From the IMG/VR virus record IMGVR_UViG_3300020595_000084, positions 1-37,545 of that record: a stretch of 37,545 nt of DNA; one strand, 5' to 3'. The notes under the pieces are model-generated. The model did not search any database, was not told the origin of the DNA, and was given only the letters and a program-made list of their open reading frames with translations. The stretch comes from a virus. The number at the start of each line of letters is the position of its first letter. The stretch's first letter is position 1. A program made the translations under genes and the position numbers. Shown in pieces: positions 1-37,545 of the stretch.

Positions 1-127
1 TTCCTTAATAAAAATGCTTAGTGCAAAAAAAAGCCACCCTTTCGAGTGGCTTGCGCTGATGTCCCCACCAGCATACTAAAAGGGATACTACACCCTTGAA
101 GATTAAATATTACTTGGAGTTGTTTGT
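1..127. repeat. 127-bp exact direct repeat, left copy
   Basis: These 127 bases are identical to 35580-35706. The next base differs (A at 128, T at 35707), then seven more bases match before the two copies diverge. The repeat holds a terminator and lies just past the stop codon of an internal-virion-type gene in both places. The window begins exactly at the first base of the repeat. The length of exactly 127 and the position at the contig edge suggest an assembly-graph overlap joining a circular map, not a biological terminal repeat; this is inference. Confidence 0.95.
25..52 (-). terminator. Rho-independent terminator after the late operon
   Basis: Read on the minus strand, a 7-bp stem (AAGCCAC paired with GTGGCTT, loop of eight bases) is followed by a run of eight T. 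It lies about 80 bases past the stop of the 904-residue internal virion protein gene and would end the long leftward structural transcript. The same hairpin is present at 35604-35631. Confidence 0.85.
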
Positions 128-131
128 ATTG

Positions 132-2846
132 TCAATCTTGCAGTAACCCTGCTTGCAATAAATAACCTCTAATTGCGATGTCTGTTGCCTTTGCAGCTTT
201 AGGCCTTGATTGAAGCAAGCTGCGCATCAACTTCGGATTAACTGCTGCTTCAGTTAATACACCTTGCAGTTTTAATGCAGGTACTTCCGTCATCACTTTT
301 TTACCTAATTTAGCACCAAGAGCAGACATGATTAGTGGGCTACTTTTTGCTAATGCCATCATACTTCCAAGTGCAGATCCACCTGCCCTTGCAAGCACAT
401 CTAACACGCCATCACCCATAGTAACGAGTTTTTTCATTTTTGTTGGATCATTAACTGCGTCCTCAAAGAGTTTAGCTTTTTGACTAATGGTTGTAAGGCT
501 TGCAGATTGCTCTGGTGTGATAAGTCCTGAGTCAAGTAAGTTTTGTTTTACAGTCTTTCTTCCTGCCTTTGCGTTTAATATCTCATCAAGATTATTACCA
601 CTAATCAAGCCTTCTAGTTCACCAGATTTTACTTTTGCTCGATCAAAAAGTTCGTCAAATACTGCGTGCCTCAAACCTTCAAGTGCCTCTGGACTGTTTG
701 TTCTCTTAACTGTTCTTGCTAAATCCTTAAACGCTTGTGTCTGAAAGTCTGAATCAAACTTTTGTTTTATTATGCCTGATAAATCATCTGATCCCCCGGC
801 AAGTTGAGCAGCTAAACTTTTCTTCTTTTCAATTAATTTAGATAATCCATCAGATGCAGTTTTCTTTAAAGTTTCTGCAAGTTTAACTTGTTGTTCTACA
901 TCTCCAATATCATCAAGCATTCCAATTTCCTTCAAAGTAAGCTCATTTTTTTGTATAAAATCCGAAAGGCTTTTTGCTTTTACTTGTTTAGTAGACGTAT
1001 CAACTATACTTGCAGCAGCAGACTCCATGAAGTCTTTCTGCATCTTATTTAAAGTTTCTGTTGCCTGTGGTGCTTCCATTGTATCCACTGTGCGTTGTGT
1101 GGCTTTCTTGAGTGCCTGGAAGTTAACTGCTCTTGCTGCATCTGAACCTCCTTTTGCTCTTTCCAAAAATAATGTAGGATCAAGGTCTTGTAATTTATTA
1201 ATTAGCTTTGTATTAAATTTCTCATTTAAAGACCTTGAGAATGCACGTGCTTCAGTTGCAGTCACATCAGTAACCTTTTCTAAATCTTGCAAAAGAGAGT
1301 TTGCAATGTCCTTCATTGGCTTTGCTTTATCAAACTCCTTTTGTGCAGTTAAACTTCTTTGTCTATCAAGTATTCTACTCCTAACATTAAAAAGTTCTTT
1401 TGCAGAAATTGGTTCTGGTTGCATTTCTACTCGCTTTATAAATGCGTTTACCTCTTTTGGAAAAAGCGTTTCTCTAAATTCAGCAGGTACATCGTCTCTA
1501 AGTTGATTAAATTTTTTAACTACATCTAAATTAGATGTTGGTATTGTTACTGACTTATCAACTTGTGACCATAATTGCTTTTCAGTTTTGCGAGCAAGTG
1601 TAAGTTCATTATCGATGATTTTACGTGCCTCTGCACTTGCGTTAGCTCCATCCTCTGCATTTTTGCTTAATACACGATTTACTGCATCTCCTGCTTTTCC
1701 TTCTGCAATCTCCACTCTCTTTGCAAGATTCTTTTCAAAAAAGTCTATACGTTTTTGTTGTGCTTCTTTTACAACTAATGGATTACCAGACCCTTTTAGT
1801 TTGTTTATCTTTTTATTAAAGTTAGCTACTGTATTTTTGTTCTGCGTCTCAAGTGCTTGTTTGGCTAAATCATCCGCAGATGCCATCAAGGTGTTTTCTA
1901 TTTTTGTAAATGCTTCTCGTGCCATTGGGTCTTGTACAACTTGAGCAACAGTCATTCCTGAGTCTTCTGCTTGTTTTAATTCATCTGCAAGACCCGTGAG
2001 TCTGCGTTCGTCAAGTTCTGGATCTGTCTTTGTTAAGAACCCACTTTCTTGTAGTGCTTCTTCAACTCTTTGTCTAGCTGCTGTTTCTCTCCCAGATGGT
2101 GTAAGGTTTTCCGCAAGTTTTCTAGTTTGCCTTACACCTGCTTGCATTAATGGTGCAGGCCCAGCTACTCCACCTATTAACTCGGAGGCCATACCTAAAT
2201 ATTCATTACCTGGATCAATAGCTTCTGCACCTGCTCTAAAAGTACCTGCACCTAATGCAGATGTGCCTTCAATTGCTGCCATCTTTCCTGGTGAACTTGC
2301 AGTTGATTTTACAACATTGCTTGCCAAATCACGAATTGCAGAACCACTTGGCACTGTTTGCATCGCAGCTTGTGCAGGTTTTACTCTACTTGCTGCACCA
2401 AAAACAGGTGCTGCCATTCCTGTTGCTTGCCCTATTGTCCTACCACCACGAGCTAATGCACGCTGGTCAATAGGCAACTCTTGCTCATCACGATAACCTA
2501 TCCCTCCAGCAACTAAAGCCTCCTTAATTGAATCACTTCCACCCATTGGTGCTTCTGATGGTTGTATAAAATCTTCGGGTACACCTAATGCTTCTAATCC
2601 TGTATCTGCACTTTTTACCAAAAAGTTAACTAAGTCAACAGGTGCGCCAAGCGTGTCTGCAAGCATACCTACATTAAAACCTTTTGCACCAGCAGATGCT
2701 TGTTGTGTCATTGTTGATGGTTGGCTCAATCTATCAAACTCACGCAAAGCTGATATAGCTCTTGCTTCGCTTGCTTTATCAAATGCACCTTCATCAATCA
2801 TACGAACGACTGCGGCTGCCTCGGCTTTGTTATTTATGTATGACAT
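132..2846 (-). CDS. Large internal virion (ejection-type) protein, allele 1
   Basis: 904 residues, last gene of the leftward structural operon. The N-terminal 250 residues hold glycine/alanine-rich hydrophobic stretches (around 140-230). A long charged helical region follows, and another hydrophobic glycine-rich segment lies near residues 815-850. Large alanine/lysine-rich proteins with this layout at the end of podovirus tail gene clusters are usually internal core proteins ejected with the DNA. That assignment rests on position and composition, as I see no lysozyme or transglycosylase motif. The C-terminal half is clearly homologous to the partial gene at 35717-37545: both share the QLW-V-D block, an R/EALEG block and a C-terminal LK-L-LTEA-P block. 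ATG start, one base after the previous stop codon. Confidence 0.8.
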   Translation of the reverse strand: MSYINNKAEAAAVVRMIDEGAFDKASEARAISALREFDRLSQPSTMTQQASAGAKGFNVGMLADTLGAPVDLVNFLVKSADTGLEALGVPEDFIQPSEAPMGGSDSIKEALVAGGIGYRDEQELPIDQRALARGGRTIGQATGMAAPVFGAASRVKPAQAAMQTVPSGSAIRDLASNVVKSTASSPGKMAAIEGTSALGAGTFRAGAEAIDPGNEYLGMASELIGGVAGPAPLMQAGVRQTRKLAENLTPSGRETAARQRVEEALQESGFLTKTDPELDERRLTGLADELKQAEDSGMTVAQVVQDPMAREAFTKIENTLMASADDLAKQALETQNKNTVANFNKKINKLKGSGNPLVVKEAQQKRIDFFEKNLAKRVEIAEGKAGDAVNRVLSKNAEDGANASAEARKIIDNELTLARKTEKQLWSQVDKSVTIPTSNLDVVKKFNQLRDDVPAEFRETLFPKEVNAFIKRVEMQPEPISAKELFNVRSRILDRQRSLTAQKEFDKAKPMKDIANSLLQDLEKVTDVTATEARAFSRSLNEKFNTKLINKLQDLDPTLFLERAKGGSDAARAVNFQALKKATQRTVDTMEAPQATETLNKMQKDFMESAAASIVDTSTKQVKAKSLSDFIQKNELTLKEIGMLDDIGDVEQQVKLAETLKKTASDGLSKLIEKKKSLAAQLAGGSDDLSGIIKQKFDSDFQTQAFKDLARTVKRTNSPEALEGLRHAVFDELFDRAKVKSGELEGLISGNNLDEILNAKAGRKTVKQNLLDSGLITPEQSASLTTISQKAKLFEDAVNDPTKMKKLVTMGDGVLDVLARAGGSALGSMMALAKSSPLIMSALGAKLGKKVMTEVPALKLQGVLTEAAVNPKLMRSLLQSRPKAAKATDIAIRGYLLQAGLLQD

Positions 2847-2847
2847 A

Positions 2848-4206
2848 CTATCTTCTAAACCTATTTAAAAGTTCATCTTTCGTTGCCGCAGTTCCACTTT
2901 GTTGTTCTTTATCTCTCTCTATTATTTCCTCAAGAGAACTTGCTAGTGCTGGCAATTTTTGAATATTATCAAAAGCTTGTTTTCTTTGACTTTCTGTGCC
3001 AATTCCTGCCGTAAGAGTTTTTTCATCTGCTTTTATTTGTCTTCTAAGTAATGCTGGAAGCTTTGTAATCTTAGCTCTAAAAGTTCCATCATTATCACTA
3101 GCTTGAGGAAGTATTTTATTAATTTCTTGTTGTGTATATACAGATCCTTTATCACTTAGTGCTTTCACAAATGCAGGTCTAAATTGTTGATTGATAATTT
3201 CAACTTGCGCTTTACCTTCAGCGTCCCCTTCAAATGGAGTTCCTCCATAGAAATATCCTGCAATAGTATTAACTGCACCTTTAACCTGTCCTGCTAAATC
3301 ACCTTGTGCAGACAAATTCATGTTATCTAATTGCACAGCAGGTGCGTCCGTACCTTCTGGTGATGATTGAGTTGCGTCAAGAACACCTTGCAGTTGTTCA
3401 GATTGTTTTCTTAAATTATCAGCTTCTGCTAAATTCTTTACAGCTTCAGATTTTAAAGTTTCTAATCTCTGTGCTTCTAAAGGTGTAAGTTCTCCCATTG
3501 TTTCAATCTTTTTCTCTAAGGTAGCAATTTCAGTAGCACCTTTGGCAAGATTTTGAACAAGTGTTGCAGATTTTAATCGTGACTGTAATTTCCTATCACC
3601 TTCTGTTTCACTTAGAAATTTATTAGATGTTTTTTGAGCCTCGATTTGCTCATTTAGTAAATCCAATTGTCCTCTAACTCGGCCTCTTTCTGTTTCAGAT
3701 TTTATTGTAAGTAAACTTTCTTCAAGTTTTGATTTACGATTAGTTAAATCTTTTGCGGCTAATTCTAAACCACTCATTGCGATCTTATTCTGTTGAGTTG
3801 CGTCTTTAAAATCAGCTTCTAGTCCTGCGATTCTGTTTTGAGATTGTATGAGTTGTAGCTTTGGTAATTGAAATAACCTTTTTTCCTGCTCATCAATAAA
3901 CGCAACTTTTTCAGCAGAAGACTTGTTGGGATCATTTAAAAACTCGTCTGCCCTCAATTTATTCTCAGGAGATAAAACACCTGCTTCTACAAATTCACCC
4001 ATGCCATTCATCGCAGATTTTACACGGGCATCTGCTTTTTTCTGCTTCTCCTTATTAAGCCCATACTGCTCAATGGTATCTCCAACTTGTTTCCCAAGGT
4101 TTGCATACATCTGCCCATACGCCCGTCCAGGGGCGGTAGCGGCATTCATGTCCATTCGTGCTATTGCTGGGCCTGGGCCTCGTCCGTAAAAAGGTTGTCT
4201 TGCCAT
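2848..4206 (-). CDS. Coiled-coil structural protein, probable internal virion protein
   Basis: 452 residues, highly charged and rich in Lys, Glu, Gln and Leu, with long predicted helices from about residue 50 to 260 (repeated LE-K/E patterns). It starts with a short Arg/Pro/Gly-rich segment. No catalytic motif was found. It sits between the 332- and 904-residue structural genes with an ATG start 11 bases after the upstream stop. Position at the end of the tail gene cluster suggests an internal core or tail-associated protein; the family was not recognised. Confidence 0.65.
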   Translation of the reverse strand: MARQPFYGRGPGPAIARMDMNAATAPGRAYGQMYANLGKQVGDTIEQYGLNKEKQKKADARVKSAMNGMGEFVEAGVLSPENKLRADEFLNDPNKSSAEKVAFIDEQEKRLFQLPKLQLIQSQNRIAGLEADFKDATQQNKIAMSGLELAAKDLTNRKSKLEESLLTIKSETERGRVRGQLDLLNEQIEAQKTSNKFLSETEGDRKLQSRLKSATLVQNLAKGATEIATLEKKIETMGELTPLEAQRLETLKSEAVKNLAEADNLRKQSEQLQGVLDATQSSPEGTDAPAVQLDNMNLSAQGDLAGQVKGAVNTIAGYFYGGTPFEGDAEGKAQVEIINQQFRPAFVKALSDKGSVYTQQEINKILPQASDNDGTFRAKITKLPALLRRQIKADEKTLTAGIGTESQRKQAFDNIQKLPALASSLEEIIERDKEQQSGTAATKDELLNRFRR

Positions 4207-4217
4207 AATGTTGTCTC

Positions 4218-5216
4218 CTATTGGTTAAATAAACCGCCTGCGGAAAATCCACCTGTGAATGCACCTCCAGCGGCAGAACCAAGACCGCCAAGTAATCCCG
4301 CAGTCATGCCAGCTGCATTTGCCGCACTTGCAGTTCGTGCATCCATTTGGCCTTGGTAATTCTGAGTGGCAAGATTGCCAGCGTAATTACTTTCGGGGTT
4401 AAATATTCCGGGGCTTGAATTAAGTGCGAATCCGGCAGATCCAAATTGTTGCATCGCTTGTCCTGGCGTGGATGCCGCTCTGCCTGTTAATGCAAATAGT
4501 GGATCAGTTGCGTTCATTGCATAAGCCGCTGATGCATTTTGTAATCGTTGTTGTTTGACTCCACGATTAGCAGAGAGTCTTTGGCTTACCATGTCTGCAA
4601 AGGTTGAACCTTGTCCTTCCATTCCTCGGTCTGCCGCACCACTTAGAATTTGTTGGTCTAAGTCGCGTTGCTCAGTTTCTGTCAGTCCTTGACCAGCGGC
4701 TAAATCCTCCGATGCGGAGTCCATTATTCCTTGTCGGAGTGAGTCTGCTAGTGGATCAATGTCTCGTTGGGCTTGTAAAAGTTGCGGCCCGTATTCTCTT
4801 AGTATGTCAATATCACCTTTTACTGTTGCCGCTTTTTGGCGAGCCATTGAGGGTGCAAAATCTTCTTCGTAGGCTTGCAGTAATCCTTTGCTTGGATCGA
4901 TACCCATTTGCTCTAACTGCATTCGCCTTTCTAGGTCAGCATATTGGGGTCGGTACTTCGCTTCGGAAGCGTAAAGTTGAGGAGCTAATTGAATCTGAGC
5001 CTCCAATGTATCGCGAGTTTCTTTTCCATAATCACGGGGCGGAGGGGCAGATACATCGCCTTTTTTGAAACTTGGAACTCCACCAGCGGCTGGCTTTCCT
5101 GACCCTCCCATTTCCTTGAGCATCAATGCTTCCATTGGGTTAATGAAGGCGAGTTGCTCACCTTCGGGGGCTTGTGCATTTAAAGTGTTTGCCGCTAATT
5201 TTAAAGGATCGTTCAT
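4218..5216 (-). CDS. Alanine/glutamine-rich structural protein, probable internal virion protein
   Basis: 332 residues. Residues 60-200 are helical and rich in Gln, Glu and Arg. The tail from about 235 is rich in Ala, Gly, Asn and Ser, with a Gly/Ala hydrophobic stretch near the C-terminus (about 300-327). This mix of a helical body and a membrane-compatible C-terminus is typical of ejected podovirus proteins, but I recognise no named family. It overlaps the upstream gene by four bases (5213-5216), so translation is probably coupled. Confidence 0.65.
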   Translation of the reverse strand: MNDPLKLAANTLNAQAPEGEQLAFINPMEALMLKEMGGSGKPAAGGVPSFKKGDVSAPPPRDYGKETRDTLEAQIQLAPQLYASEAKYRPQYADLERRMQLEQMGIDPSKGLLQAYEEDFAPSMARQKAATVKGDIDILREYGPQLLQAQRDIDPLADSLRQGIMDSASEDLAAGQGLTETEQRDLDQQILSGAADRGMEGQGSTFADMVSQRLSANRGVKQQRLQNASAAYAMNATDPLFALTGRAASTPGQAMQQFGSAGFALNSSPGIFNPESNYAGNLATQNYQGQMDARTASAANAAGMTAGLLGGLGSAAGGAFTGGFSAGGLFNQ

Positions 5217-5599
5217 AACTTTTTACTTACTATTTTATACATTCTATCCCACGAATAGGTGCGGATGTTTGTTTCTCCATTCGGAGTAATTCTTCTAAAT
5301 TTTAAAAAGGGGAGTGGTTCTAATTGCTCCATCATTTCTTTAATGCATCCTTCCCCGGCAACCCAGCGGATGTACCAGGTATCAGGAGTCTTGCAAAACC
5401 ATTGGTCGCTTGCATCCTTCGAGCCATCAATTGCTTTGCACATCATGAAGTACGAAGGGTTTGAGCATACCATGCCACCAATCATGTAGTTGTGAAGCTC
5501 TTTGAAGAATGGGGCTTTGTCTTCGTAGAGAGCAACTATCTGCTGGTAAGGGGCATACCCTTTCAGCTTGGTCAGCAATTCTGTTTTTAGGTTTCCCAT
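5213..5599 (-). CDS. Small virion-cluster protein, possibly acetyltransferase-like fold
   Basis: 128 residues with Trp and Cys, including a WYIRWVAGEG-type segment near residue 75-85 and a hydrophobic MIGGMV segment near 38-43. Podovirus tail clusters often hold a small GNAT-like protein at this position between the fibre and the internal core proteins. The resemblance here is loose and is inference only. ATG start overlapping the stop of the fibre gene by one base; four-base overlap with the next gene. Confidence 0.6.
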   Translation of the reverse strand: MGNLKTELLTKLKGYAPYQQIVALYEDKAPFFKELHNYMIGGMVCSNPSYFMMCKAIDGSKDASDQWFCKTPDTWYIRWVAGEGCIKEMMEQLEPLPFLKFRRITPNGETNIRTYSWDRMYKIVSKKL

Positions 5600-6396
5600 T
5601 AAAGGTCGTATGCGATAGTCATTCCAGATTTTAGATGTAATTGTCCGTTATTTTCTAAGGAAAAAACACGTGTCGAAGTTCCATCAGCATTGATTATGTC
5701 AATATACATTACTGAACCATCCACTCCTAAATTAAAGGTTCTCGCACTTGACGAAGTGTCTTGGTATTGCGTGATGGGGTTTGGCCCTTTAATGACAAGT
5801 GCGGACAATCCTGCACCTGTGTTTGCATTTTCTATACTAGCGACTACTGCTGAACCATTACCTACGACTGCAAATTTACTAGACTCGGTCGGAGCAGCAG
5901 CACCAATTACAACACGATCATTTGTCGCATCGCACACTAATAAATTCGCATCTGAATCGCCTTCCACACGAAAATCTACATCTGCACCAGCCTCATTGAT
6001 CACCACTTTTTTCTGTGCCGATGTATCGTCCACTAGGAATTGCGTATCAGTATCGCTTATTTTAGCCGATGTGATGGCATTATCTGCAAGTTTGGCCGTA
6101 GTTACATTTGAATCTGCAATCTTTGCAGTAGTTACCGCATTGGATGCCAATTGCGTGTCAGTTATTGTGCCTGTCCCAATTGCACTAGCGTCAACTGCTC
6201 CAGCCGCAAATTTGGTCGAAGTTATACCTCCATCTTTTACCATGAGATATCCACTCGCATGAACTTGCAAAGTAGATCCATCTACTGCTTCTCCATTGCC
6301 CGTTTTAAAGGTAGCAGAATCAACAAGTGCATTTAAGTTAGCGGCAGTCACTGACTGACCGGATGAGTATGTATTTCCTTTGGTTAAAATAGCCAT
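5599..6396 (-). CDS. Tail fibre-like protein with repeated collagen-free beta motif
   Basis: 265 residues. Residues about 55-125 carry tandem ADNAIT-x-x-KI-type repeats (ITDTQLASNAVTTAKIAD and similar), a pattern common in phage fibre shafts. The rest is Asn/Ser/Val/Gly-rich beta structure that ends without a recognised intramolecular chaperone. It lies directly after the tail-hub gene, where a receptor-binding protein is expected. Exact role (fibre shaft, tip or adaptor) is not visible. Confidence 0.75.
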   Translation of the reverse strand: MAILTKGNTYSSGQSVTAANLNALVDSATFKTGNGEAVDGSTLQVHASGYLMVKDGGITSTKFAAGAVDASAIGTGTITDTQLASNAVTTAKIADSNVTTAKLADNAITSAKISDTDTQFLVDDTSAQKKVVINEAGADVDFRVEGDSDANLLVCDATNDRVVIGAAAPTESSKFAVVGNGSAVVASIENANTGAGLSALVIKGPNPITQYQDTSSSARTFNLGVDGSVMYIDIINADGTSTRVFSLENNGQLHLKSGMTIAYDL

Positions 6397-6399
6397 AAT

Positions 6400-9069
6400 T
6401 TACTGAGTTGAAGTTCTTGAACGATCTGTGATTCGTGCGTCTAATTTCACTGCTCGCACTAGAGGTCTGCCAGCAGTTGGAGTAATTGTTGCGGAGCATC
6501 CATACCCTCGAAGTCGGACAGATGTACGAATGCTTGCATCCTCGCCTTGTGCCAAGTTTGCACCAAAGACTCCTGAGATTGTGGTAGCGGCAGAAGTTTG
6601 ATCGGGGTCGGATGAGGTGAATGAAATACTTGCGTCTGAAACTGAGTCGGTGTCCGATTTTACATGGACTTCAGACCGGGCAAAAAACTTTCTGTCTAAT
6701 GTGTCACCATCGTATTCGCGTGTGGTAAGGATGGATTGGACATCTAATGTTTGTGGAACTGATACGCCACTCTCCACGCTGATTTGATCGCCTCCATCAA
6801 AGCCATCGATTTGGTGTACTCCACCTTCTGATGTAGTTATATAAAGTGAGTTCTTTGTTCCTTCACGAGCCACAATCATATCTCGCACATTGAAGCTTAC
6901 ATTGTTTACTCGGTCGATTGATTCCCAGCCACCATTTATCGTGTTCCAAATCAAAATTACATTATTCTCAACTGCCCCATCGATTGGGATGGCAAGCCAA
7001 TATCGGTTGTCAAAATAAGCACCGACTGCTTTATCGACATAGTCTTGGTTTATGCGTTTCATAATCGGTGTGATTGCTTCCGATAATGCCACTTCTAAAC
7101 CACGCAAATTATAAAGGTCTAAAAATTCAAGACCATATACCCCTTGGTCTGAAAGAAAGAATATCTTGTTGGCAATCTGCACGATGGATCGTCTTGCAGA
7201 ACATCCTAGATCGGGGGTAACTACATTGACTTGCACATCAGCCAAGCTTCCTGAGACCCCATCGAGTTGATGAATGGATCTTCTACAAAAGCATAAAAGT
7301 TTATTTTCTGTGAATGGTTCTAGTCCCACTATAAAATCGCTCGACCCGCCTGTGATTTTAAAGCTACCACCAAGCACATCAAAGGTATCTCCATTAAGGA
7401 TATCGCTGGCAACTATCTCGTCTTGGTTTGGGCGCTTAACAGGCGAGGAATCCGATGTATTGAAGTAAGGCATCCAAAGTCTTCGCTGGTTTAATACTGC
7501 GAATGGAGTGGCTGGTTGGTGGATGAAATAGCTTATTGCACGGGGCTTAGATAAAACTAAATTTACATTTTGACCGAGACTGATATTTTCAACATCGAGG
7601 TTGAATGAAAAAATGCTTACGCTTGGTACTTCTGATACCTTCACTGATTGCTTCGCGAATAAATCAATGGGGCTACTAGCTTTAATAATTTCTAAATCCT
7701 CTCCAAGGGCTAACCCGTGATTAGCCTCAGTTACAGTAACCTGTCCATCCGTAGCTTCTACTGCCGTATCAATTATGTAGCTTGGTATTGTGTACGCTCC
7801 GCTTGGGACGAGTGTAAAGTCATTAAAGTATTCTGCAACTGCTCCGCTCGCATTAAAAGTCTCTGTGCCACTTGCAGTTGAAGTGACTGTGAATTGATTT
7901 ACTGTGGGTGCGGTAGCTACTTTATATACACCATTTGGGTCGGTAGTAAAATTGCCTAAACCAATCAGCGTGACAAAATCATTTACGCTTCGTCCGTGTC
8001 CTGTGCAGTTGACTGTAATTGTATTGCCGGATCGGGTTGCAGAAGTAATCGCCTTGCTGGTGATAACAGGTGTCGATTCCAAGGTAGTCTGTTTGCCACG
8101 GAATATATAAACTTTATTAAATGCTTGGAGTAGATCACATCTTCCCGAAATTGTGTTTGAACCTGGATACCGCACTTTGAATTTCGCACGATCTCGAAGG
8201 CGTAAGATGTCGCACACATTATTAGTGGCGGTGAAAATGATATCATCTGCGGAATCGGAGTTTGGATCGCTAAATACGCCCGAACCAAATACTTCATTTG
8301 CACCATCATCATTTAAAATAAATAACGAACCAAGATCAACAAGCGAGTTAGCGCTTGTGGTGTAAGTCTCATTCCCACTTGCAGTCAAAGAATAAGTTAA
8401 GGTTGTACCACTTACGCTGGCTATTGTTTTTACTCCATTTGGATCAGTAGTAGAAAATCCTAATCCACCTACTGTTATACTATCACCCACGCCAAATGCA
8501 GAATCAAATGCGGTCGCACTTGTAAGGGTAGCAACATTGGAATTTCCGTTTACACTTGCACCTGTAATCACATAACCCAATCGAGTGATTGCTGAACCCG
8601 CTGGGAATGCAAGTGAGGTGGCAGAGGTGGAGAAGGATTCATTACTAGCAGTTTGAGCAAATGTAAGTTGCTTGTTGGCAAAGGATACAGAGGTTAATGT
8701 TTGTGCACCATTTGGATTGGTAGAGTAACCTGTAAGTCCTTCTATGAATATTGTCTGACCTGGTACAAATGCAGTATTTGGCGTGTCTACTAGAGTAAGC
8801 GTAACTACATTGCTCTGCCTTTGTGCCGCAGATATAGGGAATGGTAAGCGTATGGCATCAGCATCAATAGTAATCGCACCTGACAAGGTAAGAAGTCCTT
8901 TGCGTGGTTGCCATGTGCCATCGACTTCCATGCGACCATTCTGACTTAATTGTACTTCACCTGGTTGCAGTTGAGTAGGACGGACTCGGCTATTCATTTT
9001 AGTAAACGCAGTATCCCCTTCCGAGCGATATTGATCGTCAAGCCTACCATATGATCGGTAACGACTCAC
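6400..9069 (-). CDS. Large tail hub/nozzle-type protein with three inserted beta repeats
   Basis: 889 residues. The N-terminus (SRVRPTQLQPGEV, residues 27-39) and the later beta-propeller-like blades resemble the nozzle/tubular-B-type proteins of short-tailed phages; this is a family-level guess. Three related beta modules sit at about 83-151, 170-241 and 338-410, each with a T-x-PNG turn and a closing T-TA-N/S-E-F/Y-x-x-SA segment. They look like inserted immunoglobulin-like or carbohydrate-binding repeats. The start is GTG, overlapping the upstream stop as GTGA. Confidence 0.7.
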   Translation of the reverse strand: MSRYRSYGRLDDQYRSEGDTAFTKMNSRVRPTQLQPGEVQLSQNGRMEVDGTWQPRKGLLTLSGAITIDADAIRLPFPISAAQRQSNVVTLTLVDTPNTAFVPGQTIFIEGLTGYSTNPNGAQTLTSVSFANKQLTFAQTASNESFSTSATSLAFPAGSAITRLGYVITGASVNGNSNVATLTSATAFDSAFGVGDSITVGGLGFSTTDPNGVKTIASVSGTTLTYSLTASGNETYTTSANSLVDLGSLFILNDDGANEVFGSGVFSDPNSDSADDIIFTATNNVCDILRLRDRAKFKVRYPGSNTISGRCDLLQAFNKVYIFRGKQTTLESTPVITSKAITSATRSGNTITVNCTGHGRSVNDFVTLIGLGNFTTDPNGVYKVATAPTVNQFTVTSTASGTETFNASGAVAEYFNDFTLVPSGAYTIPSYIIDTAVEATDGQVTVTEANHGLALGEDLEIIKASSPIDLFAKQSVKVSEVPSVSIFSFNLDVENISLGQNVNLVLSKPRAISYFIHQPATPFAVLNQRRLWMPYFNTSDSSPVKRPNQDEIVASDILNGDTFDVLGGSFKITGGSSDFIVGLEPFTENKLLCFCRRSIHQLDGVSGSLADVQVNVVTPDLGCSARRSIVQIANKIFFLSDQGVYGLEFLDLYNLRGLEVALSEAITPIMKRINQDYVDKAVGAYFDNRYWLAIPIDGAVENNVILIWNTINGGWESIDRVNNVSFNVRDMIVAREGTKNSLYITTSEGGVHQIDGFDGGDQISVESGVSVPQTLDVQSILTTREYDGDTLDRKFFARSEVHVKSDTDSVSDASISFTSSDPDQTSAATTISGVFGANLAQGEDASIRTSVRLRGYGCSATITPTAGRPLVRAVKLDARITDRSRTSTQ

Positions 9070-9215
9070 TTGTTCTTGATTTCTAGGTAGAGTTTTCTAC
9101 CCATGTACACGATTGTGATGACACCCGCAATGCATCCGAACAAATCATCGAGATGTGCGAGACCAAAAGTGGCAACTGTCCCACTCATGCCGAGAATTGC
9201 AGTTCGGTCTATCAT
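9066..9215 (-). CDS. 49-residue membrane peptide, holin candidate
   Basis: A short ORF with one or two hydrophobic segments (roughly residues 6-20 and 27-38) and a charged C-terminus (GRKLYLEIKNK). Its ATG overlaps the stop of the 38-residue gene as TAATG, and its TGA overlaps the GTG of the tail hub gene. Small size, membrane segments and the neighbouring lipoprotein suggest a lysis group with a holin. No sequence family was recognised. Confidence 0.6.
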   Translation of the reverse strand: MIDRTAILGMSGTVATFGLAHLDDLFGCIAGVITIVYMGRKLYLEIKNK

Positions 9216-9331
9216 TAGAACAAGCAATCCAATATGATTATGCCAACGACAAGTCCGGCAAATATGGTTATCATTTTAGCTTTAGTAGACATGTCCATGA
9301 ACTTGTCTTTTAATAATTCAAGATTTCTCAT
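9215..9331 (-). CDS. 38-residue single-pass membrane peptide
   Basis: A charged N-terminal half (MRNLELLKDKFMDM) is followed by one hydrophobic helix (about residues 20-36, MITIFAGLVVGIIIL). The ATG lies inside the last codons of the upstream lipoprotein gene, 14 bases before that gene ends, and the stop overlaps the next ATG. Could be a holin, antiholin or a lysis accessory peptide; only its membrane nature is visible. Confidence 0.55.
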   Translation of the reverse strand: MRNLELLKDKFMDMSTKAKMITIFAGLVVGIIILDCLF

Positions 9332-9779
9332 TTCGGGAGGGTGGTTTTACAGGAAATGGTGCGCGAGTCTGATGTTTAATTGCTTCGGTTTGCGAGCATT
9401 GACGGGCAGTGCGTTTTGCTACGAAAATTGGAATGGCGAGGTAGCCACCAAGGAGGATTGCCGCTCCGATAAGAATCTTTTTTATGTACGATGTGAATGC
9501 ATCAAAGCCTGACTTGTGACTCTCCATGCCCTTTGCAACAAGCTCGCTCACATCTCCGTGTGTAAGTAAATCGAGCTTTTCTTCTGCTTCAATGAGGGCA
9601 TCTTTGTTCTTTAATGCTTCACCAGCTAGGACACCAGCACCAGCACCTAATGCCGCAGTACCTGGGCCACCTAGACTACCTACTCCACCTCCAGCTATAC
9701 CGCCCAAGGTTGGGTAGACAGAACGCAGACTGCACGATGCCATGCACAACGCCAATATGATTATGGCGGTGTAAATCAT
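9318..9779 (-). CDS. Lipoprotein with C-terminal membrane helix, candidate unimolecular spanin
   Basis: 153 residues. An N-terminal hydrophobic signal ends in a lipobox, with cysteine at residue 16 (LCMASC). Residues 24-55 form a Gly/Ala zipper-like stretch, residues 55-95 a short charged helical region, residues 102-121 a hydrophobic transmembrane helix, and the tail is basic and proline-rich. An outer-membrane lipid anchor plus a C-terminal inner-membrane helix is the layout of single-molecule spanins that fuse the membranes at lysis. That would imply a Gram-negative host. The Gly/Ala zipper is unusual for spanins and could mean another envelope role. Confidence 0.6.
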   Translation of the reverse strand: MIYTAIIILALCMASCSLRSVYPTLGGIAGGGVGSLGGPGTAALGAGAGVLAGEALKNKDALIEAEEKLDLLTHGDVSELVAKGMESHKSGFDAFTSYIKKILIGAAILLGGYLAIPIFVAKRTARQCSQTEAIKHQTRAPFPVKPPSRNEKS

Positions 9780-10015
9780 TCGCCAGGAGGTTCGTCAGGT
9801 GTCCACTCGTCAGTCGCTAAAATGGTGAGTATCTCCGAGTGGGAGTATTGCGTTTTGCCTTCCAAGAATGAGGGTGTTGTGTCGGTGTCAAACTTAACGA
9901 ATGTCTTTGTGCCATCGACTGAGAATCTAACTGTATCTGCACTTGTCTCATCCACTTGGCTAAAATCAACGGAGTCAACTTCGTCCGAATTAATTATTAC
10001 ATATTTTCTGCTCAT
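9776..10015 (-). CDS. Small hypothetical protein in the tail/lysis cluster
   Basis: 79 residues from the ATG at 10015 (reading MSRKYVIIN); an upstream extension of the same frame overlaps the LamG gene and is less likely. Acidic, with Asp/Thr/Val-rich beta-type sequence and a Pro-Glu-rich C-terminus (EWTPDEPPGE). It overlaps the next gene by four bases. Function unknown; probably a minor virion or fibre-associated protein. Confidence 0.6.
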   Translation of the reverse strand: MSRKYVIINSDEVDSVDFSQVDETSADTVRFSVDGTKTFVKFDTDTTPSFLEGKTQYSHSEILTILATDEWTPDEPPGE

Positions 10016-10019
10016 AATT

Positions 10020-10754
10020 TTAAGATGGTACTGTGGTTGAAAAGGTAGGCCCGTTTGTAAGTGTGCCATTGTTACTTCCACTTCCTTGGTCTGTAATTGT
10101 TGTGCCTGTTGCCCCATCGTTATCTCCCATTCTCCACCATCCTACAGGATTAAGTGAGGATATGTCTGCTGGTACACCTAGCGTACCTGCTGATGCTCCT
10201 CCTCGTAAAGTAGATATATCTGATGCTGATAACGCAGAGTTAAAAAACGCTACTTCATCAATTAAACCTTGGTGATACAGACTGTATATTGAGCTAGAAC
10301 CAATTCTTAAATTAGCGGCATCAGTTGTACTGAAACTACCAGCAGAACCACTATTCTCAAGAGAACCGTTAACATAAAGTTTATCGCTACCTGATTCATG
10401 CGTACCTGCAACATGATACCAAGTATTAGCTGAAACTACAGTTGTGGAATCTAAGTAATCAGTAGAGCTATAAGAACCAAAAACAATCTTATTGTTTGAG
10501 TTTCTTATAAACAGTATGTAACCGTTACTAGTTTGTGTGCTAGTTGCAGAATCCACTATGATATTATACCGATCTATAGCAGTACAATAGAACCACGCAC
10601 TCCATGTAAACGCTGTGGTTTCTAAAGCTGTGCTGTCAGGTATGTCCATGTAGTCATCACTTCCATCAAAGCTTACGCTATATTGGTTTGTGAATGGAGT
10701 ACCACCACTAGCTGGTTGAGCAACCCCCGCAAAACTTGGTAAGCAAATTGGCAT
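10020..10754 (-). CDS. LamG/concanavalin-like domain protein, likely host-surface binding
   Basis: 244 residues. Residues about 28-195 follow the LamG-like jelly-roll pattern: an FDGSDDYMDIPD start, a WSAWFY strand, a NTWYHVAGT strand, a KLYVNGSLE turn and a GLIDEVAFFNSALS end. These folds bind sugars or host surface molecules and are frequent in phage tail and head fibre proteins. A second Trp/Gly-rich segment with WWRMGDN follows at about 207-215. It lies among other fibre-type genes. Confidence 0.8.
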   Translation of the reverse strand: MPICLPSFAGVAQPASGGTPFTNQYSVSFDGSDDYMDIPDSTALETTAFTWSAWFYCTAIDRYNIIVDSATSTQTSNGYILFIRNSNNKIVFGSYSSTDYLDSTTVVSANTWYHVAGTHESGSDKLYVNGSLENSGSAGSFSTTDAANLRIGSSSIYSLYHQGLIDEVAFFNSALSASDISTLRGGASAGTLGVPADISSLNPVGWWRMGDNDGATGTTITDQGSGSNNGTLTNGPTFSTTVPS

Positions 10755-10756
10755 CG

Positions 10757-11281
10757 TTAGGAAGCAGTATCTCCAGCTAATACGAACACATCAGAGGCAG
10801 TGGAAACTAAAGTAGCGACTCCATGTTGACCAGCAATCTTCGTGTGCGATTGGCGATTATTAATAGTGGTTGAACTTGCAGAAAATGTAACTTGACCCGC
10901 ACCTTTCTGTACGACTGAACAGGTAAACCCAGCACCTAGACTTGCTGGTACTGTTACTGTTACTGCCGATCCGTTATTACAAGTAATTACCTTACCAGCA
11001 TCACCCGCTACAATCGTATATGCAGTACCTGTTTGATCGTTAAGAGTCGCATCGAATCCAAGGATGGCAGTGCCTCCGAAATCTCCGTCTGTAAGATCAC
11101 CAGCATCAACTGTAACTGTACCCGTTCGTCCGGCAACCGATTGGACAGGGGCAGCGGCTACCAGGTTGGCAACTGTTACTTTTTTAGTAGTTGCAGTTCC
11201 ACTTACATCCACGATGGGTAATACATCATTTGTTGCAGGTGTTGCCCCTAACGCAGGTAATGCGGTTATCTTTTTATTCAT
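10757..11281 (-). CDS. Tail fibre/appendage-like beta protein
   Basis: 174 residues. The N-terminus (KKITALPALGATPATNDVLPIVD) is a common start of phage fibre-type proteins. It is followed by a SVAGRTGTVTVDAGDLTD segment, also frequent in fibres, and then Thr/Val/Ser-rich beta sequence. No hydrophobic signal. Three bases separate its stop from the LamG gene ATG. It probably forms or attaches a receptor-binding appendage; the exact role is not visible. Confidence 0.7.
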   Translation of the reverse strand: MNKKITALPALGATPATNDVLPIVDVSGTATTKKVTVANLVAAAPVQSVAGRTGTVTVDAGDLTDGDFGGTAILGFDATLNDQTGTAYTIVAGDAGKVITCNNGSAVTVTVPASLGAGFTCSVVQKGAGQVTFSASSTTINNRQSHTKIAGQHGVATLVSTASDVFVLAGDTAS

Positions 11282-11293
11282 TTTCTAATTGGG

Positions 11294-11440
11294 TTAAAAT
11301 TCAAATTCTAAATACTTGCCATCCTCAGTCTGCATGAATGCACCTGCCTGTGTAAGTATGACCAGGTTAGGTGATGGTACTCCACCACTTGTAAATACAG
11401 CAGGTGCTCCTACATTTAAATCTAGTCCTAAAGCACACAT
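11294..11440 (-). CDS. 48-residue hypothetical structural-cluster protein
   Basis: ATG directly follows the stop of the 84-residue gene (TAA then ATG), so translational coupling is likely. The short protein is Gly/Pro/Val-rich and ends in a TEDGKYLEFEF segment. This small size and composition recur in fibre-flanking genes of phages, but no family was recognised. Confidence 0.55.
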   Translation of the reverse strand: MCALGLDLNVGAPAVFTSGGVPSPNLVILTQAGAFMQTEDGKYLEFEF

Positions 11441-11695
11441 TTAAATATTGTATGCTATGATTGCACCACTTGTAAGTGTTATAGAACTTATGTTTCCATA
11501 GATGGCAGTATTTGCAGATAGAGTAGTTCCATCCTGTGCGTTGGTTATGTCAGACAAGTTAGTAACATTGCTTGTAATACTCGCAATGACTGTGTCTTCC
11601 GTGGCAACTATCGCAAAGAATTTACCTGCGTGCGCAGCAGTATCATTAATGTACTCGCCTCCATTTAGTCCTAAACCTCTATATTCTGATGCCAT
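11441..11695 (-). CDS. Small structural-type protein, possible fibre/appendage base
   Basis: 84 residues starting MASEYRGLGLNGG, then a Thr/Ile/Ser/Asn-rich beta-type region with AIYGNISSITLTSGAII near the C-terminus. The composition is virion-like. A good ribosome site (AAAGGA) lies upstream of the ATG. It sits between the connector/tail-tube gene and the fibre genes. Function unknown. Confidence 0.6.
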   Translation of the reverse strand: MASEYRGLGLNGGEYINDTAAHAGKFFAIVATEDTVIASITSNVTNLSDITNAQDGTTLSANTAIYGNISSITLTSGAIIAYNI

Positions 11696-11710
11696 AATAT
11701 GTTTTTCCTT

Positions 11711-12550
11711 TTATGCCGATGAAACGGCAGTTGTTCCGTAAGTAATGTATTCAATTTGTTGAGTCTGACCTTCTTGTCTTTCGAGCTTGTCTAACTCCTG
11801 TGATAAAATTGCTTCAGCTTGTTGATAAATAACCTGCGCCTTCTCTGTCTGTCCGTCTGCCTCAAGCCACATCCCGTACGCTCCTGTTACTGCGTACTCG
11901 CTAAAGATGTATGGGAATACTGATGAGTCGCTTGCATAGCCTGGAAAGCCTGCCCGGTAATGTACCCATACAGGTGCGTTACTTGCTCGGTCTGGTAGGA
12001 TTGCTTCTCCGTAATCTGTGCTACCACTTGCGTCTGATATATTTCTAAATGCTAAACTGTGTGTGCTTCCACTTCCATAAGGATCATTCTCAGTTACCCG
12101 GAATATCTCACTTATCGTTGTCCCGAAATCGATGTAGGATAACATGCTTGCAGTCGCAGTTGCTCCACTCCCTGCACCACCTGTGAAGCTTACTGTGGGT
12201 GTGCCTGTGAATGCCGTGCCATTATTGGTCACTGCAACTCCATTTACTTCTCCGTCTGCATTAATAGTTGCAGTAGCTGCTGCTGAGTTTCCTCCTCCAC
12301 CTGCGAAAACTACTGTTGGTGCAGATGTATAACTTGATCCTCCATTACCCACTTGTACGCTTCGTACTCGAAGGTCTGGTATTACTTGCGAGATGACTGA
12401 GTTAAATGGCCATGCAGTGCGATCCCAGGCTAACTTGCCAAATCGATTAAAGCTGCGTACGGCAGCAGTTGTTTCAGCAGTAAGAAAAGAATCCACGCCA
12501 ACCATACTTACTAGGTTGGTCAACATGGTGCTTACTGCTATTTTCCTCAT
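11711..12550 (-). CDS. Head-tail connector or tail-tube-type protein with beta insertion
   Basis: 279 residues. The helical N- and C-terminal parts (N: LTNLVSMVG, VRSFNRFGKLAWD; C: EKAQVIYQQAEAILSQELDKLE) resemble the helical adaptor / tubular-A-type proteins that follow capsid genes in podoviruses. Between about residues 64 and 135 a Gly/Ala/Thr-rich insertion carries two copies of a V-NGG/NNGT-Y/F-T-S/G-x-PTV-F-GG motif, a surface beta domain. Its first codons overlap the upstream gene stop by four bases. Confidence 0.65.
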   Translation of the reverse strand: MRKIAVSTMLTNLVSMVGVDSFLTAETTAAVRSFNRFGKLAWDRTAWPFNSVISQVIPDLRVRSVQVGNGGSSYTSAPTVVFAGGGGNSAAATATINADGEVNGVAVTNNGTAFTGTPTVSFTGGAGSGATATASMLSYIDFGTTISEIFRVTENDPYGSGSTHSLAFRNISDASGSTDYGEAILPDRASNAPVWVHYRAGFPGYASDSSVFPYIFSEYAVTGAYGMWLEADGQTEKAQVIYQQAEAILSQELDKLERQEGQTQQIEYITYGTTAVSSA

Positions 12551-12903
12551 GCGAAGCTAGGTTCGTTAAAGCTTCCAGATACGAAGGTCTTCTTGGTAAA
12601 TGATTTTGCTTTGAGATGTGGGTTGTCACGAAAGAACTCATTGGTGAATTGCTTATCGCCCCAACATCCTTGCTTGTCCTGATGCCAGCGAAAGTATTCG
12701 CGTGCAGGTATTGTACCTTTTAATTGACCTAGTCCCTCGACTTGCCCACCTTCTCCATTCTCTTTTCCACACTCAAGCTCACGCTTCTTTGCTTCGTACT
12801 TCTCCAGGTCAACTTCGTAACGAAGGTGCTTCTCTAAGTTCTTCATAAATTGCGAACCATTACCTTGAGATGGTTGCCACTTTGGTATGAATATTTCTGC
12901 CAT
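12547..12903 (-). CDS. Hypothetical connector-region protein
   Basis: 118 residues from the ATG at 12903 (MAEIFIPKW); a longer frame to 12954 exists but its extra N-terminus looks spurious. Charged, with many Lys, Glu and Phe, and a WHQDKQGCWGDKQF segment near the middle. Located between the capsid-associated gene and the connector gene, so a head-completion or packaging role is possible. No family recognised. Confidence 0.6.
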   Translation of the reverse strand: MAEIFIPKWQPSQGNGSQFMKNLEKHLRYEVDLEKYEAKKRELECGKENGEGGQVEGLGQLKGTIPAREYFRWHQDKQGCWGDKQFTNEFFRDNPHLKAKSFTKKTFVSGSFNEPSFA

Positions 12904-12967
12904 AATAAAAAGATGTGGAAAAGGGAGTAGCCCGCTACGCAGACTACTCCCCAAATCCTAATTGCAA

Positions 12968-13396
12968 TTAAGCAAATTGACCTAAATCAACGATACGTAA
13001 TCCGATCACAATTTCTCCGGCAGTAGCATTAGCAATCGCTGCATCTGTTACTTCCAAGATAATTGAAGCTGCGGCGTTTGTTCCACCTACAGGTTGTGAC
13101 TGACCGCCTGTGAATGCATCTCCTGTATTGAATACAGGGGCAGTCATGGCATCGACATCAAGAGCATCGATGAACTCATCAGGGTCACCACCACTTGTTC
13201 CTACGTCAATGACGAGCGAGGTTGTACCTGCAAATGCGACACTTTCGTATACACCAGCAAGTTCAACTGCACCACCAGCAGGAATAGTAGCGATGGTCAA
13301 CTGACCACCATTACCGATTGTTTGTAGATCTTCGTAAGTAGCGGTGTATACGTGTGTAAAACCTCTACCTGCTTCATTATTTGATAATTCTGACAT
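12968..13396 (-). CDS. Probable head decoration/stabilisation protein
   Basis: 142 residues, rich in Gly, Ala, Thr, Val and Asp in beta-type patterns, with no Cys. It directly follows the major capsid gene, the usual place for a decoration or capsid-stabilising protein. A good ribosome site (AAGGAG) lies upstream. The composition fits a secreted-free, stable beta barrel. No specific family is recognised, so the role rests on position and composition. Confidence 0.65.
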   Translation of the reverse strand: MSELSNNEAGRGFTHVYTATYEDLQTIGNGGQLTIATIPAGGAVELAGVYESVAFAGTTSLVIDVGTSGGDPDEFIDALDVDAMTAPVFNTGDAFTGGQSQPVGGTNAAASIILEVTDAAIANATAGEIVIGLRIVDLGQFA

Positions 13397-13424
13397 ATCT
13401 TAAATCTCCTTGTTTTAAGTGTTA

Positions 13425-14390
13425 TTAATTAAAGTAACCGTGAGCAACAGGTGACAAACATGCCAATCCAGCAACTACGTCTACAAAACCTCTGCGACCG
13501 CCACCTTGATTCTCAAGCTCAGTTACAGACTCAGCTTTCAAGGACATCATGGATACATACTCAGGATCAATTAAGAGTCCTGCATCTGCGTCAACTGCGT
13601 CACTTCCGCTTGTTCTGTTAATGAACAAAGAAGGAACGATTGCCACATTTCCAAAATCACCTTCGTAGATATTAACTGACAAAGTAATTTTCTTGGAATC
13701 AGCGTCTTGATTAACTGTATAAGTTCCGTTAGTAGCTGCAAGCTGACGGGAGAAGTTTGAGATTTCCTTCTTGAGACTTGGGCCTGCAAGTAAGGTCAAC
13801 TGTCCACCGGGCATTCCGTTTGCTTCGTAGAGTTCTTGAAGAACGCTATTGAAGGTTGTTTCGGTCTGCGTGCCTGTTGTGTCATTAGCAACATTTTGTG
13901 CAAATGCAGGAACATCAGCAGGTTGTCCACCCACTCCTAGCCACTTTAACATGCCTCGTGTTTTGTAAGGTGCGCCTGCTCCAGCGTCTGCTTGACGATC
14001 TTGTGAAGAACAAAATGCAGATTCGATTGAACGTTTTACGTTGCGTACTGCTTTTGACTCAGCGTTTGCAAATTCAGATGCGACACCAGCAGTATCCACC
14101 ATCTCTTGCAGATCCGATACCATGAATGTATCACGGAACTTTTGCACGTAATTGCCGATGCGAGCGCGGTCAGCAGACTGATTTTTAAAAGCGGTAACAT
14201 CTTCACCTTCTTCGATTCCAGAAAAATCGGGCGAGTTGAGGCGGTCAACCTGATATTCAAAGAATGTCCCGGTTGCTTTTCCTTTTTTCATTAATGAAAC
14301 GAAAGGCGTAGATTCTGGTTCTAACGTTGAAATTATCGACGTGAGATCCTCTTTATTTCCGCTTGTATTGTACGTAGTACTCTTAGCCAT
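13425..14390 (-). CDS. Major capsid protein, SU10/DUF5309-like
   Basis: 321 residues. The N-terminal pattern GNKEDLTSIISTLEPESTPFVSLMKKGKATGT (cited here in parts: GNKEDL at 11-16, TPFVSLM at 28-34, GKATGT near 37-42) matches the DUF5309 capsid family as I know it. It is followed by a helical middle (RDTFMVSDLQEM) and a beta-rich C-terminus. The gene has a strong AGGAGG ribosome site and lies directly after the scaffold gene, as expected for the most abundant virion protein. Confidence 0.88.
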   Translation of the reverse strand: MAKSTTYNTSGNKEDLTSIISTLEPESTPFVSLMKKGKATGTFFEYQVDRLNSPDFSGIEEGEDVTAFKNQSADRARIGNYVQKFRDTFMVSDLQEMVDTAGVASEFANAESKAVRNVKRSIESAFCSSQDRQADAGAGAPYKTRGMLKWLGVGGQPADVPAFAQNVANDTTGTQTETTFNSVLQELYEANGMPGGQLTLLAGPSLKKEISNFSRQLAATNGTYTVNQDADSKKITLSVNIYEGDFGNVAIVPSLFINRTSGSDAVDADAGLLIDPEYVSMMSLKAESVTELENQGGGRRGFVDVVAGLACLSPVAHGYFN

Positions 14391-14420
14391 TTTATATATC
14401 CTCCTATTTTTGTTTTAAAT

Positions 14421-15521
14421 TTATGCGATTGCTCGCTTTAGTTTTATGTAATTTTGGTAGTCTGCTATGTTACCCGATTTCTCGAACTTGGCATGAGCTG
14501 CCTGTATAGCCTTCTTCTGTTTACTTCCCTCGGTTCTTGATTTACTTGCACCTGCTTCTGCACTTGCGACAGGAGCAGTTGGTTTCTTCAATTTCTTCGG
14601 TTGACCTGCATTGGCTTGCTTTGCCTTTACTGCCTTTAATCCTTCCACCATAAGTCCAAGTGCAAAATTGCTATTGGGTAGGTGGTCAACTAAAGGCTTG
14701 TAGAGTGGGCTTTGCTTTACCTGCATGAACACTTTGTAATCCTCGCTCTCGCCATCACTTAGGAAATCGAAAGTTTGAATTGCTTGCTGGTCGGATGCTT
14801 GACGTTCGTTTATCCAGGCTTCTCTTGCGGGAGCATCTTTGCGAAGGATCTTTTTTGCATTCGCTTTGATTCTCTTGAGATCAGCTTTGGTGTAAGTCTT
14901 GTCTCCATCCTTTAGCACATATTCATTACCAGCGTCATCATACTCCACTTCGTTTTCCATCCCTTCGTCTGCCCATTCGATGAGCGTGTTAAGGTTCTCA
15001 ACTTCTTTAGTAAGTGCGTTGACATCACTGACATTGTGCAGGGCATTATCCTTAAGGAATGCAGGTTGTTCAGCAGGCACGGGTGCTTGCTCAACTTGCT
15101 GCTGGAGTTCTTGGTTCTCAGCTAACAATGCAGTTTTCTGTGCGGTTAGCTTTCCAAACCGTTCGATTGCAGAAGCATTTAACTGTTTTGCTAATGCTAT
15201 CGATTCCTCCTGGGACAATGAATCCAAGTCTATATTAAACTTTGAAAGAACATCTGAAGACTGTACGGGCGGCTCATCTGATTCCTCATCTGATTCATCC
15301 GACTCTTCAGCAGACTGATCCTCCAATTCCTCTTCTTCCGTAGATTCTTGTGCAACGGATTCAGATTCCTCTTCGGTGGTTTCAGTTTCCTCGCTTTGGC
15401 GTTTCTGCATCAAGGATGATGCGAGTTCTGCCATTGTTAGGTTACCTTCACCTGACGTTAAACTTTGAGCAGCAGAATTTTCGGAAGATTCTGAGACAAC
15501 TTCTTCTTGTATTGTTTCCAT
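14421..15521 (-). CDS. Acidic scaffolding-type protein
   Basis: 366 residues. Residues about 40-90 are almost entirely Glu, Ser, Asp and Thr. A helical coiled region (about 105-150, LAKQLNASAIERFGKL and following LLAENQELQQQV) comes next, and the C-terminus is basic (KKLKKPTAPV, SRTEGSKQKK). Acidic N-half, helical core and basic C-terminus just upstream of the capsid gene is the classical scaffold layout, where the basic end binds the capsid shell. It follows a terminator and a phased repeat that may be its promoter region. Confidence 0.82.
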   Translation of the reverse strand: METIQEEVVSESSENSAAQSLTSGEGNLTMAELASSLMQKRQSEETETTEEESESVAQESTEEEELEDQSAEESDESDEESDEPPVQSSDVLSKFNIDLDSLSQEESIALAKQLNASAIERFGKLTAQKTALLAENQELQQQVEQAPVPAEQPAFLKDNALHNVSDVNALTKEVENLNTLIEWADEGMENEVEYDDAGNEYVLKDGDKTYTKADLKRIKANAKKILRKDAPAREAWINERQASDQQAIQTFDFLSDGESEDYKVFMQVKQSPLYKPLVDHLPNSNFALGLMVEGLKAVKAKQANAGQPKKLKKPTAPVASAEAGASKSRTEGSKQKKAIQAAHAKFEKSGNIADYQNYIKLKRAIA

Positions 15522-15545
15522 GAGAGCAAGGTATAAATTACCTAG

Positions 15546-15575
15546 TGTAGCAAAATGTAGCCTAATGTAGCAAAA
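15546..15575 (-). promoter_or_regulatory. Three phased 10-bp repeats upstream of the scaffold operon
   Basis: On the plus strand three TGTAGC hexamers start exactly ten bases apart (15546, 15556, 15566), the first and third followed by AAAA and the second by CTAA. Read on the minus strand they contain a GGCTACATT core related to the intergenic 16-bp motif at 18618, 23428 and 33992. The array lies between the terminator at 15587-15628 and the scaffold start at 15521. A one-turn phasing suggests a protein bound on one face of the DNA, perhaps an activator of capsid-gene transcription. Confidence 0.6.
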
Positions 15576-15586
15576 AGGGCAATGAA

Positions 15587-15628
15587 AAAGCCCTTACGAC
15601 TAAATCCCCAAAAAGTCGCAAGGGCTTT
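15587..15628 (-). terminator. Intrinsic terminator before the scaffold gene
   Basis: A 15-bp stem with one mismatch (15587-15601 against 15614-15628) encloses a 12-base loop. On the minus strand the stem is followed by TTTTTC. It separates the terminase/portal/small basic protein transcript from the scaffold/capsid transcript, so the latter needs its own promoter. Confidence 0.8.
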
Positions 15629-15650
15629 ATACTAACTACTATATAACCAA

Positions 15651-15893
15651 CTAAAGTTTATAAAAGGTATCTAGTTCCTCGTCTATTGCTTCAAGCTTTC
15701 CACACATCATGTAGTGGCGATTGGTGCAGTCTATGATTGCTTTTGTCTGCAATTGTCGGATGACTTCTTCCCTCATTGCTTCTCGCATTTCAATATACTT
15801 CTTAAAGTGAGGATCGTTCTTTAAAGTAGATAGAGCAGTTATTGCTTCTTCGGGGTCGATATCGTGGTAGGTTTTTCTTTTTCGGGGACTCAT
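15651..15893 (-). CDS. 80-residue helical hypothetical protein
   Basis: Highly charged helical protein starting MSPRKRKTYHD, with EEVIRQLQTKAIIDCTNRHYMMCGKLEAIDEEL-type heptads (two parts: EEVIRQLQTKAII near 41-53 and CGKLEAIDEEL near 64-75). It sits between the tiny basic genes and the terminator. Small helical proteins at this position in related genome layouts are of unknown function; a packaging or assembly role is possible. Confidence 0.6.
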   Translation of the reverse strand: MSPRKRKTYHDIDPEEAITALSTLKNDPHFKKYIEMREAMREEVIRQLQTKAIIDCTNRHYMMCGKLEAIDEELDTFYKL

Positions 15894-15991
15894 TGTGTTA
15901 GTGTTAGTATTACATTTATAAACATAAAAAGAGTATCCACCATTACCTCACGCTCGATGAAGAACATGACCAACAATATGATCCAATACAC
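15890..15991 (-). CDS. Possible 33-residue membrane peptide
   Basis: A GTG-initiated frame (VYWIILLVMFFIERE then VMVDTLFMFINVILTLTQ) encodes two hydrophobic stretches. Its TGA overlaps the ATG of the 80-residue gene as ATGA, the overlap style of this genome. There is no clear ribosome site, and an in-frame ATG at 15967 would give a shorter peptide. Low confidence; the stretch may simply be an untranslated leader. Confidence 0.3.
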   Translation of the reverse strand: MYWIILLVMFFIEREVMVDTLFMFINVILTLTQ

Positions 15992-16013
15992 TTCTCGTTG
16001 CAGGTGGGACACA

Positions 16014-16157
16014 TTACTTACGCTTCCTTGCAGTCTTGGCTGCTTTATTAAATGCCTTGGCAGTAGGTGCGCCTTTTGTTCCAGGCTTTCTCATCTTCTC
16101 TTTACTTCCACCTTTGATACGTTTTCGTTTTGCGTGTATATTTTTATAAAGTGACAT
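16014..16157 (-). CDS. 47-residue basic protein of a widespread phage family
   Basis: Reads MSLYKNIHAKRKRIKGGS, then KMRKPGTKGAPTAKAF and a Lys/Ala-rich end. From memory the MSLYxNIHAKRKRI-GS-E-MRKPG-KGAPTA pattern is frequent in marine phage genomes near the portal gene. About one third of the residues are Lys or Arg, suggesting nucleic-acid binding or packaging. The ATG directly follows the stop of the 84-residue gene. Function unknown. Confidence 0.75.
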   Translation of the reverse strand: MSLYKNIHAKRKRIKGGSKEKMRKPGTKGAPTAKAFNKAAKTARKRK

Positions 16158-16412
16158 CTAACAATCCCATGCTTTGCGTGACCAATAATTGGCACTAAGT
16201 TTATTTGTCTTTCCTTTTATCCCACCTGACCTTGCACAGTAGCTCTTCTTTCGTGCAGGTTGGTTTTTCTTAATGGACATACTACTGTCCCCGAAGCGTA
16301 CAAGCTTTACATCGTCTCCTTGCTTGGCAAGTACGGAAAACTTCTTGGACTTACCTGGTGTGCGCTTGGGTTTATTGTATGCACTAAACTTTTGACCTCG
16401 GTAGGTAATCAT
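16158..16412 (-). CDS. 84-residue basic protein, DUF6321-like
   Basis: The segments YNKPKRTPGKSKKF (12-25), KLVRFGDSSMSIKK and KLSANYWSRKAWDC resemble the small DUF6321-type phage proteins, as I recall that family. Strongly basic with several Cys near the C-terminus. ATG overlaps the upstream stop (ATGA). It belongs to a three-gene set of small basic proteins between portal and scaffold; a DNA-packaging or head-maturation role is plausible but unproven. Confidence 0.7.
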   Translation of the reverse strand: MITYRGQKFSAYNKPKRTPGKSKKFSVLAKQGDDVKLVRFGDSSMSIKKNQPARKKSYCARSGGIKGKTNKLSANYWSRKAWDC

Positions 16413-16504
16413 TTTTTCTTACGACCACCACATTTCTTTTTTGTCATTTTCTTCTTAGGTCTTCCAACCTTAGTCCCGTAAGTTCCCTTTCCCATCGGTG
16501 GCAT
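16409..16504 (-). CDS. 31-residue Lys/Gly-rich peptide
   Basis: Reads MPPMGKGTYGTKVGRPKKK, then MTKKKCGGRKKK. A strong AGGAGG ribosome site stands just upstream of the ATG, close behind the portal stop, and the TGA overlaps the next ATG, so it is very likely translated. The GRPKKK segment resembles an AT-hook-like DNA-binding element. Peptides of this kind are common in phage portal-scaffold intervals and are often missed by gene callers. Confidence 0.7.
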   Translation of the reverse strand: MPPMGKGTYGTKVGRPKKKMTKKKCGGRKKK

Positions 16505-16508
16505 AATT

Positions 16509-18605
16509 TTATCCTCCTGTTTGTGCTGCTCCTGTTGATCCAAATTGTGTGGGTGCTGCTCCCAGCCTTCCAATTGTCGCATTCTCTTTTTGCTGAACCT
16601 GCATCTGTCTTTGTTGCAGGTAATTTTGAATACGCTCCTGTAATGCCGGATCTTGTTGTACCTTTTGTGCTACATCGGGTTGAGCTAACCATTGCTGGAA
16701 TATCTGCAACTTCATCTCGTGGGCATCATTTGGTTTAACATTAGGTGGTACGCCAGCATAGATTTCTGCAATGGTCTGTCTTTCTTCATCCATTGCTTTC
16801 TGCGAGGCGGTTTCTTTAGGAAGCATGATACTTTCCGCAGCACCTGGTAAAATCTGTCCGACTGCAATTTGTAATAATCGCTCAGTGTCAAGCGTGCCAT
16901 TCTTGTCGAGTTGTGCGCCAAGTTGGGCAATTGCTTTTACACGATCAAGCATTTGCTCTGGGTCTTGTGTGGCTGCATCAAACTGCATGTAAAAATCAAA
17001 CCTCTCACCAGGGTTTCCTTTGGCATACTTCTGCATGTCTTGCATTCCTGTAACACGGAAGTATTCTTCGTCTGGCCCATACTGCTGGTAAAGAGAGTAC
17101 ACTTGGTCGAGTACATGCTTGAGGTGGTAAAATACTTTATCTATCACCTCCTGTTGTTTCATCTGTGCTTCGACAGGATCTACACCCGGTGCGTTCCTTC
17201 CAAAATATCGATTTGCTTGTTCTGCAATGTATCTACGCAACTCAATGTTTACTGCTGATCCACGAGGTGTGTCTGCAAATCTATACTCTCCTGGCGTGCG
17301 ATATGGAACACGTACCCCTGGCCCCCACTTCGTGGGGGCTCTCCCCATTGGATGTTCTAGGGGTGGTAAAGTGGTAAGCGATTGTGCATCAACCGCTGCA
17401 TCTGTTTCTGCCTTGAGTACTTGCTGAAGGCTTTCGATAAGCTCCGGGTATGACCTAGACGAGTAAAGTTTCTTGCTTGTTTTTTCAAGGGTGGTAACTA
17501 CGAATGGATATTTCCCATGCGAGTAATCAAGTAATTGATGCTTGGCATAAAGATCAGGTATATGACTTGAGTAAATGGTACAATAAATACCGGGTACATT
17601 ATCCTCATCCAATAGTCTTTGGTAGCAGTACACAATTCTAACCAAGCTATTATCATCCGTTCTTGTAAATTCATCATCGTCTCGAATTTGGTAAAGTGTA
17701 TCGTCTGCGTTTTCCCCCTGCCCTGCCATATCAATGGCAGCATCCACAAACTCTTCTGACCAATTTTCGGTACTAATTTTAGCCTTTAATTGCTCGGGTG
17801 TCATGGAAACAACATGAAACATATATGGTGCTTCCTGTGGATCGATACAATAGCTTGGCCAAAATACATCCTCATCTGGTGCAAGGGCTTTAATCTTAGG
17901 TCTACTTACAACTTGGCGAGTAACAGGAACTGTGGTTTCTCCATCCTTGCGCATTTCCTTTAACATTGCCCGTGCCTTGGATTTGCTAATATCAAACTGC
18001 GTTTTAAGTGCCTCACTTAATTCCTCATCCATGCTGCCATCCTGTATAGCTCCGGCAATTTGTGGAAGGACTTGGGCAATCTCTTCTAGCTTGATGGTTT
18101 GTTGCTGCTTGAGTTCTTGATTCTCATACCAGCAATAATGTACCATCATGCCCTTCTCAAATAAATGATTCAATCCAAGTTCAATCTCAGGATAGAACTC
18201 TTGCATCTTGGAATTGATTAACCAACGAAGGAACATACTCACTACATTGGCACGCTCAACATCACTTGATTCTGTGGGTGTGGCTACAATGTGCGCACGT
18301 CTTGTTGCATTCATACACATTGCAACTCGGCATGAGATTAACTCATCTGCCATTTTTACTTCTTGATCCGAGCTACCTTCCCAAGGAAATACCTCACCTG
18401 TTGAACTTTGTGAAGCGTGCTTCTTAAAGTCATCACTCTTGCCTGACCATAAGCAATGACGAGTATCGTAGTCTCTTTGCCTGCGGTCTAACCACTCGCC
18501 CAAATCACTTTGTGTGCGCTTGTACGCTTCACTTAGGTAGGCAATGTCAGGTTCTTTGGAGACATAAAGTAATTCTGGATCGCTGGCAGAGAGCATGTGT
18601 AGCAT
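16509..18605 (-). CDS. Portal protein, P22-like
   Basis: 698 residues, the normal size range for podovirus portals. The helical N-terminal part (KRTQSDLGEWLDRRQRDY) is followed by a FPWEGSSDQEVKMADELI segment typical of this portal family. The middle holds beta-rich wing segments, and helices around 480-540 (YIAEQANRYFG, VFYHLKHVLDQVYSLYQQYG) probably form the stem. The C-terminus (about 630-690) is Gln-rich. It follows terminase immediately and precedes the scaffold region, as expected. No good ribosome site; a second ATG lies three codons in. Confidence 0.85.
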   Translation of the reverse strand: MLHMLSASDPELLYVSKEPDIAYLSEAYKRTQSDLGEWLDRRQRDYDTRHCLWSGKSDDFKKHASQSSTGEVFPWEGSSDQEVKMADELISCRVAMCMNATRRAHIVATPTESSDVERANVVSMFLRWLINSKMQEFYPEIELGLNHLFEKGMMVHYCWYENQELKQQQTIKLEEIAQVLPQIAGAIQDGSMDEELSEALKTQFDISKSKARAMLKEMRKDGETTVPVTRQVVSRPKIKALAPDEDVFWPSYCIDPQEAPYMFHVVSMTPEQLKAKISTENWSEEFVDAAIDMAGQGENADDTLYQIRDDDEFTRTDDNSLVRIVYCYQRLLDEDNVPGIYCTIYSSHIPDLYAKHQLLDYSHGKYPFVVTTLEKTSKKLYSSRSYPELIESLQQVLKAETDAAVDAQSLTTLPPLEHPMGRAPTKWGPGVRVPYRTPGEYRFADTPRGSAVNIELRRYIAEQANRYFGRNAPGVDPVEAQMKQQEVIDKVFYHLKHVLDQVYSLYQQYGPDEEYFRVTGMQDMQKYAKGNPGERFDFYMQFDAATQDPEQMLDRVKAIAQLGAQLDKNGTLDTERLLQIAVGQILPGAAESIMLPKETASQKAMDEERQTIAEIYAGVPPNVKPNDAHEMKLQIFQQWLAQPDVAQKVQQDPALQERIQNYLQQRQMQVQQKENATIGRLGAAPTQFGSTGAAQTGG

Positions 18606-18633
18606 AAAGCTACAAAAGTAGCCTTATGTAGTC
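18598..18633 (-). promoter_or_regulatory. Operator/promoter-like element at the portal gene start
   Basis: Holds the 16-base motif GTAGCCTTATGTAGTC (plus strand, 18618-18633), identical to the copy at 23428-23443. Next to it lies a perfect 6-bp inverted repeat TGTAGC-ATAAA-GCTACA (18598-18614) that covers the portal ATG. The location between the terminase stop and the portal start suggests control of portal transcription or translation. Confidence 0.6.
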
Positions 18634-18636
18634 AAT

Positions 18637-20322
18637 CTAATACCCACCACCACCTGTGACTTGAATGTCACGATGGGTGATATGTTCCGCACCACTTACA
18701 AATAGGTAACGCAAGCAGTCAATTTGGTCAGAAAAGTAGTCATTCTTGGATTCTCCAGCATATTCAAGCATGGACGATATTGTATTTTCACAATGATCAG
18801 AGAAGTAAAGCTTGGGACAATTTGTCTCTGTCATGGGCTCTGTATCATCCCAGCTAAGTGCATCATTGATCTTGGCAATACCAGAGTCTATGGACACGCC
18901 CGGTGCAGCACGGAATACAAATCCCATGTTGCTCATTGTATTAATAATATTACTCTCCCCTTCCTTGGTACGCACTGTGGCTGCACCCATTCGTGGGTCA
19001 ACTATCCGTTCAAATATCTCCTCTCCTTCTTCCTGTGCCTCGAAGTAATCCTTGTACTGTGAGTATCCAAATCCTAGAGGACGTTGTCCAGGGCCAGGTT
19101 TACCCACTGCCTTACCAGCACCATTAATATGTGGGATTGCCCATGCCCCCATCGTACTGTCAGGGAACTCACGATAGACATATATCTTCCCATCTTTGGT
19201 CACACCTGCCCATAATCCAACCCAAGGTTTACTACCACCTGGATCGCATATAAAGTAACGGGTTACCGATACAGTTGGATCGAGGACAAAAGGAATCTTA
19301 CTATGTTCTATTACATTTGTCTCACGCTGGAACTTTGCGAATTTTCCTTCAAAGCTCTTGCTTGGAATACCAAATAATCGAGCAAGCTTTACCTCCTGTG
19401 GTTGCTTGCTGTAGGTACGTACAAGTTCATTGGAATCTACAAAGGGTGAATCTTGACTCCAAAAGTAATAGATCCGACAGTCAGGCCAATTAGCAGACAC
19501 TTGTTCAGTAGGTAGTTCCTTATCCATTAACGCAGAGTACTTTGACCTGACTGTCGTAGCTCCTTTCAATAAACTATTCACTAATGGCGTGTAACCTTGC
19601 AGGGTCGTAAAGGTCAAAATCAAGCGACCATGATTATCGGTAAGTCTCGCCAATAGCGTGTTAAAAATATTCTCAGGAATCTCTTCATCTGCGTGTATAG
19701 TATGGGCTGCCCATCCCTCAAAGATTTGTGGGTCTGCCATGTACTGCCTGTAGTTATTAAAGTATATCGTACTCCCACGCTCGGCATCTGGATGGGTGGG
19801 TGGCAAGATTGCTTTACCTGCATTAAATCCATTCTTCTGTGTGTATTGCAGTGAATGATTCTCACTCTTCTTCTTGCTTCTCTTGTACCTTGCCGGAAGC
19901 GAGTCCCATATATAACGCTGGGAATCTGATATACTTCTTTCCTCACTGACATGCAAAGAACGTATCTCTGCTTCGGGTATGTTCTGTGCCAAATGTACAA
20001 GCAAGCGAGATGCGAAGGTGGTTTTTGAGCTCCGGTTGCCTCCGAGGCAAACATGGATTTTTGTATCCTTCCAATTCTCCATGACCCTACGCCACCCAGG
20101 AAGAGTCCAACCCCATTCGATTGGATCTTCCTTCTCACTATTGGGTTGGTCAAGAAGCAAGCGAGTAAGTGTTTCTGCGCGTACAGGATCTTGTACGGTC
20201 AACCTATCTATCTCCTCATCTGTTAATGCACACTCCAACTCTCCCTTTACATACTTGAAGTCATCTGTCCAAGGTACGCCAAAGCGCGCGTCTATCTCAT
20301 CTGCGTAGGTTATTTTACCCAC
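18637..20322 (-). CDS. terL: Terminase large subunit
   Basis: 561 residues. ATPase domain: Walker A at 93-101 (LGGNRSSKT) and Walker B ending in acidic residues at 212-214 (HADEE). C-terminal nuclease domain: YFICDPGGS near 368-376, a second acidic site at IVDPRMG, and the terminal SDQIDCLRY segment, consistent with the RNase H-like fold that cuts concatemers. The start is GTG (20320-20322), overlapping the upstream small gene by eight bases; no in-frame ATG fits better. It powers DNA packaging through the portal. Confidence 0.93.
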   Translation of the reverse strand: MGKITYADEIDARFGVPWTDDFKYVKGELECALTDEEIDRLTVQDPVRAETLTRLLLDQPNSEKEDPIEWGWTLPGWRRVMENWKDTKIHVCLGGNRSSKTTFASRLLVHLAQNIPEAEIRSLHVSEERSISDSQRYIWDSLPARYKRSKKKSENHSLQYTQKNGFNAGKAILPPTHPDAERGSTIYFNNYRQYMADPQIFEGWAAHTIHADEEIPENIFNTLLARLTDNHGRLILTFTTLQGYTPLVNSLLKGATTVRSKYSALMDKELPTEQVSANWPDCRIYYFWSQDSPFVDSNELVRTYSKQPQEVKLARLFGIPSKSFEGKFAKFQRETNVIEHSKIPFVLDPTVSVTRYFICDPGGSKPWVGLWAGVTKDGKIYVYREFPDSTMGAWAIPHINGAGKAVGKPGPGQRPLGFGYSQYKDYFEAQEEGEEIFERIVDPRMGAATVRTKEGESNIINTMSNMGFVFRAAPGVSIDSGIAKINDALSWDDTEPMTETNCPKLYFSDHCENTISSMLEYAGESKNDYFSDQIDCLRYLFVSGAEHITHRDIQVTGGGGY

Positions 20323-20560
20323 GATTTAATATCTCTATTCCTACGATCAACGCTTCTTCGAGCGAGTTGCACGGGATTTCCTTTTCACCAATTGTCCAGC
20401 ATTCCGTATCCGTTCCAACACCTCTGGGCTTAATTGCAAGGGTGGTGGCCCTAGCTTTCGCAAGTCGCACCTCGGTAATTTTACAACTGATTCGGATATC
20501 GCTCGTCCGTATTTTTTCCAAAAGATCGGATTGTATCCTGGTGGTACTTTCACTGTTCAT
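20315..20560 (-). CDS. Hypothetical 81-residue protein (frame competing with 20347-20553)
   Basis: ATG at 20560 (reading MNSESTTRIQSD); the frame also extends to 20605. The sequence alternates beta-like and helical segments (IRISCKITEVRLAKARAT, ECWTIGEKEIPC, LEEALIVGIEIL) and looks protein-like. Its stop overlaps the terminase GTG. Nearly all of it overlaps another open frame on the same strand, so only one of the two, or both, may be expressed. I cannot decide from sequence alone. Confidence 0.45.
   Translation of the reverse strand: MNSESTTRIQSDLLEKIRTSDIRISCKITEVRLAKARATTLAIKPRGVGTDTECWTIGEKEIPCNSLEEALIVGIEILNRG
20347..20553 (-). CDS. Hypothetical 68-residue basic protein (competing frame)
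   Basis: GTG start overlapping the upstream stop as GTGA, which matches the four-base overlaps of the three genes before it. Reads KVPPGYNPIFWKKYG, then LGPPPLQLSPEVLERIRNAG and a Lys/Arg-rich end (KRKSRATRSKKR). It could be a small DNA-binding protein, which would fit a position 24 bases before terminase. It lies in a different frame of the same DNA as 20315-20560. Confidence 0.45.
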   Translation of the reverse strand: MKVPPGYNPIFWKKYGRAISESVVKLPRCDLRKLGPPPLQLSPEVLERIRNAGQLVKRKSRATRSKKR

Positions 20561-20699
20561 TACACTTGCAGGTTTCTTCTTCAAATATTTTCCATTGCTT
20601 GCCACACTTCCAACACCTTAACCATCCAACCGGGCTTTTCCTTGCCCATAACTTCTGTTGTTCAACATGCCAATCATCGTCACCATCAACCCACTTCAT
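20550..20699 (-). CDS. Small zinc-ribbon-like protein
   Basis: 49 residues from an ATG (20699) that overlaps the upstream stop as ATGA. A CWKCGKQW motif and a later CKC pair give the four-cysteine pattern of a zinc ribbon; the N-terminal half is Trp/Asp-rich. Likely a metal-binding accessory protein with nucleic-acid or protein-binding function. Specific family unknown. Confidence 0.55.
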   Translation of the reverse strand: MKWVDGDDDWHVEQQKLWARKSPVGWLRCWKCGKQWKIFEEETCKCNEQ

Positions 20700-20899
20700 T
20701 GCTTTGCCTTCTCCTCCATGAGTTCCCTCCAAACATCGCAACATCGCCTCTTTAACTCTTCCACCTCAGTGGTAAGTTCCGCGTTCTTTTTCTCATGCTC
20801 TGCAATAGTAGCAAGTAACTCCGTATTCTGATCGGTTACTCGCTTCACCCATTGAGGCCAATTCTCCACCTTCTCGCCTGTCGGCTTGTATATATTCAT
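20696..20899 (-). CDS. Small coiled-coil protein
   Basis: 67 residues. After MNIYKPTGEKVENWPQWV the sequence is a continuous heptad-type helix (TELLATIAEHEKKNAELTT, EVEELKRR), ending EEKAKQ. It overlaps both neighbours by four bases. Could be an oligomerisation or packaging accessory protein; the location just before terminase would even allow a small-terminase-like role, but no DNA-binding motif is visible. Confidence 0.55.
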   Translation of the reverse strand: MNIYKPTGEKVENWPQWVKRVTDQNTELLATIAEHEKKNAELTTEVEELKRRCCDVWRELMEEKAKQ

Positions 20900-21087
20900 T
20901 CTTCTTCCTCCTCGTCTTCATCATCAAGTACGATGTCGCATTCAAAATCTATGACATCTTCATCATAGTACTCCTTCGCTGCATCCACCATACATTGAAT
21001 GATCTGTTCATCCACCATGTCAGATTCCTCTGACCAGCGATGAATCATATTCTTAAACTCGTGGTAACATTGTTCTCTTGCTTGCAT
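20896..21087 (-). CDS. Small acidic hypothetical protein
   Basis: 63 residues. A helical N-terminus (EQCYHEFKNMIHRWSEES) is followed by a C-terminus made mostly of Asp and Glu (LDDEDEEEEE). It overlaps the upstream gene by 35 bases and the downstream one by four. Acidic tails of this sort can mimic DNA or bind basic proteins, but no family is recognised. Confidence 0.5.
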   Translation of the reverse strand: MQAREQCYHEFKNMIHRWSEESDMVDEQIIQCMVDAAKEYYDEDVIDFECDIVLDDEDEEEEE

Positions 21088-21241
21088 TTCTTCTTAAATC
21101 AAGTGTTTTGCGACACGGCATTACTCTGGGTACATTCGTTCTGTACACCTCGCCATCTTCCGAAATCGCTAGTTTATTCTTCCCCCAAAAACGATACCAA
21201 GCTTCTTGCATTTCATCCCAAGTTATTTGCTCAGTTTCCAT
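21053..21241 (-). CDS. Small hypothetical protein downstream of the methyltransferase
   Basis: 62 residues starting METEQITWDEMQEAWYRFWG, with a basic end (KTLDLRRNASKR). The ATG lies within the last codons of the methyltransferase (11-base overlap). Small charged proteins of this type are frequent in phage accessory regions. No recognisable motif. Confidence 0.5.
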   Translation of the reverse strand: METEQITWDEMQEAWYRFWGKNKLAISEDGEVYRTNVPRVMPCRKTLDLRRNASKRTMLPRV

Positions 21242-22355
21242 TATGCATTTCCTTCCATAAAGTCTTCCATGCTAGTTCTGCTGTTTGGGGGACAACTCCA
21301 TTCCCCAAGAGCCTAAGTCTGTCCACCCTGTGCTGAGTCCCATGAGTTGCTCCACCCAATTCGGATTGAGCTTCGGTGACCCTTGGTTCTTCCCACTCGT
21401 ACTGCTCTTCTCCTGGTCTTGCAGGCCATTGTGTTGCTCTACTGCTCCGCATAATTTCAGCACCTTCTTGTTGTGATCGCCTTGACTGTACTGATATTTG
21501 CTCCCTGTCGCATCGTTGGTTGTCGCAGTCGGCCAATTCTTCTTCGCTTCCTCCGCTAGTATCTTGCCCCCCGTTCCGGGCTTGCGACTGCCTGGGTTGC
21601 CTGCTCGTGGGGTTGGCCAATTCATCTGATTCAAGTCTCTCCCCAAGCACTTCTGATTGCTCTCCTTCGCAGTTCTCGCTCCCTCGATGTGGTCGCTTGC
21701 TTGTGGAGTTGCCCACTTGTCCATTCCGTACTTGATGAAGTTTGGCAGTTGATTCAGATGTCCATTGAAGCCCTTTGACTTGTGAAGTACATGCTCCTCT
21801 GAGTTCGTCCCCTTGTAATCCCTCGCAGCTGGCGTTGGGTAGTTTCGCAAGGATGAACACTCGTTTCCTTTGGTGTGGAGCGCCAACTTCTTCCGCACTG
21901 AATATGCCTGTCGCAACTCGGTAACCTTCTTCTTCCAAATCGGACAGGACTCGCCATAACCCCATCGTGGTGTGTCCTGCGACATTTTCCCAAAAGCACC
22001 AAACAGGTCTAATTGCCCTGATGTGCTTGAGGAGGTATGGCCATAAGTGTCTTGGGTCTTTTTCTCCTTGTCGCTTGCCTGCTGAACTGAATGGTTGGCA
22101 TGGATATCCTCCAATGAGTCCGTGTACTTTTCCACGAAACTCTCGTGCAGGGAAGGTTTTAAGATCCGTCCAGATAGGTGCGTTATCCATCCTCCCTTCT
22201 TCAATCTTCGCTGCCATGTTGGCGCAGCAGAAGGCTTCGATCTCCACATTAACGATTGTTCGCACATCCACGCCTGCTCGTCTAATGCCAAGTTCAAGCC
22301 CTCCGTATCCGGTACAAAAGCTGATAATGTTTTGGGTATTATCCACATTATCCAT
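21231..22355 (-). CDS. DNA (cytosine-5) methyltransferase
   Basis: 374 residues. C5-methylase motifs are in order: motif I FCTGYGG (13-19), motif IV PCQ with catalytic Cys86, motif VI ENV (123-125), motif VIII QRKR (162-165) and motif X LGNGVVP (350-356). Between motifs VIII and X lies a polar stretch with repeated L/V-A/G-N/D-x-x-S/N units (172, 215, 247, 275) where the target-recognition domain should be. The start is the ATG just before motif I; a ribosome-site-like AAGG touches it directly, which is too close. The gene probably protects phage DNA from host restriction or marks it. A second, almost equally long ORF is nested in the +1 frame. Confidence 0.9.
   Translation of the reverse strand: MDNVDNTQNIISFCTGYGGLELGIRRAGVDVRTIVNVEIEAFCCANMAAKIEEGRMDNAPIWTDLKTFPAREFRGKVHGLIGGYPCQPFSSAGKRQGEKDPRHLWPYLLKHIRAIRPVWCFWENVAGHTTMGLWRVLSDLEEEGYRVATGIFSAEEVGAPHQRKRVFILAKLPNASCEGLQGDELRGACTSQVKGLQWTSESTAKLHQVRNGQVGNSTSKRPHRGSENCEGEQSEVLGERLESDELANPTSRQPRQSQARNGGQDTSGGSEEELADCDNQRCDREQISVQSRRSQQEGAEIMRSSRATQWPARPGEEQYEWEEPRVTEAQSELGGATHGTQHRVDRLRLLGNGVVPQTAELAWKTLWKEMHNGN
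21272..22348 (-). CDS. Nested +1-frame ORF inside the methyltransferase gene
   Basis: 358 codons without a stop, entirely within the C5 methylase gene. Its ATG (22348) is seven bases after the methylase ATG, and an AAGGA sequence ends six bases before it, good ribosome-site spacing. The product has four W/Y-P/A-T-P/A repeat units (169-, 212-, 243- and 271-) such as NWPTPRAGNPGS and WATPQASDHIEG. It ends with LNPNWVEQLMG (327-337), GWTDL and a Ser/Trp/Gly-rich tail. From memory, proteins with these exact motifs are deposited as hypothetical or methylase-related phage proteins. Either a true overlapping gene or a frame kept open by codon use of the methylase repeats. Confidence 0.5.
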   Translation of the reverse strand: MWIIPKTLSAFVPDTEGLNLALDEQAWMCEQSLMWRSKPSAAPTWQRRLKKGGWITHLSGRILKPSLHESFVEKYTDSLEDIHANHSVQQASDKEKKTQDTYGHTSSSTSGQLDLFGAFGKMSQDTPRWGYGESCPIWKKKVTELRQAYSVRKKLALHTKGNECSSLRNYPTPAARDYKGTNSEEHVLHKSKGFNGHLNQLPNFIKYGMDKWATPQASDHIEGARTAKESNQKCLGRDLNQMNWPTPRAGNPGSRKPGTGGKILAEEAKKNWPTATTNDATGSKYQYSQGDHNKKVLKLCGAVEQHNGLQDQEKSSTSGKNQGSPKLNPNWVEQLMGLSTGWTDLGSWGMELSPKQQN

Positions 22356-22830
22356 CCTTAAATAATTCGAGGTTCTTGTAATAAAGCCTGCGAAAACGTG
22401 GGTGTACATATAGCCCATTCTCCATTCTGTACTTCCACTCATTTCTATAATGTTCCAAGCAATACTGCTCAAAGGCATGTGTGTTCCCATCAAACGCATT
22501 ACAAGCATCCTTCTCTTCCTTGCGCTTCTGTATGAACTTATTACGGGCATATGTAGTGTGGTTGTACAGTATGGACTTATTGGTAACCACAGACCTCCAT
22601 TTAACTTCCTTCCTTATATCCAAGCGACTCACCACGCGCCTCAACTCCTTGAGTATATCCTTTAACGCTTGTGACACACGCGCACCACAAACCTCAAACT
22701 TCTTAGCAATCTCATTGTACTTCAAGCCCTGGAAATAATACAACTCTACCAGAATGCGATCTGCTTCAGACATTAGACCAAGCAAGGTAAATGCATAGTC
22801 CTTCATCTCTATATCATCCACAAAAGTCAT
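22348..22830 (-). CDS. Sigma-70 region-4-like HTH protein
   Basis: 160 residues. Residues about 20-66 (SEADRILVELYYFQGLKYNEIA, cited as SEADRILVELYYF and KYNEIAKKFEV, then RVSQALKDILKELRR) follow the sigma-factor region-4 helix-turn-helix pattern. No region 2 is present, so it is not a complete sigma factor. The C-terminal half is basic, with several Tyr and Asn, and is not recognised. It could redirect host RNA polymerase or act as a late activator. It overlaps the methylase start by eight bases. Confidence 0.65.
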   Translation of the reverse strand: MTFVDDIEMKDYAFTLLGLMSEADRILVELYYFQGLKYNEIAKKFEVCGARVSQALKDILKELRRVVSRLDIRKEVKWRSVVTNKSILYNHTTYARNKFIQKRKEEKDACNAFDGNTHAFEQYCLEHYRNEWKYRMENGLYVHPRFRRLYYKNLELFKDG

Positions 22831-23000
22831 TACCTTCTCTTGATACGCTCTAACTCAATGCGTTGAAGCTCATCCTCACTCTCTTCCTCCTCTTCGCTCG
22901 GCATGTCTCCTCGTACATCATAATCAACCTCATATTGCTCGTCATCTGGATCAGGTAACTCCCTCCAAAATTCCCATCTGTCTGGTGCAAAATCACTCAT
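22830..23000 (-). CDS. 56-residue acidic protein
   Basis: Starts MSDFAPDRWEFWRELPDPDD and continues with a Glu/Asp-rich stretch (EEEEESEDE) before a short basic end (ERIKRR). ATG overlaps the upstream regulator stop (ATGA) and its TAA overlaps the next ATG (TAATG), so it fits the operon as a coupled gene. Below the usual length cut-off of gene callers. Function unknown; DNA mimicry or partner binding is possible. Confidence 0.6.
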   Translation of the reverse strand: MSDFAPDRWEFWRELPDPDDEQYEVDYDVRGDMPSEEEEESEDELQRIELERIKRR

Positions 23001-23425
23001 ACTAATCTGTCCTTTCTGTCATAATTTCCTGTTAATCCCCACATATCACCTTCCTCACGCTTTACCTTAACAATACTTCCCAGGGTAAAACTACCCGGCT
23101 TGGCACGCATCCTTCCATGTGTGCCATCTGGAAACTCGATAAATCGCAAGTAAGGATTCTTCGGTAACAAATATACCTTTGCAGTACGTACATCATCCAT
23201 TGACTGTTTAATCATTCCTTCCTTAATCAATGCACGCTCGCTCTTCTCCTTCTCCTCTTTTTGCGGCTCTTCCAACTCAAGCAACTTAGCAACCATCTTC
23301 TTGCTCAATCGCTTGTTACTAAACGCCAATCTTACAGTAATTGGTTTTACTCCCACCAATTGACTAAACTCCGTGTAATTCATACACGCTAATTTCAGTA
23401 TTGCTTTTCCTTGCTCTGTGTTCAT
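22997..23425 (-). CDS. Helix-turn-helix regulator, candidate phage repressor/activator
   Basis: 142 residues. Residues about 15-50 (NYTEFSQLVGVKPITVRLAF) match a helix-turn-helix, followed by a Lys/Glu-rich linker and a beta-rich C-terminal domain (KPGSFTLGSIVKVKREEGD). The gene is divergent from the plus-strand gene at 23489, with a 16-bp recurrent motif overlapping its leader; the ATG lies only three bases from that motif. Divergent placement and the HTH suggest a transcription switch protein that may bind the motif itself. Confidence 0.6.
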   Translation of the reverse strand: MNTEQGKAILKLACMNYTEFSQLVGVKPITVRLAFSNKRLSKKMVAKLLELEEPQKEEKEKSERALIKEGMIKQSMDDVRTAKVYLLPKNPYLRFIEFPDGTHGRMRAKPGSFTLGSIVKVKREEGDMWGLTGNYDRKDRLV

Positions 23426-23427
23426 TT

Positions 23428-23443
23428 GTAGCCTTATGTAGTC
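23428..23443 (-). promoter_or_regulatory. Recurrent 16-bp motif in the divergent regulator/plus-strand intergenic region
   Basis: GTAGCCTTATGTAGTC on the plus strand, identical to 18618-18633 and close to 33992-34006. It occupies the 63-base gap between the divergent regulator gene and the gene at 23489; a TTGACA sequence (23450-23455) follows on the plus strand. A candidate operator for the adjacent HTH protein. Confidence 0.6.
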
Positions 23444-23488
23444 TTACACTTGACAACGCAAGTATTTTCTGAAAAAAAATGAAACAAC

Positions 23489-24022
23489 ATGCCAAAGCAA
23501 TATAAACGAAGAGCAGGATTACCAGCAGATATACGTGGATTTTGTACAGATATGACAAAAAATAATATAATTAAATCAGCAGCCAAAATTGCAGCCAAAC
23601 AATCAAATGCAACAAAAGAGGAAGAGATCATCAAGCAACAAGATCCAAGAATCAGGGAGTCAGTTGCCAACTTCCTACGCTATCGACTCGACATGACTGA
23701 ACAGGAGTTTCTCAACAAGGTAAATTCCAAGCTCTCTGACATGGTAGCAGACTCACTCAACACTCTGCATAACAAACTCGATGAAATACCTCCACAGAAC
23801 CTCGCCTATGCAGTGGCAGTACTCATGGACAAGTTCCTTACAGTCTCAGGAAGGCCATCAAACATCACTGCATCGGCAAATGTAACCCTTGGTGCATCAG
23901 ACATGTCCCCGGATCAAGTACGCTCAATCCTAAAAGGGGCAACCAAAGAAGTAAAAAAACAACCCACCAAAGCATCAGAGGATAAAGTAGTAGACATCAC
24001 TCCAGATGACTCCTCTAAATAA
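23489..24022 (+). CDS. Hypothetical phage protein, possible terminase small subunit
   Basis: 177 residues. A basic N-terminus (QYKRRAGLP) and helices throughout, with a PPQNLAYAVAVLMDKFLTVSG segment (cited in parts: PPQNLAYAVAVLM near 100-112, DKFLTVSGRPS near 113-123) resembling a conserved segment of some small terminase subunits as I recall them. The C-terminus is Lys/Ser-rich. It overlaps an HNH nuclease gene by 17 bases, and HNH proteins often accompany packaging genes. It lies on the opposite strand to the large terminase, which is unusual, so the assignment is tentative. Confidence 0.5.
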   Translation: MPKQYKRRAGLPADIRGFCTDMTKNNIIKSAAKIAAKQSNATKEEEIIKQQDPRIRESVANFLRYRLDMTEQEFLNKVNSKLSDMVADSLNTLHNKLDEIPPQNLAYAVAVLMDKFLTVSGRPSNITASANVTLGASDMSPDQVRSILKGATKEVKKQPTKASEDKVVDITPDDSSK

Positions 24023-24587
24023 ACAAATTATTGCCCTTCGCAAAAAAGGTCTGACCTTTAACCAAATTGCAAAACAACTTCTATGTTCAAAATCTACTGT
24101 ATCCTACGCCCTTCGTAAAAAAACAAGGCAGAAGTCCAAAGAAAAGAGTGCAGATTATCCAAGGCACTTAAAAAAAATAAACAGTAAAATCTACTCCTTT
24201 ACTAATCCACGAATTTCAACACAAACAAAAGCTGCCTGGTATCTCAATAAATCACCAAGGCAAAGCTCAAAAGCAATCTCAGATAAAGCAAATCGATTTC
24301 AAAGACCTATGACGTTCAACTATAAAGATGTTCATGCAAAGTATGGTGACCACTTCCCTTGCGCACTAACAGGTAGACCACTTGAGTTTAATGAACCACA
24401 AACTTACGAGTATGACCATATACTCCCCACATCACGTGGTGGAGATAACTCAATCGATAATCTGCAACTACTCTGCCCAGAAGCAAATAAAGCAAAGGGT
24501 ATGATGACTGATGACGAATTTAAGGATCTATGCAGAGAAGTAATTATCCATGCTGGATACAAAATCTATAAGCCAATAGATAAATAA
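24006..24587 (+). CDS. HNH endonuclease with N-terminal HTH
   Basis: 193 residues. Residues 15-37 form a resolvase-type helix-turn-helix (LTFNQIAKQLLCSKSTVSYA). The HNH fold lies at about 117-165: Cys119, the Asp137-His138 pair (EYDHILP), Asn152 in DNLQLL, Cys157, and Asn161 in place of the last His, a common variant. It starts within the end of the upstream gene. It could act at a packaging site, in recombination, or as a homing-type nuclease; the extra HTH suggests site-directed binding. Confidence 0.82.
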   Translation: MTPLNKQIIALRKKGLTFNQIAKQLLCSKSTVSYALRKKTRQKSKEKSADYPRHLKKINSKIYSFTNPRISTQTKAAWYLNKSPRQSSKAISDKANRFQRPMTFNYKDVHAKYGDHFPCALTGRPLEFNEPQTYEYDHILPTSRGGDNSIDNLQLLCPEANKAKGMMTDDEFKDLCREVIIHAGYKIYKPIDK

Positions 24588-24903
24588 CTCTTTAAGGTAT
24601 TGTGACGGGGTTGTGAATCCCTGGTCAAACTCATCGCCTGCTTGGTAATCACATAAAAGCCAAGCACCTCCCCTTTCCACTAGTAAATCGAGTAACACAC
24701 TCCATACCTACTAGCCAAACTACAACCACCATACAACGCCCTACAAGCTCTTGCATGGGGGTATGGGGGTACTAACCATGGATTGCATGGGGGCGTGGGT
24801 TGCTTGCCCCCCCTGTCGTAACCATACGCAAGCAACGCCCCACTTTGGGGGCAACATTGTGAAAAAAGTTATGGAGGGGGTAAACATAATATAGAAAGAA
24901 CGC

Positions 24904-24943
24904 AGGCACGCACGCACACCCCCGCCCCCCCGGGTGCGTGCCT
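24904..24943. repeat. Strong GC-rich hairpin with C-rich loop
   Basis: Perfect 10-bp arms AGGCACGCAC (24904-24913) and GTGCGTGCCT (24934-24943) enclose a 20-base loop almost only of C. CGC before and GCG after (one unpaired A) can extend the stem to 13 pairs. A 10-bp palindrome GCGTATACGC follows immediately. There is no T-run, so it does not look like an ordinary terminator. Confidence 0.7.
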
Positions 24944-25000
24944 AGCGTATACGCAAACACGCGTCTATTTAGAGCATAATTTGCACTGTTTGTCATTACT

Positions 25001-25029
25001 AGTGACAACCACACCCCTTTAAACACTGA
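25001..25029 (+). repeat. 29-bp near-repeat, copy in the non-coding region
   Basis: Matches 35487-35515 at 24 of 29 positions, in the same orientation: AGTGAC, seven variable bases, then CCCCTTTAAACA, one different base and TGA. Both copies lie in non-coding DNA, one upstream of the integrase. A shared protein-binding site (operator or recombinase/accessory factor site) is likely. Confidence 0.6.
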
Positions 25030-25036
25030 CATTCTA

Positions 25037-25261
25037 GCTTGCGACGTGGCAAAGTTGTACGATCGCACGCAAACAGGAGCTGGTATCGCTTGGTATGGTG
25101 GAACGAGATTGGTGTATTTATGTAGTTAGTGTAGTTAGTGTAAGTATGTATCATGTGTATTTTAAAAATGCACCACCAGCGAGTAATGCTTTTTATTGAG
25201 ACACTATTGAGACTGGCATGTGTTCCATGCAATAAGATTCCCCTGCCACCACGTCGCAAGC
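25037..25261. repeat. 13-bp inverted repeat 200 bases apart
   Basis: GCTTGCGACGTGG (25037-25049) is the exact reverse complement of 25249-25261. The interval between the arms is non-coding and holds the GTAGTTAGT direct repeats. Could bound a binding region or loop; a chance pair cannot be ruled out. Confidence 0.45.
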
Positions 25262-25355
25262 CCGGCAAGATTCCATGCAACTAGGTTGCAAGTTTGCTTG
25301 TAATTATTTTGCAAGAAAGTTTATTTGCTTTCCGTCCTTTGCCGTGGAACGGCAG

Positions 25356-25384
25356 TTGACGGCATGGTGCATGTAGCATGTATA
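25356..25384 (+). promoter_or_regulatory. Sigma70-like promoter for the plus-strand small-gene module
   Basis: TTGACG (25356-25361), a 17-base spacer and TGTATA (25379-25384). An inverted repeat GCCGT-GGA-ACGGC (25341-25353) lies directly upstream of the -35 element, and GCATGTAGCATGTA (25369-25382) overlaps the spacer and -10. It would drive the genes from 25526 to 28473 with an untranslated leader of about 135 bases. No phage-specific activator is needed, so early expression is likely. Confidence 0.6.
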
Positions 25385-25509
25385 CTCGCTTGCAAGGTAT
25401 TTTATTAGCTGAACGTCAAAAGACTACATTATGCATTTTAGTTCTTGCGTTATGTGCAAGACTGTGTTTCTGTGTATCAATCCAAGCGAGTTACTCGCAC
25501 TTATTACTA

Positions 25510-25531
25510 CTAACAAATACTACATATGAAA
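25510..25531 (+). repeat. Duplicated translation leader, first copy
   Basis: Twenty-two bases ending in ATGAAA are identical to 25865-25886, each forming the leader and first codons of a gene. There is no Shine-Dalgarno sequence in it; it is A-rich. The proteins downstream are not obviously related, so only the leader is duplicated. Confidence 0.8.
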
Positions 25532-25861
25532 ATTCACACTTCACATTCTTTAAAATCGCAAGATTCTAATGATGACAATTATCATTATCAATTAGTTGAC
25601 GGGGAAAAGTACCTGTTGACTGACGGGGAGGCTGATTGGTTATTCAACTGGGTAAAAGATAAGTATGAAATAGCAAGTCACTTGATTGAAAACATTATAG
25701 AAACTGAACAAGGCTATGTTTACACTTTGCAATCAATTGAACTAGGGGAAGCTTTAGAAGCTGACCAAATGTTCCCTAAGGCTGTTATGCTATCTGATGA
25801 CAGCGCGTTACAAGCTATCTTCTTTTACAGCGCCTGTGAGCCTGCATTCTTCGAACTTTAA
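25526..25861 (+). CDS. Hypothetical early-module protein (111 residues)
   Basis: Starts MKIHTSHSLKSQD, then an acidic protein with alternating helix and beta segments (DGEKYLLTDGEADWLFNWV, QSIELGEALEADQMFP). First gene after the promoter at 25356. Its leader is identical to that of the next gene. Small acidic proteins expressed early often bind host enzymes, but nothing here identifies a target. Confidence 0.6.
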   Translation: MKIHTSHSLKSQDSNDDNYHYQLVDGEKYLLTDGEADWLFNWVKDKYEIASHLIENIIETEQGYVYTLQSIELGEALEADQMFPKAVMLSDDSALQAIFFYSACEPAFFEL

Positions 25862-25880
25862 TCTCTAACAAATACTACAT

Positions 25881-26273
25881 ATGAAATATTCAGAACTTAA
25901 AGACACCCAGCAAGCCGCATTCAATAACTTTGAAGGTATTATATTTGCTTTCACTAACAAGCAACTTGAAGACGGCCTTGCAAAGCTTGGTGCAAGCAAA
26001 TCAGAAATTATACAGTGCAACGCTGGCATGTTTATTCTCAAGTCAAAAGAAGCCGCACTGGATACGTTACTTGAAACAAGTAATAAGGAAATGAAAGAAG
26101 CGCTTAAGGATGAAACCTTTTTACAGGACGCGCTTACATATGAACTTTGCAATCATGAGTATTGCATAACAGGTAACACAAGGGACGCGCTAGCTGCCCT
26201 TGACCTTACAAGTGAAGAGATACCGGGGCATGTTATGAAAGCGAGCAGGATAGCAGCAAGCAAAGACTATTAA
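25881..26273 (+). CDS. Hypothetical early-module protein (130 residues)
   Basis: Starts MKYSELKDTQQAAFNNFEG and is mostly helical with many Lys and Glu. It uses the duplicated 22-base leader. Distinct in sequence from the upstream protein. No known domain recognised; membership of the early small-gene module suggests host takeover or regulation. Confidence 0.6.
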   Translation: MKYSELKDTQQAAFNNFEGIIFAFTNKQLEDGLAKLGASKSEIIQCNAGMFILKSKEAALDTLLETSNKEMKEALKDETFLQDALTYELCNHEYCITGNTRDALAALDLTSEEIPGHVMKASRIAASKDY

Positions 26274-26301
26274 TCCAACATACTACAAACAAATACATAC
26301 A

Positions 26302-26397
26302 ATGCAATACGACATTTCAATCATCATCTTAGCACCATACGCCATCCTTGGCGCTTGGATCGCAATACAAACAATACTTACAAAGGGGAGAAACTAG
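26302..26397 (+). CDS. 31-residue membrane peptide
   Basis: MQYDISIIILAPYAILGAWI forms one hydrophobic helix; the end TILTKGRN is basic. Its last codons contain the ribosome site (GGGGAG) of the next gene, so the two are linked. The leader before the ATG resembles the duplicated A-rich leader of the two genes upstream. Probably a real microprotein. Confidence 0.5.
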   Translation: MQYDISIIILAPYAILGAWIAIQTILTKGRN

Positions 26398-26398
26398 C

Positions 26399-26626
26399 AT
26401 GAAACTAGACAACTTTAAATGGACACGTCAAAAAAATGGCGTGCTGGATTTCATAGACATTTACAACGAGAAAAGTGTTTTTGGGAAAGGTTACGCAAGT
26501 ATGTGCATGATGCATGAAAACAAGCATGTTTTGGCAACTAACTTGCGAGCTTGTTTTGGTTTCCTGACTTTGCATAAAAGCACAAAACTTGCGGAAAGAA
26601 TACTTACAAAGGAGAAACTAGCATGA
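26399..26626 (+). CDS. Hypothetical early-module protein (75 residues)
   Basis: Start chosen at 26399 because GGGGAG lies nine bases upstream; an extension to 26348 would run through the membrane-peptide gene. Reads MKLDNFKWTRQKNGVLDF, with beta-type segments and a basic C-terminus. Its last codons contain a near copy of its own leader, which serves the next gene. Function unknown. Confidence 0.55.
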   Translation: MKLDNFKWTRQKNGVLDFIDIYNEKSVFGKGYASMCMMHENKHVLATNLRACFGFLTLHKSTKLAERILTKEKLA

Positions 26627-26820
26627 CATTATTTATTGAAGTAACAAGGGAGCAGAATCCTTTTAATAAGCAATTACATTACAGAGCTAAGGCACGCAAT
26701 GCATACGGAAAAACATGGCAGGGCGATGGTATTGATGGAAACAGACAACAAGCCATTTCTAAGTGCTTTGTTAAGTATGAAAAGCAAGGTTACTCAACTT
26801 ATTACATCTTGAAAGGATAA
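26623..26820 (+). CDS. Hypothetical early-module protein (65 residues)
   Basis: ATG overlaps the previous stop (ATGA), with GGAG upstream. Small, basic and Tyr/Gln-rich (EVTREQNPFNKQLHYRAKAR), with a likely beta sheet plus helix. No known family. Confidence 0.55.
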   Translation: MTLFIEVTREQNPFNKQLHYRAKARNAYGKTWQGDGIDGNRQQAISKCFVKYEKQGYSTYYILKG

Positions 26821-26822
26821 GC

Positions 26823-27020
26823 ATGAAACACGCAGCAAAACTCTTTCCAATCGCACTGCAAGAATTGATTGAGATTGGCGAGAAAGCACGGAAACAGAGA
26901 GAGCAAGGGGAGCGTGCTGGGCATGTGGCACGGCCTCGCGGAGCGAGGGCATGCAAGCATGTAGCATGTAGGGAGAAACAAGCAAAGCAATTACAATTAC
27001 AATTACAAACAAGGATATAA
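26823..27020 (+). CDS. Hypothetical small protein with repeat-rich tail
   Basis: Starts MKHAAKLFPIALQELIEIGE after an AAAGGA ribosome site, two bases after the previous stop. The second half is Arg/Ala-rich and the end is a Gln-Leu alternation from an ACAATT repeat. The DNA of the second half contains a hairpin (CCTCGC/GCGAGG, 26934-26948) and GCATGTAGCATGTA, which also occurs in the promoter at 25369-25382. Coding may end or be non-essential here. Confidence 0.45.
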   Translation: MKHAAKLFPIALQELIEIGEKARKQREQGERAGHVARPRGARACKHVACREKQAKQLQLQLQTRI

Positions 27021-27022
27021 TT

Positions 27023-27604
27023 ATGACACCAAAAACAAAACAAGGGCGTTTAGAAATGAGAGACGAAAAAATTAGCAAACTTATAAATGAGGGCTGGGAA
27101 TACAAGAAAGTTGAGGATTGCGGTTTAATCGTATTAACTCACATTTTCAACAATAGAATTGTGGCGCTTGGTTTCAAGGGATCTTCTCTTAAACCTTGGT
27201 TTCACTATCGATTTGCAAGTGTAGAAAAGAGAATGAAATTCGTGCAAGATAGGATTGATTTCTTGCGTAAAGATACTGTAAGCAAATCGAGAAAGAGCCC
27301 GGACGCAAGCGAGCATTTCATGGAAGGTGATGTTCTTTATGATTCTTGGGGATACGATCAAACAAATATCGACTGGTATCAAGTAACCAAGGTAAAAGGA
27401 AAATCTATTTGGCTGCGTAAGATTGCAGAAAATTCAAGCGATGCCGGAAATTGTTCTTCTGGATATACTCAACCCCGTAGATATGAATTTACAGGCGGTG
27501 AGTTTAGAAAGACAGTGCAGCCGGGCGGCCATGTTTGCTCACCTTTACGGGGTGGCCTGTACAAATGGGACGGGAAGCCAAAATATTGCAGTTCTTACCA
27601 TTGA
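27023..27604 (+). CDS. Hypothetical phage protein of a recurrent family
   Basis: 193 residues. The segment DVLYDSWGYDQTNIDWYQV near residues 103-121 and the end GLYKWDGKPKYCSSYH recall a family I have seen often in phage and plasmid genomes as uncharacterised proteins (Y-SWGYDQTN motif). It has a beta-rich core and a basic middle region. Role unknown; it sits in the early module. Confidence 0.7.
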   Translation: MTPKTKQGRLEMRDEKISKLINEGWEYKKVEDCGLIVLTHIFNNRIVALGFKGSSLKPWFHYRFASVEKRMKFVQDRIDFLRKDTVSKSRKSPDASEHFMEGDVLYDSWGYDQTNIDWYQVTKVKGKSIWLRKIAENSSDAGNCSSGYTQPRRYEFTGGEFRKTVQPGGHVCSPLRGGLYKWDGKPKYCSSYH

Positions 27605-27615
27605 GAAACAAGGAG

Positions 27616-27741
27616 ATGAGCAAACAAGAAAACTCACTGCTCCCAAAGCTCGCCATGGGCATGACGCTATTCCTGGCGCTCAAGTTTGGCACGAAAGTGC
27701 TTGCATGGTGGGCTAAGAGAAACAAGAAACAAATCAACTAA
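27616..27741 (+). CDS. 41-residue single-pass membrane protein
   Basis: MSKQENSLLPKLAMGMTLFL then ALKFGTKVLAWWAKRNKKQIN: one hydrophobic helix (about 12-31) with a basic C-terminus. GGAG touches the ATG directly, which is too close to be a good ribosome site, so initiation may be weak or coupled. An upstream extension would overlap the previous gene. Function unknown. Confidence 0.45.
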   Translation: MSKQENSLLPKLAMGMTLFLALKFGTKVLAWWAKRNKKQIN

Positions 27742-27750
27742 AAATATACT

Positions 27751-27954
27751 ATGAATAACACACTAAAAACAATCCGTGATCTTTCTGATAACGCTAAAAA
27801 TCTTTTTACTAAAATCTTGATCGAAGGTGATCTTGCTCGCAAGTCAGATTTCGACACGCAAGAAGGATGGGAAGAGCTAGTCGAAGAGGATTTGCTGAAC
27901 TGCTGGGCAGATGATACTGAAACAGAGTTCTGTGAAATTGGAAACCAAGCATAA
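27751..27954 (+). CDS. Small acidic hypothetical protein
   Basis: 67 residues starting MNNTLKTIRDLSDNAKNLFT. Acidic second half (EELVEEDLLNCWADDTETEF). No recognised motif. It could be an early host-interaction protein, judged by size, charge and position. Confidence 0.55.
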   Translation: MNNTLKTIRDLSDNAKNLFTKILIEGDLARKSDFDTQEGWEELVEEDLLNCWADDTETEFCEIGNQA

Positions 27955-27970
27955 TAAAAGGAGAAATATT

Positions 27971-28279
27971 ATGAGTAATTTACAAAAAGCAATTGAATCA
28001 ATAAAACTTCACCAAGAACCTGGTCACTTGCCATCAAATGATTTGGTGCTTGCAACTGCAAACAAGTTTGGGGTTGAGCCGGATCTTATCATGCTTCCAT
28101 TTATTGATGAGGAGAATGCAAGACCAATTAAATCCTCAACCATTGGAGAAATGGCAGAGAAGCAAGGTAAAGATGGCAAGCGAGCAAGAAGGTTCTTGCG
28201 TAGTGGTCTAGACTCTAAGCTGGATTACAATGAGCAAGTACAGAACCAAGCTATTGGAAAGGATGGAGTACCAGCATGA
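27971..28279 (+). CDS. Hypothetical protein with a possible HTH-like region
   Basis: 102 residues from the ATG at 27971, which has AAGGAG upstream; a longer frame to 27911 overlaps the previous gene. The middle (KSSTIGEMAEKQGKDGKRARRFLRS) resembles phage small-protein segments that bind DNA. It overlaps the next gene as ATGA. Confidence 0.55.
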   Translation: MSNLQKAIESIKLHQEPGHLPSNDLVLATANKFGVEPDLIMLPFIDEENARPIKSSTIGEMAEKQGKDGKRARRFLRSGLDSKLDYNEQVQNQAIGKDGVPA

Positions 28280-28473
28280 TTCTACCCATTGAAGACAAGC
28301 TAGAGGAAGCTCACACTTTTCTACATCTTGCTATCCATGAGAAATCTGGAGAAGAGAGAGAAGGTATCTTGCTGGATGGATTGGCAAGCTTGCAGGAAGT
28401 CATGGAAATGATGCAGAAAATGAAACGTAAAGTAATCTATGAAACAGATCCAAGGTTAGATCCAAACTTTTAG
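28276..28473 (+). CDS. Small helical hypothetical protein, last gene of the plus-strand module
   Basis: 65 residues with continuous helix-forming sequence (KLEEAHTFLHLAIHEKSGEE, LQEVMEMMQKMKRK). ATG overlaps the upstream stop. The module ends here, about 80 bases before the bidirectional terminator. Function unknown. Confidence 0.55.
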   Translation: MILPIEDKLEEAHTFLHLAIHEKSGEEREGILLDGLASLQEVMEMMQKMKRKVIYETDPRLDPNF

Positions 28474-28551
28474 TCTAGTGAAGATTCGTGATTATACGAA
28501 TACCATAATCATATTATCAGATAAAATACATCTCTACCCCGTTGCCCCTTT

Positions 28552-28610
28552 AAAAGCGTTTTGATTGCACCACATGAGTAAATACCCTCATAATCAATCA
28601 AAACGCTTTT
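28552..28610. terminator. Bidirectional terminator between convergent operons
   Basis: Perfect 16-bp arms AAAAGCGTTTTGATTG (28552-28567) and CAATCAAAACGCTTTT (28595-28610); the loop holds a further ATGAG/CTCAT stem. Runs of T on each strand follow the arms. It lies between the end of the plus-strand module and the end of the helicase gene, so it serves both directions. Confidence 0.85.
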
Positions 28611-28669
28611 TTGATGCCTTCTTGGGCTTCATATGGCATCATATGTATGACAATGTAGTCTCATAAATC

Positions 28670-29935
28670 CTAGAATGGATTCTTTTGATGTAAAGTAGGG
28701 TCAGGTTCTTGTGTTGAGAAACGCCCGGTTGGTTTTGTAAAAGTAAGTTTAGTAGCACGCACCTCTCCATTCCTGTTCTTTGCAACATTGCAAATAATAT
28801 TATCCTTGGTTGGATCTACTTCTTTCTCTCGATGCATGAGTAATACACAGTCAGCATCTTGTTCTATACTTCCAGACTCACGCAAGTCTGAGAGCATGGG
28901 GTTTCTGTTAGCACTTTCTAGCGCTCTGTTAAGTTGAGAAAGGGCAAGCACAGGAACTTCGTACTCCATTGCAATTGCTTTTAATGAACGAGAAATGTGG
29001 CTTACCTCTTGCACTCGTGAGTCATGCCCAGGTGAAGAGAGTAACTGCAAGTAATCAATGACTACCAAACCAAGCTCTCCCTCAAGTCTTTGCTTAGCAA
29101 TGAATGCACTGATTGACTGCATGGTGGCTTGGTTATCATCCTTGAATGTAATTGGCCATGATTGCATGGCTTGTACTTGCTTCTCAAGCTTTTGCTTATG
29201 TCCGGGTTGCAAGAATCCTTTGCTTGTTGGTTTTCGTACTCCACTAGCATTGGAAAGTAATCTACCACAACATTCTGAAGATGACATTTCCAAGCTTGCA
29301 TAGCTTGCACGCAGGCCACGCTTTGCAGTCTCATAGGTCATTTGTATTGCAAGAGCAGACTTCCCTACTCCAGGGCGTGCAGCAAGCACATACAAACTAC
29401 CTTTCTTGAATCCACCTCCAAGAATAGCATCAAGTTTGGGCAAGCCTGTACTAATTGCTTGTGTACCTCCTGCATCCACTTGGAGAAACTCTGCAAATGC
29501 TTCTTTACTTGCTGCACCACAACTTACCACGCCCTTTCTTTGACTGAGTGACTTTGCAATGGTGTTTACAAATGTCTGACTTATTTCTTCAGCAGGTTTG
29601 CTTGCTTTTAAATCATCATTGGCTTGATACAAAGCACGCTCCACGCATCTTGTATTACGATGGTTAATTAATTTCTCAATATATCTTTCAATGCTTCCAC
29701 CACCATACTTCTCGCTAAGAAAAAGGATCTCATCTTTCAAGTCACCATGTTCAATGATTAAATCAATCTCGTTGCATGGAGATAGTCGCAAGCACGATTC
29801 AAATATCGTTCCACGATCCAAGCTAGAGAAGTCATCTTTGGTTAACGCTTCTCCAGCTTGTGCAGTTGCTACTCCACTCTCATCATGAAGCATGGAAGAG
29901 AGAACTGCTTGCTCTGCTAACTCGTAATCAATCAT
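28670..29935 (-). CDS. dnaB: Replicative DNA helicase, DnaB family
   Basis: 421 residues. The N-terminal domain (DYELAEQAVLSSMLHDE at 3-19) is DnaB-type. The RecA-like ATPase domain has Walker A at 186-193 (ARPGVGKS), Walker B at 291-294 (VVID) and the characteristic DYLQLLSS that follows. It unwinds DNA at the fork. The preceding gene has the signature of a helicase loader and overlaps it by eight bases. No phage polymerase or primase gene is present, so host enzymes would be used. Confidence 0.92.
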   Translation of the reverse strand: MIDYELAEQAVLSSMLHDESGVATAQAGEALTKDDFSSLDRGTIFESCLRLSPCNEIDLIIEHGDLKDEILFLSEKYGGGSIERYIEKLINHRNTRCVERALYQANDDLKASKPAEEISQTFVNTIAKSLSQRKGVVSCGAASKEAFAEFLQVDAGGTQAISTGLPKLDAILGGGFKKGSLYVLAARPGVGKSALAIQMTYETAKRGLRASYASLEMSSSECCGRLLSNASGVRKPTSKGFLQPGHKQKLEKQVQAMQSWPITFKDDNQATMQSISAFIAKQRLEGELGLVVIDYLQLLSSPGHDSRVQEVSHISRSLKAIAMEYEVPVLALSQLNRALESANRNPMLSDLRESGSIEQDADCVLLMHREKEVDPTKDNIICNVAKNRNGEVRATKLTFTKPTGRFSTQEPDPTLHQKNPF

Positions 29936-30491
29936 CAGGGTGTTTCATGGTAACATCGAAATTTAATCCATGAGTTGAAACAGAATTATCTACGACATTA
30001 TCATAGCCTCCATCATTCAACCATGAGTTTGGATGTTTTGCATAATTTCCTTTCTCGTGAAAATGTTGATTGTATTTATCTGCAACTATCTTCGGATCTA
30101 GATTTTCAAGTGCATCCCAATTCTGTCTGATAGTCTTGACCACGCGTCTTGCAAATTGCTGGTTTTTACACACTTCCCAGAATGCTTGAAACCATGCATG
30201 AGTTTCCTCTTTTTGAGTTTCCTTTTTAGAGGGTGTTGTATTACAACACAATATATCTTTAGATATATTTATATTATCTACACACGCGTGTACGCGAGGA
30301 TTGTAAGACGGGGGTATTACATTGGCATTTTGTAAAGTAGGTGCAATGAACTGTGAAATCGCTGCTTTTACGACCTCAGATTTATTCATTCCTGTAAGCT
30401 CACAAAAGGTCATTAATCTCGCATTTGCAATCTCGTTTAATCGGAATGATGTGGAGTAACTTTTTGCTTTTTCTTTTTCTTCTTCTGTCAT
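29928..30491 (-). CDS. RHH-domain fusion to replication/helicase-loader-type C-terminus
   Basis: 187 residues from the ATG at 30491 (GGAGGA site); a TTG 15 bases upstream is unlikely. Residues about 12-52 (STSFRLNEIANARLMTF, NKSEVVKAAISQFIA) fit a ribbon-helix-helix DNA-binding domain. Residues about 98-165 (AWFQAFWEV and the terminal KHPNSWLNDGGYD, 152-164) match the C-terminal pattern of phage replication-initiation/helicase-loader proteins. It probably binds origin DNA and delivers DnaB, encoded next. Confidence 0.65.
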   Translation of the reverse strand: MTEEEKEKAKSYSTSFRLNEIANARLMTFCELTGMNKSEVVKAAISQFIAPTLQNANVIPPSYNPRVHACVDNINISKDILCCNTTPSKKETQKEETHAWFQAFWEVCKNQQFARRVVKTIRQNWDALENLDPKIVADKYNQHFHEKGNYAKHPNSWLNDGGYDNVVDNSVSTHGLNFDVTMKHPDD

Positions 30492-30495
30492 GTTT

Positions 30496-30591
30496 TTATC
30501 CTCCAATTATTGCTATTAACCAGGCAAAAATCATCCATATCCAAGTGATGACTGCTGCGATAAACATGGCAGTAAATATTATTTTATTCAT
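30496..30591 (-). CDS. 31-residue membrane peptide in the replication operon
   Basis: MNKIIFTAMFIAAVITWIWM then IFAWLIAIIGG, almost entirely hydrophobic. The final codons (GGA GGA TAA) contain the ribosome site for the next gene. It starts seven bases after the upstream stop. Its short length puts it below normal gene-caller limits. Function unknown. Confidence 0.5.
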   Translation of the reverse strand: MNKIIFTAMFIAAVITWIWMIFAWLIAIIGG

Positions 30592-30598
30592 TATTTTA

Positions 30599-31084
30599 TT
30601 AAGTGTTTGCATTGTGCGTGTTTGTATTTGTTTGTAGTATTTGATCTCGCATAAGTGTACGAGAGGAGTATTTTTTTATGGTTTCTACGGGTATCAAGTA
30701 TGCCTTTTTTGGTTGGGTATCACCCTTGCCTGTAAAGATCCGCAGTGGTGGATTCTTCTCCACAATTAAGTCTTTTAACTTCCGTGGAGCTATAAATATA
30801 AACTCCGATTTTGTATCGAAGATCCACCAATCTGCGGTTGTTCCCATAAGCCCGGATGGCTTGCCATACATCTCGATTTCCACCACGAGGTTGCCAGAGT
30901 AATGCGCCTTCCAATCTTGTTTTACTTCATATCCTTCCTTGGTATTAGCCAAGAAAAAATCAAAGCCTGTGAACTTACCCGGTATTGCTATGGGCTTGTG
31001 TCCAAGAGATTGAAAGAACGCAATTAACTCCGCCTCTCGCAGCTTGCCAATATTAAGACTCGTGTCGAACTCACTCATGGACAC
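30599..31084 (-). CDS. PD-(D/E)XK nuclease-like protein
   Basis: 161 residues. A helical start (KLREAELIAFFQSLG, with Glu17/19) is followed by TGFDFFL (Asp42) and YEVKQD (Glu53, Lys55), the D...ExK core of PD-(D/E)XK nucleases. Such enzymes in phage replication operons resolve junctions or degrade DNA. The C-terminal third is basic. It overlaps the RusA frame by 14 bases. Confidence 0.6.
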   Translation of the reverse strand: MSMSEFDTSLNIGKLREAELIAFFQSLGHKPIAIPGKFTGFDFFLANTKEGYEVKQDWKAHYSGNLVVEIEMYGKPSGLMGTTADWWIFDTKSEFIFIAPRKLKDLIVEKNPPLRIFTGKGDTQPKKAYLIPVETIKKYSSRTLMRDQILQTNTNTHNANT

Positions 31085-31405
31085 TCACCTCTACCCACGT
31101 CTCTTCTTCCTTGTAGGTTTTGACTTTTTCCTGACTGACTTCGAGGGTGATCGCTTGAGGGTCATCTTCTGGTATAATGTCCGCAGCCCGGAGCGAATCG
31201 ACAAGGTACTTGACTCCCCCAACCAAGTTGTCCGGGTCGCAGATCCTGACTCGCTTGCTGATAATGCGGACTCGATGGCGATCATCGCTTCCTTCTGCAT
31301 TTCTCTCTTCTCTTTTACTCGCGCCCACCGATTCATACCTAGTAGTGTGTTCAAGGAAGGGGTTCGTTTCTTCACGCACAGTGTTATCTTTTCTCCCTTT
31401 TCCAT
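31071..31405 (-). pseudogene. rusA: RusA-type Holliday junction resolvase, split by a frameshift
   Basis: The N-terminal half is read from the ATG at 31405 (TAATG overlap with the previous gene): KKRTPSLNTLLGMNRWARV and KEKREMQKEAMIAI, a RusA-like start. The conserved C-terminal half, CDPDNLVGGVKYLVDSL and IIPEDDPQAI with the catalytic Asp residues, lies in another frame of the same strand ending at 31071. Passing from one to the other needs a -1 shift (or one missing base) near 31245-31290. No canonical slippery heptamer was seen. Could be a sequencing/assembly error, a real mutation or programmed frameshifting. Confidence 0.72.
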
Positions 31406-31884
31406 TAGTTGGCATCTATGTTCTTTCCCACCAGGTTAATCTTTTCTGCCATGACGCGGTCACATTCAAGTAGGTCTTCAATCTTATTACAGGTGTGGGA
31501 TATATTACTATGATTACGATCAAACACCTTGCCCAGCTCTTCCACCTTGTACCCTTGCTTCCGACTGTAGTAGATCGCACATTGGCGTGCCAATGATACA
31601 TCCTGTGTGCGCTTCCTACTTTCAATCTCTGCTACACTCACGCCAATGGTGTCTGCACATATCTGCTTTATTTTATCCACATCAACCATGCAGTCACGGG
31701 TAGTCATAATAGTAATGTCAGGATCACTTACATTATTCATATCCTCGCCAGCAAGTGTTGCCACTAACTGTTTCATTGCTGCATGGAGCACCACAACCGC
31801 GCCATCAAAATTACCAGATGCCATGTGTTCTTCGGCATAGCCCAGCACTTTATCCATCTCACTTATTTTCAATCTATTAGCCAT
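31405..31884 (-). CDS. DnaA domain IV-like DNA-binding protein
   Basis: 159 residues from the ATG at 31884 (GGAAGG upstream). The C-terminal part (about 70-140) follows DnaA domain IV: VDKIKQICADTIGVSVAEI, SLARQCAIYYSRKQ, and FDRNHSNISHTCNKIEDLL with the DnaA-box recognition helix. No AAA+ domain is present. The N-terminal half is helical and unrecognised. It could bind DnaA-box-like sites as an initiator adaptor or regulator. Confidence 0.72.
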   Translation of the reverse strand: MANRLKISEMDKVLGYAEEHMASGNFDGAVVVLHAAMKQLVATLAGEDMNNVSDPDITIMTTRDCMVDVDKIKQICADTIGVSVAEIESRKRTQDVSLARQCAIYYSRKQGYKVEELGKVFDRNHSNISHTCNKIEDLLECDRVMAEKINLVGKNIDAN

Positions 31885-32105
31885 TCTGTTGAATCCCTTC
31901 CTTCGGTTTTTAACCATTTGTTAATTTCTCGTTTGTCCCATGCAAATCCACGCCCTCCTCTGCAAGTCATGCCATCAATGATGTAACATGTTAAACCTTC
32001 ATCCTCATGAAATTGATCCAACGATGTTTGTGATTTGTATCCCATGAGTTTTAGTGCCTTCTTAGAGGTGATAAGGTATTTCTTTTTTCCTTGATTCCTA
32101 CCCAT
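31869..32105 (-). CDS. Small HTH protein, possible excisionase-like
   Basis: 78 residues from the ATG at 32105 (overlapping the upstream stop). LITSKKALKLMGYKSQTSL near 11-30 and FAWDKREINKWLKTE near 55-69 fit the winged-helix/MerR-like HTH of the AlpA/excisionase type. The genome has an integrase about 2.3 kb upstream, so an excisionase or operon regulator role is possible. Confidence 0.55.
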   Translation of the reverse strand: MGRNQGKKKYLITSKKALKLMGYKSQTSLDQFHEDEGLTCYIIDGMTCRGGRGFAWDKREINKWLKTEGRDSTEWLID

Positions 32106-32398
32106 CACGCTGACTTCTTTACGAATACCCCATCTACCATTCTGCCTGTCCGATGTTCAATATCCCGGTAAGCAGTTGTTAGGCAGTCACCCAAGGTTAC
32201 ATTATTTCGCTCGCAGATATTTATCATCACCACAAGCATGTCACCTATATCATCCTGTATGTCTTGTTCTTGGCATACTGAATCTGATAACTCACCCAAC
32301 TCTTGCAGGAGCTTTAACACTTGTGACTTGTCATCCGATCCATCAATCAGATTTCTATCCCTGTGCCATTGTATTACTTTGTCTATAAGGTTATTCAT
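32105..32398 (-). CDS. MazG-like nucleotide pyrophosphohydrolase
   Basis: 97 residues. The E33-L-G-E36 and D50-x-x-D53 pairs (QELGELSDSV, DDIGDMLVVM) are the metal-binding motif of the MazG/all-alpha NTP-PPase superfamily. These enzymes remove nucleoside triphosphates or (p)ppGpp-like nucleotides and are common in phages. It overlaps both neighbours. Confidence 0.75.
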   Translation of the reverse strand: MNNLIDKVIQWHRDRNLIDGSDDKSQVLKLLQELGELSDSVCQEQDIQDDIGDMLVVMINICERNNVTLGDCLTTAYRDIEHRTGRMVDGVFVKKSA

Positions 32399-33372
32399 TT
32401 ATTCCTCCCCTCATTTTCCCAACGCAAAGCAGTAGAAAAATCAACCATGTCGATCAGTGATTTGTTCCCTATCTTCTGCCCTACCACTTGGTGCTTCTTA
32501 ATTATCCTGTGGGCATAGCTCCTACTCACCCCAAACCTTTGTGCAAGTTGTGAAATCGATAAACGATTCTTTGCATATAATGTCCCAAGGTTTAGCGTTT
32601 TAACGTCATCACTATATCCAGGCCATATATCAGTCCGTAAGCATTCACCATATATCTTCATTGCTTCTAGTACTCGTGGGATCTCCTTCTCAATGTCTGC
32701 GTTTTCCAATGCATAGCAAGCAGTTGCAAATGGTGCAGTCTTCTCTACCACTAAGAATACAAACTGCTTAGGTCTTTCTCCCATAGCTCGCAATGCAGTC
32801 ATGTAAAACGCTGCTTGGAACGCATAGCCAAATTGACGTACGCTTTTCGCAAATCCTTTCTCACTTGCATCTAATGTAGTTTTAAGATCAAGCACCATTC
32901 CATTCTCGCTATTGTACAGATCAGGACGCACCTTGCAGGCCGTGCCTTCGACCTCGAAGAATCCTGTATGTTCAACCTTACTTGCCGGGTGATATAGCAT
33001 TTCCATTAACAATGGATGTTCTCGTGCTGATCCAGCTACATCCATGCACATATTATAGTCAGCAGGTGGCAACCAACGCTTATTTGGTTCTGCTTCTTCC
33101 ATTAATTCAAATGCTTCTTTGTACGCTTTTGTTCTGCTTGAATTACCATCAATCTCTAGTGGCTTGCATCCAAACTCAATGTCTGTAAGTGCAGGCTCAA
33201 GTGTAGCAGTATGTACTAAGCTACCATTTAATAATGCTGGTGTGCTTGGCGTGGGGAACTGCATCGAATGCTTCACCTTTGCCGGGCAAGAGCCGAGCAA
33301 TTGTCTTGCTCGACTCGAACCCAACGCAGTATCCGAATGATATTCCTCGTTACTTATGTTAGGACGTAACAT
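32395..33372 (-). CDS. RecE-like PD-(D/E)XK exonuclease with C-terminal HTH
   Basis: 325 residues. The N-terminal half matches the RecE-type nuclease pattern: YHSDTALGSSRARQLL, NGSLVHTATLEP, VRPDLYN (Asp151), VLDLKTT (Asp162, Lys164) and SVRQFGYAFQAAFYM. Residues 271-292 (LSISQLAQRFGVSRSYAHRI) form an added helix-turn-helix. It is paired with the SSB-like gene just upstream, a typical homologous-recombination module. The HTH fusion is unusual. Confidence 0.8.
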   Translation of the reverse strand: MLRPNISNEEYHSDTALGSSRARQLLGSCPAKVKHSMQFPTPSTPALLNGSLVHTATLEPALTDIEFGCKPLEIDGNSSRTKAYKEAFELMEEAEPNKRWLPPADYNMCMDVAGSAREHPLLMEMLYHPASKVEHTGFFEVEGTACKVRPDLYNSENGMVLDLKTTLDASEKGFAKSVRQFGYAFQAAFYMTALRAMGERPKQFVFLVVEKTAPFATACYALENADIEKEIPRVLEAMKIYGECLRTDIWPGYSDDVKTLNLGTLYAKNRLSISQLAQRFGVSRSYAHRIIKKHQVVGQKIGNKSLIDMVDFSTALRWENEGRNK

Positions 33373-33950
33373 CAGAATGGCGCTCCGTCTTCATCCACTT
33401 CAGCAGCAGGTGGTGTAAACTCTGCAAAAGGATCTCCACCATCAAATAATGCCGGAAGGTTTATCCTCTTTAACTCTGCCTTGGCAATCGCACGAATGTC
33501 CTCGTCCATCTTCTTGATAGGCTTCGGATTCATTGCATAGGTTGTATCCAATCCCTCGCCATTTCGTACCACACTAATGTCATACTTCCGGCAGTCTCCC
33601 CAATCTTCATCCTGTGCAAGCTGCAATAATTCTGCTTGTAGTTTGATCTGTGTAAGCTCCAAGATTTGCACCTTACTTTCGTTATAGTTGTAAACCACGA
33701 ACGCATAAAAGTTGCGTGGCTTGTCTGCGAATTGCATTGGCGCTTGTGTACCTTCAGCCCATCTCACCGGACGTTTCTTGCCATCCTCTTCTGTCCATCC
33801 CAGCGTTCCATGAATAAAGCCTGGAGTAGGCTTGTCATCTGATGCTCCAATGATACGAAACTTATTTTCGCCTTGCGTGAATCTCAAGTAGTTTCCACTA
33901 CCACCACCACCCTCCGAAGGTGCTTTTATATTATTAGGTAAGAATCCCAT
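33372..33950 (-). CDS. Phage single-stranded DNA-binding-type protein
   Basis: 192 residues: YLRFTQGENKFRIIGASDD near 22-40, RNFYAFVVYNYNESKVQILEL near 79-99 and a DEDWGDCRKYDI segment, then an acidic/aromatic C-terminal tail (DEDGAPF). OB-fold-like beta content and an acidic tail are typical of SSB proteins. The gene starts the replication/recombination operon, with the 16-bp motif 42 bases upstream of its ATG. Family-level recognition from memory. Confidence 0.65.
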   Translation of the reverse strand: MGFLPNNIKAPSEGGGGSGNYLRFTQGENKFRIIGASDDKPTPGFIHGTLGWTEEDGKKRPVRWAEGTQAPMQFADKPRNFYAFVVYNYNESKVQILELTQIKLQAELLQLAQDEDWGDCRKYDISVVRNGEGLDTTYAMNPKPIKKMDEDIRAIAKAELKRINLPALFDGGDPFAEFTPPAAEVDEDGAPF

Positions 33951-33991
33951 ATTTTATTTATTTACTATTTTTGCGTGTTATGTATTGACAA

Positions 33992-34006
33992 GTAGCCTTA
34001 TGTGTC
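33992..34006 (-). promoter_or_regulatory. Variant of the recurrent 16-bp motif before the SSB operon
   Basis: GTAGCCTTATGTGTC (plus strand) lacks one AG step of GTAGCCTTATGTAGTC but is otherwise identical. TTGACA stands immediately before it (33985-33990); on the minus strand TTGTCA with a 17-18 base spacer and AT-rich sequence may form the operon promoter. It lies in the divergent space between the SSB and RHH genes. Confidence 0.55.
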
Positions 34007-34020
34007 TTTCTGTGTGTTTT

Positions 34021-34221
34021 ATGCCACAAAAACCCAATCTCACTAAGCCCGTATCGATACGTTTAAGTCCGTCCGTACGGAAAATTGTCAAATCCCTCTC
34101 TGAAGATACTGGTCTTCTTCAAGCCCAAGTGTATGACTTGATCCTTCGGGCAGGCACGGAAGCGATTGCAAAGAATAATATGCAGTTCCAGATGCCTCTT
34201 CACTTTGAGTTGAAGAAGTAA
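34021..34221 (+). CDS. Ribbon-helix-helix regulator
   Basis: 66 residues from the ATG at 34021; a longer frame to 33985 would run through the regulatory region. Residues 10-52 (KPVSIRLSPSVRKIVKSLSE, VYDLILRAGTEAI) follow the RHH fold of Arc-type repressors. It is divergent from the SSB operon and probably regulates it or itself; the motif at 33992-34006 lies directly upstream. Confidence 0.7.
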   Translation: MPQKPNLTKPVSIRLSPSVRKIVKSLSEDTGLLQAQVYDLILRAGTEAIAKNNMQFQMPLHFELKK

Positions 34222-34354
34222 GGTTATTTAATTGTTCTATTAAGTCTGCAATGCAGACTGTACTAGGGCGGTCGCAGAAGATTTCTACTGTGCCGTCCTT
34301 TTTTTGTGCCATCTCAATTCCGTTAAATACTATTGTGTAATTAGGTGTAGTCAT
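34088..34354 (-). CDS. Hypothetical protein overlapping the RHH gene antisense
   Basis: 88 residues starting MTTPNYTIVFNGIEMAQKKD; the first half looks like a beta sheet and helix protein, while the end overlaps the RHH gene on the other strand for 134 bases. The ATG context CTACAAATGA resembles that of the regulator at 23425. A real gene is likely for the first half; the extent of the C-terminus is uncertain. Confidence 0.45.
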   Translation of the reverse strand: MTTPNYTIVFNGIEMAQKKDGTVEIFCDRPSTVCIADLIEQLNNLTSSTQSEEASGTAYYSLQSLPCLPEGSSHTLGLEEDQYLQRGI

Positions 34355-34406
34355 TTGTAGTTATTAATTATCGTTTTTTACCGCCATTTTAAATTAGAAG
34401 TTTAAA

Positions 34407-35405
34407 TTAGGATGCCTTTAACTGAGGCAATCCTGAGTAGATCCTGTCCGTGATCTTTGTATCTGCGTGACCCAACGCTTTACTCGCTGCATAGATCCCA
34501 TCACTACGCATGATGCGATGTCCACAGTACTTACGAAGTAAATGTATTCTGTAAGTCTCCTTCACTGCACACTCGTTCTTTAAGAATGAGTTGAATATTT
34601 CTCGAAGGAAGTATCCAGGTGCGTCTAATACCAATGCATCGGATGCTGCACTACCACGAAGGTCTTGGATTAAATCCCAATAGGTTGGGTCAGTTGGCCT
34701 GTCCTCAAAGTCTGTGGGCTTTGCACGCTTGATGGACTTAGGTTGCCATACCCGGATAACTTTATTGCCATCTAGCGTTGAATAAAAATCACTCCACTTG
34801 ATCCGCTTCATTTCGGATCTACGTAAACCAAGTCCATACCCAAGCAAGAATGCCATGTAGATACTTGGTTGCTTAAATCGAACTTCCTCGCACCTTGCAA
34901 TGATGCGATCAATCGCATCCGTGGGGATGAATGCCTTCACCCCAATTGGTGCAACCCGGTGTGCAGTCCAATTGCTAAAGAAGCGAGCTTCGATACCCAC
35001 GCTCACATAGTACTCGCACATGTTCCTAGAAAATAAACTCTTCGCACGGCGCAAGCGTTCCTTATGCTCCGGAAATACCTGTGCGTAGTGCGCAGGCAAT
35101 GTTAAATTATACTTCGGATGTGTGCCACCCAAGTACCGGGTATCCATATCCTCATTCATTTCCAAGTCTTTCAAAACCAAACGAAATATTCCAGCACATG
35201 CCTTCATCGTTTTGTACGAAGGTGGTGTAAAATTCACTGCCTTGCAGTCAAGATAGTTATAGATTAGTTCACTTATCTGCACAACTCGCAACGGAGGCGC
35301 TACGAAGTCTAACTGTATGGGAGTATTAGTCATTCTTGTAATGGGTAATTTTGGGGAACGTTGTTCTACGGGGCGACTTGGCGTTTGTAAAGCTTGATTA
35401 TTCAT
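34407..35405 (-). CDS. int: Tyrosine recombinase (integrase-like)
   Basis: 332 residues. The catalytic set is complete: Arg195 (GLGLRRSE), Lys223 region (QPKSIKRAK), His288 and Arg291 (HLLR), His313 (LGHAD) and nucleophile Tyr323 (RIYSG). The N-terminal part has a core-binding-like helical region. Such enzymes integrate phage DNA or resolve dimers. No attachment site or host tRNA end was recognised nearby. ATG without a clear ribosome site. Confidence 0.9.
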   Translation of the reverse strand: MNNQALQTPSRPVEQRSPKLPITRMTNTPIQLDFVAPPLRVVQISELIYNYLDCKAVNFTPPSYKTMKACAGIFRLVLKDLEMNEDMDTRYLGGTHPKYNLTLPAHYAQVFPEHKERLRRAKSLFSRNMCEYYVSVGIEARFFSNWTAHRVAPIGVKAFIPTDAIDRIIARCEEVRFKQPSIYMAFLLGYGLGLRRSEMKRIKWSDFYSTLDGNKVIRVWQPKSIKRAKPTDFEDRPTDPTYWDLIQDLRGSAASDALVLDAPGYFLREIFNSFLKNECAVKETYRIHLLRKYCGHRIMRSDGIYAASKALGHADTKITDRIYSGLPQLKAS

Positions 35406-35486
35406 AAGGTTATTTTTGTATAGTATTTTACTTTAGTTGTTGTTTTTTACCATTACTACCTAAAGGTTTGTGTGCTTCCTCTTGCG

Positions 35487-35515
35487 AGTGACGAACAGTC
35501 CCCTTTAAACAGTGA
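35487..35515 (+). repeat. 29-bp near-repeat, copy upstream of the integrase
   Basis: Matches 25001-25029 at 24 of 29 positions in the same orientation, including CCCCTTTAAACA. It lies 82 bases upstream of the integrase start codon in a non-coding region. Candidate operator or recombination accessory site. Confidence 0.6.
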
Positions 35516-35579
35516 TGTATTCCGTAGACGATATGAGCAGTAAAGGACAATAAATTGAGTGTCAACCCCCCTTTTACTT

Positions 35580-35706
35580 TTCCTTAATAAAAATGCTTAG
35601 TGCAAAAAAAAGCCACCCTTTCGAGTGGCTTGCGCTGATGTCCCCACCAGCATACTAAAAGGGATACTACACCCTTGAAGATTAAATATTACTTGGAGTT
35701 GTTTGT
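35580..35706. repeat. 127-bp exact direct repeat, right copy
   Basis: Identical to 1-127, with the first mismatch at 35707. It separates the integrase region (left) from the partial internal-virion gene (right). If the map is circular, this copy is the same physical DNA as 1-127, and the sequence beyond 35706 is an alternative to 128-2846. The terminator inside (35604-35631) ends leftward transcription. Confidence 0.95.
35604..35631 (-). terminator. Terminator, second copy of 25-52
   Basis: Same 7-bp stem and T-run as the left copy, placed after the partial internal-virion gene and before the integrase region. Confidence 0.85.
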
Positions 35707-35716
35707 TTTGTCAAGT

Positions 35717-37545
35717 CTACGGGAACATTGCTTGTGGGTTTTCTTTTTCTTGAAACCTACCTCTACGCTTTAAGAAATAATCCATCTTCTTGTCTTCGTA
35801 TTGCTTCATTATTCTCGCTCTCTGCCCATCATCAACACCAATTAAAGATTGTACCTGGTCAAGCATGTATGGGCCAATATCTGAGTTTGGCTTGCGTGCA
35901 GCTTCTTCGTACAAGTCCATGATTTGCAACTTGTTTTTACCTGCTCTTGCAAGCTGCATTGTTTCTTGCATTAGTGCTTGTGTATTAGCTTCTGGGTCTT
36001 CTATTTGATACTGATCGTCAGGTGATAATAAACCTTTACTAGCGAGCAAATATTTAATTCTACGCTGAGAATTACTTCTTGCAGTTGCAGATGTAGGTTT
36101 CTCAAGTAATGCTTTCATAAAAACAGGATCTAGCATTGCTTCAGTTAAGATTTCACGTAGTTTTAAAGTCGGCATTTTATCAAGAAATTTCCTACCTGCT
36201 TGAGAACCTATATGGGCAACAATGAGACTAGGTGCGCCTCCTGCTAAAATACTTTGTGAAGCTAATGTAGCACCAGCAAGTCTACCTACGATGTCAACAA
36301 AAGCGTCTGTTCCGAGACCTTCAGAGATTGATTTTAATTCTTCACCACTTGCTCTTTGCATAAGTGATTCCTCAAACTCTTTAGCTCGATTTGCCATTGC
36401 TTTGATCGAATCCATTTCTTTCTTCGTGAGCAATTTACTAGAAACTAAATCTTGTTCTAATGTACGCTTGCCTTGCTTTTGTGATAAACTTTCAAGCAAC
36501 TTGTTACCACTCAAGTAACTTGATTTGCCATATTTTATGGTGCTTTGTTTTATTAAGTTTTCTACAACAGATTGCTGGATACCTTCTAATGCTCTATTTG
36601 GATCTGAATGTTTTCTTGCAAGATTTACAGAGTGTTTAAGATCAGTATTTCTTTTTTCACTTCCACTTAAAATATTTCCTATAAAATCATCAACTCGGCC
36701 AGTTTTTAAAACTCTACCTGCTAATGACTTAGTTTCAAAATTGTTTTTTAGCTTTTTAGTAGACTGCTCTAGTCTCTTGACTAAATGAGCTTGTACTTCT
36801 GGTTTCCTTAAATCGTCAAATATACCTAAATCTTTAAGACCTTTTTCATGTGTGTTTAAAAAAGTTCCAAGTTTTGTAAGATCAACTGTTGAACCATCCA
36901 CTATAGTTTCATTTGCCATTGCATAGTAAAACCTAGCAAGTGGATCACGCATGTCTTTTTGATATACTCCCTTTGCACCTGCTTGCATGATGTCATCAAA
37001 TGATTGGTAAACTTTTTGTTGTTTACCTTTTAAAAGAGTATCAAGGACAAGGTCTGGTTTCTTTAAATTACTTTGTAATCCCTTTGACCACATTTGCTGC
37101 ACAGGTGGTAGATATAAAAACTCATAACGATTTCTAGTTGCAGCAGATGCTAAATCTAATTGAGTCCCAGACCCTGCACCTCTCAAATCGTCAACTATTG
37201 ATGTTTCTAAATCATGCAACCTACGTGCTAAATCACGATTTGGATTATCTCCTTTCATTGCAGCCCTTATTTGACTGCTGATTTCTGATCTAGCTTTTAA
37301 TAAATCATCGGACTGTAAGGATACTGAGGTATTGCCTGTCTTTTTTGTAAGTTTACGTAATCCATCTGTTAAACTTATACCAACCATTCCTTCTGGTTCA
37401 GATGCAATTTTTAATAAAGATGCTTCAGTTTCTGTTGGAGTAACTCGTAATGTGCGATCTACTCGATTCCATAATTGATTTTCTGTAGTCCTTAAATCTG
37501 TATGGGTATCATCAAATATCTTTTTGATTTGCCTAGCAGTTTTTT
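35717..37545 (-). CDS. Internal virion (ejection-type) protein, allele 2, partial
   Basis: The frame is open to the window edge, adding 52 codons beyond the ATG at 37387, so the gene is cut by the edge. The upstream residues (TARQIKKIFDDTH, QLWNRVDRT) align with ARKIIDNELTLA and QLWSQVDKS near residue 405-425 of the 904-residue protein. Alignment continues to LKLREILTEAMLDP and the RRIKYLLASKGLL block; about 110 further residues follow that allele 1 lacks (Gln/Lys/Arg-rich, ending ENPQAMFP). Same position relative to the repeat and terminator. Probably a second allele or strain variant of the same locus. Confidence 0.8.
   Translation of the reverse strand, partial: KTARQIKKIFDDTHTDLRTTENQLWNRVDRTLRVTPTETEASLLKIASEPEGMVGISLTDGLRKLTKKTGNTSVSLQSDDLLKARSEISSQIRAAMKGDNPNRDLARRLHDLETSIVDDLRGAGSGTQLDLASAATRNRYEFLYLPPVQQMWSKGLQSNLKKPDLVLDTLLKGKQQKVYQSFDDIMQAGAKGVYQKDMRDPLARFYYAMANETIVDGSTVDLTKLGTFLNTHEKGLKDLGIFDDLRKPEVQAHLVKRLEQSTKKLKNNFETKSLAGRVLKTGRVDDFIGNILSGSEKRNTDLKHSVNLARKHSDPNRALEGIQQSVVENLIKQSTIKYGKSSYLSGNKLLESLSQKQGKRTLEQDLVSSKLLTKKEMDSIKAMANRAKEFEESLMQRASGEELKSISEGLGTDAFVDIVGRLAGATLASQSILAGGAPSLIVAHIGSQAGRKFLDKMPTLKLREILTEAMLDPVFMKALLEKPTSATARSNSQRRIKYLLASKGLLSPDDQYQIEDPEANTQALMQETMQLARAGKNKLQIMDLYEEAARKPNSDIGPYMLDQVQSLIGVDDGQRARIMKQYEDKKMDYFLKRRGRFQEKENPQAMFP

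Follow-up and report, generated by a model that had tools for sequence, protein, structure and literature searches.

The minus strand of IMG/VR record IMGVR_UViG_3300020595_000084 (positions 1-37,545; "the window" below, that is, the whole stretch of 37,545 nt that was analysed) carries a locus that, judged from its motifs, probably encodes, in overlapping reading frames, the two subunits of a C5 cytosine DNA methyltransferase, the outer frame (alpha) being the putative catalytic subunit and the frame nested within it (beta) a putative subunit for recognition and motif IX. The record is that of a tailed phage, with terminase-like and DnaB-like genes.

Organisation of the overlapping pair

Alpha, of 371 aa when read from GTG 22346 and 374 aa from ATG 22355, matches PF00145 (E 3.5e-32, 112.5 bits) and aligns with the HaeIII and HhaI methylases over motifs I-VIII only. 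These motifs, including PCQ and ENV, and the GN of motif X are invariant in alignment A2. Beta spans 96% of alpha and matches PHROG 1008 "DNA methyltransferase" (E 6.7e-30). The initial annotation of this DNA had described a 358-codon, ATG-started +1 frame inside a C5 methyltransferase gene, with its ATG seven bases downstream of the methylase ATG (22355); its coordinates were confirmed (Table 1), and so was the position of the ATG. As it had also reported, the LPNAS, VGNST, LANPT and LADCD units of the methylase frame have W/Y-P-T-P counterparts in the nested frame, and the motif X region that reads LGNGVV in the one reads GSWGMEL in the other.

Table 1. Coordinates of the features of the alpha/beta locus in the window
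Feature	Position	Strand	Basis or remark
Alpha (outer frame), C5 cytosine methyltransferase	21231..22346	-	PF00145, PHROG 363
Beta (nested, +1 relative to alpha), 358 aa	21272..22348	-	open in homologues, synonymous constraint
TAATGTG start overlap	22344..22350	-	sequence
AAGGA ribosome-binding site	22355..22359	-	sequence; common to both starts
Alpha motif IV PCQPF, catalytic cysteine	22089..22103	-	invariant in alignment A2
Alpha motif VIII GAPHQRKRVF	21855..21884	-	sequence, alignment A2
Beta recognition-unit region, four units	21374..21841	-	nested frame better conserved than alpha frame here
Beta unit starts	YPTP 21841, WATP 21715, WPTP 21619, WPTA 21535	-	
Beta motif-IX-like block LNPNWVEQLMGLSTGWTDL	21314..21370	-	block then motif X in one frame in L251, L146
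Alpha motif X LLGNGV (beta reading GSWGMEL)	21294..21311	-	sequence, alignment A2
Upstream gene, sigma-factor-like	22348..22830	-	PHROG 351, E 1e-7; stop overlaps beta start

In the TAATGTG overlap, the TAA of the upstream gene (22350-22348), the ATG of beta (22348-22346) and the GTG of alpha (22346-22344) run into each other, at 6 nt (beta ATG) and 8 nt (alpha GTG) from AAGGA. Most homologues keep ATGTG or GTGTG in the alignment of relatives. Because they keep this GTG and not the ATG at 22355, alpha very probably starts at GTG 22346. Sequence conservation among the relatives begins at ATGTG/GTGTG and the region upstream varies, so that a single ribosome site serves alpha and beta, probably helped by termination-reinitiation. 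As had been noticed, AAGGA does lie six bases ahead of the nested ATG and overlaps that of the methylase; the nested frame had on this ground been credited with the better ribosome site, a view to be replaced by that of one AAGGA for both frames, given the alpha GTG that homologues keep. The mean Shine-Dalgarno pairing energy at the beta start is -7.8 kcal/mol (46 relatives).

Upstream genes differ among loci L006-L085 while the pair is conserved from ATGTG onwards (window 22344-22359), as if the methylase pair were mobile as a cassette with the start codons as its boundary.

Coding capacity and conservation of both frames

When IMG/VR was scanned with the methylase frame, 80 relatives of 45-85% identity were retrieved; they are related to one another, and some recognition-region peptides were among the scan patterns. 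In all 80 the +1 frame stays free of stops along nearly the entire gene (192-491 codons, with the shortest frames on contigs cut by their end), and the +2 frame holds 7-28 stops (15 in the window gene). Synonymous shuffling of the window gene (2000 replicates) produced 9.6±2.0 stops in the +1 frame and never an open one, which upholds the earlier claim that a stop-free run of this length is very unlikely by chance; likewise, 0/2000 shuffles were open in ten of the eleven genes tested, the shortest (L085) giving 16/2000.

Divergence by codon position was measured in 34 independent pairs of 70-97% protein identity. The differences were.092/.055/.114 from the methylase N-terminus to motif IV,.072/.045/.145 over motifs IV-VIII,.23/.167/.179 in the recognition region,.14/.054/.12 after it and.121/.075/.237 near and beyond the nested stop, as compared with.107/.073/.310 in the neighbouring genes of the same loci. 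Third-position divergence is lowered 2-10 fold in the overlap relative to these neighbours. Divergence at fourfold sites of the outer frame is depleted 3-10 fold: it amounts to.111 from the N-terminus to motif IV,.132 over IV-VIII,.047 in the recognition region and.078 after it, and to.173 past the nested stop, against.338 in the neighbouring genes. The N-terminal third of beta, which lies over motifs I-IV, is thus constrained in the window subfamily (outer-frame fourfold sites.111); it is missing from Paenibacillus and other distant relatives.

The relative weight of the two frames changes along the gene. In gap-free blocks, to which this comparison was confined, amino-acid identity over motifs IV-VIII is.936 for alpha and.830 for beta, and the order is reversed in the recognition region (alpha.800, beta.879). 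Fourfold divergence behaves accordingly, with.139 for alpha and.077 for beta over motifs IV-VIII, and.033 and.172, respectively, in the recognition region. The DNA of the recognition region codes mainly for beta. As beta is the better conserved there, the polar LADS/LANP stretch of alpha is mainly a shadow of the W/YPTP units.

Each of the two frames is coding and subject to purifying selection, and the locus qualifies as an overlapping gene pair. Of the two possibilities raised by the initial annotation, a conserved dual-coding locus is borne out by the open +1 frame in 80/80 relatives, the constrained synonymous sites and the switch of frame in the recognition region, and an old annotation artefact is rejected on the constraint data. 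The analysis of synonymous sites in both frames that it had proposed thus uncovered strong constraint, which passes, in the recognition region, to the nested frame. Some nested conservation does mirror outer motifs, for example EPDVGRVAHGIP against LNPxWVEWLMGFP, and some nested database entries could be mechanical calls, as would be expected if the nested frame did no more than passively reflect the conserved codons and the codon bias of the methylase, or were an artefact of annotation. This explanation is hardly credible in the face of the shuffles, the fourfold-site depletion, the inverted codon-position pattern of the recognition region and the +2 frames full of stops; it is refuted by the constraint data unless some unknown DNA-level constraint has exactly this frame phase.

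The two-frame arrangement has been conserved across phages and prophages of many bacterial phyla. Searches by tblastn with nested proteins matched 57 and 163 phage records, with hosts such as Escherichia, Klebsiella, Pseudomonas, Xanthomonas, Vibrio, Paenibacillus, Lactobacillus, Porphyromonas and Synechococcus; single genomes do carry both frames, some deposited phage records already annotating the two. With profile A3, 437 loci were recovered from species genomes that span many bacterial phyla, and IMG/VR contributed at least 557. We retained 160 diverse loci, selected by the nested motif; a simple pattern recovered methylase motif IV in the -1 frame of the nested gene in 152 of them. The eight exceptions are two loci at a contig edge, whose motif X is nonetheless in the frame expected (L210, L226), five misses of the pattern (L130, L212, L219, L227, L238) and L152, which has an indel. 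A separately encoded nested homologue, which the initial annotation had suggested looking for, was found in none of the 160 loci. Conversely, a third scan selecting by methylase motif IV alone provided 72 distinct loci with motifs VIII and X in frame, and every one has the nested motif (65 by pattern, without any +1 stop ahead of it, and 7 on reading).

Near-identical alpha/beta loci occur at five contig places in one Roseovarius MAG (L123-L127) and at three in one Lihuaxuella genome (L098-L100); these copies probably represent several related prophages.

Beta proteins hold one to seven tandem W/YPTP units, the number of which accounts for beta length (r 0.93). Loci L036 and L040 have an identical catalytic part and different units. 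Since units can be fully different between loci of identical catalytic part (by a crude clustering), the swapped DNA cassettes keep both frames open. Recognition units are exchanged between relatives as DNA cassettes.

Evidence for a putative split enzyme

The C-terminal block of beta, LNPxWVEWLMGxPxGWTDL, resembles the canonical motif IX, LTPRECxRLQGFPDxF, and L349 beta reads LSPRHLEWMMNYPDGW, intermediate toward the canonical LSPRECFRLQGFPDSF. With a scoring matrix made from ten nested blocks (a soft version, which superseded an earlier, sharper matrix), the best match of the beta block is motif IX itself in 6 of 12 canonical methylases, and in all six motif X follows at a distance of 29-33 residues; the match is short, with weak per-protein shuffle P values of 0.035 to 0.98 over the 12. 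In an alignment of the beta profile with canonical methylases by hhalign, the columns of motif X were aligned and those of motif IX were not. As to alpha, it scores below the TIGR00675 cut-off, and an in-frame motif IX (L[TS]PRE..RLQGFP) is present in 0/80 outer frames of the wide set and in the canonical L253 and L254. The absence of motif IX from alpha and the motif-IX-like block on beta form the pattern expected of a split enzyme, which is our best reading of these motifs.

Methylases with intact motifs and stop-filled +1 frames, which had been named beforehand as evidence against dual coding, do exist, but as ordinary single-chain enzymes, which have an in-frame motif IX and therefore need no partner. 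The single-chain phage methylases L253 and L254, with motif IX in frame and +1 frames full of stops, are examples.

Several loci bring the parts of the two frames together. In Gordonia phage GordTnk2 (L251, gp28/gp29), the outer frame goes no further than motif VIII, and the +1 frame unites a PTPVASD unit and SPVFVEWIMGM with motif X (ILGNSVV). In the Brevibacillus locus L146, the beta block and motif X share one frame. Indels in L152 and L146 put the beta-type recognition region and motif X into one frame, and these two are either natural re-fusions or decaying copies. We also observed a canonical-looking C5 methylase truncated in the recognition region, before motifs IX and X, in Streptococcus phage Javan565 (L252). 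In Mycobacterium phage Modragons (L256, 46100-47100), an indel interrupts alpha and displaces the two frames alike; the genes deposited at the alpha locus are called on the opposite strand.

The order of the parts, with motifs I-VIII in frame 0, recognition and motif IX in +1 and motif X in frame 0 again, is that of a one-chain enzyme. This order and the termination of the GordTnk2 outer frame right after motif VIII would also suit a beta made mainly as an alpha-beta fusion, by a programmed +1 frameshift after motif VIII and possibly a shift back before X. We consider such a fusion improbable, and it is disfavoured by the ribosome sites of beta's own: its start is at the conserved ATGTG in the window subfamily and at strong internal sites elsewhere in the family, such as AAAGGAGGATTTTTATG in L097 (p 6e-12 against control picks). 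Moreover, reaching motif X takes two opposite shifts, and no conserved slippery site was noticed at the junction of motif VIII and the recognition region in alignments read by eye.

Beta might instead be a genuine protein with an independent role in the phage, in anti-restriction or regulation for instance, that happens to be encoded over a methylase. Searches of Pfam, NCBIfam and PDB sequences with beta, singly and as profiles, brought no useful match, which leaves it without a fold or family assignment, and the long N-terminal extension of the window subfamily would fit an independent role as well. AlphaFold models of beta alone reach pLDDT 48 (window beta) and 63 (a short diverse beta); as these models are of low confidence, the lack of a Foldseek match against PDB is uninformative. 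A chain that needs its partner in order to fold might be expected to give poor models, but such models are no evidence for that need. The BFVD matches of the weak model are apparently deposited phage proteins of the same kind, some of them named methyltransferase. We regard an independent factor as unlikely, given that beta never occurs apart from the methylase in 160 loci, that alpha consistently lacks motif IX and that the motif-IX block stands at canonical spacing before motif X in the natural fusions.

The two-subunit enzyme may then be envisaged as follows. Alpha would supply the S-adenosylmethionine-binding and catalytic motifs I-VIII as well as motif X. Beta, starting at ATG 22348 beside the alpha GTG and from the same ribosome site, would supply the DNA-recognition region of tandem W/YPTP units and motif IX, and so complete the small domain. 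The two chains would assemble into one functional enzyme whose sequence specificity is set by beta. By analogy with multispecific phage methylases, its likely use would be to protect phage DNA from varied host restriction enzymes. The suggestion of the initial annotation that the nested protein is a recognition partner fits every test run, as far as subunit function can be read from sequence, and is sharpened here by the motif IX match and a split-enzyme precedent, neither of which it contained.

Relation to known methylases and significance

There is a known precedent for a C5 methylase of two chains whose frames overlap. In the bacterial restriction-modification enzyme M.EcoHK31I, the gene of the large polypeptide contains, in another frame, the coding sequence of the small one, just as the gene of the first phage polypeptide contains that of the second. 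The phage family differs in being broad, in a beta that covers 96% of alpha (the M.EcoHK31I beta is short, 176 aa), in the common start site and in the one to seven W/YPTP units. M.EcoHK31I (YGGCCR) has motifs I-VIII and X on the large polypeptide and only motif IX on the small one, and its recognition region was predicted on the large subunit (PMC3404938). The distribution of motif IX on the second chain and of I-VIII and X on the first is thus alike, with the reservation that the phage beta match is short, and this likeness is one of motif arrangement. M.AquI (CYCGRG) is split between motifs VIII and IX into two chains (PMC3404938), a type of split that GordTnk2 and L146 resemble; its small chain also has motif X and the split lies within the recognition region, whereas in the window motif X is on alpha and the genes are nested.

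The multispecific phage C5 methylases of the SPR, phi3T and SPbeta type are orphan enzymes with tandem exchangeable recognition units. They are single chains in one frame with motif IX in frame, like L253 and L254, in contrast to the two frames of the window. PHROG 1008 and the "Mte8-like protein" (Escherichia phage K1ind3 ORF29) are the same nested family, deposited beside an overlapping methylase and annotated by name only: the literature searched describes neither the overlap, nor the selection, nor a subunit role. This search yielded no publication on a phage methylase pair with overlapping genes; PMC8008677, considered as a candidate, was rejected since it concerns another gene. What is new is the extent of the overlap, the common start, the phage-wide distribution and the two-frame cassette exchange.

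We lean, by a small measure, towards seeing here a very widespread and undescribed family of phage and prophage methyltransferases with an obligately nested specificity subunit, co-initiation in the window subfamily and two-frame cassette swaps that would generate new specificities. The predominance of the other frame explains why many phage "methylases" have a junk-looking polar LADS/LANP stretch: the DNA there is mainly coding in the other frame. If the two-subunit reading is true, these pairs (about 250-490 codons) would rank, both in length and in breadth of conservation, among the foremost same-strand overlaps of double-stranded DNA phages, and such methylases may be inactive when cloned alone. 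They would also provide a naturally split methyltransferase whose recognition units are modular, and dual-frame evolution by cassette exchange would become testable.
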